From positions 124,001 through 188,000 of the forward strand of contig NZ_FNWW01000001.1 in NCBI RefSeq assembly GCF_900108515.1: a DNA stretch of 64,000 nucleotides, written 5' to 3'. Positions within the stretch are counted from its first letter, which is position 1, and every line of letters begins with the position of its first letter. The position numbers and the translations under genes are program-made. Positions 1-64,000 of this stretch are shown here, one piece after another. The notes beneath the pieces were generated by a model. The model saw nothing but the letters and a program-made list of their open reading frames with translations, ran no database searches and was not told the DNA's origin. Source of the stretch: Halobacillus karajensis. Lineage in GTDB: Bacteria > Bacillota > Bacilli > Bacillales > Halobacillaceae.

Positions 1-507
1 ATACGCTTCCCGTTTTTCATCTTTGGACATTCCATTGGAGTTCAAGCCAACCGTCAGTCCTAAGAATTGAAAGAGTTCGCCCATCTCCGTGGCGTCACGA
101 CTCGCCAAATAGTCGTTGACTGTGATGATGTGAACTCCTTTTCCCGTTATTGCATTTAAATAGGCAGGCATTGTGGAGGCAAGGGTTTTCCCTTCACCTG
201 TTTTCATCTCGGCAATATTCCCTTCATGCAGGGCGATCGCGCCAAGAAGCTGCACTTTGAACGGACGCATCTCAAGAACACGTTTAGAACCTTCACGGAC
301 GACCGCGAACGCTTCTACTAGCATATCATCTAATTTTTCGCCATTTTGATAGCGTTCTTTAAATTCTTCTGTCTTATTTTTTAATTCATCATCAGATAAT
401 TTCTCGATTTGCGATTCCATCGCTTCGATTTCATCTGCGATTTTTTCTAATCGCTTTAATTGACGTGTATTACCATCGCCAAAAATCTTCTTTAAAGTAC
501 CAAGCAT
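1..507 (-). CDS. secA: Preprotein translocase ATPase SecA, N-terminal part (cut by window edge)
   Basis: The 169 codons visible start at an ATG preceded by GAGGAG and read [13 protein letters not shown], the typical SecA N-terminus. The nucleotide-binding domain 1 begins within it: the Walker A motif [11 protein letters not shown] lies near residues 100-110, followed by the conserved [14 protein letters not shown] block near residues 130-145. SecA is the ATP-driven motor that pushes unfolded precursors through SecYEG. The rest of the protein lies beyond position 1. It is the last gene of the minus-strand block, downstream of hpf as in B. subtilis. Identification is secure; only the C-terminal length cannot be checked. 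Confidence 0.97.
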
Positions 508-629
508 TGCAACCGCTCCTCTATTGATTTCCGATCTTCGGTTGAATAGTGTAATCCATTTATTATCATAACACTAAGAGAAGCAGACTGACAATAAAGC
601 GCATAGGGCTGAGGGCCCCGTGCAGGAAT

Positions 630-812
630 TTATTTAGAGGGAATAAAAAGAGAGGAGCGTTCACGGATCACCTGATGCTCCACACCAGGCTGCCGCTGGT
701 CAAGTTCCATCAGCCGCCGGTTAGTGGAACCGATAATATCAACAAGCTGAGCAATCGTTTCTTCCTGCTGTTTTAATCGCTCAATTATGTATGGGCATTC
801 TTTACATTTCAT
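630..812 (-). CDS. Small uncharacterised Cys-containing protein (60 aa)
   Basis: The ATG at 812 follows a very strong ribosome binding site (CAGGAGGTGGATCT) and encodes MKCKECPYIIERLKQQEE. An upstream in-frame extension is possible but has no comparable RBS. The protein has a C-x2-C pair at residues 3 and 6, then a predicted coiled coil (residues about 9-40) and a basic tail. It lies between hpf and secA, where B. subtilis has no gene I recognise. The Cys pair could bind metal or be redox active, but nothing in the sequence gives a function. The good RBS and clean spacing make it a likely real gene. Confidence 0.6.
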   Translation of the reverse strand: MKCKECPYIIERLKQQEETIAQLVDIIGSTNRRLMELDQRQPGVEHQVIRERSSLFIPSK

Positions 813-983
813 AGATCCACCTCCTGATACATTCTTTATACTCCAAAACTCTGCCGTAAGCCAATGAAGAAAAACGCTTTTTGGATAGCTGGAATGGTGG
901 AAAATTTGTTTTTTTGTAAAGGAAACATGAAAAACAGAGGCACCATTAGGGCAGAACATTGATTTTAAATCTTTTCCATTGCA

Positions 984-1011
984 AAAACACCCCTGCCAAA
1001 GCAGGGGTGTT
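984..1011 (-). terminator. Intrinsic terminator of hpf
   Basis: Arms of 11 bp (AACACCCCTGC / GCAGGGGTGTT) with a 4-base loop are followed on the minus strand by a T run. It lies 15 bases beyond the hpf stop codon. Confidence 0.88.
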
Positions 1012-1025
1012 CATCTATCAACCTA

Positions 1026-1586
1026 TTAAGTTTCGATCAAACCGTAACGGCCGTCACGACGTTTATAAACAATGTTCGTTTCATCCGTATTTGCATTTGT
1101 AAAGACGAAAAAGTTGTGGCCAAGCATATCCATTTGCAATGCTGCTTCTTCACTATCCATCGGTTTCAAGTCAAAACGCTTCGTTTTTACGATTTCCACA
1201 TCAAATTCATCATCGATTGTTTGTGTTTGTTGTTGCTGCGCCTCGCGTTCAAGCTCGGCAAAGACGTATTTCGGAGCACCCTCTTGGCGGAACTTACGAT
1301 TCACTTTCGTTTTATGCTTGCGAATTTGTCGTTCCAATTTATCTACCACAAGGTCGATGGCAGCGTATAAATCTGTATGGTGTTCTTCAGCACGAAGAAG
1401 TAGATTTTTCATCGGGATTGTGACCTCGATCGTCTGCTCATCATTATAGACACTTAAATTAACGTGTACCTCAGAAGACGGGGGAGTATCAAAGTAGCGT
1501 TCAAGCTTGCTCACCTTTTTCTCCACATATTCTTTAATAGAATCCGTCACTTCCAAGTTTTCACCACGAATATTGTATTGTAGCAT
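1026..1586 (-). CDS. hpf: Ribosome hibernation promoting factor, long form
   Basis: This 186-residue protein dimerises 70S ribosomes into inactive 100S particles in stationary phase and stress. The N-terminal S30AE domain (about residues 1-100, starting MLQYNIRGENLEVT) binds the small subunit. A charged Gln-rich linker (QQQQTQ) leads to the C-terminal dimerisation domain (about 128-186, IVKTKRFDLKPMDSEEA and NVVYKR-like end), which defines the long form. The ATG at 1586 follows AAAGGAGG; longer in-frame starts lack an RBS and would read through the promoter. It is B. subtilis YvyD, also located next to the flagellar genes. The sigma-B type promoter just upstream fits its known stress control. 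Confidence 0.96.
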   Translation of the reverse strand: MLQYNIRGENLEVTDSIKEYVEKKVSKLERYFDTPPSSEVHVNLSVYNDEQTIEVTIPMKNLLLRAEEHHTDLYAAIDLVVDKLERQIRKHKTKVNRKFRQEGAPKYVFAELEREAQQQQTQTIDDEFDVEIVKTKRFDLKPMDSEEAALQMDMLGHNFFVFTNANTDETNIVYKRRDGRYGLIET

Positions 1587-1629
1587 TAGAAGTGTCCTCC
1601 TTTCATCCTTATGTGATATATATTCTACC

Positions 1630-1655
1630 ATACCCCCGCCCATTCCTGCATAAAC
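1630..1655 (-). promoter_or_regulatory. Sigma-B type promoter of hpf
   Basis: On the minus strand GTTTAT, a 14-base spacer and GGGTAT match the sigma-B consensus (GTTTAA-N12-15-GGGTAT) at 10-11 of 12 positions. The -10 element ends about 44 bases before the hpf ATG. B. subtilis yvyD is known to be sigma-B controlled. Confidence 0.78.
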
Positions 1656-2137
1656 TTTCGAAATATTTCGTCTAATTCGCGTCGGTAATTGTTGGGAAGT
1701 GATGAATTATTGGGATGAGAAGGGATATGGAGGGAAGATTATGATAGGTTTATGTCGATATTAGAGCCGATTGGGACAGATCATCGAAGGAGATGACAAA
1801 TTTTACTGAGTGCTTTTCATCGTGAAAAAATGCCCATTTTCAGGCTAATGATCTCTTGATTGGACAGAACACCTCTATTTTCGGCAGGATTCCACTTTTG
1901 GATTCCGAATTAGTCGTAGAGTATTCTGCGTATCGATTCACCCTCGACCAGTTCAAAACTATTAAGCAAACTATAACTTCCTTCTACCAAATCGAAAAAA
2001 AGACTATCAATGAACCAATCCCTTCGGACATAAATAAGTAGAATCGAGCCATATGGAAGACGTTCTATCGAAGAAAGCGGACCTTGGTCCAACCCCACCA
2101 TCCTCTGTCCCGTCCAGAAGTTTTTCTAACCAAACTC
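1656..2137. other. Gene-free interval upstream of hpf
   Basis: About 480 bases without a convincing gene. Short reading frames on both strands (for example at 1856-2041 plus) lack ribosome binding sites and have no recognisable product. Apart from the hpf promoter at the left and the terminator at the right I see no structure here. Confidence 0.6.
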
Positions 2138-2167
2138 AAAAAAACGCCTACCTCATGTAGACGCTTT
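2138..2167 (-). terminator. Terminator at the end of the fliD-fliS-fliT operon
   Basis: On the minus strand an AAAAGCGTCTAC / GTAGGCGTTTTT hairpin (two G-T wobbles, 5-base loop) runs into seven T. It directly follows the stop at 2172. Confidence 0.8.
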
Positions 2168-2171
2168 TCCT

Positions 2172-2546
2172 TTAATGAGCAATGTACGGTTTTACGAACG
2201 CCTGCATACGTGTCCGCCATTCTTCATATGAAGGGACCACCTTTTCAACCAACAGCTGACGTTTTTCTTCATTTGTTCCAAGCTTAAACCAGTCTTGAAG
2301 CAATTGAATCACTTGATGAAAATCAAGGATGAGCGGTTGAAGTTCCTCAAATAACACTGTCATCTGATCATGACTGCGGCTCACTTGTTCCAACCCTAGA
2401 AGTACATCCTGGAAAGCCCGCTGTATCTGAGGAGGATCCTCTTCCGTAATGTTGTTCTCCAAGTATTCCAGGCCATCACTAAGGGTACCTAACAACTGAT
2501 CATACTGCTCTAACATAGTGTGCTGTTCTACTGTAAGTTCTGCCAA
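2172..2546 (-). CDS. Uncharacterised protein at the end of the fli operon (124 aa)
   Basis: It starts with TTG at 2546 behind GGGGAGGTGATTTT. The protein is acidic, probably all-helical and has no signal peptide or membrane segment. It is rich in Leu, Gln and Glu (for example HTMLEQYDQLLGTLSDGLEYL), like a small helical-bundle chaperone. It lies 13 bases after fliT and before the operon terminator, so it is co-transcribed with fliD-fliS-fliT. B. subtilis has the small gene yvzG in this position, but I cannot claim homology. A role as an export chaperone or regulator in flagellar assembly is inference from position only. Confidence 0.72.
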   Translation of the reverse strand: MAELTVEQHTMLEQYDQLLGTLSDGLEYLENNITEEDPPQIQRAFQDVLLGLEQVSRSHDQMTVLFEELQPLILDFHQVIQLLQDWFKLGTNEEKRQLLVEKVVPSYEEWRTRMQAFVKPYIAH

Positions 2547-2559
2547 AAAATCACCTCCC

Positions 2560-2910
2560 CTATTTTTTATGGTCTACATAGATGCCGTCGTAACTAGAAA
2601 CACTCTGATAAGGATTTACATAGCGCTGTTTACTGGATTTCTGTTTTTTGTTATTGCGCATGTCCCGTTTTAACCTATCAAAAAGAAGTTCAAGCTTTTG
2701 GTTTATTTTCAAATCCCGCTGCTTAACTTCTTTTACGAGCGTCTCTTCTTCTTTAGAAGGGGTTTTTAACTTCGGCAGGAGGTTTGCACGGGTTTCCAAC
2801 AATTTGTCAATATTTTCAATGACACTGGCTCGATTATGATCGGACACCGATTGATGAACCACTTCGTCAAGTGCTGCGGTTATCCTTAAAAATTCCTGCC
2901 ACGCCCCCAT
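2560..2910 (-). CDS. fliT: Flagellar protein FliT-like
   Basis: This 116-residue helical, strongly charged protein begins MGAWQEFLRITAALDEVV. It has the size, Glu/Lys/Leu composition and position of Bacillus FliT, directly after fliS; its ATG overlaps the fliS stop by one base (TGATG), which indicates translational coupling. FliT family proteins are export chaperones for the filament cap FliD. The basic C-terminal part (RNNKKQKSSKQRYVNPY) is longer than I would expect for the core fold. The family is very divergent, so the call rests largely on operon position. Confidence 0.75.
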   Translation of the reverse strand: MGAWQEFLRITAALDEVVHQSVSDHNRASVIENIDKLLETRANLLPKLKTPSKEEETLVKEVKQRDLKINQKLELLFDRLKRDMRNNKKQKSSKQRYVNPYQSVSSYDGIYVDHKK

Positions 2911-3299
2911 CAGGCGTTGCCACCTTGACCATATTGAGCTTTCCGTGCTTCCAAGATCACTTGTTTCCAGGTATTACGAAACTCTTCCACTAGTCCCAGA
3001 ACCTCATCCAAAATTTCGTTGTCGTTCTTCGTATTGGCCTCCATCAAACGGCGATTCATATAATCATATAATGGCATAATTTCCTGTGTTAAGGAATATT
3101 GCTGATCCATTGTCACCATTAGCTCCTGAATGATCTTCTGCGCTTTTTGGATATGGGTATTCTTTTTCTCAATCTCATTATTCTCCATCGCTTTTCCGGC
3201 CACCTTGATGAACTTGATACACCCATTATAAAGCATTAAGGTCAACTCGCCAGGTGACGCTGTCTCTACTGAGTTATTTTGATAGGCTTGGATGGACAT
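2910..3299 (-). CDS. fliS: Flagellar export chaperone FliS
   Basis: This 129-residue protein begins MSIQAYQNNSVETASPGELTL, matching the FliS signature in which the A-Y-x-x-N and S-P-x-E-L-T-L-M-L-Y-x-G segments line the flagellin-binding groove. FliS binds the disordered C-terminus of flagellin and keeps it monomeric before export. In Bacillus it also binds FliW as a ternary partner, linking it to the fliW-csrA pair in this window. It lies 23 bases after fliD and overlaps fliT. Confidence 0.95.
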   Translation of the reverse strand: MSIQAYQNNSVETASPGELTLMLYNGCIKFIKVAGKAMENNEIEKKNTHIQKAQKIIQELMVTMDQQYSLTQEIMPLYDYMNRRLMEANTKNDNEILDEVLGLVEEFRNTWKQVILEARKAQYGQGGNA

Positions 3300-3322
3300 C
3301 TATCCTGCACTCCTTTTTACTA

Positions 3323-4855
3323 TTACATTCCTCCGCCGAAGTTTTGCATCAAATAAGCGGATTGTGAGTTCATTTTTTGTATCGCTTTTTCCATAGCACC
3401 GAATTCACGCCAGTAGCGATTTTCAATAGCTGTCAAACGATCTTGAAAGGAACTCATGTCATCATTAATACTTTTAATTTGTCGGCCCAACATGAAGTTA
3501 TTATCTAAACTGGTCGGCTTTCCTGCTTTCCGTTCGATAAACTTAGTCGCTTCTTCTATTGATGTTTCCAGACGGCGAGCTATACCTGGATTAGTGTCCG
3601 TGCCAGAAAAAAGCTTGGCCACAGAATCAGGGCTATCCCTCAATGCTGAACGCAGTTGATCTTCATCCACTTCCAACTTTCCGCCTTCACGATAATTGGA
3701 TGTGGTTGTAATGCCGATTTGGGAGGCCATACTATATTCCCCATCTGTCTCCACAGGTGCATACCAATTTTGACGCATGCTGCTCAATACACCACTAACA
3801 ACTGAATCCCCTTTAAGCATTCCGCTTTTAGACTTTTCTTCCCAAAGCTCGATTTCTTCCTTTTCCATTTCCTTTTTCTGTTCAGCAGTCAAAGGTGAGA
3901 AGTCACGGTAGCGTTTCTCTTCCGTTTTCCCATTCAAATCGTCGATGATTTCATTGTATTTTTCAACAAAGTTCATCACTTTTTCGAAGGAATCATCCAC
4001 ATTGTTAGAAACGCTGACAGTAGAAGTACCGACTTTATTGAACGTGAAATTCATACCATTCAGTGAATAGTCATTTGTATGGGAAGTCATCTCGAATGAA
4101 TTGTTATAAGTGAAACGGGCGTCAGTCCCACCCCTTTCATTCAATTCCCACCCAGTTCCGTTATTCTTACCATTTTTGATATCGAGTGTATCAGCTAAGA
4201 AAGAGGCTGACGTGCCATTGAAACCGATCTCCGCTCCGAGAAAATTACTCTCATCTGTATTAAAATCACCTGTTTCCGTACGCTCGAGCATCACTTTATC
4301 TGCCCCTTTATCATAGAAAGCACGGACTCCTAACTCAGAGTCACTAATCTCATCCAGAATATCATGAAGAGATTTTTCACCAGTCACATTGAAAGAGACT
4401 GTTGTTTCTTCTCCTCCTTCACCATAGGTCGTGATGGAAAAAGTATCATCAAGACTAATTCCATTGATAAGATTACCTTGCTGATTCTCTAATGTATCAT
4501 CTGGATCGAACTCACCATTGCTAATGCCATTTTCACTGTAATTGTAAGCAGCCTCAGCTAGTTCTAACACTTCCATCTTGTAACTACCTTCCTCTGCATT
4601 AGACACGGCTGTCGCAGATACGGCTGAATCAGAAGAGCGCACTTCTTTGGAGTTATAAGAACGATTTAGTTTCATGTCAAAAGTCATCGTATCCAATTCT
4701 GAAAGTTTTTTATTCACATCACGATAAGCATCTCTTTTATATGTAAGCCATTCACGCTCCTGCTCCATTTTATTAAGCGGCTGCTTTTCTGCATTCATCA
4801 AATCCTTAATAATTTGGTCTGTATTTATACCAGAAGCGAGCCCACCGATCCTCAT
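3323..4855 (-). CDS. fliD: Flagellar hook-associated protein 2 / filament cap FliD
   Basis: FliD forms the cap complex at the filament tip under which flagellin subunits fold. The N-terminus MRIGGLASGINTDQIIKDLM is the FliD_N signature. The C-terminal FliD_C domain (roughly residues 250-510) ends in a coiled coil and KMNSQSAYLMQNFGGG. Length (510 aa) is normal. I chose the ATG at 4855 because it matches family N-termini; an in-frame GTG at 4876 would add seven residues and is not excluded, as a G-rich stretch overlaps both. It heads the fliD-fliS-fliT operon. The usual neighbour flaG (yvyC) is absent upstream. Confidence 0.95.
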   Translation of the reverse strand: MRIGGLASGINTDQIIKDLMNAEKQPLNKMEQEREWLTYKRDAYRDVNKKLSELDTMTFDMKLNRSYNSKEVRSSDSAVSATAVSNAEEGSYKMEVLELAEAAYNYSENGISNGEFDPDDTLENQQGNLINGISLDDTFSITTYGEGGEETTVSFNVTGEKSLHDILDEISDSELGVRAFYDKGADKVMLERTETGDFNTDESNFLGAEIGFNGTSASFLADTLDIKNGKNNGTGWELNERGGTDARFTYNNSFEMTSHTNDYSLNGMNFTFNKVGTSTVSVSNNVDDSFEKVMNFVEKYNEIIDDLNGKTEEKRYRDFSPLTAEQKKEMEKEEIELWEEKSKSGMLKGDSVVSGVLSSMRQNWYAPVETDGEYSMASQIGITTTSNYREGGKLEVDEDQLRSALRDSPDSVAKLFSGTDTNPGIARRLETSIEEATKFIERKAGKPTSLDNNFMLGRQIKSINDDMSSFQDRLTAIENRYWREFGAMEKAIQKMNSQSAYLMQNFGGGM

Positions 4856-4876
4856 ATCACTCACTATATCACCCAC

Positions 4877-5325
4877 TTATATTTTTTCATCAACAATATA
4901 TCTAAGTCTCTCGACAATCGATGCCCACATATCTAGCAATCTTCTTCGGAGGAGTCTCCCTACGCTACTTCCTCTTTCTCATTGTTTACAACCGTTACAG
5001 AGTACTTTTCAATGTTTCATTCTTCTGGCCAGTTAACGAACATGAAGTTATAAAACATTCCTCTTGAGAAGTTGCGATTCGGTTATTCGATTTCCTACCT
5101 ATACCTTCAACAACTCCTTATCTGTATGTAGTTTTCTTTTATATCGGTTAAATGGGATAATTATTAAACCAAACAAATTACATATCTTATTATTTATAAT
5201 GAGCGACCTCTAATTCTGGTAAGTTCTATAAATCCTCATCCCTAACTTTATTGCCTGGATTAAGTTAGAAAAAACTCTAAAAGGCACAGCTATCAAATAA
5301 TTCGCAACGTTATATCTAGATATAG
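4877..5325 (-). other. Gene-free interval between hag and fliD, with a possible sigma-D promoter at 5141-5167
   Basis: About 450 AT-rich bases hold no open frame on either strand resembling flaG, which occupies this place in B. subtilis. On the minus strand TTAA, a 15-base spacer and ACCGATAT (5141-5167) resemble a sigma-D promoter (TAAA-N15-GCCGATAT) with two mismatches. If used, fliD mRNA would have a leader of almost 280 bases. The promoter is tentative. Confidence 0.45.
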
Positions 5326-5353
5326 AAAAAGACCCTCAAATTTGAGGGCCTTT
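5326..5353 (-). terminator. Terminator of hag
   Basis: A long hairpin built on CCCTCAAA / TTTGAGGG with flanking AAAGG / TCTTT pairs is followed by T on the minus strand. It lies ten bases after the flagellin stop codon. Confidence 0.88.
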
Positions 5354-5362
5354 GTAACTTTA

Positions 5363-6616
5363 TTAACGTAAAAGTTGAAGTACTCCTTGTGGCTGTTGAT
5401 TCGCTTTTGCAAGCATTGCTTGAGAAGCTTGAGAAAGAATACTTTGTTTCATTTGGTTCATCATTTCCTTCGCCATATCCACGTCACGGATACGAGATTC
5501 TGCAGCAGTAAGGTTTTCAGATGATGTACCAAGGTTGTTAATTGTGTGTTCTAAACGATTTTGATATGCACCCATTTTAGAACGTTCAGCAGATACGGAT
5601 TCTATCGCATCGTTAATTTTTGTTACAGCTTCATCCGATGCTTCTTGATTAGAAATATCAATGCCGCCAACTGCAACTGAAGCACCATCTCCAAGAACCG
5701 TAGCAGTAGTAGCAAGAACCTCTTCACTATCAGAGTTTTTAAATGAAATTCCATCATCAGATGTACCTACAACATTTCCATTTGAATCAGACAATTCAAA
5801 ACCATCAGTTGTATTACCAGATACATTATAATTCCCAGCTTCTAGACCTTTATTCTCTAAAGAAGTAATTGTAGTTGCAGTGGAGCTATCAGATTTCACT
5901 GTTCCAGACGTAACAGGAGCATCAAAAGATACAACAGTAGTATCGTCAGTTGGATCTATAAAAGTTTTCCCTCCATCACTAGATTTAGCTACTACTTCAC
6001 CATCTGTGTCTACTAACTCGTAACCATCTGTATCATTCCCTTGAACATTGAATGTTCCTGAAGATAAGCTATTAGTACCATTATCCGTAATTTCAACCTG
6101 TGCATCTCCTGCCATTCCAAGTTTAAAGCCACGCATATCATTAACTTCAAGAGAAAGGTTTTGCCCTTCGTTGGCACCAATTTGGAAGGTACCTTCAAAA
6201 GAACCATCTAAAAGGTTTTGCGTGTTGAATTCTGTATTATCACCAATACGAGAAAGTTCTTGGGATAATTGGTCAACTTCTTTTTGAAGTTCTGCACGGT
6301 CTGTATCAGTATTCGTATCATTCGAGGATTGTACTGCTAGTTCACGCATACGTTGAAGAATATCGTGTGTCTCATTCAAAGCCCCTTCAGCCGTTTGAAT
6401 CATAGAAATACCATCCTGAGCATTTGTTTGTGCTTGCTCAAGTCCACGAATCTGACCACGCATTTTCTCAGAAATCGCAAGACCTGCCGCGTCATCCGAA
6501 GCATTGTTAATACGGAGTCCTGAAGAAAGTTTTTCCATTGTATTCTGGTTCGCTTGGTTCGCTTGACCTAGTTGACGGTGCGTGTTAAGTGCTGCAATAT
6601 TGTGATTAATTCTCAT
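5363..6616 (-). CDS. hag: Flagellin
   Basis: The major filament subunit, 417 residues, longer than B. subtilis Hag (304). The N-terminal D0/D1 region (residues 1-165; MRINHNIAALNTHRQL, then LSSGLRINNASDDAAGLAIS) and the C-terminal D1/D0 region (about 325-417; MANQMKQSIL-like helix ending PQGVLQLLR) are canonical and contain the FliS and FliW binding ends. The extra length is a surface domain at about 180-310 holding two similar copies of a roughly 50-residue unit (186-233 and 259-307) with the pattern G-x-F/Y-N-V-x-G-N-x-T-D-G-F/Y-E-L. This domain is rich in Asp, Ser, Thr and Gly, as expected for a halophile surface protein. ATG with AAGGAGGAATTTTTAA. Monocistronic: own promoter and terminator. 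Confidence 0.98.
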   Translation of the reverse strand: MRINHNIAALNTHRQLGQANQANQNTMEKLSSGLRINNASDDAAGLAISEKMRGQIRGLEQAQTNAQDGISMIQTAEGALNETHDILQRMRELAVQSSNDTNTDTDRAELQKEVDQLSQELSRIGDNTEFNTQNLLDGSFEGTFQIGANEGQNLSLEVNDMRGFKLGMAGDAQVEITDNGTNSLSSGTFNVQGNDTDGYELVDTDGEVVAKSSDGGKTFIDPTDDTTVVSFDAPVTSGTVKSDSSTATTITSLENKGLEAGNYNVSGNTTDGFELSDSNGNVVGTSDDGISFKNSDSEEVLATTATVLGDGASVAVGGIDISNQEASDEAVTKINDAIESVSAERSKMGAYQNRLEHTINNLGTSSENLTAAESRIRDVDMAKEMMNQMKQSILSQASQAMLAKANQQPQGVLQLLR

Positions 6617-6625
6617 TTAAAAATT

Positions 6626-6659
6626 CCTCCTTGAATCAGTGACCCCACATCCTTGTGGA
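6626..6659 (-). promoter_or_regulatory. CsrA binding sites in the hag leader (hairpin plus Shine-Dalgarno)
   Basis: On the minus strand the leader contains CCACAAGGATGTGG (6646-6659), a hairpin presenting AGGA in the loop. The core ACAAGGATGT equals the CsrA consensus ACARGGAUGU. About 15 bases downstream is the ribosome binding site AAGGAGGA (6626-6633), a second GGA site. Two spaced sites, one on the SD, is the arrangement by which CsrA represses hag translation in B. subtilis. The sites are seen; the regulation is inferred. Confidence 0.8.
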
Positions 6660-6671
6660 ATCCTCTAATGA

Positions 6672-6727
6672 CAAAACAAAGCCGGCCGACTTATGTAATG
6701 TTTTACATTACTTATATCGACCGACTT
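6672..6727 (-). terminator. Long hairpin after csrA, overlapping the hag promoter
   Basis: Outer arms at 6679-6689 and 6717-6727 (AAGYCGGYCGA with two wobbles) enclose inner arms at 6695-6701 and 6705-6711 (GTAATGT / ACATTAC). On the minus strand the structure is followed by TTTGTTTTGT. It lies 20 bases after the csrA stop and would end read-through from the csrA operon. Its left arm contains the -10 element of hag. Confidence 0.6.
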
Positions 6728-6740
6728 CCCAATGTTTTTA
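6714..6740 (-). promoter_or_regulatory. Sigma-D promoter of hag
   Basis: On the minus strand TAAA (6737-6740), exactly 15 bases, then GTCGATAT (6714-6721) match the sigma-D consensus TAAA-N15-GCCGATAT with one mismatch. Flagellin genes of Bacillus are transcribed by this sigma factor. Confidence 0.88.
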
Positions 6741-6746
6741 ACCTTT

Positions 6747-6965
6747 TTATGTATTTTTTAATAGGTGAAGCAATTCCTCGTTCACTTGTGCCGCTTCCGC
6801 ATTTTCTTTTTCTATCGCTACATACACTTCCTGCCTGTGAATTCCCACATTTTTCGGTGCTTCAATTCCGAGTTTCACTTGTCCACCTTCTACCCCTACA
6901 ACAGTTATGGTGATGTCATCTCCTACTCTTACGGTCTCTCCTTCTTTTCGGTTAAGAACGAGCAT
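6747..6965 (-). CDS. csrA: Carbon storage regulator / translational repressor CsrA
   Basis: A 72-residue protein starting [20 protein letters not shown], with the conserved L4, R6, the [19 protein letters not shown] segment and the RNA-binding VHR-type motif. CsrA dimers bind GGA-containing hairpins and here very probably repress hag, whose leader carries a consensus site. In Bacillus, FliW sequesters CsrA until flagellin export releases it. The ATG at 6965 follows GGCGGTGA and matches the family N-terminus. The gene overlaps the end of fliW by 14 bases. The C-terminus is extended ([18 protein letters not shown]), as in Gram-positive CsrA that FliW binds allosterically. Confidence 0.96.
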
Positions 6966-7398
6966 AAGATTCACCGCCTTTCACAGGCTGGATGAGTGGA
7001 TGCTTTGTTTGATAGTCTGGGTGATTTAAAATCAACTGATTCGCTATACCTTGAGCCGTATTCAAAACAATCGGACCCTGCAGGTTCAAAGTAGAATCCT
7101 CAAAAGGATCTCTTAATGTTACGACATTATAAACGGCTATATCTTCTGGATGCTCAAATTTCAAGTCTTCTTCATCAATGTCAAACTCATAATCTTTATA
7201 AAAAAGATAAGGGTTCGTGACGATGAGTGAAAGACCTGCTTCCTCAACAGACTGTAACGCATAATATGTACCTAATTTATCTACAGGCAAGAGAACAAAA
7301 GAATGATAGCTCTCAAACCCCGGGAGTCCGGTCGGAAAATCAATACAATCCTTCTCTTCTACTTCCATTTCCCCAAAATATTTCGTTTCAATCTTCAT
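6952..7398 (-). CDS. fliW: Flagellar assembly factor FliW
   Basis: A 148-residue protein starting [17 protein letters not shown], containing the FliW hallmarks FPTGLPGFE and a Leu-Gln-Gly-Pro-Ile-Val-Leu-N segment near residue 110. FliW binds either flagellin or CsrA; free flagellin draws FliW away and lets CsrA repress hag, so flagellin level is kept within a narrow range. The ATG at 7398 follows GGAAGGTGT. It is tightly packed with its neighbours: two bases after the YviE-like gene and overlapping csrA. Confidence 0.96.
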
Positions 7399-7400
7399 GA

Positions 7401-7952
7401 TTACACCTTCCAATCAATCTTCAAATCTGGCATTAGTTCCATTTTCAAATCAACGTTCCCCGGTCGGTAGTGATGTTCAGGAGCGTGTTTCTTCGTATCG
7501 ATCACCGGTTCATGGGGTTGAATATCAATTTGCGTATCCCCGGGCTGGTATTGGATATCGACGAGATCACGGGTAGGTCTTCCGCCTGATTGATAGGTAA
7601 AGCCAAACCCTCCATTACGCTCCGCTTGCGCAGCTATCGGGTTCCCCCCATTTTCAATCCGCATCAGTTCATCTCCTTCACGGGAAACGCGGGCAAGCCC
7701 CTCCATCCATTTATTCTTCGCTATCCCGACAAGCTCTTCTGTTCGAACAATCGCATTTTTTAAATCGAGGTTGTGCCAGGCTTTCGTCTGATCGATTGTA
7801 AGCTTTCCCTTGTTTTGTTGGATGTTTATTTTCGCTTTCGGCTGTTGAATCGACTGCTCAGCTTTATACTGTTTAATTATTTGTTCGGGTTTTTGAATCG
7901 TTATCCCAATTTTCCCTGGCGTTAACTGAACCTGAAGCTTTGGTATGCTCAC
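7401..7952 (-). CDS. YviE-like DUF6470 family protein of the flagellar cluster
   Basis: A 183-residue protein starting with GTG behind GGAGCGGTGA. The N-terminal half is a run of beta-prone repeats in which Gln, Lys and Ile alternate (KAEQSIQQPKAKINIQQNKG). A helical segment (VGIAKNKWMEGLARVSREGDE) and a Pro/Asp/His-rich end follow. Size, composition and position between flgL and fliW match B. subtilis YviE. The function is unknown; the constant link with fliW and csrA suggests a role in filament or hook assembly. It is two bases from fliW, so the two are co-transcribed. Confidence 0.82.
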   Translation of the reverse strand: MSIPKLQVQLTPGKIGITIQKPEQIIKQYKAEQSIQQPKAKINIQQNKGKLTIDQTKAWHNLDLKNAIVRTEELVGIAKNKWMEGLARVSREGDELMRIENGGNPIAAQAERNGGFGFTYQSGGRPTRDLVDIQYQPGDTQIDIQPHEPVIDTKKHAPEHHYRPGNVDLKMELMPDLKIDWKV

Positions 7953-8110
7953 TTTTCACCGCTCCCTTTATGGTCAGGTTATGCTCGCTGATGATCTGCT
8001 TTTGAAAGAGTGCCTCACCCATTTCCCCGGACATTCTCAGTAACGGAAGTCCATATAGAGTAAAGGGATGTAAGCCACAGCAAAGGCTACGTATCAAAAG
8101 AAGTCTCAAT

Positions 8111-8136
8111 AAAAAAACTGCCTCATTACGAGACAG
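8111..8136 (-). terminator. Terminator after flgL
   Basis: On the minus strand CTGTCTC / GAGGCAG arms with a 5-base loop lead into seven T, starting four bases after the flgL stop. It separates flgM-flgN-flgK-flgL from the YviE-fliW-csrA group, although the spacing to the latter is only about 160 bases. Confidence 0.75.
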
Positions 8137-8139
8137 CCC

Positions 8140-9033
8140 TTACCTCAAGAAATCCATCAGGGTCGGCTGAATAATCCGGGCACCGACGCCCATGGCCGCT
8201 CTGTGGACACTTTCCTGTGTTTTTAAATTTGTGATCACTTTTTCAATATCCGCATCTTCGTTATCCGACATCATTTTCGTTGCACTCACCTTTTGAGTTT
8301 CCAGACGATCCTCTATCAACTCTACACGGTTCATTCGTGCGCCAAGGTCTGCCCGTTCATTGACGATATTCCCGATGTGATCATCGAATTTTCCAAGATA
8401 ATCACCAAGCTTACCTTTAGAAGCATCCCCTTCCAAAGCTTGGGCGAATGCTTCTAAATCTTTGAACAGGTCCTGATTGAACACGCGGCCTGGTAAAACG
8501 TTCGCCTGCAATTTCACTCCTGAAGATACTTCGATCCGGACTTCATCCGCCTCTGTGGCTGGTCCAAGGTCTGTCTCCTCTAACGCAAGGATATCTTCAA
8601 ATGGAGGATTTGTCGTATCACCGCCATTGAATAGGTGCTTGTCGTTCACTTTCGTGTTGGCGATGGTTCCGATATGTTCTTTCAACTGTCGAATTTCTTT
8701 CGCGACGTTCTCCCGCTGTCCTTCATCATACGTATCATTACTCGCTTGTACCGTTAGTTCGCGGACACGCTGCATAGCCTGAGTGGCTTTATCGAGAGCG
8801 GCGTCACTGTTGTCCATCCAGTTGTGAACTTCTCCGATATTGCGCTGGAACTGCTCCACTTCTGTTACTTGCTGACGATAATTGATTCCCTTCATCGCTA
8901 CGACTGGGTCTTGGGAAGGTCTGGTGATCTTTTTTCCTGTTGACAGTTGATCCTGGTATTTCCCCATTTCCGCATAACTATTGCTCAAATTGCGGAGCAT
9001 ATGATTGGATAACATCGATTGTGTCACTCGCAT
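8140..9033 (-). CDS. flgL: Flagellar hook-associated protein 3 FlgL
   Basis: A 297-residue protein with the flagellin-like N-terminal helix (MRVTQSMLSNHMLRNLSNSY, then QLSTGKKITRPSQDP) and C-terminal helix (VHRAAMGVGARIIQPTLMDFL). FlgL is the second junction protein between hook and filament. Length is normal. It starts 12 bases after flgK in the flgM-flgN-flgK-flgL operon. Confidence 0.96.
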   Translation of the reverse strand: MRVTQSMLSNHMLRNLSNSYAEMGKYQDQLSTGKKITRPSQDPVVAMKGINYRQQVTEVEQFQRNIGEVHNWMDNSDAALDKATQAMQRVRELTVQASNDTYDEGQRENVAKEIRQLKEHIGTIANTKVNDKHLFNGGDTTNPPFEDILALEETDLGPATEADEVRIEVSSGVKLQANVLPGRVFNQDLFKDLEAFAQALEGDASKGKLGDYLGKFDDHIGNIVNERADLGARMNRVELIEDRLETQKVSATKMMSDNEDADIEKVITNLKTQESVHRAAMGVGARIIQPTLMDFLR

Positions 9034-9045
9034 TACTCTCTCTAC

Positions 9046-10605
9046 CTACCTTCCCACTCGGCCCATTTGATTAATGATTTTATCAAGCATTTCATCCACG
9101 GCCGTTATATTCCGCGCCGCTGCATTATACGCATGCTGGTATTTGATCATGTTCGCCATTTCTTCATCCAGAGAGACCGAACTGACAGATTGGCGCTGTT
9201 CGTCAACAGAACCTTTAAGTGTTCCGGCATTCCTGGACATTCGTTCGGCTTCCTGTGTTTCTACAGCCATTGTTCCGATCATCGATTCATAGAAGCTGGT
9301 TAACGATGTTTGTTCGCCGAAATAGTCTCCATTGGAATTGTTTTGTACTTCTGATAACTTCTGTGCGTTTTCACCATTTCCCACCTGGTCCAATACGGCT
9401 GCGGCAATGTTATCTCCATCTGTCTTAATATCATCAGATAGTTTAAGAGAACCTGCTAGACCAACTACGACTTCCCCTCTCTCCATATCATTTGTACCGA
9501 GATCAAAAAAGTTAGGAACACCATCCCTTTTTCCACTGATCGTATTCAATGATTCCCCTTGTTTGTGGACCTCGTTAAAAGATGTCGCAAAGCCTGTAGC
9601 CATCCGATCAAGGTCCAAAAGCATCTGCTGGTAGGTCCCTTTTTGTTCGTCCCCCTCCACATAACCTCCTGATTCGATTAGGCCCTTCAATTTTCCTTGA
9701 GAAGAAAATTCTTCGATCGAATAAGAGGCATCCTCCCCGAGTTGGATGCTGTTTGCGAGCGGACCTTCCTTTTCATAATGGACACTCATTTTGTTTACCA
9801 CATTGGCTGCCCCGTCCACAAGAAGAGCCACAGGTTCTAGAGGTTTCCCGTCCTTACCTACAATGGAAATCGACGCTTTCCCCATAGCCAATGCGTCTGC
9901 AGACGAAGGCGTGTCTTCATAGTTGACCTCCACCTGGATATGCTCTGACAATTGATCGATTAAACGGTCTCGTTCATCATACAAATCGTTAGGCACCATG
10001 CCGTGGGGCTCCACCTCTGCGATCTGTTGATTGAGCCGCTTCATTTGCCCGGCTAACGAATTAATCTCCTTTACCGTGACATTTGTCTCTCCTTTGATAT
10101 CTTTCTGCTGGGTTTTCAATGTATGAGACAAATAATTAAAGGTTTCCGCCACCGCTTCTCCCCGCTGACGAACAACCGAACGGGCTCCCGAGTCTTCTGG
10201 ATTTACAGACAAATCTTGAAGCGACTCCCAAAACCGGTCGATCGTTTTGGCAAGGCCATCATCCGAAGGCTCATTCATCACGGTTTCCAGACGCCCTAAT
10301 GCATCTGCACGAGTATCGTAATACCCTGACTTACTGCTTTCTCCGCGGAATTGATGATCCAGATACTCTACACGCACGCGTTCAATAGATCCTGCTCGAA
10401 CACCGCTTCCCACTTGTCCTGGGATTTGCGGACGATTTCTGGAAGCCGGAGGATATGGACCGGTCTGTTCAAAATTGACCCGCTGTCTCGTATAACCTTC
10501 CGTATTGGCATTCGATATGTTATGCCCTGTCGTATATAAAGCGGACTGCTGGGTAAAAAGACCGCGCTTGGCCACTTCCAGTCCATGAAAAGTAGATGAC
10601 ATCAT
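9046..10605 (-). CDS. flgK: Flagellar hook-associated protein 1 FlgK
   Basis: A 519-residue protein forming the first junction layer on the hook. The N-terminus (STFHGLEVAKRGLFTQQSALYTTGHNISNANTEGYTRQRV) holds the rod/hook family motif, and the C-terminal helix (SVSLDEEMANMIKYQHAYNAAARNITAVDEML) is the FlgK/FlgE C-terminal signature. Two adjacent ATGs (10605, 10602) follow GAGGAGGAACA; the second gives the better spacing. It is flanked closely by flgN and flgL. Confidence 0.97.
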   Translation of the reverse strand: MMSSTFHGLEVAKRGLFTQQSALYTTGHNISNANTEGYTRQRVNFEQTGPYPPASRNRPQIPGQVGSGVRAGSIERVRVEYLDHQFRGESSKSGYYDTRADALGRLETVMNEPSDDGLAKTIDRFWESLQDLSVNPEDSGARSVVRQRGEAVAETFNYLSHTLKTQQKDIKGETNVTVKEINSLAGQMKRLNQQIAEVEPHGMVPNDLYDERDRLIDQLSEHIQVEVNYEDTPSSADALAMGKASISIVGKDGKPLEPVALLVDGAANVVNKMSVHYEKEGPLANSIQLGEDASYSIEEFSSQGKLKGLIESGGYVEGDEQKGTYQQMLLDLDRMATGFATSFNEVHKQGESLNTISGKRDGVPNFFDLGTNDMERGEVVVGLAGSLKLSDDIKTDGDNIAAAVLDQVGNGENAQKLSEVQNNSNGDYFGEQTSLTSFYESMIGTMAVETQEAERMSRNAGTLKGSVDEQRQSVSSVSLDEEMANMIKYQHAYNAAARNITAVDEMLDKIINQMGRVGR

Positions 10606-10620
10606 TGTTCCTCCTCTGCA

Positions 10621-11103
10621 TTAAGCTTTTGAATCGAAAACGGAACGCTTATTTGAATAACCTTGCTTCCTTCCATAATTCACAGACTGAATCGATGGCT
10701 GGAACAAATCAAGGGACATGTTGATGAACTTTAGTGAATGCTGGGTCAACTCGGTGTTCAGCTTTTCCTGCTGTTTCAAATCTGATAACACGAGAATCAA
10801 CTTTTCATAGATGTTCATAAGGTTTTCTTTTTCTTTCCCCTCCAGCCTGTCAATCATTTCAGAGACCGTCCATTCTCTTGCTTTCAAGTCTCTCTCTTGA
10901 GCCCACTGGGTAACAGACTGGACTCTTTGTTTTTCGATTTTTTCGATCGCCTGAACGTGCTTCCGTTCTTGTGTCAACAATTGCTGAATCTCTGATAGGT
11001 CATTTGTCTTAAGCGTCTCTGTTTTTTTCTTAGATAAGAACAGAAGACTCTCGTGCAAGTGCTGAAGCTGTTTCATACGCTGGATGACCGGTTCAATCGT
11101 CAT
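10621..11103 (-). CDS. flgN: Flagellar export chaperone FlgN (YvyG)
   Basis: A 160-residue helical protein, MTIEPVIQRMKQLQHLHESLLFLSKKK, with long coiled-coil segments and a C-terminal part ending PSIQSVNYGRKQGYSNKRS. FlgN is the chaperone for FlgK and FlgL, encoded directly downstream, and in B. subtilis it also acts on FlgM and flagellin. It lies 20 bases after flgM and 15 bases before flgK. Identity is supported by length, coiled-coil character and fixed position. Confidence 0.9.
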   Translation of the reverse strand: MTIEPVIQRMKQLQHLHESLLFLSKKKTETLKTNDLSEIQQLLTQERKHVQAIEKIEKQRVQSVTQWAQERDLKAREWTVSEMIDRLEGKEKENLMNIYEKLILVLSDLKQQEKLNTELTQHSLKFINMSLDLFQPSIQSVNYGRKQGYSNKRSVFDSKA

Positions 11104-11123
11104 AATGATTCTCCTCTAGACTT

Positions 11124-11384
11124 TTACTTAGACCAAAAGTCGAGCATTTTCTTCGCTGCCGCTTTTGAATCAACCCTATAATTGCCTGTAACAACATCTT
11201 CCTTCACTTGTTCAATAAGTTTTGCCCTGGCGGATTCGCTTTTCCCGGATTGCTGCATTTGCTTAGCTGTCTCCGAAATCTCAACCTTATCCTCCGGTTG
11301 TTTTTTTAGTCCCGCTTCTGCCTGCTTATGGATTTGTTTCTGGTAGGGATTGAGATTCGATTGATTGGGTCCGTTGATTTTCAT
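11124..11384 (-). CDS. flgM: Anti-sigma-D factor FlgM
   Basis: An 86-residue protein starting MKINGPNQSNLNPYQKQ, a family-typical N-terminus followed by the KVEISETAKQMQ motif and a C-terminal sigma-binding region (AKLIEQVKEDVVTGNYRVDSKAAAKKMLDFW). FlgM holds sigma-D inactive until the hook-basal body is finished. The ATG at 11384 is preceded by GAGGTGAT; nearby upstream start codons lie within this RBS. It opens the flgM-flgN-flgK-flgL operon. Confidence 0.95.
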   Translation of the reverse strand: MKINGPNQSNLNPYQKQIHKQAEAGLKKQPEDKVEISETAKQMQQSGKSESARAKLIEQVKEDVVTGNYRVDSKAAAKKMLDFWSK

Positions 11385-11426
11385 TGCCATCACCTCATTT
11401 TTTATGCCGTCTGTCTATTACCCATT

Positions 11427-11453
11427 ATATCGGCAGTGAGGATTGAGATATAA
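11427..11453 (-). promoter_or_regulatory. Candidate promoter of flgM
   Basis: The minus strand has a perfect sigma-D -10 box, GCCGATAT (11427-11434), running into TATAAT. The expected TAAA at -35 is poor, so the box could serve sigma-D, sigma-A, or both. Confidence 0.5.
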
Positions 11454-11472
11454 ATCATGCTTAAGATTCATT

Positions 11473-11886
11473 TCACCATGAATAATAAGTCCTTATTCCT
11501 TTCTCGCGCTCCCTTTCTTCTTTCCTAGATTCGATGGATTTCTTTCTCTCCTGAGCCTCCATCCCTTTTTGGATCGAATGTTTACACTCGGGACATAAGC
11601 GATTTTCCTTGATCGGTGAACCACATTTCTCACAACCGTACCTTATATTGGGGAAATGGGCAGGATGGAGCCGTTTTTGCTTCAAAAACTGGCGGACCTG
11701 CCATTCAGAAACGCCGGTCCTTTCCTCGATTTGTTCGACAGTTGCTGTACGATTTTGCTTTTTTCTTAAAAAAGTATAGACGGTCTGAAAATCCTGTTCC
11801 TCCTGTTTTAGGCAAGCCGTACAGACCGCACTGGAGCCTTTTACAAAAAGTCCCTTACATCGTGAACAGTTCGCTAATTCCTCCAT
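11473..11886 (-). CDS. yvyF: YvyF family flagellar operon protein
   Basis: A 137-residue protein with zinc-ribbon type pairs at both ends: C-x2-C and C-x2-C near residues 7-23 (NCSRCKGLF, VCTACLK) and again near 83-100 (GCEKCGSPI, LCPECKH). Between them is a helix-turn-helix like segment (VEQIEERTGVSEWQVRQFLKQ). The tail is very charged. Position before flgM matches B. subtilis yvyF, which affects flagellar gene expression; the mechanism is not known to me. ATG at 11886. Confidence 0.88.
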   Translation of the reverse strand: MEELANCSRCKGLFVKGSSAVCTACLKQEEQDFQTVYTFLRKKQNRTATVEQIEERTGVSEWQVRQFLKQKRLHPAHFPNIRYGCEKCGSPIKENRLCPECKHSIQKGMEAQERKKSIESRKEEREREKGIRTYYSW

Positions 11887-11920
11887 AGGTTTCTTCCTCC
11901 ATAATCTCTATTTATCTATT

Positions 11921-11928
11921 ATATCGGC
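11921..11928 (-). promoter_or_regulatory. Candidate -10 box upstream of yvyF
   Basis: The same GCCGATATAAT string seen before flgM occurs about 35 bases upstream of the yvyF ATG. It fits a sigma-D or sigma-A -10 box, with no clear -35 element. Confidence 0.4.
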
Positions 11929-11962
11929 AGGATGAAGGGGACTCAAAAGTCCCAGAACAAAT

Positions 11963-12628
11963 TCATCGAAAAATAGTGAATGAAGAAACCGATGAGCAGC
12001 CTTGTTTTTTTAACAAATCAGCCATGTGACGGACGGTCCTTCCCGTTGTATAAATATCGTCAATGATGACCACAGGTTCTGAAATAGAGAGTTGTAATGT
12101 AAAAGGATTCAACGCATGCATCCGATCCTTTTTGCCGCGTTTCGACTGTTTTTCACCATGGGTACGATCAAAGATCGCCAAAGGTTCTTCTTCTAATACC
12201 TTAATGATGGCGTCCGATTGATTAAACCCTCTTTCCATAAGGCGCTGTACGCTGAGAGGAACTTGGACCACTTTCCTTCCTTGGTATCCAGCGCTGAGCC
12301 ACTTTTTTTGTATTTCTTCTTTAAAAGCTTCCACAAGTACGTAGTCCCCTCGGTATTTCCAGCGGGCGACGAGTTCTTTATTAAATTCATTGTACTTAAA
12401 AACGGATACATTCCTATCCAATAGACCCGGGTGACTTTCGAACCATTGAAGACAATCCTTACACGTGAGTTCCTGGTCGGGCCGGTGGCAGGACGGGCAG
12501 CAGGGGGAGTAAATCGGTTCCAACAGGTGGGAGCAATGGTTGCAAATCTTTTTTCTCTCTGGTGGTTTTAAAAAGGTCTGCCAAGTGACATCCCGGATGA
12601 CTTCCTGCTGACAAATGATACACCTCAC
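11963..12628 (-). CDS. comFC: Competence protein ComFC, phosphoribosyltransferase-like
   Basis: A 221-residue protein with an N-terminal zinc-binding region of C-x2-C pairs (CIICQQ, CNHCSH, CCPSCHRP, CKDCLQW within the first 70 residues). The C-terminal phosphoribosyltransferase fold has the PRPP-binding motif VVIIDDIYTTGRT near residue 190. ComFC works with ComFA in uptake and processing of transforming single-stranded DNA. The GTG start overlaps the comFA stop by four bases. comFB, which separates comFA and comFC in B. subtilis, is absent. Confidence 0.93.
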   Translation of the reverse strand: MRCIICQQEVIRDVTWQTFLKPPERKKICNHCSHLLEPIYSPCCPSCHRPDQELTCKDCLQWFESHPGLLDRNVSVFKYNEFNKELVARWKYRGDYVLVEAFKEEIQKKWLSAGYQGRKVVQVPLSVQRLMERGFNQSDAIIKVLEEEPLAIFDRTHGEKQSKRGKKDRMHALNPFTLQLSISEPVVIIDDIYTTGRTVRHMADLLKKQGCSSVSSFTIFR

Positions 12629-14040
12629 AACTTTCTTCCCAGCCTGTTCATATATTGAATGGATGATATAGCATCGAGCATCTCATCTGTTTTCCCGATA
12701 TGATAGAAAACGACTTCTCCTGTTGGGTCATCCGGACTCCGGCCGGCTCTTCCGGCAATTTGGACAAGCGCAGCTTCATCAAAAACAACATGTCCCGCAT
12801 CAATGACGAAAACATCAACAGACGGAAAGGTAACCCCCCGTTCCAATATCGTTGTTGTGACGAGCACCCGATATTCTTTATTGCGGAAGGCAGCAATCTT
12901 CTCCGCACGTTGAGAGTCCTCTGCATGAACCGCCTGTACTTCATAGTTGAGCTTTTTAAGAGATGCCGCTATTTCTTCAGCCCGCTTGATGGAAGGGAGA
13001 AATAGGAGCAGTTGTCTTGGTGTAGATTGTTGTGTAGATATGTGGTGAAGGAGCTTTGGAGGCAGCTGGTTATTCTTCAAGCAGCGGTGGAGCGTAGGCG
13101 CAAGCTTCAGTTTCGGCACAGGGAGGGGGTGACCATGGAAACGTTTCGGGATAAATACAGCTGGCAGATCCTTTGACCGTACTCGCTTCTTTTGTTTTTT
13201 CCTTGGTGTTGCTGTGAGATAAATAATCGCAGATACAGGCTTCGCAGCCCTTTCACTGGCATAGTGGAGCGAAGGGTCGTTGTGAAAAAGAAAAGCATCC
13301 ACTTCATCAATGATCATCACATCAAACGCACGGGCAAAACGAAGCAGCTGATGAGTTGTAGCTATGATAAAGGAGGCATTCCCATCCTTTTCTGGACTAT
13401 CTCCATAAAGTGCCTGAATGTTCACGTCTGGAAATGATTTTTGAAATCGAGGCAGTAACTCTCGGACCACGTCTGTTCTTGGCGTAGCGAGGCAGACGCG
13501 TTTCCCTTTGTGCAGTGCCGCAGTGATCGCCGGAAAAAGGATTTCTGTCTTGCCGGCGCCACATACAGCCCAGATCAATTTTTCTCCATGACCCGTCTTA
13601 ACAAGACCGGTCAGTTCATCGGCTGCTTTTTGCTGATGGACGGTCAGGTCACCAGACCAGCTGCAAGGGGATTCATAAGCAGGCCATTGAACCGACGAAC
13701 TTCCGTACAAAAAAGGTTCACACGCCATAACTCTCCCCATTTGAATGCAGGCACGACAATAGAGGCATTCCTTTTGACAGGAAGCGTGAGGCATTTTTGC
13801 AAATAGATAGGTTTTTGTGTTACCACACCGACGACAGCGATGTCCCCAGGCGAAGGATTCCATACTTTCTATTTTAGTTAAAATAGATTGTTGCAGAAGC
13901 TGTTCGATTTGTTGGTTACTGAAAGGAATTTCCTGAGGCAGCAGGAGCTTTCCGGCAATAGCCGGATGATTGTGTGGAGGATTTTGTTGAGGGACCCAGG
14001 AGAAATCATTGTGAAGATAATTTTTGAAGATTTTGATCAT
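12625..14040 (-). CDS. comFA: Competence helicase ComFA
   Basis: A DEAD-box superfamily 2 ATPase that helps pull transforming DNA into the cytoplasm. The N-terminal zinc region (CRRCG near residue 72, then CQKECLYCRAC) precedes Walker A (WAVCGAGKTEIL), the DEVD box (VMIIDEVDAFLF), the STATPR-type motif III (IYLTATPRK) and motif VI (QIAGRAGRSPDDPTG). Length (471 aa) is normal. ATG at 14040 follows GGATGGTGTGATC; an in-frame GTG at 14046 is the alternative. Co-transcribed with comFC by overlap. Confidence 0.94.
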   Translation of the reverse strand: MIKIFKNYLHNDFSWVPQQNPPHNHPAIAGKLLLPQEIPFSNQQIEQLLQQSILTKIESMESFAWGHRCRRCGNTKTYLFAKMPHASCQKECLYCRACIQMGRVMACEPFLYGSSSVQWPAYESPCSWSGDLTVHQQKAADELTGLVKTGHGEKLIWAVCGAGKTEILFPAITAALHKGKRVCLATPRTDVVRELLPRFQKSFPDVNIQALYGDSPEKDGNASFIIATTHQLLRFARAFDVMIIDEVDAFLFHNDPSLHYASERAAKPVSAIIYLTATPRKKQKKRVRSKDLPAVFIPKRFHGHPLPVPKLKLAPTLHRCLKNNQLPPKLLHHISTQQSTPRQLLLFLPSIKRAEEIAASLKKLNYEVQAVHAEDSQRAEKIAAFRNKEYRVLVTTTILERGVTFPSVDVFVIDAGHVVFDEAALVQIAGRAGRSPDDPTGEVVFYHIGKTDEMLDAISSIQYMNRLGRKL

Positions 14041-14064
14041 GATCACACCATCCTAGATAAGAGT

Positions 14065-14095
14065 AGAGCCTGCTTGAGTCTCACAAACAGGCTCT
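14065..14095 (-). terminator. Hairpin between degV and comFA
   Basis: Eight-base perfect arms AGAGCCTG / CAGGCTCT with a 15-base loop lie just after the degV stop. There is no strong T run, so termination may be partial. Confidence 0.4.
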
Positions 14096-14101
14096 ATCTC
14101 G

Positions 14102-14947
14102 TCAGGATTGACGATACCATCCAAGACCCATAGCTCCTTCACCTAGGTGCGTACCGATGACTGGACCGAAATAGCTGAGAACGACTTCTACATTGCTATG
14201 TTTTTGCTCCAATTCTTTTTTGAGTTCTTCCGCTTCTTCCAGACGATTAGCGTGGATGAGACAGGCTTTATAAGTTCCATCTTCTTCCACTTCCTCCTCA
14301 AGCAGGGAGAGGATTTTCTTGATGGCTTTTTTTCTGGTCCGGATCTTTTCGAAGGGGACAATTTTCGTGTCCACGAAATGAAGCACTGGCTTCACTTGTA
14401 AAAGGCTTCCGACAAAAGCCTGGGCTCCATTCAAGCGACCGCCTCTTTGCAGGTGGCTGAGGTCATCGACCATGAAATATGCGTTCATCGATTGTTTCAT
14501 TTCGTTTAGTCGGCTGATGATTTCATCAGGTGTGGCTCCGTTTTTGGCAAGCTCCGCCGCTTCAAGGGCGTAGAACCCCTGCATATGACAGCTGATTTCA
14601 GAATCAAAAACACGGACATCGATTTCCTCGACCATTTCACCTGCTGTAACCATTGCCTGATACGTCCCGCTTATTCCACTGGATAAATGAATCGATACGA
14701 CCGAATCATACTCCCGCGCCAATTCTTCAAGTTTTTCTGTCATGATACCGATCGAAGGCTGTGAAGTTTTAGGAAGTTCCCTGCCCTCTTTCACCATATC
14801 GTAAAAATCATCCGCACTTATATCGACTTCTTCCTGGTAGGATTCATGACCAAAAATGACATTCAACGGAACCATATGTATATGGTTGGCTCTTCGTACA
14901 TCTCTTGGAAGGTAAGCCGTGCTATCGGTGATTACCGCTGTTTTCAT
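14102..14947 (-). CDS. degV: DegV family fatty acid binding protein
   Basis: A 281-residue protein with the DegV signatures ITDSTAYLPRD near the start, a SIHLSSGISGTYQA motif near residue 88 and RGGRLNGAQAFVG near residue 165. Such proteins bind a single fatty acid and, in Gram-positive bacteria, act as FakB-type partners handing it to the kinase FakA; no fakA is in this window. It lies between degU and comFA as in B. subtilis. Confidence 0.93.
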   Translation of the reverse strand: MKTAVITDSTAYLPRDVRRANHIHMVPLNVIFGHESYQEEVDISADDFYDMVKEGRELPKTSQPSIGIMTEKLEELAREYDSVVSIHLSSGISGTYQAMVTAGEMVEEIDVRVFDSEISCHMQGFYALEAAELAKNGATPDEIISRLNEMKQSMNAYFMVDDLSHLQRGGRLNGAQAFVGSLLQVKPVLHFVDTKIVPFEKIRTRKKAIKKILSLLEEEVEEDGTYKACLIHANRLEEAEELKKELEQKHSNVEVVLSYFGPVIGTHLGEGAMGLGWYRQS

Positions 14948-15089
14948 CGACCCAACTCCTTATCTCTTTTGACTTTATGTGGATATATGTACACTCTCAT
15001 CTCTATTATTCTCTCACCTTCTATTTTACATGAACCCTCCTTACAATGCACCAACAAACTCTAAAAATCAAACGGGCATTTGGAAGAAA

Positions 15090-15110
15090 GTGGGGGACCA
15101 GGTCATCCAC
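15090..15110. repeat. Palindromic repeat, GACCWGGTC family, copy 1
   Basis: GTGG, GGGACCAGGTCAT and CCAC form an imperfect palindrome centred on GACCAGGTC. Related sequences occur at 29181-29221, 31411-31459, and in part at 39683-39702 and 52483-52496, all intergenic. Confidence 0.6.
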
Positions 15111-15140
15111 CTCAATAACTCGTCTATGCCCGCTTAGGAC

Positions 15141-15188
15141 AAAAAAAGACTGCTTCTCAGGTATCCGTTGATACCTGGGAAAGCAGCC
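15141..15188 (-). terminator. Terminator of degS-degU
   Basis: A long hairpin (outer GGCTGCTT / AAGCAGTC, inner CCAGGTATC / GATACCTG) ends in seven T on the minus strand, 14 bases after the degU stop. Confidence 0.88.
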
Positions 15189-15201
15189 TCTACTAATTTA
15201 T

Positions 15202-15879
15202 TTAAATGACTTCGACCCAGCCATTCTTGATAGCTGTAACAACAGCCTGTGTACGGTCGTTGACATTCATTTTTTGGAGGATATTACTCACATGGTTCTT
15301 TACCGTTTTTTCACTAATATACAATGCTTCCGCTACACCTCGGTTGCTGTTCCCGTCCGCCAACAGTTGCAGCACTTCACATTCACGGCGTGTAAGCAGA
15401 TGCAGTGGTTTCCGATATTCAATCGTACGATAAGCACTGCTTCCATTGCTATCAGCAAGGCGGCGATATTCTGCCACCAGGTTGTGTGTCACTTTCGGAT
15501 GCAGGTAAGATCCTCCTGCACCTACAACTTTAATCGCATCGATTAAGGCATCAGAATCCATCTCTTTAAGAAGGTAGCCCTGTGCTCCCGTTTTCAATGC
15601 ATGAGTGACATAATTTTCATCATCGTGAATCGATAGAATAATCACTTTCATTTCCGGATAACGTTTCGTGATTTCAGCTGTCGCCTCTACTCCGTTCATG
15701 CTCGGCATATTGATATCCATCAGAACAACATCCGGCATATGCTCTTCGATAAGATGAATCGCTGCATCACCGTCGTCCCCTTCGGCTACAACTTCAAAAC
15801 TGGATTCAAAATCCAAAATTCTTTTTACGCCTTCACGGAATAATTTATGATCATCAACTAGGACTATTCTGGTCGTCAT
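15202..15879 (-). CDS. degU: Two-component response regulator DegU
   Basis: A 225-residue NarL/FixJ type regulator. The receiver domain (1-120) has D10-type acidic residues, the phosphoacceptor D55 in [10 protein letters not shown] and K105-type lysine in [10 protein letters not shown]. The LuxR-type helix-turn-helix is at about 157-220 ([39 protein letters not shown]). DegU controls motility, competence, and degradative enzymes such as the secreted protease at 51 kb. ATG at 15879 is spaced correctly from AGGAGG; an ATG two codons earlier is too close. Confidence 0.97.
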
Positions 15880-16052
15880 GGTCATTTCCTCCTGTTTCTC
15901 ATACATAGAATGGGTTTTTTTAATCCCCTAACCTATTCTTTCTCTCTCTATTCGCTGTTTTTATCTGTTTTTTTGAGAAATATGAATCTACCCTAATCCT
16001 ATCCTGTATTATAAACGATTCACGTCCATTTACATAGTTATTCGACAAAATA

Positions 16053-17192
16053 TCAATTTATTGGCAAATGAATCGTGACAATCGTCCCTTCTCCTAGGCT
16101 TGAATCAATGTTAAGTTCGCCCTCTAACATGTCGACTCGCTCTCTCATTCCGACTAAGCCAAAGGATTTCTCTTTCTTTTTGGATGTGTCGAAGCCTTTG
16201 CCGTCATCTTTGACGATGATTGTAGCTGCAGCTGGCTTCATTTCAACTTTCACTTTAATTTCAGTTGGCTTTGCATGCTTAACCGAGTTCTGAACGGCCT
16301 CCTGAACAAGACGGAACAATGCAACTTCATATTTCGTCTCAAGACGCCGCTCTTTACCGAAGGAAGCAAAAGAGATGGTGATCGCTTTGTTGTAATCTTC
16401 TATGGTCGCTAAGTACTTCTTTAATGTAGGAACAAGTCCAAGGTCATCAAGCGCCATGGGCCGTAAATCATAAATGATTCTTCTCACTTCATACAAAGCT
16501 GACCTTACAAGCGCGCGTACACTTTTGACTTCCTGCATAGCCTCTTCGACACCCCGCTCACGGTAAGTCCGGTCCACGAGGTCCGATCGAAGCATGACGT
16601 TCGCAAGCATCTGAGCGGGGCCATCGTGGATTTCCCTCGATAAACGACGCCGCTCTTCTTCCTGAGCTTCGATGATTTGTAACCCGAATTCCTGTTTTTC
16701 CTTGGCATCCTCCAGCGCGTCACTCACATGCTTGAAGTCCTCAGTCAAGTAATTCAGGACAACAGAAATTTTCCCACCAAGGGCTTCAGCCCGACCGATG
16801 GTTTCTTCTAAATTCCGTAATCGGATCTCCAAATCATCCCTTCGCTCACGCAACTGCTTTTCTTTTTCGCGTTTCATAGATAAATCCATCTGCAATTCAT
16901 GTGTTTTTTCATACACTTTGCGGATTTCATCTTCAGAATACTTCTGGAACTGTTTGCTGACTTCTGATAAGCGCATCCTTGAAAAACGGACTTTCTGGTC
17001 AAGCTTGTCCCCCTCATCAATAAGAGAAAGAACCTGCTTTTTCGTTTCTGTCAGTTCTTTGTTCAGCTTTTCAAATTCATTCCGGGATTCTTCACCAATT
17101 TGAAAAATTTCATCTTTGCTGTTGGTGACTGTCTCAACCATTTCATTAATGATTTGGTCAAGGGCAATATCCCCAGTCTTTTGTACACTCAT
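16053..17192 (-). CDS. degS: Cytoplasmic sensor histidine kinase DegS
   Basis: A soluble 379-residue kinase. The N-terminal coiled-coil DegS sensing domain (about 1-170) is followed by the HisKA_3 dimerisation motif LSREIHDGPAQM near residue 190 with the phosphorylated His, and a C-terminal HATPase domain (SFGLVGMRERVDMLEG and SSLGEGTIVTIHLP). No membrane segments, as in B. subtilis DegS. It phosphorylates DegU, encoded next. Two ATGs (17195, 17192) follow GGAGGGACTA. A 170-base leader separates it from degU. Confidence 0.96.
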   Translation of the reverse strand: MSVQKTGDIALDQIINEMVETVTNSKDEIFQIGEESRNEFEKLNKELTETKKQVLSLIDEGDKLDQKVRFSRMRLSEVSKQFQKYSEDEIRKVYEKTHELQMDLSMKREKEKQLRERRDDLEIRLRNLEETIGRAEALGGKISVVLNYLTEDFKHVSDALEDAKEKQEFGLQIIEAQEEERRRLSREIHDGPAQMLANVMLRSDLVDRTYRERGVEEAMQEVKSVRALVRSALYEVRRIIYDLRPMALDDLGLVPTLKKYLATIEDYNKAITISFASFGKERRLETKYEVALFRLVQEAVQNSVKHAKPTEIKVKVEMKPAAATIIVKDDGKGFDTSKKKEKSFGLVGMRERVDMLEGELNIDSSLGEGTIVTIHLPIN

Positions 17193-17307
17193 CATTAGTC
17201 CCTCCATCAATATTCACATAATCATTCGTAAGTCCCATGTCCATTTGTGGGGGTGATTTATAGTGAAAATGCATTTTTATGTAGAATCATGAACAGGTTT
17301 CATTCGT

Positions 17308-17336
17308 TTGCCGTTTTATTAGCCCCTCGATATAAT
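17308..17336 (+). promoter_or_regulatory. Sigma-A promoter of the YigZ family gene
   Basis: TTGCCG (17308-17313), 17 bases, TATAAT (17331-17336): one near-consensus and one perfect hexamer at ideal spacing, 25 bases before the ATG. Confidence 0.82.
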
Positions 17337-17360
17337 GAAGCTTTAGGAGGTTGTGAGATA

Positions 17361-18002
17361 ATGTTAGAAAGCTATTATACCGTAAAACCAGAAGGATCAG
17401 AAGAAGTGACCATACAAAAATCCCGCTTCATCGGTTACGTCAAACGTTGTGAAACAGAAGAAGAAGCGCAGGACTTCATCGCTCAAATAAAAAAGAAACA
17501 CCATGACGCGACACATAATTGCTCCGCCTACATGATTGGGGAACAAGACCTTATTCAGAAAGCGAATGATGATGGAGAGCCAAGCGGTACCGCTGGCGTA
17601 CCTATGCTTGAGGTCTTGAAAAAAAGAGGGCTGAAGGACACAGCCGTAGTCGTCACCAGATACTTCGGAGGAATCAAACTGGGAGCAGGCGGTCTCATCC
17701 GCGCCTATGGGTCAACGACATCAGCGGCTATTAATACGACAGGTGTGGTGAAAAGACAATTGATGCAGGAGATGAAGGTGAAAATAGACTATCACCTGCT
17801 CGGAAAAGTCGAAAATGAAGTAAGAAACTCAAAGTACACATTAGAGACCGTAAACTACTTGGATCATGTGGAATTAATAGTATATGTAGAAAGCGGCTTG
17901 GAAGATGAATTTGAAAAATGGATGACGGATTTAACCAGTGGTCAGGCCATGATTGAAAAAGGAGAAGCTTCCTACGTAGAATTTGACGTCGAACCCGAGT
18001 AA
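17361..18002 (+). CDS. yvyE: YigZ/IMPACT family protein (YvyE)
   Basis: A 213-residue protein of the UPF0029/IMPACT family. The N-terminal domain has KSRFIGYVKRCETEEEA, HHDATHNCSAYM, DDGEPSGTAGVPML and RYFGGIKLGAGGLIRAYG, all family signatures. The C-terminal ferredoxin-like domain is DUF1949-like (about 140-210). The biochemical role is not settled. ATG at 17361 follows TAGGAGGTTGTGAGATA; longer frames overlap the promoter. It is divergent from degS, as in B. subtilis. Confidence 0.94.
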   Translation: MLESYYTVKPEGSEEVTIQKSRFIGYVKRCETEEEAQDFIAQIKKKHHDATHNCSAYMIGEQDLIQKANDDGEPSGTAGVPMLEVLKKRGLKDTAVVVTRYFGGIKLGAGGLIRAYGSTTSAAINTTGVVKRQLMQEMKVKIDYHLLGKVENEVRNSKYTLETVNYLDHVELIVYVESGLEDEFEKWMTDLTSGQAMIEKGEASYVEFDVEPE

Positions 18003-18265
18003 AGGGCTCATATCTGCATGAAGCACGGCAAAGCTGAACATATTCCTAATGGACAGTCACTATCATTATTCTAAATGCAGTTAAAACGGTTTCATTTATA
18101 GCCGGGGGTAAGGATACAAGTGATGAATGAAAAGCCCACCTAGACCTACAGAACCCATTTGCTGCAGAAGACCATCCCTTCCACCCAAGAGGAAAGGTGA
18201 ACTCATGTAACTTCTAGCCCTTCCCGTATTTTTATTAGTAATAAAGATTAAACCAGTCCCCACAC

Positions 18266-18295
18266 AAAAACGGCTCCCTTCCTAAGGGAGCCGTT
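18266..18295 (-). terminator. Terminator of tagO
   Basis: AACGGCTCCCTT / AAGGGAGCCGTT with a 2-4 base loop and T run on the minus strand, six bases past the tagO stop. The 260 bases to its left, up to the end of the YigZ gene, hold nothing I recognise. Confidence 0.92.
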
Positions 18296-18300
18296 CATTA

Positions 18301-19344
18301 TTATTTCTGTTTTGGACCTTTGATCATGTTCAAGATCGGTTTGTAATTTTTGCCAATCAATCCAGTCATTTCTACAATCATTTCAATCATTAACAACACC
18401 ATGGCGATCACAATAACCGCTCCGTACATGGTCGCCTGCGAAAAAATTACGGCTGCAAGGCTGAATAAAGAACTGACAGCATAGATCATAAGGACAGACT
18501 CAGGATGACTGTAACCCAAATTAAGCAGACAATGGTGCAAATGGGATTTATCCGGTGCTGACAATGGTTTACGGTGAATAACCCTTCTTACAATGGCAAA
18601 CAAAGTATCAGATATAGGGACACCCAAGATGATAATAGGAATAATAAAGGAGAATAAGGTGACATTCTTAAAGCCAAGCAAGGCAAGCACACTGATCATA
18701 AATCCTAAAAATAAGGCCCCTGTATCTCCCATGAAGATTTTTGCTGGGTAAAAATTATAAACAAGAAATCCTAACGTACTTCCTAACATCATTAAACCGG
18801 CAAAGACTACAAAAACATTGCCCATTGTGATGGCCATCCCTGATATCGTCAATAAAGCGATCGCAGAGACACCAGCAGCAAGTCCATCCAGGCCGTCAAT
18901 CAAATTAATAGCATTCGTAATTCCGACTATCCATAATATCGTAATCGGGATGCTTAAATAACCAAATTCGATTTGCCCGCCAAAAGGAAGGTTGATGAAG
19001 TCAACTTGAACTCCGCCAAAGACGACGACCAAAGTGGCAAGCAGCTGTCCACCAAGTTTTACTTTTGCTGACAACTCCATTAAGTCATCGAGCACCCCCG
19101 TAATAATAATGATCGTTGCCCCAATTAAAACTGGCCATGTATAGTCACTATTTGGAAAGAAAAATAAAATCCCCAATGCAAAACTAAGGTATATCGCCAA
19201 TCCGCCTAATCGCGGCATCACATTTTTATGAACTTTACGATGGTTTGGTTGATCGGTGGCACCGATTTTTAATGCTATTTTCTTGACGAGCGGTGTGATC
19301 AAGATTGAAGCGATCAAGCAAAATAGCAAGGCCTTGTACTCCAT
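18301..19344 (-). CDS. tagO: Undecaprenyl-phosphate GlcNAc-1-phosphate transferase TagO
   Basis: A polytopic membrane enzyme (347 aa, about ten or eleven TM helices) of the MraY/WecA family. It transfers GlcNAc-1-P from UDP-GlcNAc to undecaprenyl phosphate, the first step of wall teichoic acid or related glycan synthesis. Motifs seen: DQPNHRKVHKNVMPRLGGLAIY, the DDLMELSAKVKLGGQ Asp pair, NAINLIDGLDGLAAG, and FMGDTGALFLGF. ATG at 19344 follows GAGGAGGGTCTTT. The position near degS is conserved in Bacillaceae. The LCP protein at 24.5 kb is a plausible downstream ligase. Confidence 0.95.
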   Translation of the reverse strand: MEYKALLFCLIASILITPLVKKIALKIGATDQPNHRKVHKNVMPRLGGLAIYLSFALGILFFFPNSDYTWPVLIGATIIIITGVLDDLMELSAKVKLGGQLLATLVVVFGGVQVDFINLPFGGQIEFGYLSIPITILWIVGITNAINLIDGLDGLAAGVSAIALLTISGMAITMGNVFVVFAGLMMLGSTLGFLVYNFYPAKIFMGDTGALFLGFMISVLALLGFKNVTLFSFIIPIIILGVPISDTLFAIVRRVIHRKPLSAPDKSHLHHCLLNLGYSHPESVLMIYAVSSLFSLAAVIFSQATMYGAVIVIAMVLLMIEMIVEMTGLIGKNYKPILNMIKGPKQK

Positions 19345-19718
19345 AAAGACCCTCCTCAGGTTTATTATGTCCTCTCCCAAAAGTCATAAGCTGATATAAA
19401 ATTTCCATATTTGTCTGTATAATTACGTTCTCTTTATTCCATATTAACCGTGAAAAATTATATCACATGAAAGCCATTTTGAATGTAACGATTTCATTAC
19501 TTTTCTTTAGCCCATCCCTCTTTTTTGAAACATTCCCATTAAGGATTGCCATCATCAAACAATTCCCCCAACAACCAGCCATCGGATACAAATCTATGAC
19601 TCGATTCATATGTATTTTTCGGCAAGGCATGTGTAACTTCCTTTATCATAACAAATCATTTGAAATTTTTTACACACGATTCAAAATTTATCTTTCACTT
19701 ATATCAGGGGGTTCAATA
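19345..19718. other. Divergent intergenic interval tagO / APC permease
   Basis: About 370 AT-rich bases. It must contain promoters for both genes, but no element stands out; a TTGAAA followed 17 bases later by AAAATT near 19660-19690 is weak. An in-frame upstream extension of the permease in this stretch has no RBS. Confidence 0.5.
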
Positions 19719-21179
19719 ATGGCTAATCGAGAACGAAGAAAACTGGAGAGATCATTGAAGCCCCATTGGGTCTGGGCGATTGCTTTTGGATCAGCGATCG
19801 GGTGGGGAGCTTTTGTATTACCGACAGACTGGATTGGACAAGCAGGACCTATCGGGGTCGTCATTGGGTTATTACTAGGAGCCGGTTTAATGATGATCAT
19901 TGGAGTCAGTTACGGTTTCCTCATTGAAAAGTTTCCGGTTACTGGGGGTGAATTTGCTTACGCTTACATTGGTTTTGGCAGAACCATCGCTTTTTTTGCC
20001 GGATGGTTTCTTACACTTGGATATAGTTGTATCGTTGCTTTGAACGCTTCTGCTTTAGCTTTGCTTACAAAGTTTCTTTTTCCTGACTTTGTCCGAACCG
20101 GTTATTTATACACGGTTGCCGGTTATGAAGTGTCAATGATTCAAATTGGAATTGCCAGTCTTGTTTTGATTATTTTCGCACTATTGAATATCCGTGGGGC
20201 CAGTTTCTCAGGACAAACGCAATTTGTTTTCAGTTTAATTTTAATTCTTGGCATTATATTACTGGCAGCAGGTACTGTATTTACAAAGGGACCAAGTCTC
20301 TCGAATATCCCCCCTGCCTTCCACCCTGAACAAACAGCACTAGTTTCTATCCTAACGATATTAGCCATTGCGCCGTTCGCTTATGTTGGGTTCGACAATA
20401 TTCCTCAGGCAGCTGAAGAGTTTAAGTTCGAGGCAAAAAAAGCGTTCAAACTTATAATTTGGTCTCTACTTGCCGCAGGGATTGCGTATAGTGCAATGAT
20501 CTTAATTACTGCGAGCACCATGCCTTGGCAGGAACTTCTGTTTAAAATTTCAGTATCTCAATCTGTATGGGGGACGGGCGATGCTATCGAGAGTTATCTC
20601 GGAAAAGCGGGAGTATGGATCATAGCTGCAACGGTTTGTATGGGCATCTTCACTGGACTGAATGGTTTTTTTATATCAGCAAGCCGATTAACATTTTCAA
20701 TGGGACGGGCAAGAATACTTCCCGATCTATTCCGGAGATTACATCCAACCTACAAAACTCCGTATATGGGCATATGGTTTACCTTAGCTATTTGCTTAAT
20801 TGCTCCATGGTTTGGAAGAGAAGCTTTATTATGGGTCGTGGATATGTCTTCAACGGGAGTAGCGATTGCTTACTTTTTTTGTACCGCTACGGCCTACAAA
20901 TTCTTCCGCTGGAGAAAAGGGACAGAATCAGAGGGCAAGTCCAGAACGGTCGCTCCATGGAGGAAATTATGTTCGTTAATAGGCATGATCAGTGCTATAG
21001 GGTTTCTCGCTTTACTTTTGCTCCCATTTTCACCTGCGGCCCTTGGGAAAGAATCTTACATTGCCTTATTGATCTGGGTGGTGCTTGGCGTCATCTTTTA
21101 TGGCTTCAATGCGAAGAGGTATAACAGTATAGATGAGAAAGAAATGAATTATTTAATATTGGAAAAAGAAGAGATATAA
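19719..21179 (+). CDS. APC superfamily amino acid permease
   Basis: A 486-residue transporter with about 12 TM helices. TM1 carries the broken-helix motif AFGSAIGWGAFVLP and is followed by FPVTGGEFAYAYIGFGR, both typical of APC amino acid/polyamine antiporters and symporters; FAYVGFDNIPQAAEEFKF is the TM6 substrate region. The substrate cannot be told from sequence. ATG at 19719 follows AGGGGGTTCAATA. It stands alone, with its own terminator. Confidence 0.88.
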   Translation: MANRERRKLERSLKPHWVWAIAFGSAIGWGAFVLPTDWIGQAGPIGVVIGLLLGAGLMMIIGVSYGFLIEKFPVTGGEFAYAYIGFGRTIAFFAGWFLTLGYSCIVALNASALALLTKFLFPDFVRTGYLYTVAGYEVSMIQIGIASLVLIIFALLNIRGASFSGQTQFVFSLILILGIILLAAGTVFTKGPSLSNIPPAFHPEQTALVSILTILAIAPFAYVGFDNIPQAAEEFKFEAKKAFKLIIWSLLAAGIAYSAMILITASTMPWQELLFKISVSQSVWGTGDAIESYLGKAGVWIIAATVCMGIFTGLNGFFISASRLTFSMGRARILPDLFRRLHPTYKTPYMGIWFTLAICLIAPWFGREALLWVVDMSSTGVAIAYFFCTATAYKFFRWRKGTESEGKSRTVAPWRKLCSLIGMISAIGFLALLLLPFSPAALGKESYIALLIWVVLGVIFYGFNAKRYNSIDEKEMNYLILEKEEI

Positions 21180-21209
21180 AAAGTCCCCGCTTAACCAGCC
21201 AGGGACTTT
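21179..21209 (+). terminator. Terminator of the APC permease
   Basis: AAAGTCCC / GGGACTTT arms with a 15-base loop directly after the stop codon, followed by a mixed T-rich tract. Confidence 0.65.
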
Positions 21210-21267
21210 CGTTATTAAATGTAGTTTATTTTTCTTATATTTCTTCCCCATACCCTGGGGGCTTGAA

Positions 21268-24200
21268 TTACTTCAAATGAATCTGAGCCAAAACTGGATC
21301 ATGATCGCTGGCTCGGCCGTCTGCTTCGGAGAAGTCTGAGTTAATGTTAATCGTTTCCACTTTCGTACGTTTAGCCATATGGTTACTGACTAGAATATGA
21401 TCCAGTACTTGAGAGTTTCCTTGATAAATGTAAGTATAACGCTCTTCTTCAGGAAGCTCTTCCATCATATTCGTTAACACATCACCCTTCAATGTTTGAA
21501 CAGGTGCAGAGAATTCAAAGTCATTCAAATCACCAAGCACAACTACATTGGAGTTGTCCATACGATCTTCCACTTTTTCAACAAAGTCGTTCAATACCTT
21601 CGCTTGCTTCTGACGTTGGACTTCACTGCCAAGCACGATAGGATGCTCGGATCCAAAGAGCGCACCATCGCCGCCTTTCGAATTAAAGTGGTTCGCAACC
21701 ACCACAACCTTCTCCCCATTAAATTCAAATTCAGCAGCCACCGATTTTCTGGAATCCTCAAAGGCTTCATTCAATGGATCAATTCGACCCGGGTTTAAGG
21801 TTAATCCGTCTTCGTCTACATCTACAGCTGTTACCGCATCACCACTTGGTTTATCTGTCAGCGCCACACGTTCTGGATTGTAAATGAAGCCGACACGAAT
21901 GTTTCCTCCCGGTTGTCCGCCATCTGCTTTATCTAATGGGGCTATATCGGTGTATTCATATTCTGGGCCGCCCGCTTCAACGATAGCATCAATCAATGTC
22001 TGATAGCTCTCATTGGCTTGGACTGTCCCATCATCTGTCGGTCCATTATTATCCTGAACTTCCACAAGGCCTACCACGTCCGGCGTGTTCAAGTTTTCAA
22101 CCATGGACTCAGCAATTCTTTGTACTTTTTCCGGATCCGTGCCAGCATGGAAATTCTCCATATTATAAGTAGCTACTGTCATTTTCGGTTTCAAACCTTT
22201 AAGTTTAGCGGACTCCCTTTTCGTATTGCCGTCCTGAAGTTCTGGCAAATCGCCTGCAACGCGAATTTTATAATTGCTATAATCATAACTGACGACACCC
22301 GTAATCGAATCATCAAAATAATCGCCCGTCTTAGCCTTTACATCAAAACCATCGACATCAATAAGCATCCGTTCAGGGTTATAGTCCTCTGGAGAGATTA
22401 ACAATCCTCCTGCTCTTGTGAAACCCTGATCCTCCTTTGTTTCTACATAAACAGGAAGCTCGTCATATTTAACAGGACCTGTAACTTTAGGTTCCGGAAG
22501 TTCAATCAACATCCCTTCCAGACTTTCATAAAAATCAAGGCCATCTGTGGTCGGATCAAATGATTCCATTTGGTCATCTTCAACCACTTCCGTTGGCTGT
22601 TCCCTATCTACACCTATAACGACAGGATCAGGTAATGGATGATTGGAAGATACCACGCTAACTTCCGAGGCACTGATTTGTGTTGTTAAAAGGTCCGCTG
22701 CATCGTAGTATCCTTCTTCACGCCATTCCGTAACTTTACCTGTAACAGACACTACATCCCCTGTTTCTAAACCAGAAGAACGTTTGTACACATAGATTCC
22801 TTCCGATGTAGCTATATCATCATCGGGAGTCAAGGACTGGATATAGAAACCGTTATTTCCATCCAATTTCGTCACAATTCCTTCCACACCTTTGACTTGT
22901 TCCCCTTCATAAGGTGACGTATGGCTTGCGCCCTGGATGTCATGAATCTCCACGTCATCTAAAGCTTTCAATGCGGTATAACTAAACACAGCTACCTTAC
23001 TTGTATCGCCATTCGCGCGCACAACCACTGCCTTCACCGTCGTATCTTTTGTAATCACAATCGGAAATTCATACTTACGACTTTCTGCTGTCGGTTCGGA
23101 GCCGTCAGTCGTATAATGAATGGTTGCATCAGGCTCTGCCGTATCCAATGCCACTTCCGTCCCTTGTACCACTGCTCCAGCTTCAGGATCAGCTGTCACG
23201 GCAAATACTTCTTCAATCAAATCGGATTCCGTTCGTGGAATCAGTTTATACTCATTAAAGCTGTAATCCACTACACCTTTGACTTGTTCAAAGGTATCTC
23301 CTACATTCAACATTTCCTCATTTTGTGGCTGGATGAGAAATGTGCCTTTTTCATCTTTTGCTGTAAATTCCCCATGTTGATTTTTGTCCGTAATTTCCAC
23401 ATGGTTCACTTGCACAAATTCACCTTCTACTTCTTCCCCATTAGAAGGTGAAAACTGGGAACTATCCACTACTTCTGGCTGTGGGATCCCTGCATCACTC
23501 TCAATAACCTCCACACTTGCTGAAGAGGTCAAAAGTTGTGCCATTCCGTAATAATCGCTAGTTTCGCCCTGGGCTTGAACACGGTCACCTGGATGAATAT
23601 TTAATCCTGGAGCACGAACAATAATGCCGGCTGTTTCGTCTTGTATGTATAGATTTGTTTGTCCGCCTGCTTCAAATGCAGCTGTAACCACACCCTCTAC
23701 TCGTACTGTTGTCCCCTCTTCTGTTTGGCGTGCATCTACTACCGTTTGAAGATCAGCTTCCTCTTCTTCTGGCATTTCGTAGCTTCCAAGATACTCAAAT
23801 GTATCTTTATTATACGTATCCCATTCTTCCCTTACTTGAAAAGCATTCTCAGGGTCTCTGTCACCAGTTATCACTTCTGCTTTCCGAACAAGTGTGAGGT
23901 CCTTGCCAAACTCTTCTGTAGCACCGATTTGGCCAATACTGTCTACAGCCCCATTATCATTTTTTAATACAACCACGTCATCACCATTAAAATTCGTGAC
24001 TGTACTGTTCACGTCAGCGATCGCTTGGAGTTCATCCCCCGCGCTGGAATGTGTAAGAACATAAACCTCTCCATCCGATAATTCACCTGACATTGGAAAG
24101 GTATATTGCGGGTTAGTATTACCGTTTGTGTACAACTCCATCGTGTAATCGGACAGGTCTACACTCTCCCCTGTTCCATTATAAATTTCCAACGCTTTAT

Positions 24201-24333
24201 TATAACTGGAACCTTCCACATATTCCGAAATGATAAGGTCATCCATTCCTTCAGCCTTAGCCGAAGAAGTGGGTACCACTATATAACTTAAACCCAATAA
24301 AGCCATTAATAACAAATGAAACAGCTTCTTCAT
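21268..24333 (-). CDS. Large secreted multidomain nuclease (lamin tail, OB-type, CHB_HEX_C and EEP domains)
   Basis: A 1021-residue, highly acidic secreted protein. A signal peptide (about 1-27, ending TSSAKAEG) is followed by a lamin-tail domain (DDLIISEYVEGSSYNKALEIYNGTG). Several OB-fold-like modules follow (VEGVVTAAFEAGGQTNLYIQ, IVTKLDGNNGFYIQSL), with a CHB_HEX_C type domain between them (TADPEAGAVVQGTEVALD, IHYTTDGSEPT). The C-terminal 310 residues are an endonuclease/exonuclease/phosphatase domain: TVATYNMENFH, VGLVEVQDNNG, VVANHFNSKGGD, VVLGDLNDFEFS, ASDHDPVLAQ. It resembles ExeM/NucH extracellular DNases. A function in DNA scavenging or phosphate acquisition is inferred. ATG at 24333 after AGGGAGGAGAG. 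No sortase signal seen. Confidence 0.88.
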   Translation of the reverse strand: MKKLFHLLLMALLGLSYIVVPTSSAKAEGMDDLIISEYVEGSSYNKALEIYNGTGESVDLSDYTMELYTNGNTNPQYTFPMSGELSDGEVYVLTHSSAGDELQAIADVNSTVTNFNGDDVVVLKNDNGAVDSIGQIGATEEFGKDLTLVRKAEVITGDRDPENAFQVREEWDTYNKDTFEYLGSYEMPEEEEADLQTVVDARQTEEGTTVRVEGVVTAAFEAGGQTNLYIQDETAGIIVRAPGLNIHPGDRVQAQGETSDYYGMAQLLTSSASVEVIESDAGIPQPEVVDSSQFSPSNGEEVEGEFVQVNHVEITDKNQHGEFTAKDEKGTFLIQPQNEEMLNVGDTFEQVKGVVDYSFNEYKLIPRTESDLIEEVFAVTADPEAGAVVQGTEVALDTAEPDATIHYTTDGSEPTAESRKYEFPIVITKDTTVKAVVVRANGDTSKVAVFSYTALKALDDVEIHDIQGASHTSPYEGEQVKGVEGIVTKLDGNNGFYIQSLTPDDDIATSEGIYVYKRSSGLETGDVVSVTGKVTEWREEGYYDAADLLTTQISASEVSVVSSNHPLPDPVVIGVDREQPTEVVEDDQMESFDPTTDGLDFYESLEGMLIELPEPKVTGPVKYDELPVYVETKEDQGFTRAGGLLISPEDYNPERMLIDVDGFDVKAKTGDYFDDSITGVVSYDYSNYKIRVAGDLPELQDGNTKRESAKLKGLKPKMTVATYNMENFHAGTDPEKVQRIAESMVENLNTPDVVGLVEVQDNNGPTDDGTVQANESYQTLIDAIVEAGGPEYEYTDIAPLDKADGGQPGGNIRVGFIYNPERVALTDKPSGDAVTAVDVDEDGLTLNPGRIDPLNEAFEDSRKSVAAEFEFNGEKVVVVANHFNSKGGDGALFGSEHPIVLGSEVQRQKQAKVLNDFVEKVEDRMDNSNVVVLGDLNDFEFSAPVQTLKGDVLTNMMEELPEEERYTYIYQGNSQVLDHILVSNHMAKRTKVETININSDFSEADGRASDHDPVLAQIHLK

Positions 24334-24563
24334 TTTACTCTCCTCCCTTTCTCCTTGGTTATTCATCCCTAGTATATAAGATTCAGAAAAAAGATTATAT
24401 TTATATATCGTAAAAAAATGTAAACGATACCAATGGTGCATGAAATTATGACTAATTTTTACAGCAGTTTTACGAATAATATGACAAAAGATGCGTAACT
24501 ATTGGATGTTTTCAACTATGGTAAAATATATAGTCGAGAGGTTAGAAAATTGAGGTGTTATCG

Positions 24564-25604
24564 TTGGCAAAAAGAATTGTAAGAGTACGAAGACGTAAGA
24601 AGAAGAAAAAACTACGTTTATTAGCTGCTCTTTTATTTACGATATCGTTAGTGGTAAGTGGAGGCTTTTACTATGTTACCCAAGTATATACCGCTGCTTA
24701 CGAAGGTTTAGACAGAGGCGAGAAATCTGACTTACGTGAAGAAGCTGTAGATGCCCAGGAAGATCCGATTTCTATTCTTCTTATGGGAGTAGAGGATTAT
24801 TCCACAGACGGAAAAGCTGGACGAGCAGATACACAAATTGTATTAACGCTGGACCCGGATACGAACAAAATGACGATGACAAGTATCCCGCGAGATACCA
24901 TAGTCGATATACCAGCATCGAAAGTCCACCAAAAATATGCAGGATCCCATAAAATCAATGCCGCTTATTCTATAGGAGAAGTCTCAGGGTATGGCGCTGA
25001 AAAGCTTACAGTAGAAACAGTCGAAAGCTTGCTCGATATCCCAATCGACAAATATGCGACGGTCAATTTTGACGGATTTATTGAAATTGTCGACCTTCTC
25101 GGTGGTATAACGATAGACGTCAAAAAAGGGTTCTGGGAACGAAGCAGTCTCGACTATTATAAGAAGATAGAATTTGAAGAAGGACCAATGAAAATGAATG
25201 GAGAGGAAGCTTTAGCTTTTGTACGTATGAGAAAACGGCCTGCTGCCGTATCTTATACTAGAGATGAAAGACAAAGACAATTCATTAAAGCAAGCATTGA
25301 CGAAGCTTTGTCACCTGGCACCCTTCTCAAAATAGGAGACATGAAAGATGTCATTGGTAAGAATGTAAGTACGAATCTAACTCCAGGAGAAATGCTCAGC
25401 TTGAGAAAAGCGTTCTCTTCAAACAATACGTCTGTGGAAACAGTAGAAATCGATGGAGCAAATGAGCGTTTGAATGACGGGTTGTATTATTTTGTACCAG
25501 ATGAAGAAAGTGTGGAAGACGTGAAGTACAAATTAAGAAAATCTTTGGACTTGCCGGTCTCGCAGCAAAATACAACAAGTGAGTACGAGAATACAAATCA
25601 ATAA
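24564..25604 (+). CDS. LytR-CpsA-Psr (LCP) family glycopolymer transferase
   Basis: A 346-residue protein: a basic N-terminus, one TM helix (LLAALLFTISLVVSGGFYYV), then the LCP domain with RADTQIVLTLDPDTNKMTMTSIPRDT, HKINAAYS, and a VNFDGFIEIVDLLGGITIDV block; EEALAFVRMRKR is the conserved Arg motif. LCP enzymes transfer undecaprenyl-linked teichoic acids or polysaccharides to peptidoglycan outside the membrane. I prefer the TTG at 24564, six bases after GAGGTG; a GTG at 24555 lies inside the RBS. Divergent from the nuclease. Confidence 0.92.
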   Translation: MAKRIVRVRRRKKKKKLRLLAALLFTISLVVSGGFYYVTQVYTAAYEGLDRGEKSDLREEAVDAQEDPISILLMGVEDYSTDGKAGRADTQIVLTLDPDTNKMTMTSIPRDTIVDIPASKVHQKYAGSHKINAAYSIGEVSGYGAEKLTVETVESLLDIPIDKYATVNFDGFIEIVDLLGGITIDVKKGFWERSSLDYYKKIEFEEGPMKMNGEEALAFVRMRKRPAAVSYTRDERQRQFIKASIDEALSPGTLLKIGDMKDVIGKNVSTNLTPGEMLSLRKAFSSNNTSVETVEIDGANERLNDGLYYFVPDEESVEDVKYKLRKSLDLPVSQQNTTSEYENTNQ

Positions 25605-25611
25605 AACAAAC

Positions 25612-25645
25612 AAAAGGGATTTCCTATTAATAGGAAATCCCTTTT
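25612..25645. terminator. Bidirectional terminator
   Basis: A perfect palindrome AAAAGGGATTTCCTA / TAGGAAATCCCTTTT with a 4-base centre lies between two convergent genes and has A/T runs on both sides. Confidence 0.92.
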
Positions 25646-25646
25646 G

Positions 25647-25907
25647 TTATGATGCTGGTTTGAAAATAAGAATCCCGTTCACTCTACTGAAGTGAAAGGG
25701 TCCTACATATTTTTCAACAGAAGAATCCTCTGCATTTTCTATTCCGATCGTATGTATGCTTTCTAAATTATCCAAAACCCGCTTGAACGTATCTTCTGTC
25801 AACTGCCTCAAAGGTTCAATTACAATTGTCCGATCGATTCGCACACTATATCGAGCACTTAGGGATAACTCTTTATGCTCTAATAACAATTTAGTCAATT
25901 GCGGCAA
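25647..25907 (-). CDS. Uncharacterised small protein (86 aa)
   Basis: A mixed alpha/beta small protein with no signal or membrane segment (PQLTKLLLEHKELSLSARYSVRIDRTIVIEP). I chose the TTG at 25907 because GGAGAGGG lies about nine bases upstream. An ATG at 25970 would add 21 residues (MFYILVIGEK), but has only a weak RBS and overlaps the better one. It shares the convergent terminator with the LCP gene. No family recognised. Confidence 0.55.
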   Translation of the reverse strand: MPQLTKLLLEHKELSLSARYSVRIDRTIVIEPLRQLTEDTFKRVLDNLESIHTIGIENAEDSSVEKYVGPFHFSRVNGILIFKPAS

Positions 25908-26130
25908 TAAACTACACCCTCTCCTCAATCGTACGTAAGACTTTTCACCAATTACTAATATATAGAACATTCTCTTTTTAGAAAACAGTATAACGGACTA
26001 GTAATTATTGATTACGGATGAATATTTTACCAAAAAAATTTAAAATAATGAAAGCTCCCGGTTTCGTAAAGACTTCTCTAATCTGCACCTAGATACCATC
26101 GCTAGACTCGTGAATTTTTACTCTGGACAT

Positions 26131-26161
26131 AAAAAAACCTTTCCCCTTTTCAGAGGAAAGG
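26131..26161 (-). terminator. Terminator of the DUF2187-like gene
   Basis: CCTTTCC / GGAAAGG arms with a 10-base loop and seven T on the minus strand, ten bases after the stop. Confidence 0.85.
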
Positions 26162-26170
26162 ACTTCTATT

Positions 26171-26380
26171 TTACTCTTCTATAATACGATAGTTGGTATG
26201 AGCAACAACCGTCCTATCGTAGTCAAAATCGATTTCATCTAAGTTGTCCATAATGGTCAAGTCCACAATAACGGACTGCTGACACTGACTCGGAAGGACT
26301 CTGCCTTTGAAAATGATGTCATTTCTCTCAAATGTTACGATTTGCCCAGGAATGGCAATGCGATCATCAGGTTGTATCAT
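26171..26380 (-). CDS. DUF2187 family small protein (YkvS-like)
   Basis: A 69-residue all-beta protein: MIQPDDRIAIPGQIVTFERNDIIFKGRVLPSQ, ending TVVAHTNYRIIEE. The pattern 'G-x-I-V-x-F-x-R-N-x-x-x-x-G-x-V' is that of the small KOW-like DUF2187 proteins common in Bacillaceae (B. subtilis YkvS). The function is unknown. The RBS (GGGTAGAGAG) is moderate. Own terminator, so a single-gene unit. Confidence 0.8.
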   Translation of the reverse strand: MIQPDDRIAIPGQIVTFERNDIIFKGRVLPSQCQQSVIVDLTIMDNLDEIDFDYDRTVVAHTNYRIIEE

Positions 26381-26576
26381 ATCTCTCTACCCTTTCTCTT
26401 CCTCGTATTTTGAATAAACATTACACTAAATTAACAAACAATTCAAACAAAACTTTTACAATATATGTTACTATTTTCGACATGATTATACAAGTAAAAC
26501 ACTTTTTGGTTTCAGAATCTCCCCAGGAGTTATATACTAAGTAATTACATTACATAAAGAAATGCGAGTGATGTTG

Positions 26577-27164
26577 ATGCCACCTATTCATAAATTAAAG
26601 AAAGTCATTCTCGGTTTTTTCCTGTCCTTCGTCCTGTTTATTATCGGAGGAGCGATTACTATTTTTATATTAGGGACTGATTATTTAACCATGGATGACT
26701 CCCCGCCTCCCTCTACCACCGATGCCATTATTGTATTAAGTGGAAACATAGAGCGACTGGAACATGGTGCTGAACTTTTTAGGAATGGCGGGGCTGATCA
26801 CATGATTCTGACTAATTCTACAGAAAATGGAACTACCAAGAAAGAGGCCATATCGCTGGGGGTGCCTGGGCAAGCGATTATAGAAGAACCTTCCGCTCAG
26901 AGTACATATGAAAATGCAAAATTCTCAATGGAAGTTATAAAAGAAGAAGACTTTGAATCAGCCATCGTAGTGACAAGCGATTATCATTCACGCCGTACGA
27001 AGATGACCTTTGACGATATTTATGATGAGGAGGCAGACCTCTACTATTCCTTTGCCGATTCAGGTTTCGCCTCATCTGATGGATTGTCAGAACAAGAAAA
27101 AATGATTACTTTCAGTGAATACGCAAAAATCATAGGATATTCATTCCGTTTACTTTTTGAGTAA
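26577..27164 (+). CDS. YdcF/SanA-like membrane-anchored DUF218 protein
   Basis: A 195-residue protein with one N-terminal TM helix (VILGFFLSFVLFIIGGAITIFIL) and a DUF218 domain facing outward: DAIIVLSGNIERLEHGAELFRNGGADHMILTNS, then SAQSTYENAKFSMEVI and AIVVTSDYHSRRTKMTF. DUF218 proteins such as SanA and ElyC affect envelope integrity and polyprenyl-glycan homeostasis. Three ATGs are close together; the one at 26577 has the best spacing from GAGTG. Alternatives are 26571 and 26562. Confidence 0.86.
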   Translation: MPPIHKLKKVILGFFLSFVLFIIGGAITIFILGTDYLTMDDSPPPSTTDAIIVLSGNIERLEHGAELFRNGGADHMILTNSTENGTTKKEAISLGVPGQAIIEEPSAQSTYENAKFSMEVIKEEDFESAIVVTSDYHSRRTKMTFDDIYDEEADLYYSFADSGFASSDGLSEQEKMITFSEYAKIIGYSFRLLFE

Positions 27165-27177
27165 ACGAATAAGAACT

Positions 27178-27204
27178 ACCTATTTATTCATCAAATAAAT
27201 AGGT
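27178..27204. repeat. AT-rich hairpin after the YdcF-like gene
   Basis: Perfect inverted repeat ACCTATTTATT / AATAAATAGGT with a 5-base loop, 14 bases past the stop. There is no T run; possibly an RNA-stabilising 3' hairpin. Confidence 0.5.
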
Positions 27205-27298
27205 ATGGACGTAATTGGATAAAGATTTAAAACATTCACTAAGCACGGGAAGACTCTCATCCGTCTCTTATCCTATAAAAAGATTATAAGGCTTTTAC

Positions 27299-27356
27299 AG
27301 CTTCCTACTTAACGAGTAGGGAGCTATTTGGGATAACTGCTTAGCTGCTTTTTTTA
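27299..27356 (+). terminator. Terminator candidate for the YdcF-like gene
   Basis: AGCTTCCTACT / AGTAGGGAGCT hairpin at 27299-27325, followed after 20 bases by GCTGCTTTTTTT; the downstream AGCTG can also pair with CAGCT at the base. It lies 135 bases after the gene, so it may end a long 3' region. Confidence 0.5.
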
Positions 27357-27815
27357 TTTATTGTAATCCCATAAGATTCTCCACTCTCCCTTTTCTTCTG
27401 TAACATAAACATCCTGGTGCAGTTGAAAATGGCCATACTTCCCTTTGTAGGTCTGTACGACTTTGGTATGATACACACCTTCTAAGGACTTCGCTCCCTT
27501 TTCCATTGTCCACTGATCGAGTTTGCTCACGTTCCCTATGGAAAACTCAAACGTGTCTACTCCAAAGTGATTCATAAATACATGAGCACGGTCTTGTATG
27601 TAATGTCCCTTAGTAAATTTTTCTTTCATCTGCGAGTGCAAAAGCTCCCAAGAATCAGAAAATTCCCCTTGCTGTTCATGCAGATAAAACCTTTCCACTA
27701 CATTTTCCGCCCGGTGAACAGGACGCGTCATAAAGAAAACGGTCACCCCGATGGCCATAATAAGTGTCAAGGCTAGGAATAAGAAGATCATCTTTGGTGA
27801 ACGGTTTGGCTTCAT
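27354..27815 (-). CDS. Uncharacterised membrane-anchored protein (153 aa)
   Basis: An N-terminal TM helix or uncleaved signal (MIFLFLALTLIMAIGVTVFF, residues 9-28) is followed by an extracytoplasmic domain of about 120 residues: ENVVERFYLHEQQGEFSDSWELLHSQMKEKF and a C-terminal beta-rich EWRILWDYNK. The 'helix then curved sheet' pattern is like NTF2/SnoaL-type folds found on secreted Bacillus proteins, but no family is certain. ATG after GGAGGGGGATAAA, so expression is likely. Confidence 0.72.
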   Translation of the reverse strand: MKPNRSPKMIFLFLALTLIMAIGVTVFFMTRPVHRAENVVERFYLHEQQGEFSDSWELLHSQMKEKFTKGHYIQDRAHVFMNHFGVDTFEFSIGNVSKLDQWTMEKGAKSLEGVYHTKVVQTYKGKYGHFQLHQDVYVTEEKGEWRILWDYNK

Positions 27816-28011
27816 TTTATCCCCCTCCTTTACTTACGATATGCACTCCCTACCTAAAAAAGAAAAGCCTGACCCCAATTTGAAAGACAGCTTTAATGAA
27901 AGTTAAAAACAGACGATTGTAATCAAAAGATGCTGCCCAAGCTGATATTTCTGATTCTCTCTTCAGAAGTATCAGAAGGCTTTCAAAAAGGCGTGGTAGT
28001 TATATAAATAG

Positions 28012-28039
28012 AAAACCCAGCGCATAAACGCCGGGCTTT
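28012..28039 (-). terminator. Terminator of the SEC-C protein gene
   Basis: AAAGCCCGGCG / GCGCTGGGTTTT with two wobbles, 5-base loop, seven bases after the stop codon. Confidence 0.75.
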
Positions 28040-28045
28040 AAAATC

Positions 28046-29080
28046 TTAATTCTCGATATAATCTTTTATTTGCGTAATTCGTTTACTCATGCTGCTTGGA
28101 CTTACATCATATTTTTCGGCTACCGCTTTCTTCGTCACTTTTTCAGGCTCTGCGCGAAACTGTTCGGACGTGCGGTAAATGTGCTCAAGTGCGGCTGAAA
28201 CGACTTTTGGCTTTCGTAACATTGGGGCTTCTTCCTGTTTATAAGACATCCAGGCTTCACGCAGCTGCTCAAATGCTTTTTCTGACTTCAACTCTTCATC
28301 CACAAGATCAAGCACCTCGTCCTCTGTTTGTGTAGGAGTAGATTCTACTGGCGGTGTTGTTTCTTGTTCTATTTGGTCCTTCTTCGTTTCAGAAACATTC
28401 AGATACAACCAATTCCTTAGTTGTTCAATAAGCGTTTCTTGCATGAGAGCATGAATCGAATCATGGGATGACTGAGCAAACTCTTCTTCCATGTTCTGTT
28501 TAAATGATTCATATGTCTCTTTATAGTTCGGAATAGCAAGGGGAACAAAGTTGAAGACCGGCCCCCATTTCAATACAACACCAATCACATATGGCATATG
28601 CTCATAATTATCCTCTTTTAACGGGATACCGTCACGTTTTACCTCATATTTCTGACCGCTCCAGACGTCTTCCACCAGAACCGTCTGTACTGTTTGTAAC
28701 TCTTTAATTTGAAAGACACTCGCAAGCGGTGATTTCCAAGCTTCCATAGAAGCTAGTGTGGCAGGGCGTACAATTTTATCTTTCTTCTTATCGAAAAATT
28801 CATCGTATAAAGTAGTTCCGTCTTCTTGTTGTTCGATAAATACACTTTGAACCATCCGGAACGCCGCTTCTACTTCTTCTTCCTGTGTTTCCCGTTCTTC
28901 GTTTGGTGATATGTTCGGGTAGTTGCGGTTCACGTAAGCCATAAAGTGGCTATAATGAGCTTTCAACTCTTCATGAAGACTTGTAGATCCCACTCCCTGA
29001 TCGGCTTTATTCATACAACATTTCTTATATTTCTTCCCACTTCCACATGGACATGGGTCATTTCTCTTTACCTTACTCAT
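28046..29080 (-). CDS. SEC-C motif protein with C-terminal HTH-like segment
   Basis: A 344-residue protein whose first 22 residues form a SEC-C zinc motif (NDPCPCGSGKKYKKCC), as at the end of SecA. The middle (30-240) is an uncharacterised, mostly helical region. A Pro/Thr/Glu-rich linker (about 245-265) leads to a C-terminal domain ending KAVAEKYDVSPSSMSKRITQIKDY, which looks like a helix-turn-helix. SEC-C motifs mediate ribosome or protein contacts; the combination suggests an adaptor, not an enzyme. Function unknown. ATG after AGAGAGGGATATAT. Confidence 0.82.
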   Translation of the reverse strand: MSKVKRNDPCPCGSGKKYKKCCMNKADQGVGSTSLHEELKAHYSHFMAYVNRNYPNISPNEERETQEEEVEAAFRMVQSVFIEQQEDGTTLYDEFFDKKKDKIVRPATLASMEAWKSPLASVFQIKELQTVQTVLVEDVWSGQKYEVKRDGIPLKEDNYEHMPYVIGVVLKWGPVFNFVPLAIPNYKETYESFKQNMEEEFAQSSHDSIHALMQETLIEQLRNWLYLNVSETKKDQIEQETTPPVESTPTQTEDEVLDLVDEELKSEKAFEQLREAWMSYKQEEAPMLRKPKVVSAALEHIYRTSEQFRAEPEKVTKKAVAEKYDVSPSSMSKRITQIKDYIEN

Positions 29081-29180
29081 ATATATCCCTCTCTTAATTC
29101 ATAAACATTCAACTCTACTAGAGTACCGAAGATTAAGGCAAGATGCAAAAAAACAAGGAAAAAAGAAGGAGGAAAAAGTA

Positions 29181-29221
29181 AACAGACCAGGTCATCCAGA
29201 ATTTGGATGACCTGGTCTGTT
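29181..29221. repeat. Palindromic repeat, GACCWGGTC family, copy 2 (18-bp arms)
   Basis: AACAGACCAGGTCATCCA (29181-29198) and its exact reverse complement (29204-29221) flank a 5-base loop. On the minus strand it is followed by TTTACTTTTTCC, so it can act as the terminator of the ABC permease gene ending at 29257. Confidence 0.88.
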
Positions 29222-29256
29222 AATAAATGGAAATCATACCATAAGTGAAACTGTTG

Positions 29257-30627
29257 TTATACGTCTCTTCTTAATGCGCTGAGGACGTCGATTTTAGTTG
29301 CTTTTTTAGCTGGTTTCAATCCGGAGAGCATGGCGACTCCAATGCTGAGTGCAACACAAATCAGCGCCAGATAAGGAGGAATGTAGGACAGCTGAATCAC
29401 TTTATCCAAGGACTGATCAAAAACTTGCTGAATTACTATCGGCAAGAGCATATTAATCCCTGCACTAATAATGTAGGCAACAGCGACTCCAACTAAGGCT
29501 CCCATTAAACCGATATAGCCACTTTCCATTAGAAAAATACTTCGAATCATCCGCGGATGTCCCCCGATGGCTTTCATAATCCCAATATCCTGTGTTCGCT
29601 CAGTAACAGCCATGGACATGGTATTGTAAATGCCAATCGATGCGATTAATAAGGCGATTGTGCCGACAATGATCAAGCCTATCTTTACAACGGCAAAAAC
29701 TATATTGACCTGATCAAGTTCTTCGGTGACGGAATAGATGTGATAACCTTCATCCTTTAAGTGCTGCGAAATGCTTTCTACCTTTTCCATATCACCGGCT
29801 ATTACTTGAACATCGTTATAAATGCGTTCTTCTCCGTTCCTCTGCAAAGATTCAACTTCATTTTCTTTCATATCCGGATGGATCACAGCTCCATACTTCG
29901 TTCCTGTGAAGGCTTCGATATCTTCAAGAACCTTTTCAGAGATATAAACATCATTACTCTTCTGCCAATCCCTTGCTGGTTCTTCCATAACCCCAACTAC
30001 CTTAACAGGGAAAGATGCCCTTTCCCATTCTCCATTTTTATACTGCTCCAATTCAATATTGACGGTTTTGTCGATAAGATCTTCATCCATCTGGTATTCT
30101 TCTTTGACAAGACCCTCTTCATTAAAAACCTCAGCCTCCGCTGTCTCATCACTTTCTTTATACATAAATTGAGCAAGATGGTGGCCGATAATCACTTCAT
30201 TCTCAGCTTCAGGCATGCGACCTGACGAAAGATTCAACCCTGCTTTTTCCTCGGATTCAAAATCGACAACACTTACTGTGGAAGACCCTGAATACTCCCC
30301 ATTCGTCACGACCGGTTCATTTTGCACTCTCATTTTATGAGAGACAGCTTTAACGTTTTCCATGCCTTTAAATGTTTCTATATCCTCTTTTGTAATCTCT
30401 GGACTCTCGCTGTCTTCCGAAGTTTGTTTACCATAAATAGTCACTTCTGTAATGGCACGATCCTGCATAAGATCGTTGACGATATACCTCTGAGCTCCGA
30501 ACCCGACAGAGGCAAGTACGATTAAAAATGCACATCCAATAGATGTCGCTAGAACCGTCATAAAGACACGTGACCTGTTTTTCTTCATATTTTGCCGAAT
30601 AAAATTCAACCGGTCTTTCCACCTCAT
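29257..30627 (-). CDS. ABC transporter permease, MacB/FtsX type
   Basis: A 456-residue permease with the four-helix MacB/FtsX layout: TM1 at about 21-43, a large extracytoplasmic domain (45-300), then three TM helices near 308-450 with VGTIALLIASIGIYNTMSMAVTERTQDIGIMKAIGG as the conserved core. Such proteins act as mechanotransmitters for export or extraction of peptides or lipoproteins, not classical import. It overlaps the ATPase gene by four bases. The substrate is unknown. Confidence 0.92.
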   Translation of the reverse strand: MRWKDRLNFIRQNMKKNRSRVFMTVLATSIGCAFLIVLASVGFGAQRYIVNDLMQDRAITEVTIYGKQTSEDSESPEITKEDIETFKGMENVKAVSHKMRVQNEPVVTNGEYSGSSTVSVVDFESEEKAGLNLSSGRMPEAENEVIIGHHLAQFMYKESDETAEAEVFNEEGLVKEEYQMDEDLIDKTVNIELEQYKNGEWERASFPVKVVGVMEEPARDWQKSNDVYISEKVLEDIEAFTGTKYGAVIHPDMKENEVESLQRNGEERIYNDVQVIAGDMEKVESISQHLKDEGYHIYSVTEELDQVNIVFAVVKIGLIIVGTIALLIASIGIYNTMSMAVTERTQDIGIMKAIGGHPRMIRSIFLMESGYIGLMGALVGVAVAYIISAGINMLLPIVIQQVFDQSLDKVIQLSYIPPYLALICVALSIGVAMLSGLKPAKKATKIDVLSALRRDV

Positions 30628-31322
30628 TTGGCTGCCTCCTCTCGATCAGACACTAATCTACCATCTTCGAGTCGAATGGTCCGGTCCGCGATTTGCGCTA
30701 CTTCTTCATCATGGGTAATGATGACAAATGTAATCTTCTCTTCCTTATTTAGTTTTTGAATGAAATCAAGCAACTCTATTTCTGTTTCCTGATCAAGGCT
30801 TCCTGTCGGTTCATCCGCTAAAATAATCGGCGGATTGACAATGAGGGCACGAGCGACCGATACACGCTGCTGCTGACCGCCGGAAAGTTCGGATGGGTAA
30901 TGTTCTCGAAAATCACTTAACCCCACTCTTTCCAACAATTTATCCACTCGCCTTTTCCTCTCATACTCTGAAATTCCTTTCATGACAAGCGGGAGCTCAA
31001 TGTTTTGGTAGGCCGTCATACTTGGAATCAACTGAAAGCTTTGAAAAATAAATCCAAGATGCTCCGAACGGAAATCGGCCCATTTTGATTCTTTAAATTC
31101 GGTTACTCGTTCCTCATTGATGTAAAGGTCTCCCTGCGTCGGTTTAATATAACCGCTCATCAGATTTAACAAGGTCGACTTCCCTGAGCCACTGCGTCCG
31201 ACAATCGAAACTATTTCCCCTTCCTGAATTTGGAGATTAATATCTCTCAACACAGGAACTTCCTGTCTATTATTCTTTTTGCCCACATAAAAGGCATGAG
31301 ATAAACTCTCTACTTTGATCAC
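30624..31322 (-). CDS. ABC transporter ATP-binding protein, MacB/LolD type
   Basis: A 232-residue ATPase with Walker A GRSGSGKSTLLNLMSG, Q-loop FQSFQLIPSMTAYQN, signature LSGGQQQRVSVARAL, Walker B IILADEPTGSLD and switch His in VIITHDEEVA. The arrangement matches the LolD/MacB subfamily that pairs with FtsX-type permeases like its neighbour. GTG start at 31322 after GGGGGAACCAGA. Confidence 0.95.
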   Translation of the reverse strand: MIKVESLSHAFYVGKKNNRQEVPVLRDINLQIQEGEIVSIVGRSGSGKSTLLNLMSGYIKPTQGDLYINEERVTEFKESKWADFRSEHLGFIFQSFQLIPSMTAYQNIELPLVMKGISEYERKRRVDKLLERVGLSDFREHYPSELSGGQQQRVSVARALIVNPPIILADEPTGSLDQETEIELLDFIQKLNKEEKITFVIITHDEEVAQIADRTIRLEDGRLVSDREEAAK

Positions 31323-31410
31323 TCTGGTTCCCCCTTAATAAATTACTCCTACATACAAGACGTAAAAAAACAAAAAACATTTCATCTTTTTCAAAGTTTT
31401 TAATGGATAA

Positions 31411-31459
31411 AAATGTAAGACCTGGTCACCCAGTTTCTGGGTGACCAGGTCTTACATTT
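31411..31459. repeat. Palindromic repeat, GACCWGGTC family, copy 3 (23-bp arms)
   Basis: A perfect inverted repeat: 23-base arms 31411-31433 and 31437-31459, 3-base loop. The arm core GACCTGGTCACCCA is one or two bases from the copy at 29181. It lies between the ABC ATPase gene and the LacI regulator, both on the minus strand, upstream of the former. Confidence 0.92.
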
Positions 31460-31482
31460 CCTTCCAACTATCGAACTCAAAT

Positions 31483-31517
31483 AAAAAATCAAGCAGGAGG
31501 GTTAACCTTCCTGCTTG
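31483..31517 (-). terminator. Terminator of the LacI-family regulator gene
   Basis: CAAGCAGGA / TCCTGCTTG hairpin reaching into the stop codon of the gene, followed by six T on the minus strand. Confidence 0.85.
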
Positions 31518-32539
31518 GTTTTAATTTCTTTCGTAGAAGAACGGTATTTGATATCAAAGGGTACGATGATGCGCTTGGCTGGTTCCTCTTTATTTTTTAT
31601 CTTTTCGATCAGACATTTAGCTGCCTGGCTGCCTAGTCCATGAATATGGATATCCACCGTTGTCAATGGAGGGCGTGTAATCTCCGACAAATAAACATTA
31701 TTAAAACTAACGATCGAAACCTCTTCCGGAACGCGTTTTCCAAACTCTTCCAGCATGTTTACAACGCCTATGCTCATAAGATCATCAGCGATGACAATCC
31801 CTGTAGGTGGTTTAGGGAGAGAAAATAGCTCATGGACCGCTTGACGTCCACCAGACTTCAGAAACTCTGTATGAATCCGATAATCTTCTAAATAAGGAAG
31901 TCCAGCTTCCTCCAGGGCCAGTTCATATCCTCTCATCCGATCGATCGTCACAATCCTGTCCTCGGAACCACCGATAAAGGCGATCCTCTCATGTCCAAGT
32001 TCAATCAAGTGATGGGTAATTTCTTTCCCTGCTCTCACGTTATCATTATCCACATGGGTAATCTCATCGACTCTCTCTGCGGGCTTCCCAACAATAACGA
32101 ACGGAAAGTTCTGCTCTAATAAAAAATGCATGATCGGATCATTGACCTGTGAATACAGCAAAATGATGCCGTCCGTCCTATTGCTGTAAACCATTCGTTT
32201 GACAGCTTCCAACATTTCGTCATCTGTTTCTCCTGTACATAAAAGCATCGAGTAATCAAGCTCATGAGCCACAGCACTAATGCCGCGCAACACCTCTGGG
32301 AAAAAGGGGTTTTGAAGGGCTTTATCTGCACTAGAAGGCATTACGACTCCTAACGACTGCGTGGAGCGGTTTGCTAAATTCCGTGCATTAGCATTTGGGT
32401 GATATCCCATTTCTTTCATTGCTTTTTTTACTTTCTTTTTTGTCGCCGGGCTAATCCGTGGATGGTCCGCAATTACACGTGACACGGTTGAAGGGGCTAC
32501 ACCGGCTGCCTTTGCCACTTCCTTAATGGTTACTGCCAT
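31502..32539 (-). CDS. LacI family transcriptional regulator, MalR-like
   Basis: A 345-residue repressor. The HTH (VTIKEVAKAAGVAPSTVSRVI, 3-23) and hinge helix (NANARNLANRST) are followed by a periplasmic-binding-like sugar sensing domain (60-335). It lies downstream of the maltodextrin ABC genes on the same strand but has its own terminator boundary, so it is probably transcribed alone. LacI-type operators in the malE/GH13 divergent region are its probable targets. Maltose or maltodextrin as effector is inferred from context. Confidence 0.93.
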   Translation of the reverse strand: MAVTIKEVAKAAGVAPSTVSRVIADHPRISPATKKKVKKAMKEMGYHPNANARNLANRSTQSLGVVMPSSADKALQNPFFPEVLRGISAVAHELDYSMLLCTGETDDEMLEAVKRMVYSNRTDGIILLYSQVNDPIMHFLLEQNFPFVIVGKPAERVDEITHVDNDNVRAGKEITHHLIELGHERIAFIGGSEDRIVTIDRMRGYELALEEAGLPYLEDYRIHTEFLKSGGRQAVHELFSLPKPPTGIVIADDLMSIGVVNMLEEFGKRVPEEVSIVSFNNVYLSEITRPPLTTVDIHIHGLGSQAAKCLIEKIKNKEEPAKRIIVPFDIKYRSSTKEIKTKQEG

Positions 32540-32635
32540 ACTTTCACCTTCTATTTGAATACTAAGTTGATTATATCATGTATAGGCTTACATAATTTTT
32601 CCCGAAAAATCGGTGTTCCATTATAAAAATCTATT

Positions 32636-32668
32636 AAAAAAGAGAACCGGAGGGATGCTCCGCTTCTC
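32636..32668 (-). terminator. Terminator of the maltodextrin ABC operon
   Basis: GAGAAGCGGAG / CTCCGGTTCTC arms, 5-base loop, six T on the minus strand, 24 bases after malG. Confidence 0.9.
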
Positions 32669-32691
32669 CTTCCATACATATGTCTTAAAGA

Positions 32692-33531
32692 TTATCCTTT
32701 CGTGCCCCCTGCTGTCAAACCAGAAACGAAATACTTCTGCAAGGACAAGAAGAGCAGGGAGATCGGAATCGCAATCAATACAGAACCAGCAGCGAACAGT
32801 GTAAATTCATTCCCAAACTGGTCAGCAATCAATTCATAAAGACCGACCGCAAGGGTGAACTTTTCTTCCGTACGAAGCAAAATGCGTGCTAGAATAAAAT
32901 CCGTAAATGGTGTAATGAACGTAAACAAAGAGATAACCGCGATCATCGGCTTCGCAAGGGGCATTACGATCTGCCAGAAAATACGGAAGTTCCCTGCACC
33001 ATCCATCCGTGCGGACTCATCCAGTTCTTTAGGAATGGTATCCAGATACCCTTTCATTAAGTACGTATTCATTGGGATGGCTCCACCTGTGTAGACAAGA
33101 ATCAATGCCAGGTGGGTATCTAGTAATCCTGTCAAATTTGCTAAAGCATAAATCGCGATCAAGGCAGCAAAGTTCGGAATCATTTGTAAAATCAAGAAAG
33201 TCATCAGCCCGTTTTTACGACCGATAAAACGAAACCTCGAAAAAGAGTAGGCGGTCATACTAACAAGGGACACGGAAAACAACATCGTCAGGATACAAAT
33301 CTTGATTGTATTCCAATACCAAAGCAAGTAATCACTCTGTTCTCGATCAAATAATTCCTTATAATGTTTCAATGTTGCATTTTCCGGAATGATCGAAGAC
33401 CCGGACAAACTGTTCCCAGGGTTAAAGGATGATCCGACAATCCAAAGAATCGGATATAGGATTATCGTGATCATAGCCAAAATTACAATGTACGAAACGG
33501 TCAGCTGTAAAACTTGTTGTTTATTTTTCAT
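32692..33531 (-). CDS. malG: Maltodextrin ABC transporter permease, MalG type
   Basis: A 279-residue inner-membrane permease with six TM helices and the EAA loop ELDESARMDGAGNFRIFWQIVMPLAKP (about 185-212) that docks on the MalK/MsmX ATPase. No such ATPase is encoded here; Bacillus use a shared MsmX-type protein from elsewhere. One base separates it from malF. Confidence 0.92.
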   Translation of the reverse strand: MKNKQQVLQLTVSYIVILAMITIILYPILWIVGSSFNPGNSLSGSSIIPENATLKHYKELFDREQSDYLLWYWNTIKICILTMLFSVSLVSMTAYSFSRFRFIGRKNGLMTFLILQMIPNFAALIAIYALANLTGLLDTHLALILVYTGGAIPMNTYLMKGYLDTIPKELDESARMDGAGNFRIFWQIVMPLAKPMIAVISLFTFITPFTDFILARILLRTEEKFTLAVGLYELIADQFGNEFTLFAAGSVLIAIPISLLFLSLQKYFVSGLTAGGTKG

Positions 33532-33532
33532 A

Positions 33533-34879
33533 TTACATCATATCCTCTTCTTGGAATGATTTGGTTCGTCTAAACTGCCATAAAGCAACTGTAATGACGA
33601 TCAAGGACAAGATCATCGTGATGGCGGCTGCTTTACCATACTGTGCAGATGTCATCGTCAAGTTATAAATCCAGGATATCAATATATCGGTGCCTCCAGC
33701 GTTTTGATCAGGAACGGCCGGACCTCCCCCATTAAAAAGGAAAATCACATTAAAGTTGTTAAAGTTGAATGTGTATTGCGTGATTAAGATAGGGGCGGTG
33801 GCATATAGAACAAGCGGCAATGTAATGTTCCTGAATTTCTGGAAGATGGAAGCTCCATCCACATCAGCTGCTTCATATAATTCATTAGGAATGGACTGGA
33901 GAACCCCTGTCACCATAGCAAAAATGAACGGAAACCCAAGCCATGTCTGAATCATAATCAATGCCATTTTCGTGTATGTCGGATTGGTCAGCCACGGGAC
34001 ATCCCCAAGTCCAAAAACAGCCAAAATATCACGATTGATCGTACCAAACGTTTCATTAAACATTCCGGCAAAAACAAGAATCGATACGAAAGCGGGCACA
34101 GCCCACGGCAAAATAAAGATCGTACGGATCGTTTTCTGAAAGATAATTCCCTTTTGATTCATCAGGACCGCAAGGAAAACCCCTAGGGCAATTTGAAGTG
34201 TTGTAGCTCCAAAGGTCCAAATGACCGTCCAGGCAAGAACACTGAAGAACGTATCCCGCCAGATCGGAATCTGGAAAATATCGATAAAGTTCTGGACCCC
34301 TACCCATTCAACGAGGTTCGCAGGTGGCGAGTGATACAAATCATAGTTTGTAAAGGATAATAGAATAACGAACAAAATGGGAAAGATAACAACAAATACA
34401 AGCAACAGGAATCCAGGTGTCATCATTAAATAAGGAAACCCTCCGCCGACAAGGTTCTGGTATTGCTGGCGGATCGAGTTTGGTTGCTTGTTGTAGTCCC
34501 TTTGTTTTCCCACTTTAAAAGCATCTCTTAAATTGAACGCAAAAATACCTAACCCAAGGACCGTTATGATCAGCGTCAAAATTCCCTCAACGAGCAAAAC
34601 GATAGAATGATCGTAATTGGGATCGGTTCCAAGAGTAAAGAGTCCCCAAAATCCAAACTGTAACAAATCAGAAAAAGCTATAAAAAAAGAGGCCGTTAAA
34701 ATAAAAAAAGCCGTACCTTTCAACCATTGCTTATTATAAAATTGTCCAAATCCGGGGATGATCGAAAGTACGAAAGCAATTTTACGGTGATTGGTCATTG
34801 ATTGAGGTTCTTTTTTATTCCTATATTTTGACGGACGATTTTGTTGTTCATCGTTCATCTTCGGTTGACGTTCCCCCAT
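33533..34879 (-). CDS. malF: Maltodextrin ABC transporter permease, MalF type
   Basis: A 448-residue permease with an N-terminal extension (1-130) containing three extra TM helices (FVLSIIPGFGQFYN onward), then the six-helix core with EAA loop ELYEAADVDGASIFQKFRNITLP. The extended MalF with a cytoplasmic, polar first 25 residues is typical of Bacillaceae. ATG at 34879 follows AAAGGAGATTGCAC; an in-frame TTG two codons earlier overlaps the spacer. A strong hairpin lies between it and malE. Confidence 0.93.
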   Translation of the reverse strand: MGERQPKMNDEQQNRPSKYRNKKEPQSMTNHRKIAFVLSIIPGFGQFYNKQWLKGTAFFILTASFFIAFSDLLQFGFWGLFTLGTDPNYDHSIVLLVEGILTLIITVLGLGIFAFNLRDAFKVGKQRDYNKQPNSIRQQYQNLVGGGFPYLMMTPGFLLLVFVVIFPILFVILLSFTNYDLYHSPPANLVEWVGVQNFIDIFQIPIWRDTFFSVLAWTVIWTFGATTLQIALGVFLAVLMNQKGIIFQKTIRTIFILPWAVPAFVSILVFAGMFNETFGTINRDILAVFGLGDVPWLTNPTYTKMALIMIQTWLGFPFIFAMVTGVLQSIPNELYEAADVDGASIFQKFRNITLPLVLYATAPILITQYTFNFNNFNVIFLFNGGGPAVPDQNAGGTDILISWIYNLTMTSAQYGKAAAITMILSLIVITVALWQFRRTKSFQEEDMM

Positions 34880-34910
34880 GTGCAATCTCCTTTCTATAAG
34901 CCGTTCTTTT

Positions 34911-34951
34911 GAAAAAGCAGAGCCATTCCCGACAGACGGGTAAGGCTCTGC
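34911..34951 (-). terminator. Intercistronic hairpin between malE and malF
   Basis: GCAGAGCC / GGCTCTGC with an inner CCCG / CGGG pair and five T on the minus strand, starting eight bases after the malE stop. It should end most transcripts after malE and leave partial read-through into malF-malG. Confidence 0.85.
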
Positions 34952-34958
34952 ACAGTGA

Positions 34959-36263
34959 TTAGTCCCCTGAGTGATTCAACTTTATTTGTGTTTCAATTGT
35001 ATCTTGAGCTTCATTTAACGCACTCTCAGGCTCTTCTTTTCCAGTAGCAACGACTTGAAGTGCTTGAGCCATTGGCTCCCAAACTTCAGCCATTTCAGGA
35101 ATATTCGGCATTGGAACGGCACGCTCAGACTGAACCGCTACGGCACGAGCCTTTTCGTTATCCGCAATGATTGGATCTTCAATCAAAGCCGTAACCGGTG
35201 GAATTTCATTTGTTTCTTCATAACGGATTTTTGCGTTTTCCTCATTTGTGATCCACTTGATCAACTCAGTCGCCCACTCCTTATTTTCAGAAGCAGAAGA
35301 TAAGTGCCAGCCTTTTACACCGACAAATGTTTGAGGATATTCTCCATTTGGCAATTTCGGAAGTGGCGCAACACCGTAATCAATCCCCGCTTCGTTCAAA
35401 GCCTGGTAAGCCCAAGGACCATCCATCATGGCGGCTACATTACCTTCTTGGAAAAGGCCATCCTTCGCCGACCCGCCACTCTCACCAACGATTCCGGATG
35501 GGAAGACTTCTTCATACCATTGCTGGATATACTCAGCGCCTTCCACAGCGCCTTCATTATTCAAACCAAGATCTTGTGGATTCAATGAACCTTCTTCTTC
35601 ACCGAAAACATATCCTCCATAACCAGACATGATCGAGTTAGCGAAGTAAAAGTTGTCCCAAAGAGCTAAAAAGCCATATTGGTCCCCATTATTAAAGTCT
35701 TTTGTGAACTCAAATAGTTCATCAAAGTCTTCAGGGACTTCTGTCATATGTTCCTTGTTATAAATGAAAACGGGTGTTTCCGTAGATTTTGGAAGACCAT
35801 AAAGATTTCCATCGTAGGTTTGGGCTTGGATGGAAGCTTTTGTATAAAGGTCTGTTACAGAACTATCCACTTCAAGCGGAGAAAGCAAGCCTTCAATGGC
35901 AAATTGCCCAATTTGATCATGAGGCAGTGTCAATACATCGGGGCCGGTACCAGCCGGGCCGTCAAGTCGAAGTTGTTCTCCCATTTTTGTTGCCATATCC
36001 AATTCTTTATATTCTACTTTAATCCCATATTTCTCTTCAAAACTAGCAATTGCAGGCTCTAAAGCGATGCCTTTGTCTTTATCTTCCCAAACCACTAGTT
36101 TCTCAGGTTTTTCAGGCATGTCCCCTTCTGATGATTCAGAAGAAGAATTACTATCACTGTTAGAATCTCCTGCACTCGCTTCTTCCTCACGATCCGGCGC
36201 ACATGCAGCAAGCACCACAACGGTAAAAAAACCAATAAACAACAAGCTCAACCACTTCTTCAC
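34959..36263 (-). CDS. malE: Maltodextrin ABC transporter substrate-binding lipoprotein, MalE type
   Basis: A 434-residue family 1 solute-binding protein. Lipoprotein signal: MKKWLSLLFIGFFTVVVLAAC with Cys at about residue 21, then an acidic Ser/Asp/Glu-rich linker. The mature domain has LVVWEDKDKGIALEPAIASFEEKYGIKVEYKE and GPAGTGPDVLTLPHDQIGQFA, matching MalE/MdxE. GTG start at 36263 after GGGGGAGATTAGC. First gene of malE-malF-malG, with operators upstream. Confidence 0.93.
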   Translation of the reverse strand: MKKWLSLLFIGFFTVVVLAACAPDREEEASAGDSNSDSNSSSESSEGDMPEKPEKLVVWEDKDKGIALEPAIASFEEKYGIKVEYKELDMATKMGEQLRLDGPAGTGPDVLTLPHDQIGQFAIEGLLSPLEVDSSVTDLYTKASIQAQTYDGNLYGLPKSTETPVFIYNKEHMTEVPEDFDELFEFTKDFNNGDQYGFLALWDNFYFANSIMSGYGGYVFGEEEGSLNPQDLGLNNEGAVEGAEYIQQWYEEVFPSGIVGESGGSAKDGLFQEGNVAAMMDGPWAYQALNEAGIDYGVAPLPKLPNGEYPQTFVGVKGWHLSSASENKEWATELIKWITNEENAKIRYEETNEIPPVTALIEDPIIADNEKARAVAVQSERAVPMPNIPEMAEVWEPMAQALQVVATGKEEPESALNEAQDTIETQIKLNHSGD

Positions 36264-36312
36264 GCTAATCTCCCCCTCATAATTTTCTTATTCGATATGC
36301 AAGGCAACCCAA

Positions 36313-36326
36313 TGAAACCGATTGCA
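36313..36326 (-). promoter_or_regulatory. cre-like operator in the malE leader
   Basis: TGAAACCGATTGCA on the plus strand matches the CcpA cre consensus TGWAANCGNTNWCA at 13 of 14 positions. It lies between the malE -10 box and the start codon, a position where a bound repressor blocks transcription. A LacI-family repressor encoded nearby could use the same half-sites. Confidence 0.7.
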
Positions 36327-36341
36327 CACGTCTTGATTATA

Positions 36342-36378
36342 ATTATACAAACACTATTTTCGTTTGCAAGCGTTTTCT
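36342..36378 (-). promoter_or_regulatory. Sigma-A promoter of malE with overlapping operator
   Basis: On the minus strand TTGCAA (36364-36369), 16 bases, TATAAT (36342-36347). The -35 box is inside GAAAACGCTTGCA (36366-36378), a LacI/CcpA type operator (12 of 14 cre positions). Confidence 0.7.
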
Positions 36379-36441
36379 TGTAAAATATTAAAATATATTC
36401 ACACCTAATATCTTAGTATTTTTAACGTTTCCATATTTTCG

Positions 36442-38270
<1,829 letters not shown>

Positions 38271-38288
38271 ATGTAGAGGAGTCGTTTC

Positions 38289-39659
38289 ATGACTCAAAAT
38301 AAAAAATTGACACTCTTTGCCTTGACTTGGCCGATCTTTATTGAAGTTTTACTTCATATGTTGATGGGGAATGCCGATACCCTCATGCTCAGTCAATATT
38401 CTGATAATGCTGTGGCAGCTGTCGGTGTTTCCAACCAAATTCTTTCGGTTGTCATCGTCATGTTTGGGTTTGTAGCTACGGGAGCAGCTATTTTAGTTGC
38501 TCAGAATCTCGGTGCGGAAAAAAATCAAGAAGCCGGCAGTATTTCTGTTACTTCGCTCAGTGTAAACTTGTGGTTTTCAATCCTATTAAGCTTTGGACTT
38601 TTTTTATTCAGTGAGCAGATCTTAAACATCATGGACTTACCTGCGTCTCTTATGGGGGAAGCGGTTGCCTATATGAACATCGTTGGTGGGCTAATTTTCG
38701 TTCAGGCGATGCTCATGACGATTGGTGCCATCCTTAGGAGTTACGGTCATACGAAAGATACAATGTATGTCACAATTGGAATGAATGTCCTAAATGTGAT
38801 CGGCAACTATTTTGTCATTTTCGGCCCCTTTGGCATTCCTGTTTTTGGTGTACAGGGAGTGGGCTATGTGACCGCTATTTCAAGAGCGTTAGGATTTATC
38901 GTCTTATTTGTTCTTTTAATCCGCCGCGCTTCGGGGAACCTCCCATGGCGAGCCTTCTACCACTATGAAAAAGCGCATATCAAACATTTATTGAATATCG
39001 GAATCCCGTCTGCTGGTGAACAGCTCTCTTATAATGCCAGTCAGATGGCCATCACCTATTTTGTTGCCCAACTAGGAGCCACAGCCATTACTACAAAGGT
39101 TTATGCTCAAAACCTTATGATGTTTATCTTTTTATGTTCCATAGCCATTGGGCAGGGGACTCAAATCCTGATCGGTCACCATATTGGAGCAAAAGAAACA
39201 GAGAAGGCTTACCATCAATGTATTCGCAGTCTGAAACTTGCTATTGTAATTTCTTTATCCGTCGCAGTCGTCTTCTATTTTTCCAGTGACATGCTATTCG
39301 GTCTGTTCACAGATGACCCGGCCATTCTGACGACAGGCGGGATTCTATTACTCATGACTATTCTCTTGGAGCCAGGGCGCGCGTTCAACCTCGTGGTCAT
39401 TAACTCACTAAGGGCCGCGGGAGATGTCCGATTTCCCGTCATTATCGGAATATTGTCTATGTGGGGCATTCAGGTAACCATTGCCTGGATCTTCGGCCTC
39501 CATTTCACCTATGGACTACTCGGAATATGGCTCGGATTTATTGTCGATGAATGGTTACGCGGCCTGCTCATGTTACAAAGATGGAAATCAAGAATATGGA
39601 CCCACAAATCCTTTATCAAAGACAAAGAAAAACCACACTCTCAACCAAACACAAGTTGA
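38289..39659 (+). CDS. MATE family efflux transporter
   Basis: A 456-residue protein with 12 TM helices in two similar halves, starting LTLFALTWPIFIEVLLHMLMGNADTLMLSQYSDNAVAAVG, the MatE signature. NorM/DinF-type transporters export cationic compounds in exchange for Na+ or H+. It has a strong RBS (AGAGGAGTCG) and sits 18 bases after the GH13 gene, so it shares its transcript. Why an exporter is coupled to maltodextrin use is unclear; sugar or oligosaccharide overflow is a guess. Confidence 0.92.
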   Translation: MTQNKKLTLFALTWPIFIEVLLHMLMGNADTLMLSQYSDNAVAAVGVSNQILSVVIVMFGFVATGAAILVAQNLGAEKNQEAGSISVTSLSVNLWFSILLSFGLFLFSEQILNIMDLPASLMGEAVAYMNIVGGLIFVQAMLMTIGAILRSYGHTKDTMYVTIGMNVLNVIGNYFVIFGPFGIPVFGVQGVGYVTAISRALGFIVLFVLLIRRASGNLPWRAFYHYEKAHIKHLLNIGIPSAGEQLSYNASQMAITYFVAQLGATAITTKVYAQNLMMFIFLCSIAIGQGTQILIGHHIGAKETEKAYHQCIRSLKLAIVISLSVAVVFYFSSDMLFGLFTDDPAILTTGGILLLMTILLEPGRAFNLVVINSLRAAGDVRFPVIIGILSMWGIQVTIAWIFGLHFTYGLLGIWLGFIVDEWLRGLLMLQRWKSRIWTHKSFIKDKEKPHSQPNTS

Positions 39660-39682
39660 CGGTGGGGTTTTCCCATTTATTG

Positions 39683-39702
39683 GCATACCAGGTCACCCAT
39701 AT
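39683..39702. repeat. Partial copy of the GACCWGGTC repeat, copy 4
   Basis: GCATACCAGGTCACCCATAT shares ACCAGGTCACCCA with the copy at 31411 but lacks a matching second arm. It lies between convergent genes. Confidence 0.45.
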
Positions 39703-39714
39703 TTTGTTAATAGA

Positions 39715-40662
39715 TTAATTAGGGAGGACGGCTTCCTTGATGTTGTCGGCGAACGTTACTAATTTTTTCATATTGGATACGTCTTCTTCGTATAAGGGGA
39801 CCTGAATTAATTGTTGTTGATGAAATTTCTGTTGAATATCATCCAGGTACATTTTCTCCTGTTTACGCCGTTTAGCAAGAAATTCTCCATCCGCATAATC
39901 AGGGAGAACTTTATTAACAATTAGCGTTTTCACATACAATCCATGCTGTTTCAATTTTGTTACTGCTTGATCGGTCTCCAAAATTGGCAGACGTTCTGGA
40001 ATAAGTACGAATACAAATCCTGTTTTTACAGGGTCCAGTATGATTTCTCTTACAGCAGCAAACTTTTCCTTTCGGTGCTGAAGCACATCGTAAATGGGGT
40101 CATCAACGGGATCCCCATCGTTGAGAAGCTGGGTGTAGTTGTCATTAATTTTCTTCCGACGTTCGAGCATCCCATCGATCCAAACGGTCATAAGTTCAGG
40201 CAAAGTTAGAAGCCGAATGGTATGACCTGTAGGCGCAGTATCAAATATAATCTTATCAAAGTTCTCCGATTCTTCGAGAATAATTGAAATAAGACGGTCG
40301 AACAACGCGGCTTCATCCGCCCCGGGTGACGCACTGGCCATATCAATTTGTCTATGGACTTCTTCGATCATCTTCGATTTCACAAGTCCTTCCAAATTAT
40401 CTTTCACTCCTGCTATGTATTGTTTCGATTCATGAACGGGATCAATTTCAATTCCCCACAAATGATCCATAAGGACGGTTTTAACATGACTGACTTTTTC
40501 ATGAAAGATATCACCTAGATTATGTGCAGGATCCGTGGAAATAACGAGTGTACGGTACCCTTCCTTGGCAAAAGCGACGGCAAGAGCAGCTGAAGAAGTC
40601 GACTTGCCTACCCCGCCTTTCCCTCCCACGAAGATAACTTTATTATTTATTAGTTCTTCCAT
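39715..40662 (-). CDS. ArsA/Get3-family ATPase
   Basis: A 315-residue SIMIBI-class ATPase. The deviant P-loop is GGKGGVGKSTSS (13-24), the A-loop STDPAHNLGDIF (42-53), and switch II FDTAPTGHTIRLL near 145. It is a single ATPase domain, as in Get3 homodimers, not the double ArsA of E. coli, and no ars genes are nearby. Clients of bacterial ArsA/Get3-like proteins are mostly unknown. It lies 14 bases downstream of a small gene whose product ends in Cys-Cys, suggesting a two-protein system. Confidence 0.9.
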   Translation of the reverse strand: MEELINNKVIFVGGKGGVGKSTSSAALAVAFAKEGYRTLVISTDPAHNLGDIFHEKVSHVKTVLMDHLWGIEIDPVHESKQYIAGVKDNLEGLVKSKMIEEVHRQIDMASASPGADEAALFDRLISIILEESENFDKIIFDTAPTGHTIRLLTLPELMTVWIDGMLERRKKINDNYTQLLNDGDPVDDPIYDVLQHRKEKFAAVREIILDPVKTGFVFVLIPERLPILETDQAVTKLKQHGLYVKTLIVNKVLPDYADGEFLAKRRKQEKMYLDDIQQKFHQQQLIQVPLYEEDVSNMKKLVTFADNIKEAVLPN

Positions 40663-40676
40663 ATTTCATCTCCCCT

Positions 40677-40940
40677 TTAACAACAACGGATACCGTCGAG
40701 CGGTGACTTTTCCATCCCCATCCGCAAATGCCACTCATGGAACTTTTCAATAATATGTGGATATAATTCAAGTGTATAATAAAAGGCCGGATTCGGAATA
40801 CCGAGCATATCTGAATAAACGAGGAGTAAGAAAAGGTCGTCCTCATCCCTCAGCTCCCTGGCAATTTCCTGCTTGTGTGGGAGGCTGAGAATTTCATCAT
40901 ACATTTCAAATAATCGTTTTAGAGAAAACTTCCTTCCCAT
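40677..40940 (-). CDS. Small protein ending in Cys-Cys, partner of the ArsA-like ATPase (cory-CC-star type)
   Basis: An 87-residue helical protein, MGRKFSLKRLFEMYDEILSL, with an acidic middle (ARELRDEDDLFLLLVYSDMLGIPNPAFYYTLELYPHII) and a C-terminus GIRCC directly before the stop. Small proteins ending CC and encoded beside ArsA-like ATPases are known under the family name cory-CC-star; I assign it from this pattern and from memory, not from a search. ATG at 40940 after GGAGAGGTAGAT. The Cys pair could bind metal or be a lipidation or disulfide site. Confidence 0.75.
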   Translation of the reverse strand: MGRKFSLKRLFEMYDEILSLPHKQEIARELRDEDDLFLLLVYSDMLGIPNPAFYYTLELYPHIIEKFHEWHLRMGMEKSPLDGIRCC

Positions 40941-41343
40941 ATCTACCTCTCCTCCTTCATCCATTGCCTATTGTTAATAGATTATAAATGACGCCAAAAA
41001 AGAGAGAACATATAGCACTAAAGATAGAAATGATGTTCCCCTTTTTAACATGTCTTGAAAAATAAGCGAAAATCTCCACAAGATTTCGCGGGTCTACATT
41101 CACTTGCCAGCTCGTATGTTCCAGGACCTTCTCTCTGTATCATTCCCAAAGCATTTCTCAAACTACGTTTGAATTATTCTCCGTATTTATAAAACCATCC
41201 GAATCCCTGGAGATACCATCACAGCATCCCATTCCAATTTCCTATTCCGGTTTTATAATCATAACCGCTTTTACTGGGATACCCCCCTCCTAGAAGCCTT
41301 ATCCACCTAGCGAACTATGCAAACGACTTTTCTTCACAACGGA
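40941..41343. other. Gene-free interval upstream of the ArsA-like operon
   Basis: About 400 bases between the operon and the CstA terminator. No gene, repeat or clear promoter could be recognised; the sequence has C/T-rich stretches on the plus strand. Confidence 0.55.
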
Positions 41344-41370
41344 AAAAGAAAGCCGAGCAAAGCCGGCTTC
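41344..41370 (-). terminator. Terminator of cstA
   Basis: AAGCCG / CGGCTT hairpin with an 8-base loop, followed on the minus strand by TTTCTTTTT, 12 bases past the stop. Confidence 0.8.
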
Positions 41371-41381
41371 CTCTTTTTTGA

Positions 41382-43118
41382 TCAAGCGCTTTTTTCAATG
41401 GAACCATCACGGTTACCCATAATGGCTGAAAAAGCGGTTAGGAGAATCCAGAATGTGAAAACCAGGATGATGGCACCAAACGTGAACAACATCCAGTCAC
41501 TTTCCTCATTCCATGGCGCCCATTCAGTCACCACTTGGTCGATCATTGCCCATAATGTCATGAACATTAAGAACACCATCGGGATAATGGTCGGCAAATA
41601 ATTACGGCCCTGTCGTTTTAGCCAGATCGATACAAGCAGCAAACTTATTCCTGCAAGCAGCTGGTTGGATGTTCCGAATAAAGGCCAGAGCAGATACCCA
41701 CCGGAACCAAATCCTTTTGGACCTTGCGGGATCAACGTAAGGGCTGCGCTGGAAATAACAGCAACAGTTGTTGCGACATGCATTTTCGTCAGTGGTGTTA
41801 CTTTATACTCCATTCCAAGTTCAGCGATAATGTAGCGCATCAAACGAACAGAGGAGTCTAGGGTAGTTGCAGCAAAACTGACCACGATGACTGAAACGAT
41901 CGTTGCTGCTACGGATGCTGGAATCCCCAGACCGGAAGCCAGCTGTCCCGCTCCTTGAATGAATACACCAAGCCCTGCGTTACTTGCTGCCGCAAACCCG
42001 CTGTAAGTCGCCGTAAATTCTCCTTCTGTAGGGAAAAAGGTGATCACCGCGATAATTGCTACAAGTGCTAGTGCCCCTTCTCCAACAGACCCTAGATAGC
42101 CGACAAAACGAGCATCTGTCTCTTTATTCAACTGCTTCGATGACGTTCCAGAGGATACTAGTCCATGGAAACCGGAAATAGCTCCACATGCAATGGTAAT
42201 AAACAATAACGGGAACCATGAGGTATCTGCCGAAGCATTTGTTACTGGTGCTGTAATTTCAGGGTTTGTGAACAACAGTCCCAAGTATAAAAGACCAAGA
42301 CCAACGATCAGTTGGTGGGAGTTGATATAATCCCTCGGCTGCAATAACTTCCATACAGGTAAAGTGGAGGCAATATAAACGTAAACCATTAATACGACAA
42401 TCCAGACGAAGAAGGCCATGGAAGTTGCATTAAGTCCAAACAATGTGGTTGCACCTTCACCGCCAAAATAGCGAACAAGGTCAATTTGTAAAGCGGGCAC
42501 ATAGCTGGCTACTACGGCAGCTATATACATAACTGCAAGAGCTACAATAGATGGAAGCAGCATGTTGCCTTGTTTTTTATACACACGATAACCGATCCAA
42601 ATCGCAAGCGGGATTTGAATGAACACAGACAAAACACTGGCCGGGAATGAGATGAATAGATTGGCAATCACCCATGCGAATACAGCATTAACCATCAGAA
42701 CCAGCAGTAAAATAATAAATAAAAAAAGAACTTTGGCTTTTTGACCGATTAACTTACTCGCAAGTGTCCCAATCGACTGTCCTTTGTTTCTTACTGATAA
42801 AACAAGGGTACCGAAATCATGAACACCGGCAGCAAATACGGTGCCGAGCAATACCCAGATGACCGCAGGCAGCCAGCCCCAATACACAGCAATCGCCGGT
42901 CCAACGATCGGGGCTGCTCCGGCCACGGAAGTAAAGTGGTGTCCCCATAACACAAATTTATTTGTAGGGACAAAATCGACACCATCCTTATACTTATGGG
43001 CAGGTGTCACATAATTCGCATCAAGTTGATAAATCTTTTCTGCAATAAATTTTGAATAATATCGATAACCTAGAAAAAAGATGAGACCTCCGATAACGGC
43101 TAACCAAATACCACTCAC
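41382..43118 (-). CDS. cstA: Carbon starvation protein CstA, peptide/pyruvate transporter
   Basis: A 578-residue protein with about 16 TM segments. Family signatures seen are KYKDGVDFVPTNKFVLWGHHFTSVAGAAPIVGPAIAV (about 40-78) and SGFHGLVSSGTSSKQLNKETDARFVGYLGSVGEG (about 310-345). CstA family members import peptides or pyruvate when preferred carbon is exhausted. GTG start at 43118 after GGAGGAGGGTTTTT. A cre box 28 bases upstream fits catabolite repression by CcpA. Confidence 0.93.
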   Translation of the reverse strand: MSGIWLAVIGGLIFFLGYRYYSKFIAEKIYQLDANYVTPAHKYKDGVDFVPTNKFVLWGHHFTSVAGAAPIVGPAIAVYWGWLPAVIWVLLGTVFAAGVHDFGTLVLSVRNKGQSIGTLASKLIGQKAKVLFLFIILLLVLMVNAVFAWVIANLFISFPASVLSVFIQIPLAIWIGYRVYKKQGNMLLPSIVALAVMYIAAVVASYVPALQIDLVRYFGGEGATTLFGLNATSMAFFVWIVVLMVYVYIASTLPVWKLLQPRDYINSHQLIVGLGLLYLGLLFTNPEITAPVTNASADTSWFPLLFITIACGAISGFHGLVSSGTSSKQLNKETDARFVGYLGSVGEGALALVAIIAVITFFPTEGEFTATYSGFAAASNAGLGVFIQGAGQLASGLGIPASVAATIVSVIVVSFAATTLDSSVRLMRYIIAELGMEYKVTPLTKMHVATTVAVISSAALTLIPQGPKGFGSGGYLLWPLFGTSNQLLAGISLLLVSIWLKRQGRNYLPTIIPMVFLMFMTLWAMIDQVVTEWAPWNEESDWMLFTFGAIILVFTFWILLTAFSAIMGNRDGSIEKSA

Positions 43119-43145
43119 AAAAACCCTCCTCCATTCCTTATATTA

Positions 43146-43159
43146 TGTATGCGTTTACA
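43146..43159 (-). promoter_or_regulatory. cre site upstream of cstA
   Basis: TGTATGCGTTTACA matches the cre consensus TGWAANCGNTNWCA at 13 of 14 positions and lies 28 bases before the cstA start codon, suitable for CcpA repression. Confidence 0.75.
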
Positions 43160-43410
43160 TTTAAACGTATTATATCTTACTTACCACATTTAGTTCAATG
43201 TAATTTACAGATTTTTCGGAAATATTAAACAATAAGTGAGAAGAGTTGTTCTCTTAGAATATCTCTTAAACCTTAATTAGAGTCTACCGGAAACTATAGC
43301 TCTAGCTTTTTCCCGTTCTACTTGACAGCCATTCTCCGTTTTAAAAACACCAAAGAGGCAAGCTCGATAAATATCCGTACGGAGCTAAAGTCCGACCTAT
43401 TTCCACACAA

Positions 43411-43448
43411 CAAAAAAGCTTGTAGAGAAACAATTTTCTCTACAAGCC
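43411..43448 (-). terminator. Terminator of the acyltransferase gene
   Basis: GGCTTGTAGAGAAA / TTTCTCTACAAGCT arms with a 4-base loop and T run on the minus strand. Between it and the cstA cre box are about 250 bases without further recognisable features. Confidence 0.92.
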
Positions 43449-43466
43449 GTTTGAAACAGGTGACTC

Positions 43467-44600
43467 TTATTGAGCAGATGTTCTAACTTTTTCATAACGC
43501 TCTGAATGGCGGGAAATTCCAAGAAATGCTGGCTTTTCTTTTGGTAGTTTCCCGAAAATAAGCCCCGGCAGTGGAAAATATCTATGGGTTAACCAAATTA
43601 TTGTATAACAAGCGAGCAATGTTACCACAAATCTTAATAAAACAGCTGCGTGAAACCAATAATTTCCTGGCATAGGGATAAACTGGGCCACTACCTTCAG
43701 AACAATAGGGTGCAGCAAATAAAATCCAAAGGAATAAATAGCAACGTTTTTAATATAAGGTAGTACTTGCGGCCATTTTCTACAAGCTATTTCCATTAAA
43801 CGGAACATCAAATAGCTGCCACTCATGATATAGATGAGATTGATAACCAAATAGATCCACCCTGGCAAATGCATGGAAGGGACCGTGTATAGGTGGTAAT
43901 GAAGAGTAACTGTCCCAATTCCTGTCGTTATGGCAAGAACTGTCCATACATAAGTGGACTTATTATAAATTTTCCTTTTTTGTTCTTTAAAATATACGCC
44001 AATCCAGGCTCCCAGTAAATAAGGGCCCATACTGCTTAAGAAAAAGGTGAATGGAATAAATTGGAATTCTTGATTCAAGAAATAATAACCAAGCTCTATT
44101 ACAATTCCGAACAGCCACATATATTTTTTGAAAATAGGAATCTTTTTCGCTACAAATAGAATCGCTGGAAAGAACAAATAAAACTGCACGATTAAAAAGA
44201 TGAAGTGCAATTGATAAAACGATTCACCTTTTAATATCCGTAGGCCAATCTCACTTATATTAAAACTGACGGCTCCAATATAAATAGAAAATGCTTCATA
44301 GAATAAAGCCCAGACGAGATATGGCACAACTATATATAAGGCACGTTTCTTATAAAAAGTTTTGAGCTCCTGCACATCCATTTTTTCATGAATATATTTA
44401 TAGAAGAAGACCATCGCGGTGATCATGATGAAGATGCCTGCTTCTATTCTTACAATTCGATTTATAAAGTGATATTTTTCATAGGCATCGCCACCTGCAG
44501 GGAGAACAGACGCGTAAACAGCTGTTACGTGAACTAATACAACCATCATCATGGCAAAAAGCCTTAATAGAAAGATAGACTCAATTTTTTCTCTAGCCAT
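43467..44600 (-). CDS. Acyltransferase-3 family membrane protein
   Basis: A 377-residue integral membrane protein with about ten TM helices, starting EKIESIFLLRLFAMMMVVLVHVTAVY; the His in TM1 (LVHV) is the conserved acyltransferase-3 residue. Such proteins O-acetylate exopolysaccharides, peptidoglycan or teichoic acids. The acceptor here is unknown. ATG at 44600, nine bases after AAGGA. It lies downstream of the gas vesicle operon with 145 bases between and no visible terminator for gvpU, so read-through is possible. Confidence 0.85.
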   Translation of the reverse strand: MAREKIESIFLLRLFAMMMVVLVHVTAVYASVLPAGGDAYEKYHFINRIVRIEAGIFIMITAMVFFYKYIHEKMDVQELKTFYKKRALYIVVPYLVWALFYEAFSIYIGAVSFNISEIGLRILKGESFYQLHFIFLIVQFYLFFPAILFVAKKIPIFKKYMWLFGIVIELGYYFLNQEFQFIPFTFFLSSMGPYLLGAWIGVYFKEQKRKIYNKSTYVWTVLAITTGIGTVTLHYHLYTVPSMHLPGWIYLVINLIYIMSGSYLMFRLMEIACRKWPQVLPYIKNVAIYSFGFYLLHPIVLKVVAQFIPMPGNYWFHAAVLLRFVVTLLACYTIIWLTHRYFPLPGLIFGKLPKEKPAFLGISRHSERYEKVRTSAQ

Positions 44601-44745
44601 AGTTATCATTCCTTTTATATATAAATTGAGCTGTAGGCTATCTTACCATGATTCTTTACAGTAGGAAAGTTTGTAGTCAATCTATAATAAAAATATCATC
44701 AAAAGTAATGAAACTCCCATTAATTACCTTTAGAAAAGATAAATT

Positions 44746-45105
44746 CTATTTCGCATCAATTCTCCCCAAGAAAAATCCATCCACTTCCTCCAGTTTCCCG
44801 CGCCAATGGAAACTGCCTTCAGAAGGAGTTGGTTGAGCATCCCCATTGTATACTTGAGCATTTTCTAAATGGATAAAACGAATTTCTTCTTGGGAATAAT
44901 TGATATCACTAGTACGGGAAAGTTTTTCACTCAACTTTTGAGAAATTTCGTTTCCACCATCAAATGTCCCGCTTAAAGACTGCATATATTTCTTGGCAGA
45001 TACGGTTGTTCCTGTAACTAAGGTCCCGTTTACATTCAACGTAATATCCAGCGAGAAATCTCCCTGGTTAGCTGCTTTTACAAAGTTTTGTAAAATATTA
45101 TCCAT
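44746..45105 (-). CDS. gvpU: Gas vesicle protein GvpU
   Basis: A 119-residue protein, MDNILQNFVKAANQGDFSLDITLNVNGTLVTGTTVSAKKYM, ending VDGFFLGRID. Its all-beta N-terminus and terminal position in the operon match B. megaterium GvpU, which influences gas vesicle clustering and phase behaviour in cells. It is not a shell protein. ATG after GGGAAGAGGGAAA. Confidence 0.88.
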   Translation of the reverse strand: MDNILQNFVKAANQGDFSLDITLNVNGTLVTGTTVSAKKYMQSLSGTFDGGNEISQKLSEKLSRTSDINYSQEEIRFIHLENAQVYNGDAQPTPSEGSFHWRGKLEEVDGFFLGRIDAK

Positions 45106-45132
45106 TTTCCCTCTTCCCTTCTCTATTAAATC

Positions 45133-45759
45133 TTAGTTTCTTGTATCATCATTTATGGTCAGTGTCGTTTTCCCATTTTTTTCGTCTTCTTCTTCCGGGT
45201 TCTCAGATGTTTGACCCACTTCTTCCTCAGATTCTTCTTCGAGAGACACTACAGAGTCTTCTCTATTCCCTTCCATTGGATCGCTCACTTGTTTCTCCTG
45301 ATTGTCAGATTTTTCCTTCTCAGTTGTTTTGTCCTTTGATCCTTCCTGTGAAGCACGATTTTCATCATCCTTAGTCGCAGCCGTTTCATCTTCAGAGGAA
45401 AAAGCTTCGATTTGCTTTTGAGAAAGTTCCCCTCCTTCTACAGAATGAGCTTCTTCTTCCTCACTTTCATCGTTTGAACCTTTTTTCACTTTACTTTTTA
45501 CATCGGCTACAATCTTGCCTGTCTTGTCTTTCGTTTGGTCTTTCCATCCTTTCCATTGACTCCCAGCTTTTTTAGCTTTTTCTTTCGCATTCTCTCTTGT
45601 ATTTTTATTACGATTAGAATCCACGAAAAATCCTGCGGCAGCTCCAAGTACCCCGCCAACGACCGCTTTTGTAACACGGTGGTTTTTCTGGTTTTGCTCC
45701 TCTTCCTGCTTCTTTTGTTCATTTTGATGGTTGTTTAATCGTGTTTTGGATTCACTCAT
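45133..45759 (-). CDS. gvpT: Gas vesicle protein GvpT
   Basis: A 208-residue protein with a short glycine-rich hydrophobic segment (KAVVGGVLGAAAGFFVDSNRN, about 28-48) like YtxH/glycine-zipper proteins, followed by a basic helix and a long, extremely acidic disordered tail (NEDENRASQEGSKDK type). It matches the place of B. megaterium GvpT, between gvpJ and gvpU. The tail is more acidic than the rest of the operon, consistent with a halophile. ATG at 45759; a nearer ATG at 45765 is too close to GGGG. Confidence 0.8.
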   Translation of the reverse strand: MSESKTRLNNHQNEQKKQEEEQNQKNHRVTKAVVGGVLGAAAGFFVDSNRNKNTRENAKEKAKKAGSQWKGWKDQTKDKTGKIVADVKSKVKKGSNDESEEEEAHSVEGGELSQKQIEAFSSEDETAATKDDENRASQEGSKDKTTEKEKSDNQEKQVSDPMEGNREDSVVSLEEESEEEVGQTSENPEEEDEKNGKTTLTINDDTRN

Positions 45760-45777
45760 TTTCATCGCCCCTTTATA

Positions 45778-46092
45778 TTAGTAGTCATAAACTTCTCGCA
45801 TACTTTTTTCAAGTTGTTCCACACGTTTTTGCAGTTGCTCATTTTCCTTTTCCAATGCTTTTGTGTTCGATTCAGCTGCTTTCGAATTCAAGTAGGGATC
45901 GGTTTCCCACCAGTCCATGCCAATTTCCTTCGCTTTGTCTACAGAAGCGACTATGAGACGGATTTTGATCGTCAAAAGTTCAACATCAGCCAGGCCTACT
46001 CGAATGTCACCTGCAATCACAACTCCTTTATCTAAGACCGTTTCCAATACGTCGACAATGCTGTTTGATTGAGTCGGGTGCTCAATGGACAT
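45778..46092 (-). CDS. gvpJ: Gas vesicle protein GvpJ (GvpA/J/M family)
   Basis: A 104-residue minor shell-family protein. The core IVDVLETVLDKGVVIAGDIRVGLADVELLTIKIRLIVASVDKAKEIG is the GvpA-like fold. The extended C-terminus is a coiled coil (NTKALEKENEQLQKRVEQLEKSM), as in GvpJ. GvpJ is needed for nucleation or tip assembly. RBS AAAGGAGGTGTCCTAG. Confidence 0.92.
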   Translation of the reverse strand: MSIEHPTQSNSIVDVLETVLDKGVVIAGDIRVGLADVELLTIKIRLIVASVDKAKEIGMDWWETDPYLNSKAAESNTKALEKENEQLQKRVEQLEKSMREVYDY

Positions 46093-46107
46093 CTAGGACA
46101 CCTCCTT

Positions 46108-46407
46108 TTATAACAAGTTGCCTAAAGGTCCTAAGTCAATATTAAGATCATCATCATCCAATTCAAAAATCTCTTTCAGTTCGTCCATTTTCACCTCAAG
46201 GTTCATGAGTGCGACTCCCAACTGCTCCATCTGTTCCTCTGTCAACGTTCCACCATCGACACGCCGGATCGCCTGACGTTCTACTAACTCCCTCAACAAT
46301 TCAATGATAGTGAGCACAAGTTGAGCAAGTCCTTGCTCTGCTCCGTCAGGGTCAAGATTGATTCGGCTGCTTTTAAAGGGCTGTTCTTCAATACTTTTCT
46401 GTGACAC
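46108..46407 (-). CDS. gvpK: Gas vesicle protein GvpK
   Basis: A 99-residue protein. INLDPDGAEQGLAQLVLTIIELLRELVERQAIRRVDGG and LTEEQMEQLGVALMNLEVKMDELKE are GvpK signatures. Essential accessory protein of the assembly complex. The GTG start, about ten bases after AAAGGAGG, makes it overlap the end of gvpS by 20 bases. Confidence 0.94.
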   Translation of the reverse strand: MSQKSIEEQPFKSSRINLDPDGAEQGLAQLVLTIIELLRELVERQAIRRVDGGTLTEEQMEQLGVALMNLEVKMDELKEIFELDDDDLNIDLGPLGNLL

Positions 46408-46651
46408 GTTCCAATGCCTCCTTTTCCCTATCCAATTTTGCAGAGCTCAAGGAGTCTACAAGGTCCTTTTGTTGAGACTGAATAAGGGTTTCAACAGAAG
46501 AAATTAATAATTTCAAATCTAAATAGACAAGGTCAATGCCTGCAATTGAGATGATAATATCGCCTTTGATGGCCACTCCTTTATCCAGTACGGTATCTAA
46601 AATATCTATCAGTGCGATCTCTCTATTCTCATAATTTTCTCTGATGGACAC
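46388..46651 (-). CDS. gvpS: Gas vesicle protein GvpS (GvpA/J/M family)
   Basis: An 87-residue member of the GvpA fold family: IALIDILDTVLDKGVAIKGDIIISIAGIDLVYLDLKLLISSV. Position between gvpL and gvpK corresponds to B. megaterium gvpS. GTG start behind GAGGTGGGCTGA, adjacent to the gvpL stop. Confidence 0.9.
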   Translation of the reverse strand: MSIRENYENREIALIDILDTVLDKGVAIKGDIIISIAGIDLVYLDLKLLISSVETLIQSQQKDLVDSLSSAKLDREKEALERVTEKY

Positions 46652-47473
46652 TCAGCCCACCTCGCTTTTAGAGAGAGTTGAAAAATGGTATGGAGGCCAA
46701 GGTCCAGTAACTTCTATCACCCAACCCGCTTGTTCTCCCTGCTCGTTCGCCTCAGTTACTTTGCCTAGAAATCCTTCAACATTCTCTAAATCAATTAAAA
46801 AGGCACCATTCCAACACATATCTTCCTCTTTCCCAGTTACGCTCTTATTCCAAATCTTCTTTTCAGCACTATCCACAGAAAAGGCTTGCCATTCTCTGTG
46901 CAGATGTCTCACATAGTTCTGCTGTTCCTGAATGACTTGATCATCGATCTGCTGATCAAGCTTCTTCCGCTGCAAATACTGCATTCCTTTAGACAGCTGG
47001 GCGATTTGATCTTTCTTTTTTTGAATAACCGGGTGCTGGTCGGCTATTTGCTCTTTTAACCGCTCAGGTTGATTGTATATTTTGACATTCCACTCTTCCT
47101 TACCGGATAGTTGATGCAAAATGGCTCTCCACTCTTTTTCATGCGCTTCCATTTTCTTTTTTAAACTCTTTTCACTTTGGAAAATGGTACAAAACTTCAT
47201 GGGGATTAAGGTAGAAAGGTCCGTCAAGGCCATTAGAATCTTATGATGCAAATAGGCTTTCTCCTGAACCCAATCCATTTTTTTCGTTTTCTCTTCCAGC
47301 GCTTCCTCTCCAAATTCATCCTGCTTCACGGAACTTACAATAGCTGCACACTCTCCATAATTCAGAACCTCAAAGTTAGTGTGACCGTCGATCCCTGTCC
47401 ATTTAGATAAAGCGCTTGTATTGGCTTCCTCATGAAGTATGATTCCATACAAATAAAGTAGCCTCTCCATCAT
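46652..47473 (-). CDS. gvpL: Gas vesicle protein GvpL (GvpF/L family)
   Basis: A 273-residue GvpF/L family protein, LLYLYGIILHEEANTS, with DLSTLIPMKFCTIFQSEKSLKKKMEAHEKEWRAILHQL and a C-terminal NGAFLIDLENVEGF, TGPWPPYHFS. GvpL interacts with GvpA-family proteins as an assembly hub in other organisms. Two ATGs (47473, 47470) follow AAGGAG. It follows gvpG by ten bases. Confidence 0.92.
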   Translation of the reverse strand: MMERLLYLYGIILHEEANTSALSKWTGIDGHTNFEVLNYGECAAIVSSVKQDEFGEEALEEKTKKMDWVQEKAYLHHKILMALTDLSTLIPMKFCTIFQSEKSLKKKMEAHEKEWRAILHQLSGKEEWNVKIYNQPERLKEQIADQHPVIQKKKDQIAQLSKGMQYLQRKKLDQQIDDQVIQEQQNYVRHLHREWQAFSVDSAEKKIWNKSVTGKEEDMCWNGAFLIDLENVEGFLGKVTEANEQGEQAGWVIEVTGPWPPYHFSTLSKSEVG

Positions 47474-47482
47474 AAAAACTCC

Positions 47483-47737
47483 TTACTTCCTTTTCGTCAT
47501 GTTTTCCCATTGTTCTATTTCGAGCTTTTTAGCTATTTCATATCTTAGAAGAAGTTCTTCCTCCTGCTGTTCATAATGCTCTTTGGTAATTTCATCCAAT
47601 TCATACATCATTTGTAACTGAACCAATTTCTTCTGGATATGCTCCAGGTCGTACATTTCCTTATCCACTTCATCTTTCACATGCTCACCGACTTTTTTTA
47701 TGAGATGGATCGGGGAAGTGAACAATTTGTGAATCAT
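47483..47737 (-). CDS. gvpG: Gas vesicle protein GvpG
   Basis: An 84-residue coiled-coil protein, MIHKLFTSPIHLIKKVGEHVKDEVDKEMYD, then ELDEITKEHYEQQEEELLLRYE. The 'F-x-x-P-x-x-x-I/L' start is the GvpG hallmark. Its ATG overlaps the gvpF stop by four bases. Confidence 0.93.
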   Translation of the reverse strand: MIHKLFTSPIHLIKKVGEHVKDEVDKEMYDLEHIQKKLVQLQMMYELDEITKEHYEQQEEELLLRYEIAKKLEIEQWENMTKRK

Positions 47738-48495
47738 GACGCTTCCACTTTCAGTTTGATGTTGATGAAATTATAAGCAGGCCATGGACCTGTATATTTG
47801 AAGTCAACGTAATCCTTCCAGCGTTCATGTAATTCGTTAACTTTATCATCAAAAGATTCCTCATATTCACGATCAATCAAATAGGCTCCGTTCAAAAGCA
47901 TCTTCTCTCCGAGAGGATCGTTCAACTTAGAAGCCTCTGACAACTTGGACAGGGGATCATGAATCGTTTCTTCAATATCTCTTTGAATCTTAGTGAAAAA
48001 ATCACGGGCCATTTCACCGAGTTGAATCCGGTCAAAGTATCCGGCTGCTTTAGACTTCTGGGCTACCGTGTCTTTTTTCTTCACAATCTTGGTGTTTTGT
48101 TGAATTTGCTCTTCCAGCCATTCCCTTTTTCCAATCACCTTTAAGCCGATCTCTATTTTATTTTTCACTTCCACGAACAACTTTTTGAGCTGTGGATATA
48201 GATTTTCTGTGAGCGCTTGTGTATCTTCTTTTGTATTAAAGACATTTCCAAAACTAATCGGGATCACAGAACTCTCCTGTTCCATCACCCTTGAAATCAC
48301 CTGCTGGTGTGTCATTAATGGTTTTTTCTTAGGATGATAAATTTTAATAGGAGCTTCTATGGCTACCATCGCTGCATCCCTATAATGGATAGTAAAGATT
48401 TCTCTTTCTTCACCCTCAAAATTGATCATTCCGTAATTTTTCTCCTCTTTCGTTTGAATACAACAAAATACATAAATACCGTTTTCTTCAACCAT
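47734..48495 (-). CDS. gvpF: Gas vesicle protein GvpF (GvpF/L family)
   Basis: A 253-residue GvpF/L family protein: GIYVFCCIQTKEEKNYG at the start, VIPISFGNVFNTKEDTQALTENLYPQLKKLF in the middle, NGAYLIDREYEESF and TGPWPAYNFINI near the end, parallel to the same motifs in gvpL. GvpF binds GvpA and may set the start of assembly. ATG after AGGAGGTCTTGGG. Confidence 0.93.
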   Translation of the reverse strand: MVEENGIYVFCCIQTKEEKNYGMINFEGEEREIFTIHYRDAAMVAIEAPIKIYHPKKKPLMTHQQVISRVMEQESSVIPISFGNVFNTKEDTQALTENLYPQLKKLFVEVKNKIEIGLKVIGKREWLEEQIQQNTKIVKKKDTVAQKSKAAGYFDRIQLGEMARDFFTKIQRDIEETIHDPLSKLSEASKLNDPLGEKMLLNGAYLIDREYEESFDDKVNELHERWKDYVDFKYTGPWPAYNFINIKLKVEAS

Positions 48496-48506
48496 CCCAA
48501 GACCTC

Positions 48507-49412
48507 CTAAATTTTCTTACACTGTTCGATAATTCTGTTTCTCGCTTCTTTTTCATCGTTTGTGCTAGATAAAAGCGAAAAATAGGTGATGTCCATACAC
48601 AAATTTTGAAAGGATTCATTTTTGCCTTCGATGGGTACTCCTGTTTTTTCCGCAATATCAGCAATCATAATTGATGAACGTACACTTAAATCTGGTCCTT
48701 TTCCAGATTCCGATTGATTTACATTTCGTATGAACCGCACAACAGCCTCTGCTTTATCCCGGTCGACACCAGTCCGTTCCATGACCACGGCAATTTCAGC
48801 ATCCATACTGATGAAATTCAGCGGGATCGAAATCATTCGGTCCATCAATGCATCCTGAGTATCATAAACACCGATATACTCCGCAGGATTACTTGTAAAT
48901 ACCATTCTAAAGTCCGGGTGTACGCGCAAATGAGAATCCTTTGTTTTGGATCCGTATAACGGAAGAACTCTCTCTTCAAGTACGGAAAGAAACAAATTGT
49001 TCGTATCCGGGGAGGACCTTGTGAATTCATCGTAAACAACGGTATGACCATTTTTCACGGCTTCATAAAGGTGGCCCTCCACCCAGTCTTCCGTTACATT
49101 TTCTTCGATTTTTCTTACAGTTTTAATAAAATTATCATTCAGCTTCTTACGACTATACCCTCTATAGGCGCCGATTAGATCCTCGTTGGTTAAATCCTTA
49201 TTTCCGGTAATTAACGTGACCGGCCGCTTGATTAATTTAGCCACATGGATAGCAAGCGTCGTCTTCCCAACCCCGGAGGGGCCTGTATAATGAACCGGGT
49301 AACCGGCGGATAAATAATTTAATGAACGGCGAATTATGCTTTTATAATAGGGGTGCTCATAAACGCCCTTCTTTTGAGAGGTGTGTAGGTTGCTTTGTTT
49401 CAATACAGTCAT
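48507..49412 (-). CDS. gvpN: Gas vesicle AAA+ ATPase GvpN
   Basis: A 301-residue AAA+ ATPase. Walker A TGPSGVGKTT is at 43-52, Walker B TVVYDEFTRS and sensor VFTSNPAEYIGVYDTQDALMDRM follow; the family is MoxR/CbbQ-like. GvpN drives or remodels gas vesicle growth. ATG at 49412 after GGGAGGGGTGGCG; an upstream in-frame stretch overlaps gvpR and lacks an RBS. Confidence 0.96.
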   Translation of the reverse strand: MTVLKQSNLHTSQKKGVYEHPYYKSIIRRSLNYLSAGYPVHYTGPSGVGKTTLAIHVAKLIKRPVTLITGNKDLTNEDLIGAYRGYSRKKLNDNFIKTVRKIEENVTEDWVEGHLYEAVKNGHTVVYDEFTRSSPDTNNLFLSVLEERVLPLYGSKTKDSHLRVHPDFRMVFTSNPAEYIGVYDTQDALMDRMISIPLNFISMDAEIAVVMERTGVDRDKAEAVVRFIRNVNQSESGKGPDLSVRSSIMIADIAEKTGVPIEGKNESFQNLCMDITYFSLLSSTNDEKEARNRIIEQCKKI

Positions 49413-49425
49413 CGCCACCCCTCCC

Positions 49426-49686
49426 TTATTGCTCGACTTGGTCTTCAATTTCACTTCGATATCTAAGACTCAAACGTGAAAACCCTGTCACTTCGCTGTT
49501 CTCATCAAGAAAAACTTCATATAAGCCAACCATTTGATCTCTCGCATATTTCTTCATATATTCTTTTTCTTCGATTACTTCAACCAACACCCGCCATTCC
49601 TGGTCCTTCTTTCTTGCCGAGATAATTTTATGTGGCGGTGCAATATTTTCATTAAAAAAGTCGGTCACCTGGTTCAAAATCTTCAT
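49426..49686 (-). CDS. gvpR: Gas vesicle protein GvpR / GvpO-like
   Basis: An 86-residue protein: MKILNQVTDFFNENIAPPHKIISARKKDQEWRVLVEVIEEKEYM, then DQMVGLYEVFLDENSEVTGFSRLSLRYRS. The 'W-x-V-x-V-E-x-x-E' and 'Y-E-V-x-L-D' features are those of the GvpO family; position between gvpB and gvpN is that of B. megaterium gvpR. ATG at 49686 behind GAGGG. Confidence 0.85.
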   Translation of the reverse strand: MKILNQVTDFFNENIAPPHKIISARKKDQEWRVLVEVIEEKEYMKKYARDQMVGLYEVFLDENSEVTGFSRLSLRYRSEIEDQVEQ

Positions 49687-49787
49687 AAAACTGCATCCCT
49701 CTCTTTTCCTAATTAGCACATTCTTCATAGATTAGGAAGGGAGGGAACCACTACAGGTTCCCTTTTCCTGTTGGGGAGGATCCCGAC

Positions 49788-50078
49788 TTAAATGCTAAAT
49801 TCTCCGCGCTCGTTTGTAGATTGGGAAGGAGCAGAATCCTCTTCACCTAGTCGGCCTCCAAGCCCTTCTTCTTCCACTTCATCACGTAAAAGCCCAACAG
49901 CCTCTGCATATCGCAGCCATGTATCAACACTGGCAATAACAACCCTTGCTTCTACTGTAATTAATTCAATTCCGACTACAGAGACACGAGCAAACGCATC
50001 AATCACAATACCTTTATCCAAGATACGGTCAACCACTTCAGCAAGACTGGAACTATCTGTTGATTTTTGAATAGCCAT
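49788..50078 (-). CDS. gvpB: Gas vesicle major shell protein GvpB/GvpA
   Basis: The 96-residue shell subunit: [56 protein letters not shown] is almost the invariant GvpA core that polymerises into the hollow protein shell. The C-terminal extension ([19 protein letters not shown]) ends in FSI, as in B. megaterium GvpB. It is the only major shell gene in the cluster. ATG after GAGGAGAATAAAAA. Confidence 0.97.
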
Positions 50079-50098
50079 TTTTTATTCTCCTCTCTTTG

Positions 50099-50632
50099 TT
50101 ACGAATGATAGGTTTTAATATTAGAAAGACCCTTGATGTCTTTCGAGCCCTTAATAGAAGAAGAACTCTTTATATGGGAAACCCCTTTGATATCCTGGAC
50201 CCCTTTCACTCTTCCACTCTGAGACCTATTGTTTTGGAGCGACCGCTGCATCTGTTCCCCTGATTCTTTAACGGAATTCAGTTTATCCTTAAATCCTAAT
50301 AGGCGGTCCTGTACTTTCTCTTTCGCTTCTTCTGCCTTTGAATGCACTTGATCCGCATTCGAAGATGTTTTCTCCTGAAGCTCTTCTTTCATGCCGCCAA
50401 CTTTGGACTGTATTTGTTTTTTGAACTGATCCTGGAAGAAATCTCCTGCTTGGTCACGGATCTCGTCCTCGACATGGTCTTTTAATTCTTTAGGACCTTT
50501 TACTTTCTGACTGATTTTCGAATTAGGAGTTGGCCATTTATCCTTTACCACATCAACTGATTTCTTCAACCCTCCTCCCACATAATCGAAGACGGATTTA
50601 CTTTCCTCGTTATTTTTATTTGATGGAAACAT
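50099..50632 (-). CDS. gvpQ: Gas vesicle protein GvpQ-like, with C-terminal IKG repeats
   Basis: A 177-residue basic, coiled-coil protein (FFQDQFKKQIQSKVGGMKEEL; HSKAEEAKEKVQDRLLGFKD). The last 35 residues hold about five six-residue repeats of the form x-x-x-I-K-G/S (QDIKG, SHIKS, SSIKG, KDIKG, SNIKT). Position just before gvpB matches gvpQ (or gvpP) of B. megaterium, whose role is not essential. The ATG at 50632 follows GGAGGTGAGG; an in-frame GTG lies within this RBS. First gene of the operon. Confidence 0.75.
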   Translation of the reverse strand: MFPSNKNNEESKSVFDYVGGGLKKSVDVVKDKWPTPNSKISQKVKGPKELKDHVEDEIRDQAGDFFQDQFKKQIQSKVGGMKEELQEKTSSNADQVHSKAEEAKEKVQDRLLGFKDKLNSVKESGEQMQRSLQNNRSQSGRVKGVQDIKGVSHIKSSSSIKGSKDIKGLSNIKTYHS

Positions 50633-50688
50633 CCTCACCTCCCCACTCCATATTTCATATAAAAATTTTTAACTGGTTTCTATCCTTA

Positions 50689-50713
50689 CTTCCCACATAC
50701 ATCGACATAAAAC
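50689..50713 (-). promoter_or_regulatory. Candidate sigma-B type promoter of the gas vesicle operon
   Basis: On the minus strand GTTTTA, 13 bases, GGGAAG resemble the sigma-B consensus (GTTTAA-N12-15-GGGWAW) with two mismatches, about 55 bases before the gvpQ start. No better sigma-A promoter was found in the region. Confidence 0.35.
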
Positions 50714-51060
50714 CCTCCACTCGCTAAAAAGTCCGAAAAATGGTAGGAATGACGCTCTTTGTTACGAGAGCGCTGAATCTATAAGACTAGAATCCCATAG
50801 GTATCCCGCCTCTTTTTACAAAATTGACAATCTTATTAAAATAGCAGAATTTTATTTATAGCTTATCTGATTCTCTATTCATTCCCCCCTACACGGGGGT
50901 TACCTCAGATAAAAAGACTCCGTTCTATAACAATACTTGGGAATATCCCTGCTTCTTTCTACCCTTAAGCCCCCCTTTTTTGATGCAACTATCCCAACCC
51001 GTATTCAGGAGGAAAATGACGAAAAAGTTAGAATTATTAGATTATAAACTTTAAAGGAGG
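50714..51060. other. Intergenic interval gvp operon / protease
   Basis: About 350 bases with a small hairpin (CGCTCT / AGAGCG, 50753-50772) and a TTGACA at 50824-50829 facing the protease, without a clear -10 partner at the right distance. Otherwise nothing is recognised. Confidence 0.5.
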
Positions 51061-51067
51061 AATTGAT

Positions 51068-52258
51068 TTGAAGTTCAAAAAACTCGCTACACTGTCACTC
51101 GCTGCGTCACTGGCCCTCTTACCGACAACAGGACAAGCCTTCGCGGAAACACAACCGGAATCTTTAAACAAAGTAAAGGTGCAAGAAGACAAAGGGGAAT
51201 TTGTAAAAGGTGAAGTCGTTGTTAAATATAAGGAAGGAAAATCATTAAAAGGAAAGCAACTTGAATCCTTCGGAGCAGAGACTCTTGAGGATAGTAAAGT
51301 TGTAGATTCAGAAGTAAAAGTACTTAAGGTCGGAAATGTAGAAAAAGCGGTTAAAGCATTAAATAAGAACCCAAATGTTGAATATGCTGAGCCGAACTAT
51401 GTTTTCAATGCCACATGGTCACCAAATGATACTTACTACAGCTCCCATCAGTATGGGCCACAAAATACAAACACAGAAGCAGCGTGGGATATCACTCGTG
51501 GAAGCAGCAATCAGGAAATTGCCATTGTCGACTCTGGTGTTGACTACAATCATCCAGACCTAGCAGGAAAAACAATCAAAGGTTATGATTTCGTTGACAA
51601 CGACTATGATCCAATGGACTTGAACAACCACGGTACACACGTAGCCGGAACAGCTGCGGCTATAACAAATAATGGTTCTGGTGTTGCAGGAATGGCTCCA
51701 AACACGAGTATCCTGGCCGTTCGTGCCCTTGATGCTAATGGAAGCGGATCTTTGTATGATATCGCAGATGCTATCCGTTACTCTGCGGACGAAGGAGCGG
51801 AAGTGATTAACCTTTCTCTTGGTTGTGACTGTGATACACAGACACTTGAAAATGCCGTTAATTACGCGTGGAACAAAGGCTCTGTCGTCATAGCCGCTGC
51901 AGGAAACGATGGCGTATCTACTACATTTGAACCTGCTTCTTATGATAATGTTATTGCTGTAGGTGCTGTCGATAGCAACAACAACAAGGCTTCCTTCTCC
52001 AACTACGGGACTTGGGTTGACGTCACGGCCCCTGGTGTCGACATCGCTTCCACCGTTCCTAACGGCGGATATGCGTACATGTCTGGTACGTCAATGGCTT
52101 CCCCTCACGTAGCAGGTCTTGCCGGTTTGCTTGCATCCCAAGGACGTTCGAACAGCAACATCCGTGCAGCAATCGAGCAAACAGCCGATCCAATCTCCGG
52201 CACAGGCTACTACTTTGAGCACGGTCTGATCAATTCTTATAATGCTGTAAACTATTAA
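51068..52258 (+). CDS. Secreted subtilisin family serine protease (S8)
   Basis: A 396-residue pre-pro-protease. Signal peptide about 1-27 (ends GQAFAE), inhibitor-type propeptide about 28-115 (VKGEVVVKYKEG, VEYAEPNYVF), then the catalytic domain with D155 (IVDSGVDYNHPD), H188 (NNHGTHVAGT), oxyanion N280 (AAAGND) and S342 (SGTSMASPHVAG). The thermitase/halotolerant subtilase group fits its acidic, Asn/Asp-rich surface. The start is TTG at 51068, seven bases after AAAGGAGG; no ATG alternative exists. Degradative enzymes of this kind are usually under DegS-DegU, also encoded here. Confidence 0.96.
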   Translation: MKFKKLATLSLAASLALLPTTGQAFAETQPESLNKVKVQEDKGEFVKGEVVVKYKEGKSLKGKQLESFGAETLEDSKVVDSEVKVLKVGNVEKAVKALNKNPNVEYAEPNYVFNATWSPNDTYYSSHQYGPQNTNTEAAWDITRGSSNQEIAIVDSGVDYNHPDLAGKTIKGYDFVDNDYDPMDLNNHGTHVAGTAAAITNNGSGVAGMAPNTSILAVRALDANGSGSLYDIADAIRYSADEGAEVINLSLGCDCDTQTLENAVNYAWNKGSVVIAAAGNDGVSTTFEPASYDNVIAVGAVDSNNNKASFSNYGTWVDVTAPGVDIASTVPNGGYAYMSGTSMASPHVAGLAGLLASQGRSNSNIRAAIEQTADPISGTGYYFEHGLINSYNAVNY

Positions 52259-52354
52259 TGAGTAGGGGAGGCGATTAACCTCCGCCTCTAGTCCCCCGTA
52301 CAATACGACGATATCTAAGATTGAGTAAAAATGGATATCCTGCATGAAAAGATT

Positions 52355-52397
52355 AGAACCCTAAACGATTCCAGAAGGAGTTGTTTAGGGTTCTTTT
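52355..52397 (+). terminator. Terminator downstream of the protease
   Basis: AGAACCCTAAAC / GTTTAGGGTTCT arms, 16-base loop, then TTTT. A smaller GAGGCG / CGCCTC hairpin without T run lies just after the stop codon. Confidence 0.8.
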
Positions 52398-52482
52398 CGT
52401 ATTGTACTGAAATTCTTTGAATCCTATTCTGGAATTCGTCTTTATGGCATACGTATTCATCGGGGCGAAAGTTTGCCTCCAG

Positions 52483-52496
52483 AGTCCAGGTCATCA
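52483..52496. repeat. Partial copy of the GACCWGGTC repeat, copy 5
   Basis: AGTCCAGGTCATCA shares CCAGGTCATC with copies 1 and 2; no second arm. The weakest member of the set. Confidence 0.3.
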
Positions 52497-52521
52497 TTGT
52501 AGGAAAGACAAATAACTGCTT

Positions 52522-53493
52522 TTAAAATAAAAAGTAAGAAGAAATAAAATACATGACAACAATAAGGAAAGACGGAGCAGCGTAATGCAAGAGACCTCCA
52601 TACGATTTTCTCCTCATCATATATAGAATAAGACCCACCATTCCAATAAATAGAAGAGCAATAGGAAGGTTTCCTCCGGACGTTGCATTCAAGATCGGTC
52701 CTTTTTGATAAAAAATATCTGTGATTGCAAGCAGCTGAAGATTAAATAAATTACTCCCCAGGATTGATCCCACAGCCATATCATAGTTTGCCAGCTTTAA
52801 GGCGACAAGTACGGTGATAAGCTCGGGCAGAGAGGTAGAAGCAGCAATCAAAAAGCTCCCAACAAAACTTGAATTCATCCCTGTCTGCTGTGCCAGTTGA
52901 TCCCCAAAAATAGACAATGCGCTGCCGGCAGCAAAAACGATGACCGCACTAACAGCGAAACCAACACTTGCCGCCTTCAAGGAATAGTCCTTTCCTGTCG
53001 CAGCAGCCTCATCCTCGACCATTTCTTTCTCTTCATTATTATCAAAGTATCTGACGGTGAACACATAAAGCCCTACTAAGATAAACATTTCAATACCGAT
53101 ATTAAAGATGGTGATACTAGAATTTAACACCAAGGAAAGAACTACTACCCCTGTAAAAACCATTGCAGCAAATGCAGAAGGCAGGTGCTGTTTTGGTTCA
53201 ATCATGTTAAACATCCGTTTTCTGCGGTAAATGAGATCTATAAAAGCTAATATTAAGACGTTAAAAATATTGCTCCCTAACATATTTCCTACAGCAATAT
53301 CTGGATTATCGATGTAAACGGCAGTAAGACTTGTGGTTAGTTCCGGCAATGAAGTAGCTCCTGCGATTAGGAATGTGCCTACAACAGCTCCACTTAATTT
53401 AGATTTTTGGCTAATGACGTCACCGAAACGGTTAAGTTGAATAGACGCTAGGACGACAATAACGGCAGACAGGGTGAATATTAGAAATGTCAT
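52522..53493 (-). CDS. CaCA family cation exchanger (Mn2+/Ca2+ export)
   Basis: A 323-residue membrane protein with about ten TM helices in two halves, each with an alpha-repeat: GTFLIAGATSLPELTTSL with AVGNMLGSNIFNVL, and GSFLIAASTSLPELITVL with AVGSILGSNLFNLQ. This is the YrbG-type Na+/Ca2+ exchanger fold. The gene lies directly behind a yybP-ykoY manganese riboswitch, so export of Mn2+ is the likely role. ATG at 53493 after AGGAGGGAAATG; two earlier in-frame ATGs overlap the RBS. Confidence 0.92.
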   Translation of the reverse strand: MTFLIFTLSAVIVVLASIQLNRFGDVISQKSKLSGAVVGTFLIAGATSLPELTTSLTAVYIDNPDIAVGNMLGSNIFNVLILAFIDLIYRRKRMFNMIEPKQHLPSAFAAMVFTGVVVLSLVLNSSITIFNIGIEMFILVGLYVFTVRYFDNNEEKEMVEDEAAATGKDYSLKAASVGFAVSAVIVFAAGSALSIFGDQLAQQTGMNSSFVGSFLIAASTSLPELITVLVALKLANYDMAVGSILGSNLFNLQLLAITDIFYQKGPILNATSGGNLPIALLFIGMVGLILYMMRRKSYGGLLHYAAPSFLIVVMYFISSYFLF

Positions 53494-53593
53494 CATTTCC
53501 CTCCTCATCTTGAATCAGCAAGAACAGATGTGCCCGTTACAGCTCTGCTCCATAAGAGTTCACAATCATTGAATTCTATAATTTCCCAGACAA

Positions 53594-53632
53594 TAAAAAA
53601 AGACCTTGACCATCTAGAGTGGCCAAGGTCTT
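53594..53632 (-). terminator. Riboswitch-controlled terminator
   Basis: AAGACCTTGGCCA / TGGTCAAGGTCTT hairpin plus seven T on the minus strand, about 100 bases before the exchanger start. Its 5' arm overlaps the conserved 3' box of the aptamer, as in other yybP-ykoY expression platforms. Confidence 0.85.
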
Positions 53633-53721
53633 GCGTACTATGGTTATAGTTTGATGAACCGAGTGTGTGCACACTGAAATGACGATCCATCAACCGTATG
53701 ATACGGTCGCTACTCCCCTTG
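53612..53721 (-). ncRNA. yybP-ykoY Mn2+ riboswitch aptamer
   Basis: On the minus strand the leader begins AAGGGGAGTAGC (53709-53720), the conserved 5' box. Two hairpin regions follow (ACCGTAT/ATACGGT and GTGTGCACAC), then the 3' box GCAAGACCTTGGCC (53621-53634). These conserved strings, their order and the following terminator define the yybP-ykoY family, whose ligand is Mn2+. Mn2+ binding should hold the GACCTT segment in the aptamer and prevent the terminator, switching the exporter on. Confidence 0.88.
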
Positions 53722-53729
53722 ATATAATC

Positions 53730-53758
53730 AATATAGCGAATTCTTAAAGAAACGTCAA
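53730..53758 (-). promoter_or_regulatory. Sigma-A promoter of the riboswitch-exchanger unit
   Basis: TTGACG (53753-53758), 17 bases, TATATT (53730-53735) on the minus strand; transcription would begin right before the aptamer. Confidence 0.85.
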
Positions 53759-53885
53759 AGAAATAGATGTTCCTTTTTCTTTTTGAAAGTTCTTATTCAT
53801 AGAGCGATGATCCATTAATAACTAATTCAACTAAATGGCAGGATAGTGGGAGATCTTTGATGGTTAAGGGGCAATAGGAAAATAC

Positions 53886-53964
53886 GAGACTCCAGCGGGA
53901 CCCCACAGGGCGCAGCCCGCGGAGGCTTTCCATCTTCCCCGCGGAAAGCGAGTAGCTTTCCATC
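53886..53964. repeat. Interspersed GC-rich repeat of the Bacillaceae type
   Basis: The segments GAGACTCCAGCGGG, GCGCAGCCCGCGGAGGCT and CCCCGCGGAAAGCGAGTAG occur in this order. The stretch is much richer in GC than its surroundings and can fold. I recognise it as a widespread intergenic repeat of Bacillaceae genomes. It is non-coding; the flanking bases up to glnQ at 54074 hold nothing else. Confidence 0.75.
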
Positions 53965-54073
53965 CTATTCGGTATTGTTTTCCCAAAAGCCTTCTTATTC
54001 AGAACACAGTTTAGAGGTATTTTTGGTGTGAATGGGTAACAACAGCCTCTTATGGGAAAATGTTCTATTTTTA

Positions 54074-54796
54074 TTATAAGACTTTACTTAAAAACTCTTG
54101 TGTACGGGGGTTTTGCGGATTACCGAAAAGGCGTTCCGGAACATCTTCCTCCATAATAATTCCTTCATCCATAAACAACACGCGATCCCCCACTTCTCGA
54201 GCAAATCCCATTTCGTGTGTAACGACGACCATCGTCATCCCTTCTTGGGCAAGATCTTTCATAACCGCGAGCACATCTCCGACAAGTTCTGGATCCAGGG
54301 CTGAGGTCGGTTCATCAAACAGCATAATACTCGGTTCCATTGCCAATGACCGGGCGATGGCTACCCGTTGCTTTTGACCACCGGACAGACTTTCCGGATA
54401 AGCAACCGCTTTATCACTCAGACCGACTTTCTCCAATAAAGGGTGTGCGATTTTTTCTGCTTCTGTTTTTTTCATGCCTTTCACCTTTATTGGACCAATT
54501 GTAATGTTATCCATAACGGTCATGTGTGGGAAGAGGTTGAAGTGCTGAAACACCATCCCCACTCGGGAACGGACATCATTGATATTGATTTTAGGATCTG
54601 TCAAATTCTCCCCTTGAATGAGGACATCTCCAGAAGTGACTTCTTCTAATAGATTCAAACATCGTAAGAATGTACTCTTCCCTGAACCAGATGGTCCGAT
54701 GACACAGACCACCTCTTTTTCTTTAATCTCTGCATTAATTCCTTTTAAAACTTCATTGGAACCGAATGATTTGTGCAAATCTTTAACGGTAATCAT
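54074..54796 (-). CDS. glnQ: Polar amino acid ABC transporter ATPase, GlnQ type
   Basis: A 240-residue ATPase: Walker [21 protein letters not shown]-loop [16 protein letters not shown], signature [15 protein letters not shown], Walker [21 protein letters not shown], His in [12 protein letters not shown]. These match the GlnQ/HisP subfamily. Adjacent to the permease with a one-base overlap. Confidence 0.95.
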
Positions 54797-55452
54797 TACA
54801 CATCCAGTCTCCTTTCAACACGTCTCAAATATACAGCCGTTGGTACGGTAATAACTAAATACATGACACAAACCATGGTCAGGGCCTGGAATGCCTGAAA
54901 CGTCATTCCATAATATTGCTGTCCCATATACAGCAATTCCCCTACTGCAATTACAGAAAATAGAGACGTATCCTTCAAGCTGATGACGAATTGGTTTCCA
55001 AGTGGCGGAATCATACGCCTGAAGGCTTGTGGCCAGATAATATAACGCATCGTCTGATTCCGGGTGAGTCCGATGGAACGACCGGCTTCTTCCTGCCCTG
55101 TATCAATCGAGTACACCGCTCCTCGTACAATTTCTGCTATGTAGGCACCGGCGTTCACAGCAATGGCGATAATAGAAGCAGTAATTTTGTCAATATTGAT
55201 TCCTGTTAAATCTGAGAGACCAAAGTAGATGAACAAGATTTGAGCCAGGATCGGGGTACCACGGACAACTTCCACATAAACCGTCGCAATTCCATATATA
55301 AGCTTACTTTTCGACAAGCGGGCAAAACCAAAAATAGCACCGAGGATAAATCCTAAGATTAGTCCGACAAAGGTAATAAGCAGTGTCCATACCAAACCCT
55401 CGAGCAAAAAAGGCATGACACGAAAATAGTGCGATTCTGTAATGAATTCCAT
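54796..55452 (-). CDS. glnP: Polar amino acid ABC transporter permease, GlnP type
   Basis: A 218-residue HisMQ-type permease with five TM helices: [24 protein letters not shown] at the start and the EAA-like loop [35 protein letters not shown] at 55452, ten bases after AAGGAG; a longer frame to 55497 has no support. A hairpin lies between it and glnH. Confidence 0.93.
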
Positions 55453-55518
55453 TATATGTATACGCTCCTTGTGTTCCGTATTAGGTGGTGAGTACATGTC
55501 AGTTATTTAATTTAATAG

Positions 55519-55554
55519 AAAAGCGTAACAAGCCAATCCCTTGCTACGCTTTTT
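55519..55554 (-). terminator. Intercistronic hairpin between glnH and glnP
   Basis: AAAGCGTAGCAAG / CTTGTTACGCTTTT on the minus strand with one wobble, 19 bases after the glnH stop. Likely partial terminator or mRNA stabiliser giving more binding protein than permease. Confidence 0.7.
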
Positions 55555-55572
55555 CCGATCAGCTCCCCACTA

Positions 55573-56373
55573 TTACTCGGAAGATTCTGTGCCGTATTTA
55601 CGCTCACCGAACCATTTTTCATAGATGTCATCGTATGTCCCGTTATCTATTAATGTCTGCAGCGCTTCATTTACATCTTCCACGAGCTCAGAATCTTTTG
55701 GAAACGCGATTCCATATTGCTCTCCTTGTAAAATGTCTCCAGCTGTTTTCAAGCCTTCAGAGTCATTCGCCACATAGTATTGTACGTTTGGTACGTCATA
55801 CATGACGGCATCCAGGCGGCCGGCTTCAAGGTCCATGTAAGCCTCGACAATCCCCGGGAATGTGATTAATTCAGCGTCCGGGTGATTTTCCTTAATATAC
55901 GCTTCACTTGTTGTTCCGGAACGGGTGCCTACTTTTTTACCTGTCAGGTCATCTGCAGACTTGATTTCTTCATTATCGGCGCTTACCGCAAGCATCAGTC
56001 CTGCATCATAATAAGGATCGGAAAAATCGATGGTTTCTTTCCGCTCTTCCGTAATCGTCATCCCTGCAATCCCGATATCATAACGTCCGGACTGCATTCC
56101 GGCGACAACCCCATCAAATTTCATCGATTCAATCTCAACATTGAATCCTGCTTCTTCAGCAATCGCTTTAATCAAATCGATGTCGAAGCCTTCCATTTCT
56201 CCAGTTTCCTCGTTCATAAACTCAAATGGAACGAAATTGTTATCGGTTGCGACTGTGTACGTTTCCCCAGAGTCACCGGAGTCTCCTGATGCTTCTTCAC
56301 TATCACTACCACAAGCGACAAGAATCGTACTGAGAACTAAAACCATAATAAATAAGTACCATTTCGATTTCAT
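55573..56373 (-). CDS. glnH: Polar amino acid ABC transporter binding lipoprotein, GlnH type
   Basis: A 266-residue family 3 solute-binding protein. The lipobox LVACGSD puts the lipidated Cys near residue 21, followed by a Ser/Gly/Asp-rich linker. Domain motifs: FVPFEFMNEETGEMEGFDIDLIKAIAEEAG and YDIGIAGMTITEERKETIDFSDPYY, typical of GlnH/ArtJ. Glutamine, arginine or cystine are possible ligands; the sequence does not settle it. First gene of glnH-glnP-glnQ. Confidence 0.93.
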   Translation of the reverse strand: MKSKWYLFIMVLVLSTILVACGSDSEEASGDSGDSGETYTVATDNNFVPFEFMNEETGEMEGFDIDLIKAIAEEAGFNVEIESMKFDGVVAGMQSGRYDIGIAGMTITEERKETIDFSDPYYDAGLMLAVSADNEEIKSADDLTGKKVGTRSGTTSEAYIKENHPDAELITFPGIVEAYMDLEAGRLDAVMYDVPNVQYYVANDSEGLKTAGDILQGEQYGIAFPKDSELVEDVNEALQTLIDNGTYDDIYEKWFGERKYGTESSE

Positions 56374-56967
56374 CCATTTTCCCCCTTTTATTATGTGGAT
56401 CTCTATTATCTCAAATTTTACTACTAATGCAAATTTTCTGAATAATTTATTTAGCTGTCTTTTCGAACGAAAAATACTATTCTGTTAAACTGAGGTAAGA
56501 AATGCTCATATTTACTATGATTTCATTTATTTTTCTAGGTATTACAAGTAAATATAATAAAATCCCTTAGATAATCTCGGATTCAAAAGGTTTCAGGTAA
56601 TAGGTTTATATCCCTAAAAATGAAAAAGATGGATATCGTGTAAGGAGAACATTGCTATGCTTCTTTCATATATCTAATGGCCTTAGAGGGATTTAGAACT
56701 ATGAAGCCTATGATGGGTTTGGGTGAAATGTACCTTCGATACCCATTACTAGGGAATCATAGGTACATTTAAAGTGGATTGTGGTTAAAGAAAGATCTTT
56801 ACATACAGGAATGGAGATAAATACAAATAATAACTGGTGTTACCTCAGAGGTCGTCACACGAGAATGGCCATCATGAATATTGGAGACTATCAACAGAGA
56901 ATCGCTTCGTATTAGAGGCTTCTCGATCATCCATAGGATTTCATTTAGTAGAAAATCATATAATCTA
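56374..56967. other. Gene-free interval with a 10-bp inverted repeat
   Basis: About 590 bases upstream of glnH. No frame or RNA motif was recognised on either strand. One perfect inverted repeat, AAATGTACCT (56726-56735) and AGGTACATTT (56761-56770), is separated by 25 bases. The rest is AT-rich and could be a decayed gene. Confidence 0.5.
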
Positions 56968-57001
56968 ATAAGAGCCCCCGGATATGGGGGCTCTTATTAG
57001 T
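56968..57001. terminator. Terminator after the PepSY gene
   Basis: CTAATAAGAGCCCCC / GGGGGCTCTTATTAG with a 6-base loop reaches the stop codon of the PepSY gene. The palindrome is symmetrical, so it could work from both sides. Confidence 0.8.
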
Positions 57002-57525
57002 TAGTCCTCTTTATCTTTTTCAAACTCGATAACTTCACCGGTTTGCCCATGGATCGTTACTTCATATTCGTATTCTCCATCGTGCAGTTCAAATTCATAA
57101 TGTCCATCATCGATTCCCATTTCTTTGACTTCACTGCCAGCCGCTTTTTCTTTCGCCGTTTTCTCCGCGTCTTCTTTCTTCACTTTTATCCCAGCGGCTG
57201 CTTTTTCTTCGGACTCATCCTCGTCACCATCACGATCTATTTTGACTATTTCTCCGGTGTTCGCATCAAGATCAACATTCATTTCTTTTCCTTCTTCCGT
57301 ATGCCCATCTATTTCATATAGGAGGACACCATCCTCTTTATCTTTTTCTACTTTATCAATTGTAAGACCATTGATTTCTTTTTTTGCTGCTGATTCAGCT
57401 TCTTTTTGTGTGAATTTGACATCCTTCTCTGACCAGCTAGAATCATCTGACATAGCACTAACACCGTAAGCACCCCCGAGAAGAACGGCACCTATAATCC
57501 CACTAATTAACCATGTTTTCTTCAT
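57001..57525 (-). CDS. Secreted/anchored protein with two PepSY domains (YkoI-like)
   Basis: A 174-residue protein: one N-terminal hydrophobic segment (LISGIIGAVLLGGAYGVSA), then two PepSY repeats (KEAESAAKKEINGLTIDKVEKDKEDGVLLYEIDGHTEEG and the parallel KEDAEKTAKEKAAGSEVKEMGIDDGHYEFELHDGE), each ending in a 'T-G-E-V/I' strand. Very acidic. PepSY domains often inhibit proteases or modulate signalling outside the cell. ATG at 57525 after AAAGGAGGAAACAAA. B. subtilis ykoI occupies the same place beside ykoGH. Confidence 0.88.
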   Translation of the reverse strand: MKKTWLISGIIGAVLLGGAYGVSAMSDDSSWSEKDVKFTQKEAESAAKKEINGLTIDKVEKDKEDGVLLYEIDGHTEEGKEMNVDLDANTGEIVKIDRDGDEDESEEKAAAGIKVKKEDAEKTAKEKAAGSEVKEMGIDDGHYEFELHDGEYEYEVTIHGQTGEVIEFEKDKED

Positions 57526-57612
57526 TTTGTTTCCTCCTTTTATTGTTCTACTTTTACTATATCCAGCGTGCATGAGAACAAATGGAGAAGAAAATGAGAA
57601 TTTGATGAGAAA

Positions 57613-58143
57613 TTAATCATCCCATGTAATGGATAGGATCTCCCCAGTAATGGCATGGATTTGTACGGTTGCTTCAAGTTCGTCTTCCCGTTCTATTTCA
57701 ACAAGAAAGTAGGCAGGGTCTTTTTCGTTTTCAAAATCGATATCATCAACTTTCCCGTCGACTTCCTTGAGCGCGGCTTCTTTCGCTTTCTCTTCTGTAA
57801 TCGGCTGAGCTTCAGCTTCTTGATCGGGAGGACTTGGTTCAGATAGTGGTGTGTCTTTTTCATTTTGAAAATCTTCAAGCTGCCGGATTCTTGCGACACG
57901 ACCATCTTCTTTCGCTATCACTACTTCATAAAGACCTTCTTTGAGCTCTAAGGAAGCCAGGTAATGGTCATCCATTGAAGTCATATCTGTAATTTGTCCA
58001 TTGTATTGAGACTGTACTTTCTCACGAATATCGGTCTCTGACAAAGGTTCAGCGCTAAGGCGCTGGTTTACAATCTGCCATCCAATAAGCAGCAAAACGG
58101 CCAACCCAAGTATGGAAATCACTACTTTTGTAAATGTAGACAT
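57613..58143 (-). CDS. Membrane-anchored PepSY domain protein (YkoJ-like)
   Basis: A 176-residue protein with one TM helix (VVISILGLAVLLLIGWQIV), then an extracytoplasmic part ending in a PepSY domain (ITEEKAKEAALKEVDGKVDDIDFENEKDPAYFLVEIERED, ATVQIHAITGEILSI); an earlier degenerate repeat spans about 35-85. ATG at 58143 follows AAGGAGGAAGCGT; an ATG at 58161 has a poorer RBS. It lies 20 bases after the kinase gene in the same operon. Confidence 0.86.
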   Translation of the reverse strand: MSTFTKVVISILGLAVLLLIGWQIVNQRLSAEPLSETDIREKVQSQYNGQITDMTSMDDHYLASLELKEGLYEVVIAKEDGRVARIRQLEDFQNEKDTPLSEPSPPDQEAEAQPITEEKAKEAALKEVDGKVDDIDFENEKDPAYFLVEIEREDELEATVQIHAITGEILSITWDD

Positions 58144-58163
58144 ACGCTTCCTCCTTGTCATAA

Positions 58164-59528
58164 TCATACCTTCCAAAAATGTGAATTCCCTGAGAGAGGC
58201 AAGAGAATGCTTGCTGTGGTTCCTTTCCCTTTTTGGCTGGATAATGTGATTTCTGCTCCGATCGCTTGTGCCAATTCTTTCGCCAGAGAAAGACCGAGCC
58301 CTGATCCTTCCGTTCTTGACTGATCCACTTGGTAAAAACGATCGAATACTTTATCGAGCTCCTCTTCTGTCATCCCCATTCCCTTATCGGTGATATGAAT
58401 GCGTGCCTTATCCTCTGTCTCATCGACCTTTATTATAATCGGTCCTTCACTATATTTGCGGGCGTTATCCATAAAAATGTAAAGCAGCTGCTTTAACTTC
58501 TGCTCATCCGTTTGGACTTGTATTTCCTTTATACCTTCCCAGTCTACTTGACGGTGATAAGCATGTTCAAAAGAAGCAACCGTTGTATTGAGAAAAGGGG
58601 ATAATGCGATACTCTCTAAGTACACATTCCACTTCTCTTCCTGTTTTGCAAGGAGAAGAAGTTGCTGGGTCAGCTCCCGCATCCGTTTTGCCTCAGAATG
58701 AATTGCTTCTACAGATTCTTGAAAAAGTTCTTCATCCTGAGTTCCTCTCCTTTTTAAAAGGCTTGCGTAAGACTCAATTACCGTCAAAGGTGTCTTCAGC
58801 TCATGGGAAGCATTGGATACAAATTGTTCCTGTTTTTGATAATTATCTTCTAGCTGGACGATCATTTTATTGAATGTATCTGCCATTTGGGATAATTCAT
58901 CTTTCGAATTTCCTTCATAAGTAATCTGTTTGAATTGACCACTTCCGCGGATCTCCTGCATCGTTACAATTAAAGAGCGAATCGGATTCGCTATCAGTTT
59001 ACTTAAAAAATGGGCAGAAAGAAAAAGGGGGACGATTGCTAAAATGGTGACAATTACCAGAACGATCTGTAAAATGCTTAAATTGTCCTCCGTCGTTTCA
59101 AGGCTTTGAGTTAACTGTAGAGCTGCAATGTTTCCATTTGTCCAAATGATGGGAATGGAAACAAAAGCATGTGGAACGCCTTGATAACTTCGAACGTCTG
59201 CTTTCTCCCTTTCTTCATAATGATATGTCTGGTCGGTTAAGTACTGCTGTCCTCCACCGGTCAAATTGACATCTGCAGTCCCATCCTGGAGAACGACTCT
59301 TATCATTCCATTTCCTGGTACATAAGCTCTCAACAGTTCAGCCGAAGGGGCATCTTCCGACCGTTCGTTGATTTCTGTCACAATCCGCTCGGCTTCCTGC
59401 TGTGTTTCTTGAAGATCACTATCATAAACAATTTTACTGAATGAAAAATAAACCGCACTGCTGATCAGGAGAAGAAGAAAGATGAAGAGGCCAGTCGTAT
59501 AGAATTGAATTCTATTTCCTAGTTTCAT
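58164..59528 (-). CDS. Sensor histidine kinase, YkoH-like
   Basis: A 454-residue kinase: TM1 (about 12-33), an extracytoplasmic sensing domain of roughly 120 residues, TM2 (about 150-172), HAMP, HisKA with SNASHELKTPLTVIESYASL (phospho-His) and HATPase with DNARKY, ITDKGMGM and GSGLGLSLAKEL motifs. With PepSY proteins next door it parallels B. subtilis YkoH. The signal is unknown; cell-envelope or protease status is a guess. Its ATG overlaps the regulator stop by four bases. Confidence 0.92.
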   Translation of the reverse strand: MKLGNRIQFYTTGLFIFLLLLISSAVYFSFSKIVYDSDLQETQQEAERIVTEINERSEDAPSAELLRAYVPGNGMIRVVLQDGTADVNLTGGGQQYLTDQTYHYEEREKADVRSYQGVPHAFVSIPIIWTNGNIAALQLTQSLETTEDNLSILQIVLVIVTILAIVPLFLSAHFLSKLIANPIRSLIVTMQEIRGSGQFKQITYEGNSKDELSQMADTFNKMIVQLEDNYQKQEQFVSNASHELKTPLTVIESYASLLKRRGTQDEELFQESVEAIHSEAKRMRELTQQLLLLAKQEEKWNVYLESIALSPFLNTTVASFEHAYHRQVDWEGIKEIQVQTDEQKLKQLLYIFMDNARKYSEGPIIIKVDETEDKARIHITDKGMGMTEEELDKVFDRFYQVDQSRTEGSGLGLSLAKELAQAIGAEITLSSQKGKGTTASILLPLSGNSHFWKV

Positions 59529-60211
59529 CGCGGGTCCTTCATTACATAGCCGACACCTCGGACAGTTTGAATCAGCTTCGGCTCGTATCCTTTATCCATT
59601 TTGTTGCGCAAATAACGGATGTACACATCTACAATATTCGTGTCACCGTAATAATCGTACCCCCAGACACCTTCCAACAGCTGTTCACGATTGAGCACCT
59701 GGCGTTTATGTTTCATTAAATACACAAGCAAAGAAAACTCCTTTGCGGTGAGCTCGATGTTCTTTCTCCCACGCTTCACTTCATGTGTTCTCTCATTCAC
59801 AGTAAGATCCGCAATCCTCATCTCTTCTACCTCTTGTTGAACTGGTTTTGTTCGTAAAGCGGCCCTGATCCTTGCAAGCAGTTCCTCAATATCAAAAGGC
59901 TTTGTCACATAATCATTAGCGCCTAGATCCAGTCCTGTAACCTTATCTTCCACCGCATCTTTGGCCGTCAGCATGATGACAGGTGTTGAATCTTCCCCAG
60001 AACGAAGTCTCTTAAGAAGCTCTGTACCACCTAATTCCGGAAGCATCACATCAAGCAGAACCAGGTCCCACTCTTCTTCACGGAAAAGGCGCAGTCCTTC
60101 CATACCATCATGGGCTTTGGTCACTTTGTACCCTTCATATTCAAGTTCAAGTTCTAATACACGGGCAATCTTCTTTTCGTCTTCCACTACTAAAATATTT
60201 GGCGTACGCAT
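59525..60211 (-). CDS. OmpR family response regulator, YkoG-like
   Basis: A 228-residue regulator. Receiver domain 1-118 with phospho-Asp in DLVLLDVMLPELGG and conserved Lys in YVTKPFDIEE; winged helix domain 130-225 (LTVNERTHEVKRGRKNIELTAKEFSLLVYLMKH, VDVYIRYLRNKMD). First gene of the regulator-kinase-PepSY-PepSY unit. Confidence 0.94.
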   Translation of the reverse strand: MRTPNILVVEDEKKIARVLELELEYEGYKVTKAHDGMEGLRLFREEEWDLVLLDVMLPELGGTELLKRLRSGEDSTPVIMLTAKDAVEDKVTGLDLGANDYVTKPFDIEELLARIRAALRTKPVQQEVEEMRIADLTVNERTHEVKRGRKNIELTAKEFSLLVYLMKHKRQVLNREQLLEGVWGYDYYGDTNIVDVYIRYLRNKMDKGYEPKLIQTVRGVGYVMKDPR

Positions 60212-60504
60212 TCGTCATCCCTCATTTAATTTGTTGTGTTTATTTTAGCACAGGAAGGAGCTATGAGAGAGAGAGGATGGATACGGTTATTGTGCAAAAC
60301 GAACATTATTAAAAGAATTGAACAAAGTCGAAACAAACATCCCCGCAGATCCTCTCAGAAAAATGGTGCGATGGAAAAAAGGCATTTTCTCGTCCTTCCA
60401 TCCACCACAAGTACAGACAATTAAGACACTGGCTTTCTAAAAATCTTCCCTCTCTCTGGCTATTGCCTCATAGCGAAACAGCCCCTCCCTCTCATTCAAT
60501 CAAA

Positions 60505-60538
60505 AAAAAGACGCCCCTGCCAAAAAGGGACATCTTAC
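60505..60538 (-). terminator. Terminator downstream of glcD
   Basis: AAGATGTCCC / GGGGCGTCTT with two wobbles and eight T on the minus strand, 125 bases after the glcD stop. The 290 bases from here to the YkoG-like gene contain its promoter region but nothing I can pin down. Confidence 0.7.
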
Positions 60539-60661
60539 TTTGATTAAGGGTCTGCTTCCATCAATAAATCTACTAAATACACCGAATCAATTTTTCCATT
60601 TAAGCCTTCACGTTCAACACCCAATTTCATCTATAGCAGTTGTCATAGCTCAACCGTTCCT

Positions 60662-62071
60662 TCAGCAGACTACTCCTGATGAAGCACCAACTTCTGACCT
60701 TTCTGGAAATACTTTTCCTGGATTTAGTATCCCATTGGGATCCCAGCTATCCTTAATTCTCTTCATCATATCAAGGCCGATTTCACCAAGCTCAAGCTCC
60801 ATAAACGGGGCTTTCATCGTGCCGATGCCATGTTCGCCGGAGAGGGTCCCGCCAAGATCTAGCGCAGCCTGGAACATTTCTTCGACGGCTTTCTCTACAC
60901 GCTTCATTTCTTCTACATCGCGTTTATCGCATAAAATGTTTGGATGCAGATTTCCGTCACCAGCATGTCCGAATGCAACTACTTCTACATTGTACTTCTC
61001 TTTAATGCTTTCTAAACGATCCATGAAGTCCGGTATTTTACTGCGTGGGACTGTGGCATCCTCAGACACTTTGGTCGGTTTGATTTTAGCAATCGCTGGA
61101 GATACCTGTTTACGAGCATGCCAGAGTTTACCTGCTTCATCATCACTTTTTGGGATAATGATTTCTTTCGCGCCCATACCCACCATGATCTTTTCAATAA
61201 GCCCCCGTTCAATACGAAGGGTTTCTGGGTGTCCGTCCAATTCGAGTATAATGACAGCAGCAGCACTGACTGGTAATCCGACAGGCTGGAATTTCTCGAC
61301 AGCTACAATACAGGCATGATCCATAAATTCCATTTTGGAAGGAAGGATTCCTGATGTAAGTGTCTGGGATATTGCTTCTCCTGCTTTCCTCACCTCATCA
61401 AAAGCGACCATTATCGTCTGGACTGCCGGCGGTTTAGGCATCAGCTTCAACGTTGCCCCAACGATGACACCAAGCGTTCCTTCCGAACCGACAATGAGTT
61501 TCGTTAAATCAATCCCAGTCACATTCTTAATCGTCTGTCCTCCTGTCCGGATCAATTCCCCTTCAGGTGTGACCACTTCGAGACCAATCACATGATCTTT
61601 GGTTACCCCGTATTTCAACCCCCGAGGCCCGCCAGAGTTTTCTGCGAGATTGCCGCCGATAGTGGCCACATGTGCACTGCTCGGATCCGGGGCATACATC
61701 AGGCCGTGTTTTTCCGCTGCTTTATTGATGTTCCCCGTCAACACACTCGGTGTCACGTTTACGGTAAGGTCACGTGGATGAAGATCGATAACGGCAGGAA
61801 ATTGAGACATGTCCAGGACGATCCCCCCATGAACAGGAAGCGGCCCACCACTCAAGCATGTACCAGATCCGCGCGGGTGGACCGGAACTTTATAGCGGTT
61901 GGCCAACTTAAGCACTTCCAATACTTCATGTTTTTCTTTCGCTTGAACGACTGCATCCGGCAGGTGTTCGCCAAAGGAAGCATCAAAGCTGTAACTGTGA
62001 CGATCAGCTAGCGTTGTCAGCACCTGGTTTTCTGGAATCCATTCCTGCAATTCTTTCAGCCACTTTCCCAT
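60662..62071 (-). CDS. glcD: FAD-linked oxidase, GlcD / D-lactate dehydrogenase type
   Basis: A 469-residue flavoprotein of the vanillyl alcohol oxidase fold. The FAD-binding PCMH part (about 35-215) has VPVHPRGSGTCLSGGPLPVHGGIVLD, PDPSSAHVATIGGNLAENSGGPRGLKYG and VGSEGTLGVIVGATLKL. The C-terminal cap ends GGTLSGEHGIGTMKAPFM and LDMMKRIKDSWDPNGILNPGKVF, the GlcD/D-LDH signature. Oxidises a 2-hydroxy acid such as glycolate or D-lactate. No GlcE or GlcF partners follow. Located behind an RpiR regulator, suggesting D-lactate (for example from muramic acid ether cleavage), as inference only. Confidence 0.92.
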   Translation of the reverse strand: MGKWLKELQEWIPENQVLTTLADRHSYSFDASFGEHLPDAVVQAKEKHEVLEVLKLANRYKVPVHPRGSGTCLSGGPLPVHGGIVLDMSQFPAVIDLHPRDLTVNVTPSVLTGNINKAAEKHGLMYAPDPSSAHVATIGGNLAENSGGPRGLKYGVTKDHVIGLEVVTPEGELIRTGGQTIKNVTGIDLTKLIVGSEGTLGVIVGATLKLMPKPPAVQTIMVAFDEVRKAGEAISQTLTSGILPSKMEFMDHACIVAVEKFQPVGLPVSAAAVIILELDGHPETLRIERGLIEKIMVGMGAKEIIIPKSDDEAGKLWHARKQVSPAIAKIKPTKVSEDATVPRSKIPDFMDRLESIKEKYNVEVVAFGHAGDGNLHPNILCDKRDVEEMKRVEKAVEEMFQAALDLGGTLSGEHGIGTMKAPFMELELGEIGLDMMKRIKDSWDPNGILNPGKVFPERSEVGASSGVVC

Positions 62072-62085
62072 CTCATCATTCCTCC

Positions 62086-62973
62086 TTATCCCTTTCCGTT
62101 CTTCGTTTTTTTCCCTTTCAATAGATCCATCACATCTGTGATTTCATGGAAATAATTCGAGGCCTCATCCCATTGCTCTGTCACAATATTCACAAAAAGA
62201 ATATCAATCATATGCAGCTGAGCTAACCGGGAGGAAGTGGCCCCACTTCGAAACGGAGCTGGAATTTCCCTCGACGCAGAAATGAATAAGGAAACATCCG
62301 CATGCGCGGTCACCGGGGACTGACCATACCGAGTCAAACTGATGGTACGCGCCCCCTTCTTCTTGGCAATTTCCATAATTTCAGCCGTTTCATACGTTTC
62401 CCCTGAAAAAGAAATCCCGAAGACGACATCCTTTTCACTGACATTTGCTATATTCATTGCCGCATTATGCATGTCGGTAAAAGCAGATGTCGGTTTGTTT
62501 ATTCGCAGGAATTTTTGCTGGGCATCTTGGGCAATAATACCTGAAGCTCCCACCCCGAAGAAATGAATGTTCTCTGCTTCCTTCAAAACGTTCACCGCTT
62601 CTGCCAGTGTCCTGTAATCCACCATTTCTGTCGTTTCCCTGATTGCCTGCAGGCTGTTATTCGTAACTTTTTCAACGATGGAATCGGAAGCTTCTCCAGG
62701 TTGAATGTCGCGATACCTGGCTTCCGGTTTCTTTTGCAAATCTCCTGAAATTCTTAACTTCAACTCCTGGAGCCCTTTTAGCCCCAAGGACTTGCATAAG
62801 CGGATAACCGCCGCACTGCTTGTTGAACTGAGTCTGCCGAGCTGTGTCGCTGTACAATGAATCGCTTCATGCGGTTGAGCGATAATGAATTCTGCAATCT
62901 TTTTTTCTGACGGCGGGAGCTTATCCTTCATTTCATTCAAAATAACAAGCCCGCCTGTTAAGGAATTTTTCAT
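62086..62973 (-). CDS. RpiR family transcriptional regulator
   Basis: A 295-residue regulator: N-terminal HTH (1-77; PSEKKIAEFIIAQPHEAIHCTATQLGRLSSTSSAAVIRLCKSLGL) and a C-terminal SIS sugar-phosphate binding domain (about 115-250; NIHFFGVGASGIIAQDAQQKF and VVFGISFSGETYETAEIMEIAKKKGA). The MurR/RpiR group senses sugar phosphates, often of amino sugars. ATG at 62973 follows GTGGTGGAAC; a further upstream start would overlap the permease end. Co-directional with the ABC genes and glcD. Confidence 0.93.
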   Translation of the reverse strand: MKNSLTGGLVILNEMKDKLPPSEKKIAEFIIAQPHEAIHCTATQLGRLSSTSSAAVIRLCKSLGLKGLQELKLRISGDLQKKPEARYRDIQPGEASDSIVEKVTNNSLQAIRETTEMVDYRTLAEAVNVLKEAENIHFFGVGASGIIAQDAQQKFLRINKPTSAFTDMHNAAMNIANVSEKDVVFGISFSGETYETAEIMEIAKKKGARTISLTRYGQSPVTAHADVSLFISASREIPAPFRSGATSSRLAQLHMIDILFVNIVTEQWDEASNYFHEITDVMDLLKGKKTKNGKG

Positions 62974-62986
62974 AGTTCCACCACTC

Positions 62987-63820
62987 TTATCCTTTAATTG
63001 CACCTTCTGTCATCCCTTTAACGATCCGTCGTTGGAAGATCGCATACAAGACGATGACTGGAACGATCGCGATGACTAGACTAGCAAACAGCGTCCCCCA
63101 CGCGTTCGTATATTGTGTTTCATTGCTAATATAGTCAATCGCCAGTGCCAGTGTATAGTTCCCTTCGGTTTGTAAAAAAATCAAGGCCATGAAATATTCA
63201 TTCCAAAACTGAATCATGTTCATGATAGTGACGGTAATAATCCCCGTTGTTGATAGCGGAGTAATGATCTTCCATAAGATGCCGTAGGGTGACATCCCGT
63301 CTATCGCTGCTGCTTCTTCGAGCGATTTTGGAATCGTTGCCATGAAACTCGTTAAAACGAAAATACTGAACGGCAATTGACTCACCGCATAAACAATACT
63401 AAGACCGAAAATGTTATCAAGCAGATTCAACTGCATGAGTAAAAAGAACAACGGAATCCATCCAAGAACCATCGGGATCATCATCGCAGAAATATAAAGG
63501 GTAAACAACAACCGATTCCCGCGAAAACGCATCCGCTCTAATGCATAAGAAGTTGGAATCGCCATAGCAAGCGTTAAAGTCGCCCCAAGTCCTGTGACAA
63601 TAAAGCTGTTGAAAACGCTTGAATCAATATTGTAATTGCTCCACGCATTCACAAAATTACTGAAACTGAATGAGTCCGGCAGCCCCCAAGGATTTGCATA
63701 GATTTCCGCATTTGATTTAAAAGCTCCAAGAATCATCCAAAAAATCGGATATAAGACGGCTAAAGACCAGATGATTAATGGAATACGTACAATCGTCCGT
63801 GAAAAAAATTTTTTATTCAC
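62987..63820 (-). CDS. Sugar ABC transporter permease, MalG/UgpE type
   Basis: A 277-residue permease with six TM helices and the EAA loop SLEEAAAIDGMSPYGILWKIITPLSTTG (about 168-196). GTG start at 63820 after AGGAGGGAAACGA. It lies 18 bases behind the other permease and 13 bases before the RpiR gene. The sugar is unknown; amino sugars are likely from the regulator type. Confidence 0.92.
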   Translation of the reverse strand: MNKKFFSRTIVRIPLIIWSLAVLYPIFWMILGAFKSNAEIYANPWGLPDSFSFSNFVNAWSNYNIDSSVFNSFIVTGLGATLTLAMAIPTSYALERMRFRGNRLLFTLYISAMMIPMVLGWIPLFFLLMQLNLLDNIFGLSIVYAVSQLPFSIFVLTSFMATIPKSLEEAAAIDGMSPYGILWKIITPLSTTGIITVTIMNMIQFWNEYFMALIFLQTEGNYTLALAIDYISNETQYTNAWGTLFASLVIAIVPVIVLYAIFQRRIVKGMTEGAIKG

Positions 63821-63838
63821 TCGTTTCCCTCCTGTCTG

Positions 63839-64000
63839 TTAATACTCCACTTTCTCTCTTCTCATGAGGAATTGCATGATCAATACGGTAATCAAGGACA
63901 GAATTAGAATCATCACGCCAATCGTCGCTCCATAACCAAAGTTGTATTTGACGAAAGCCTGCTCATACAAATAGGACCCCATTACATGAGTCGAATTGTT
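63839..64000 (-). CDS. Sugar ABC transporter permease, MalF/UgpA type, C-terminal end (cut by window edge)
   Basis: The last 53 codons are visible: STHVMGSYLYEQAFVKYNFG and a final TM helix GATIGVMILILSLITVLIMQ, ending MRREKVEY and stop. The 'Y-E-x-A-F-x-x-x-x-x-G-Y-G-A' pattern is the usual end of MalF-type permeases, the partner of the next gene. Confidence 0.85.
   Translation of the reverse strand, partial: NNSTHVMGSYLYEQAFVKYNFGYGATIGVMILILSLITVLIMQFLMRREKVEY

Follow-up and report, generated by a model that had tools for sequence, protein, structure and literature searches.

A yybP-ykoY-class leader RNA in front of a CaCA antiporter gene of Halobacillus karajensis and its relatives

The gene at 52522..53508 (minus strand) of the 64-kb stretch of Halobacillus karajensis DNA analysed here (the window) encodes a CaCA cation antiporter of 328 aa, recognized by Pfam, its fold and its SLPE repeats. 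The leader in front of it has features of a manganese riboswitch, which raises the question of what metal the protein transports; the answer assigns a likely substrate to transporters that homology would name calcium exchangers. The aptamer, the terminator, their overlap, the gene and the conserved linkage were observed by sequence and comparison. We consider it probable that the leader is a Mn2+ transcriptional ON riboswitch and that the CaCA antiporter expels Mn2+.

Layout of the locus and class of the leader RNA

Promoter, aptamer, terminator and CaCA gene followed one another in that order on the minus strand, to which the coordinates below refer unless stated otherwise. The sigma-A type promoter TTGACG-N17-TATATT (53730..53758; 10/12 consensus matches) was the top-scoring promoter-like site in 52400-54100, where eight such sites were counted versus 4.2 expected (sd 2.4), and 8 nt separate its 3' end from the start of the aptamer. 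Among the 79 antiporter-linked leaders compared in this work (for their origin, see below), 45 had a promoter of at least 9/12 within 45 nt 5' of the aptamer, versus 10.8% of base-shuffled leaders; the remaining 34 scored below 9/12 in these 45 nt. Because the ribosome-binding site GAGGAGG and the ATG at 53508 share letters, 53496 or 53493 is more likely to be the true start of the gene. The promoter, the conserved boxes GGGGAGTAGC and GCAAGACCTTGG of the leader, the overlapping terminator and the CaCA gene were all present where the initial annotation had placed them.

Convergent with the antiporter gene, a subtilisin-family protease with a Fervidolysin-type prodomain is encoded on the plus strand (51068-52258). 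Gas-vesicle genes occupy 47734-50078 on the minus strand and comprise GvpL/GvpF (47734-48495), an AAA ATPase which we presume to be GvpN-like (48507-49454), and a structural protein (49788-50078). A PepSY-domain protein (two stretches; 57001-57573, minus) adjoins a similar-looking ORF at 57613-58176.

The covariance search that had been proposed for the leader gave a mixed outcome with Rfam. At gathering scores no match was obtained in the whole window, while a scan of the leader with relaxed filters returned RF00080 as best match (25.9 bits, E 2.3e-5; gathering score 45 bits). Two further relaxed matches, to the rnk leader (second-best, E 0.03) and, on the opposite strand, to Ref70 (E 0.23), were dismissed as chance, both being far under their gathering scores. 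Decisive was an independent covariance model, R1, whose training source were 30 RF00080 loci from the same order, every one above the Rfam cut-off. A TerC gene lies downstream in all 30 of these loci and a CaCA gene in none. R1 was built from 24 of the 30 TerC-linked elements, six being left out as near-copies judged by eye; its junction structure was assigned by hand, and P2 is mis-paired (at least two broken pairs) in 7 of the 24 rows. In the window, R1 found a single site up to E 10, at 53721-53624, with 64.6 bits and E 2.6e-15, and the match spans the full model length (1-102). In the organism's own 4.07-Mb genome, two sites were found up to E 10 (150 of 1895 first-look candidates scored): the antiporter leader and an element in front of a TerC gene (L001; C13:648980-649066, minus), which scored 71.7 bits with R1, yet falls under the Rfam cut-off.

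The aptamer delimited by R1 (53624..53721) is 98 nt long and has a four-way junction of P1, P2, P3 and P4. Its minimum-energy fold (-29 kcal/mol, z -2.7, with 4 of 200 shuffles equally stable) is this junction with the switch helix P1.1 (CAAGG/CCUUG) closed; model score, fold and covariation in relatives agree on a four-way junction closed by P1.1. The 5' strand of P1.1, CAAGG, lies at 53717..53721 (from R1, fold and relatives) and its 3' strand, CCTTG, at 53624..53628 (from fold and relatives). The 5' strand of L1, GGAGTAGC (53709..53716), is identical in all eight letters in the 79 antiporter-linked elements. L1 reads GGAGUAGC, as it does in 79/79, opposite GCAAGA, where the class requires GC(A/G)AGA. 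Sequence and conservation place the metal-binding loop L3, UCGUCAUUUC, at 53676..53685; pair combinations in relatives place its 3' strand, CGG, which pairs with UCG, at 53659..53661. The L3 of L. lactis reads UCA41AU43UC, and A41 (A48 in X. oryzae) is described as the invariable Mn-contacting base (PMC6754395); A at 53680 matches this adenosine, and all 79 linked elements retain the discriminator A. Assignment of the leader RNA to the yybP-ykoY class, as initially annotated, is well supported by the independent covariance model together with the canonical L1 and L3 letters.

The UCG/CGG step of L3 changes as a pair in relatives (G-C, G-U or A-U, in a tally that includes L001 and one chance hit), and the strand combinations found were UCG/CGG, UCG/UGG, UCA/UGG and CCG/UGG. 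Many antiporter-linked aptamers have UGG in place of CGG on the 3' strand, partnered by UCG, UCA or CCG; UGG was absent from the 24 TerC-linked training elements.

Comparison with known members showed both shared and distinct features. With TerC-linked (YkoY-like) elements, including L001, the aptamer shares the core and the junction, and in the leaders inspected the terminator begins in the same box; it differs from them in P1.1, which starts with CAAGG here versus AAAGG in 23 of 24 aligned elements, in its P2, P3 and P4 sequences and in the gene that follows. The L. lactis gene downstream of the riboswitch, yoaB, is presumably not a CaCA antiporter. The L. lactis element, which lies upstream of yoaB (PMC9190785), has the same L3 core letters, a four-way junction and a P1.1 3' strand that is part of an intrinsic terminator (PMC11087558, PMC6754395), but in its loop the discriminator A is followed by A, as against U in the present aptamer.

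Failure to reach the Rfam gathering score was common in this group. The own TerC-linked element and 19 loci drawn from the 84 antiporter-linked ones were tested, and none of these 20 reached the 45 bits of RF00080; the only match at gathering score among them was a TPP riboswitch in L019. Across the order, 138 of 199 genomes match RF00080 at E <=0.001, and 46 exceed the cut-off. The gathering score being a curator's reporting cut-off and not a structural feature, we read the missed score as a cut-off shortfall in this clade rather than as the failure of a class feature; such a reporting cut-off would hide Mn riboswitches in this order. In the coordinates of locus L019, this TPP riboswitch (1056-1153, minus) is situated about 200 nt upstream of the Mn element (1356-1455, plus), on the opposite strand.

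Switch helix and terminator

The intrinsic terminator is a stem-loop of 13 pairs (53600..53632) followed by a T run of seven at 53601-53595. The 33 nt fold with -19 kcal/mol (z -5.5), and the stretch searched for promoters and terminators holds three terminator-like sites versus 1.4 expected. The stem begins, at 53632, inside the aptamer 3' box, just as had been claimed for its 5' arm, and the P1.1 3' strand is common to aptamer and terminator. When 34 more nt were added to the 98 nt, the minimum-energy fold was the terminator, not the aptamer.

The same arrangement was seen in relatives. P1.1 forms at least four of its five pairs in 79/79 linked elements. The hairpin before the T-run takes up at least three of the five bases of the P1.1 3' strand in 79/79 and in all five additional elements, a count that depends on the choice of T-run (59/79 with the first T-run only, 79/79 with the best). 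Terminator energies ranged from -16.8 to -35.5 kcal/mol (n=79) and down to -40.7 in the five more, values which are overstated where the segment was extended to a later T-run. In base-shuffled downstream controls, -11 or better was reached in 58/395 and -16.8 or better in 34/420; all real ones pass.

P1.1 occurs in several variants: CAAGG/CCTTG (36 elements), AAAGG/CCTTT (34), CAAAG/CTTTG (2), CAAGA/TCTTG (2) and five others. In L014, L015 and L020 the other arm of the terminator co-varies with P1.1, which amounts to a three-way change. Not every change is of this kind, as L022 has the P1.1 change of L020 and retains the old terminator arm via a wobble pair. Linked changes in P1.1 and terminator are the expected outcome if selection keeps both pairings. 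In the model-fitted alignments A2 and A3, 96.2% and 95.5% of cells pair, and changes on both sides were found at 19 and 22 of 28 pairs, respectively, a signal that was lost when partners were slid. As both alignments were fitted to the structure of the model, these covariation counts lean towards it; A2 includes L001, and L142, a chance match with 13.4 bits, is part of A3.

The antitermination logic proposed in the initial annotation is thus well supported by the comparison of sequences, in that P1.1 and terminator compete for one strand and change in a linked manner in relatives. Without Mn2+, the segment AAGACCUUGG would pair downstream into the intrinsic terminator, and the gene would be off. 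Once Mn2+ occupies the site between L1 and L3, the aptamer would dock and P1.1 (CAAGG/CCUUG) would hold AAGACCUUGG, so that the terminator could not form and the antiporter would be made. As regards metal binding and switch direction, this model draws on published studies of other members of the class, which may be expected to apply here by analogy: Mn2+ is reported to stabilise P1.1, the 3' strand of which otherwise joins the terminator (PMC6754395, PMC11087558). Contrary to the ON direction assumed here, Mn riboswitches are termed 'OFF' switches in PMC11477304.

Linkage of element and antiporter in relatives

Within the family, the antiporter (E <=1e-60) was found in 34 of 44 genomes, at 43 loci, and the element at 24 of these loci, in 24 different genomes. 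An antiporter match (E <=1e-40) was obtained in 109 of the 299 genomes sampled across the order. The best 78 new loci among the matches listed (E <=3.7e-73) carried the element in 55 cases, and the next 55 among the matches listed (6.3e-73 to 9.4e-60) in five. Loss of the element with lower match score indicates that the linkage is mainly found in closer relatives and is rare in distant ones. The element was missing at the organism's own paralogue L003 (35% identical) and at Gracilibacillus L076; a contig search with a single protein as query gave one locus, in Gracilibacillus oryzae, without the element. In total, 84 of 178 CaCA loci examined had the element. All 84 elements were located upstream on the strand of the gene, with a terminator re-using the P1.1 3' strand, at a distance of 40 to 328 nt (median 68) from the first aligned codon.

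In a tree of 123 protein rows, of which 79 are switch-linked, the label required 11 changes versus a mean of 36 when shuffled, with 0/500 shuffles as low; the tree came from a quick search and has long branches. The five linked loci from the lower-scoring set of 55 were left out of the tree and of the covariation counts. Linked rows belong to 13 family codes (f1, f2, f3, f6, f9, f20, f25, f28, f30, f35, f36, f39 and f42), to which the linked loci of the lower-scoring set add f5 and f45 (genomes G047 and G087). Several unlinked rows come from genomes in which another copy is linked. Such switch-free second copies are L063, L064, L065, L066, L069, L074 and L075, found in G005, G021, G012, G009, G016, G033 and G030, each of which has a switch-linked copy too. 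One antiporter-linked element, of 87 nt (L160, 252-338; 70.9 bits), resembles the TerC-linked type more than it does the other linked elements.

The antiporter and its probable substrate

The protein matched PF01699 (Na_Ca_ex) in two stretches with 108 bits (cut-off 24.9) and has the CaCA fold with both SLPE repeats. The label 'YrbG-type' given to it at first is only loosely right: membership of the CaCA family stands, but the scores fall below the cut-offs of the YrbG equivalog NCBIfam PRK10734 (81 versus 432 bits) and of TIGR00367 (110.5 versus 179.65 bits). Fold, two alpha-repeats and cavity residues are shared with NCX_Mj and other CaCA exchangers (NCX, CAX, YfkE, NCLX). Ten cavity side chains were compared with NCX_Mj (T52, S53, E56, S79, N83, T225, S226, E229, S252 and N256), and nine are the same, the exception being N in place of D240. 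N81 and S236 of NCX_Mj are taken by us to belong to the cavity. The other cavity positions are as named in PMC8366772, according to which the D240 difference also sets NCX_Mj apart from other NCXs. In the literature examined, as far as its text was covered, Mn-riboswitch control is not described for NCX_Mj or the other CaCA exchangers named above. No sign of Mn selectivity was found in the cavity residues: in the 60-row alignment A4, which leaves out L118, the ten positions are alike with and without the switch, and the only departures, I for T52 and D for E229 (two rows each), are consistent with L003 and L074, two distant paralogues without the switch. With a cavity that matches Ca2+ exchangers, the protein gives no hint of Mn over Ca, and the case for Mn2+ as substrate is built on the leader RNA and on published precedent.

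That precedent is BP3410 of Bordetella pertussis, a CaCA antiporter under a yybP-ykoY riboswitch that is reported to export Mn (PMC8546581) and is listed among Mn exporters as a Ca2+:cation exchanger, 'YRBG' (PMC9936198). BP3410 resembles the antiporter studied here in its family, its leader element and its annotation as a calcium:cation antiporter; it is Mn-induced, and its transcript is reported to stop within the riboswitch without Mn (PMC8546581). It belongs to another phylum and has experiments behind it, whereas the present antiporter is known from sequence and was compared with it by description. In Vibrio vulnificus, a gammaproteobacterium, a CaCA-type gene, yrbG, has likewise been placed under this riboswitch class, by RegPrecise prediction only (PMC13274385). 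Re-annotation of the gene as a Mn2+ exporter was thus a sound idea in the initial annotation, but not a new one, because the pairing has been published for BP3410 (PMC8546581). New here are the spread of the pairing across one bacterial order and the tested failure of the Rfam cut-off to catch its elements. A limited literature search found no report of a CaCA/yybP-ykoY pairing in Bacillus relatives, by which absence from print is not claimed. By analogy with BP3410, and given the riboswitch, Mn2+ export by the antiporter is likely: it would expel Mn2+, possibly also Ca2+, in exchange for a coupling ion that we infer to be Na+ or H+.

Riboswitch control as such is not proof of export: Alx, which this riboswitch also controls, is reported to have increased the Mn level of the cell (PMC9936198). 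The RNA could be a Mn2+ switch while the protein mainly exchanges Ca2+, or handles Mn2+ and Ca2+ alike, with Mn2+ as the signal that adjusts both metals. The cavity residues agree with this, and Streptococcus has a Mn2+/Ca2+ ATPase under Mn-riboswitch control, MgtA (PMC9936198, PMC9495176); for BP3410, however, which has the same arrangement, Mn was an inducer whereas Ca was not, and the working protein lowers cell Mn (PMC8546581), so that we regard this alternative as unlikely. A yybP-family variant with specificity for a different divalent ion appears very improbable. In its favour, some yybP RNAs are suspected of a changed ligand (PMC7266159), the gene that follows bears the name of a Ca2+ antiporter, and the Streptococcus MgtA aptamer is reported to have a higher affinity for Ca2+ than for Mn2+ (PMC9495176), which means that the class is not strictly Mn-only. 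The L3 run does differ from UCGUCA in 17 of the 79 linked elements (UCGUCA 62, UCAUCA 11, CCGUCA 4, UCACCA 2), but in all 17 the run still pairs with the CGG/UGG strand and the discriminator adenosine is spared, and the loop letters themselves are altered only in the two UCACCA elements. In the window's own aptamer the L1 letters are unchanged, and its L3, UCGUCAUUUC, is tied to no variant and is the commonest one among the 24 TerC-linked elements (12/24); these letters suggest nothing that points to a changed ligand.

A chance or decayed element, with the boxes as leftovers and the terminator alone working, is hardly conceivable. The lack of a match at Rfam gathering score would fit it, but the own TerC-linked element misses that score too, and the E-value obtained with the independent model (2.6e-15) is accompanied by conservation and covariation in relatives.

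Whether the order-wide CaCA group, whose members homology names calcium/sodium antiporters, represents a riboswitch-driven Mn2+ (or Mn2+/Ca2+) detoxification overlooked by Rfam-based annotation, in which later duplicates lost the switch and perhaps went back to Ca2+ duty, is in our estimation an even call. Genomes with both a switch-linked and a switch-free copy offer a natural comparison for the choice between Mn2+ and Ca2+, the cavity residues being alike.

Other candidate exporters are present in these genomes. PF02659 (MntP-family) matches were found in 41 of 44 family genomes, some of them weaker or split, and not all need be MntP; the own genome has three CDF matches, one with an internal stop. 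Their presence leaves no gap that the antiporter alone would fill. Presence or absence of MntP gave no information on a replacement by the antiporter: the genomes without PF02659, G035, G036 and G038, hold the switch-free antiporters L028, L031 and L027, which is the reverse of a substitution pattern.
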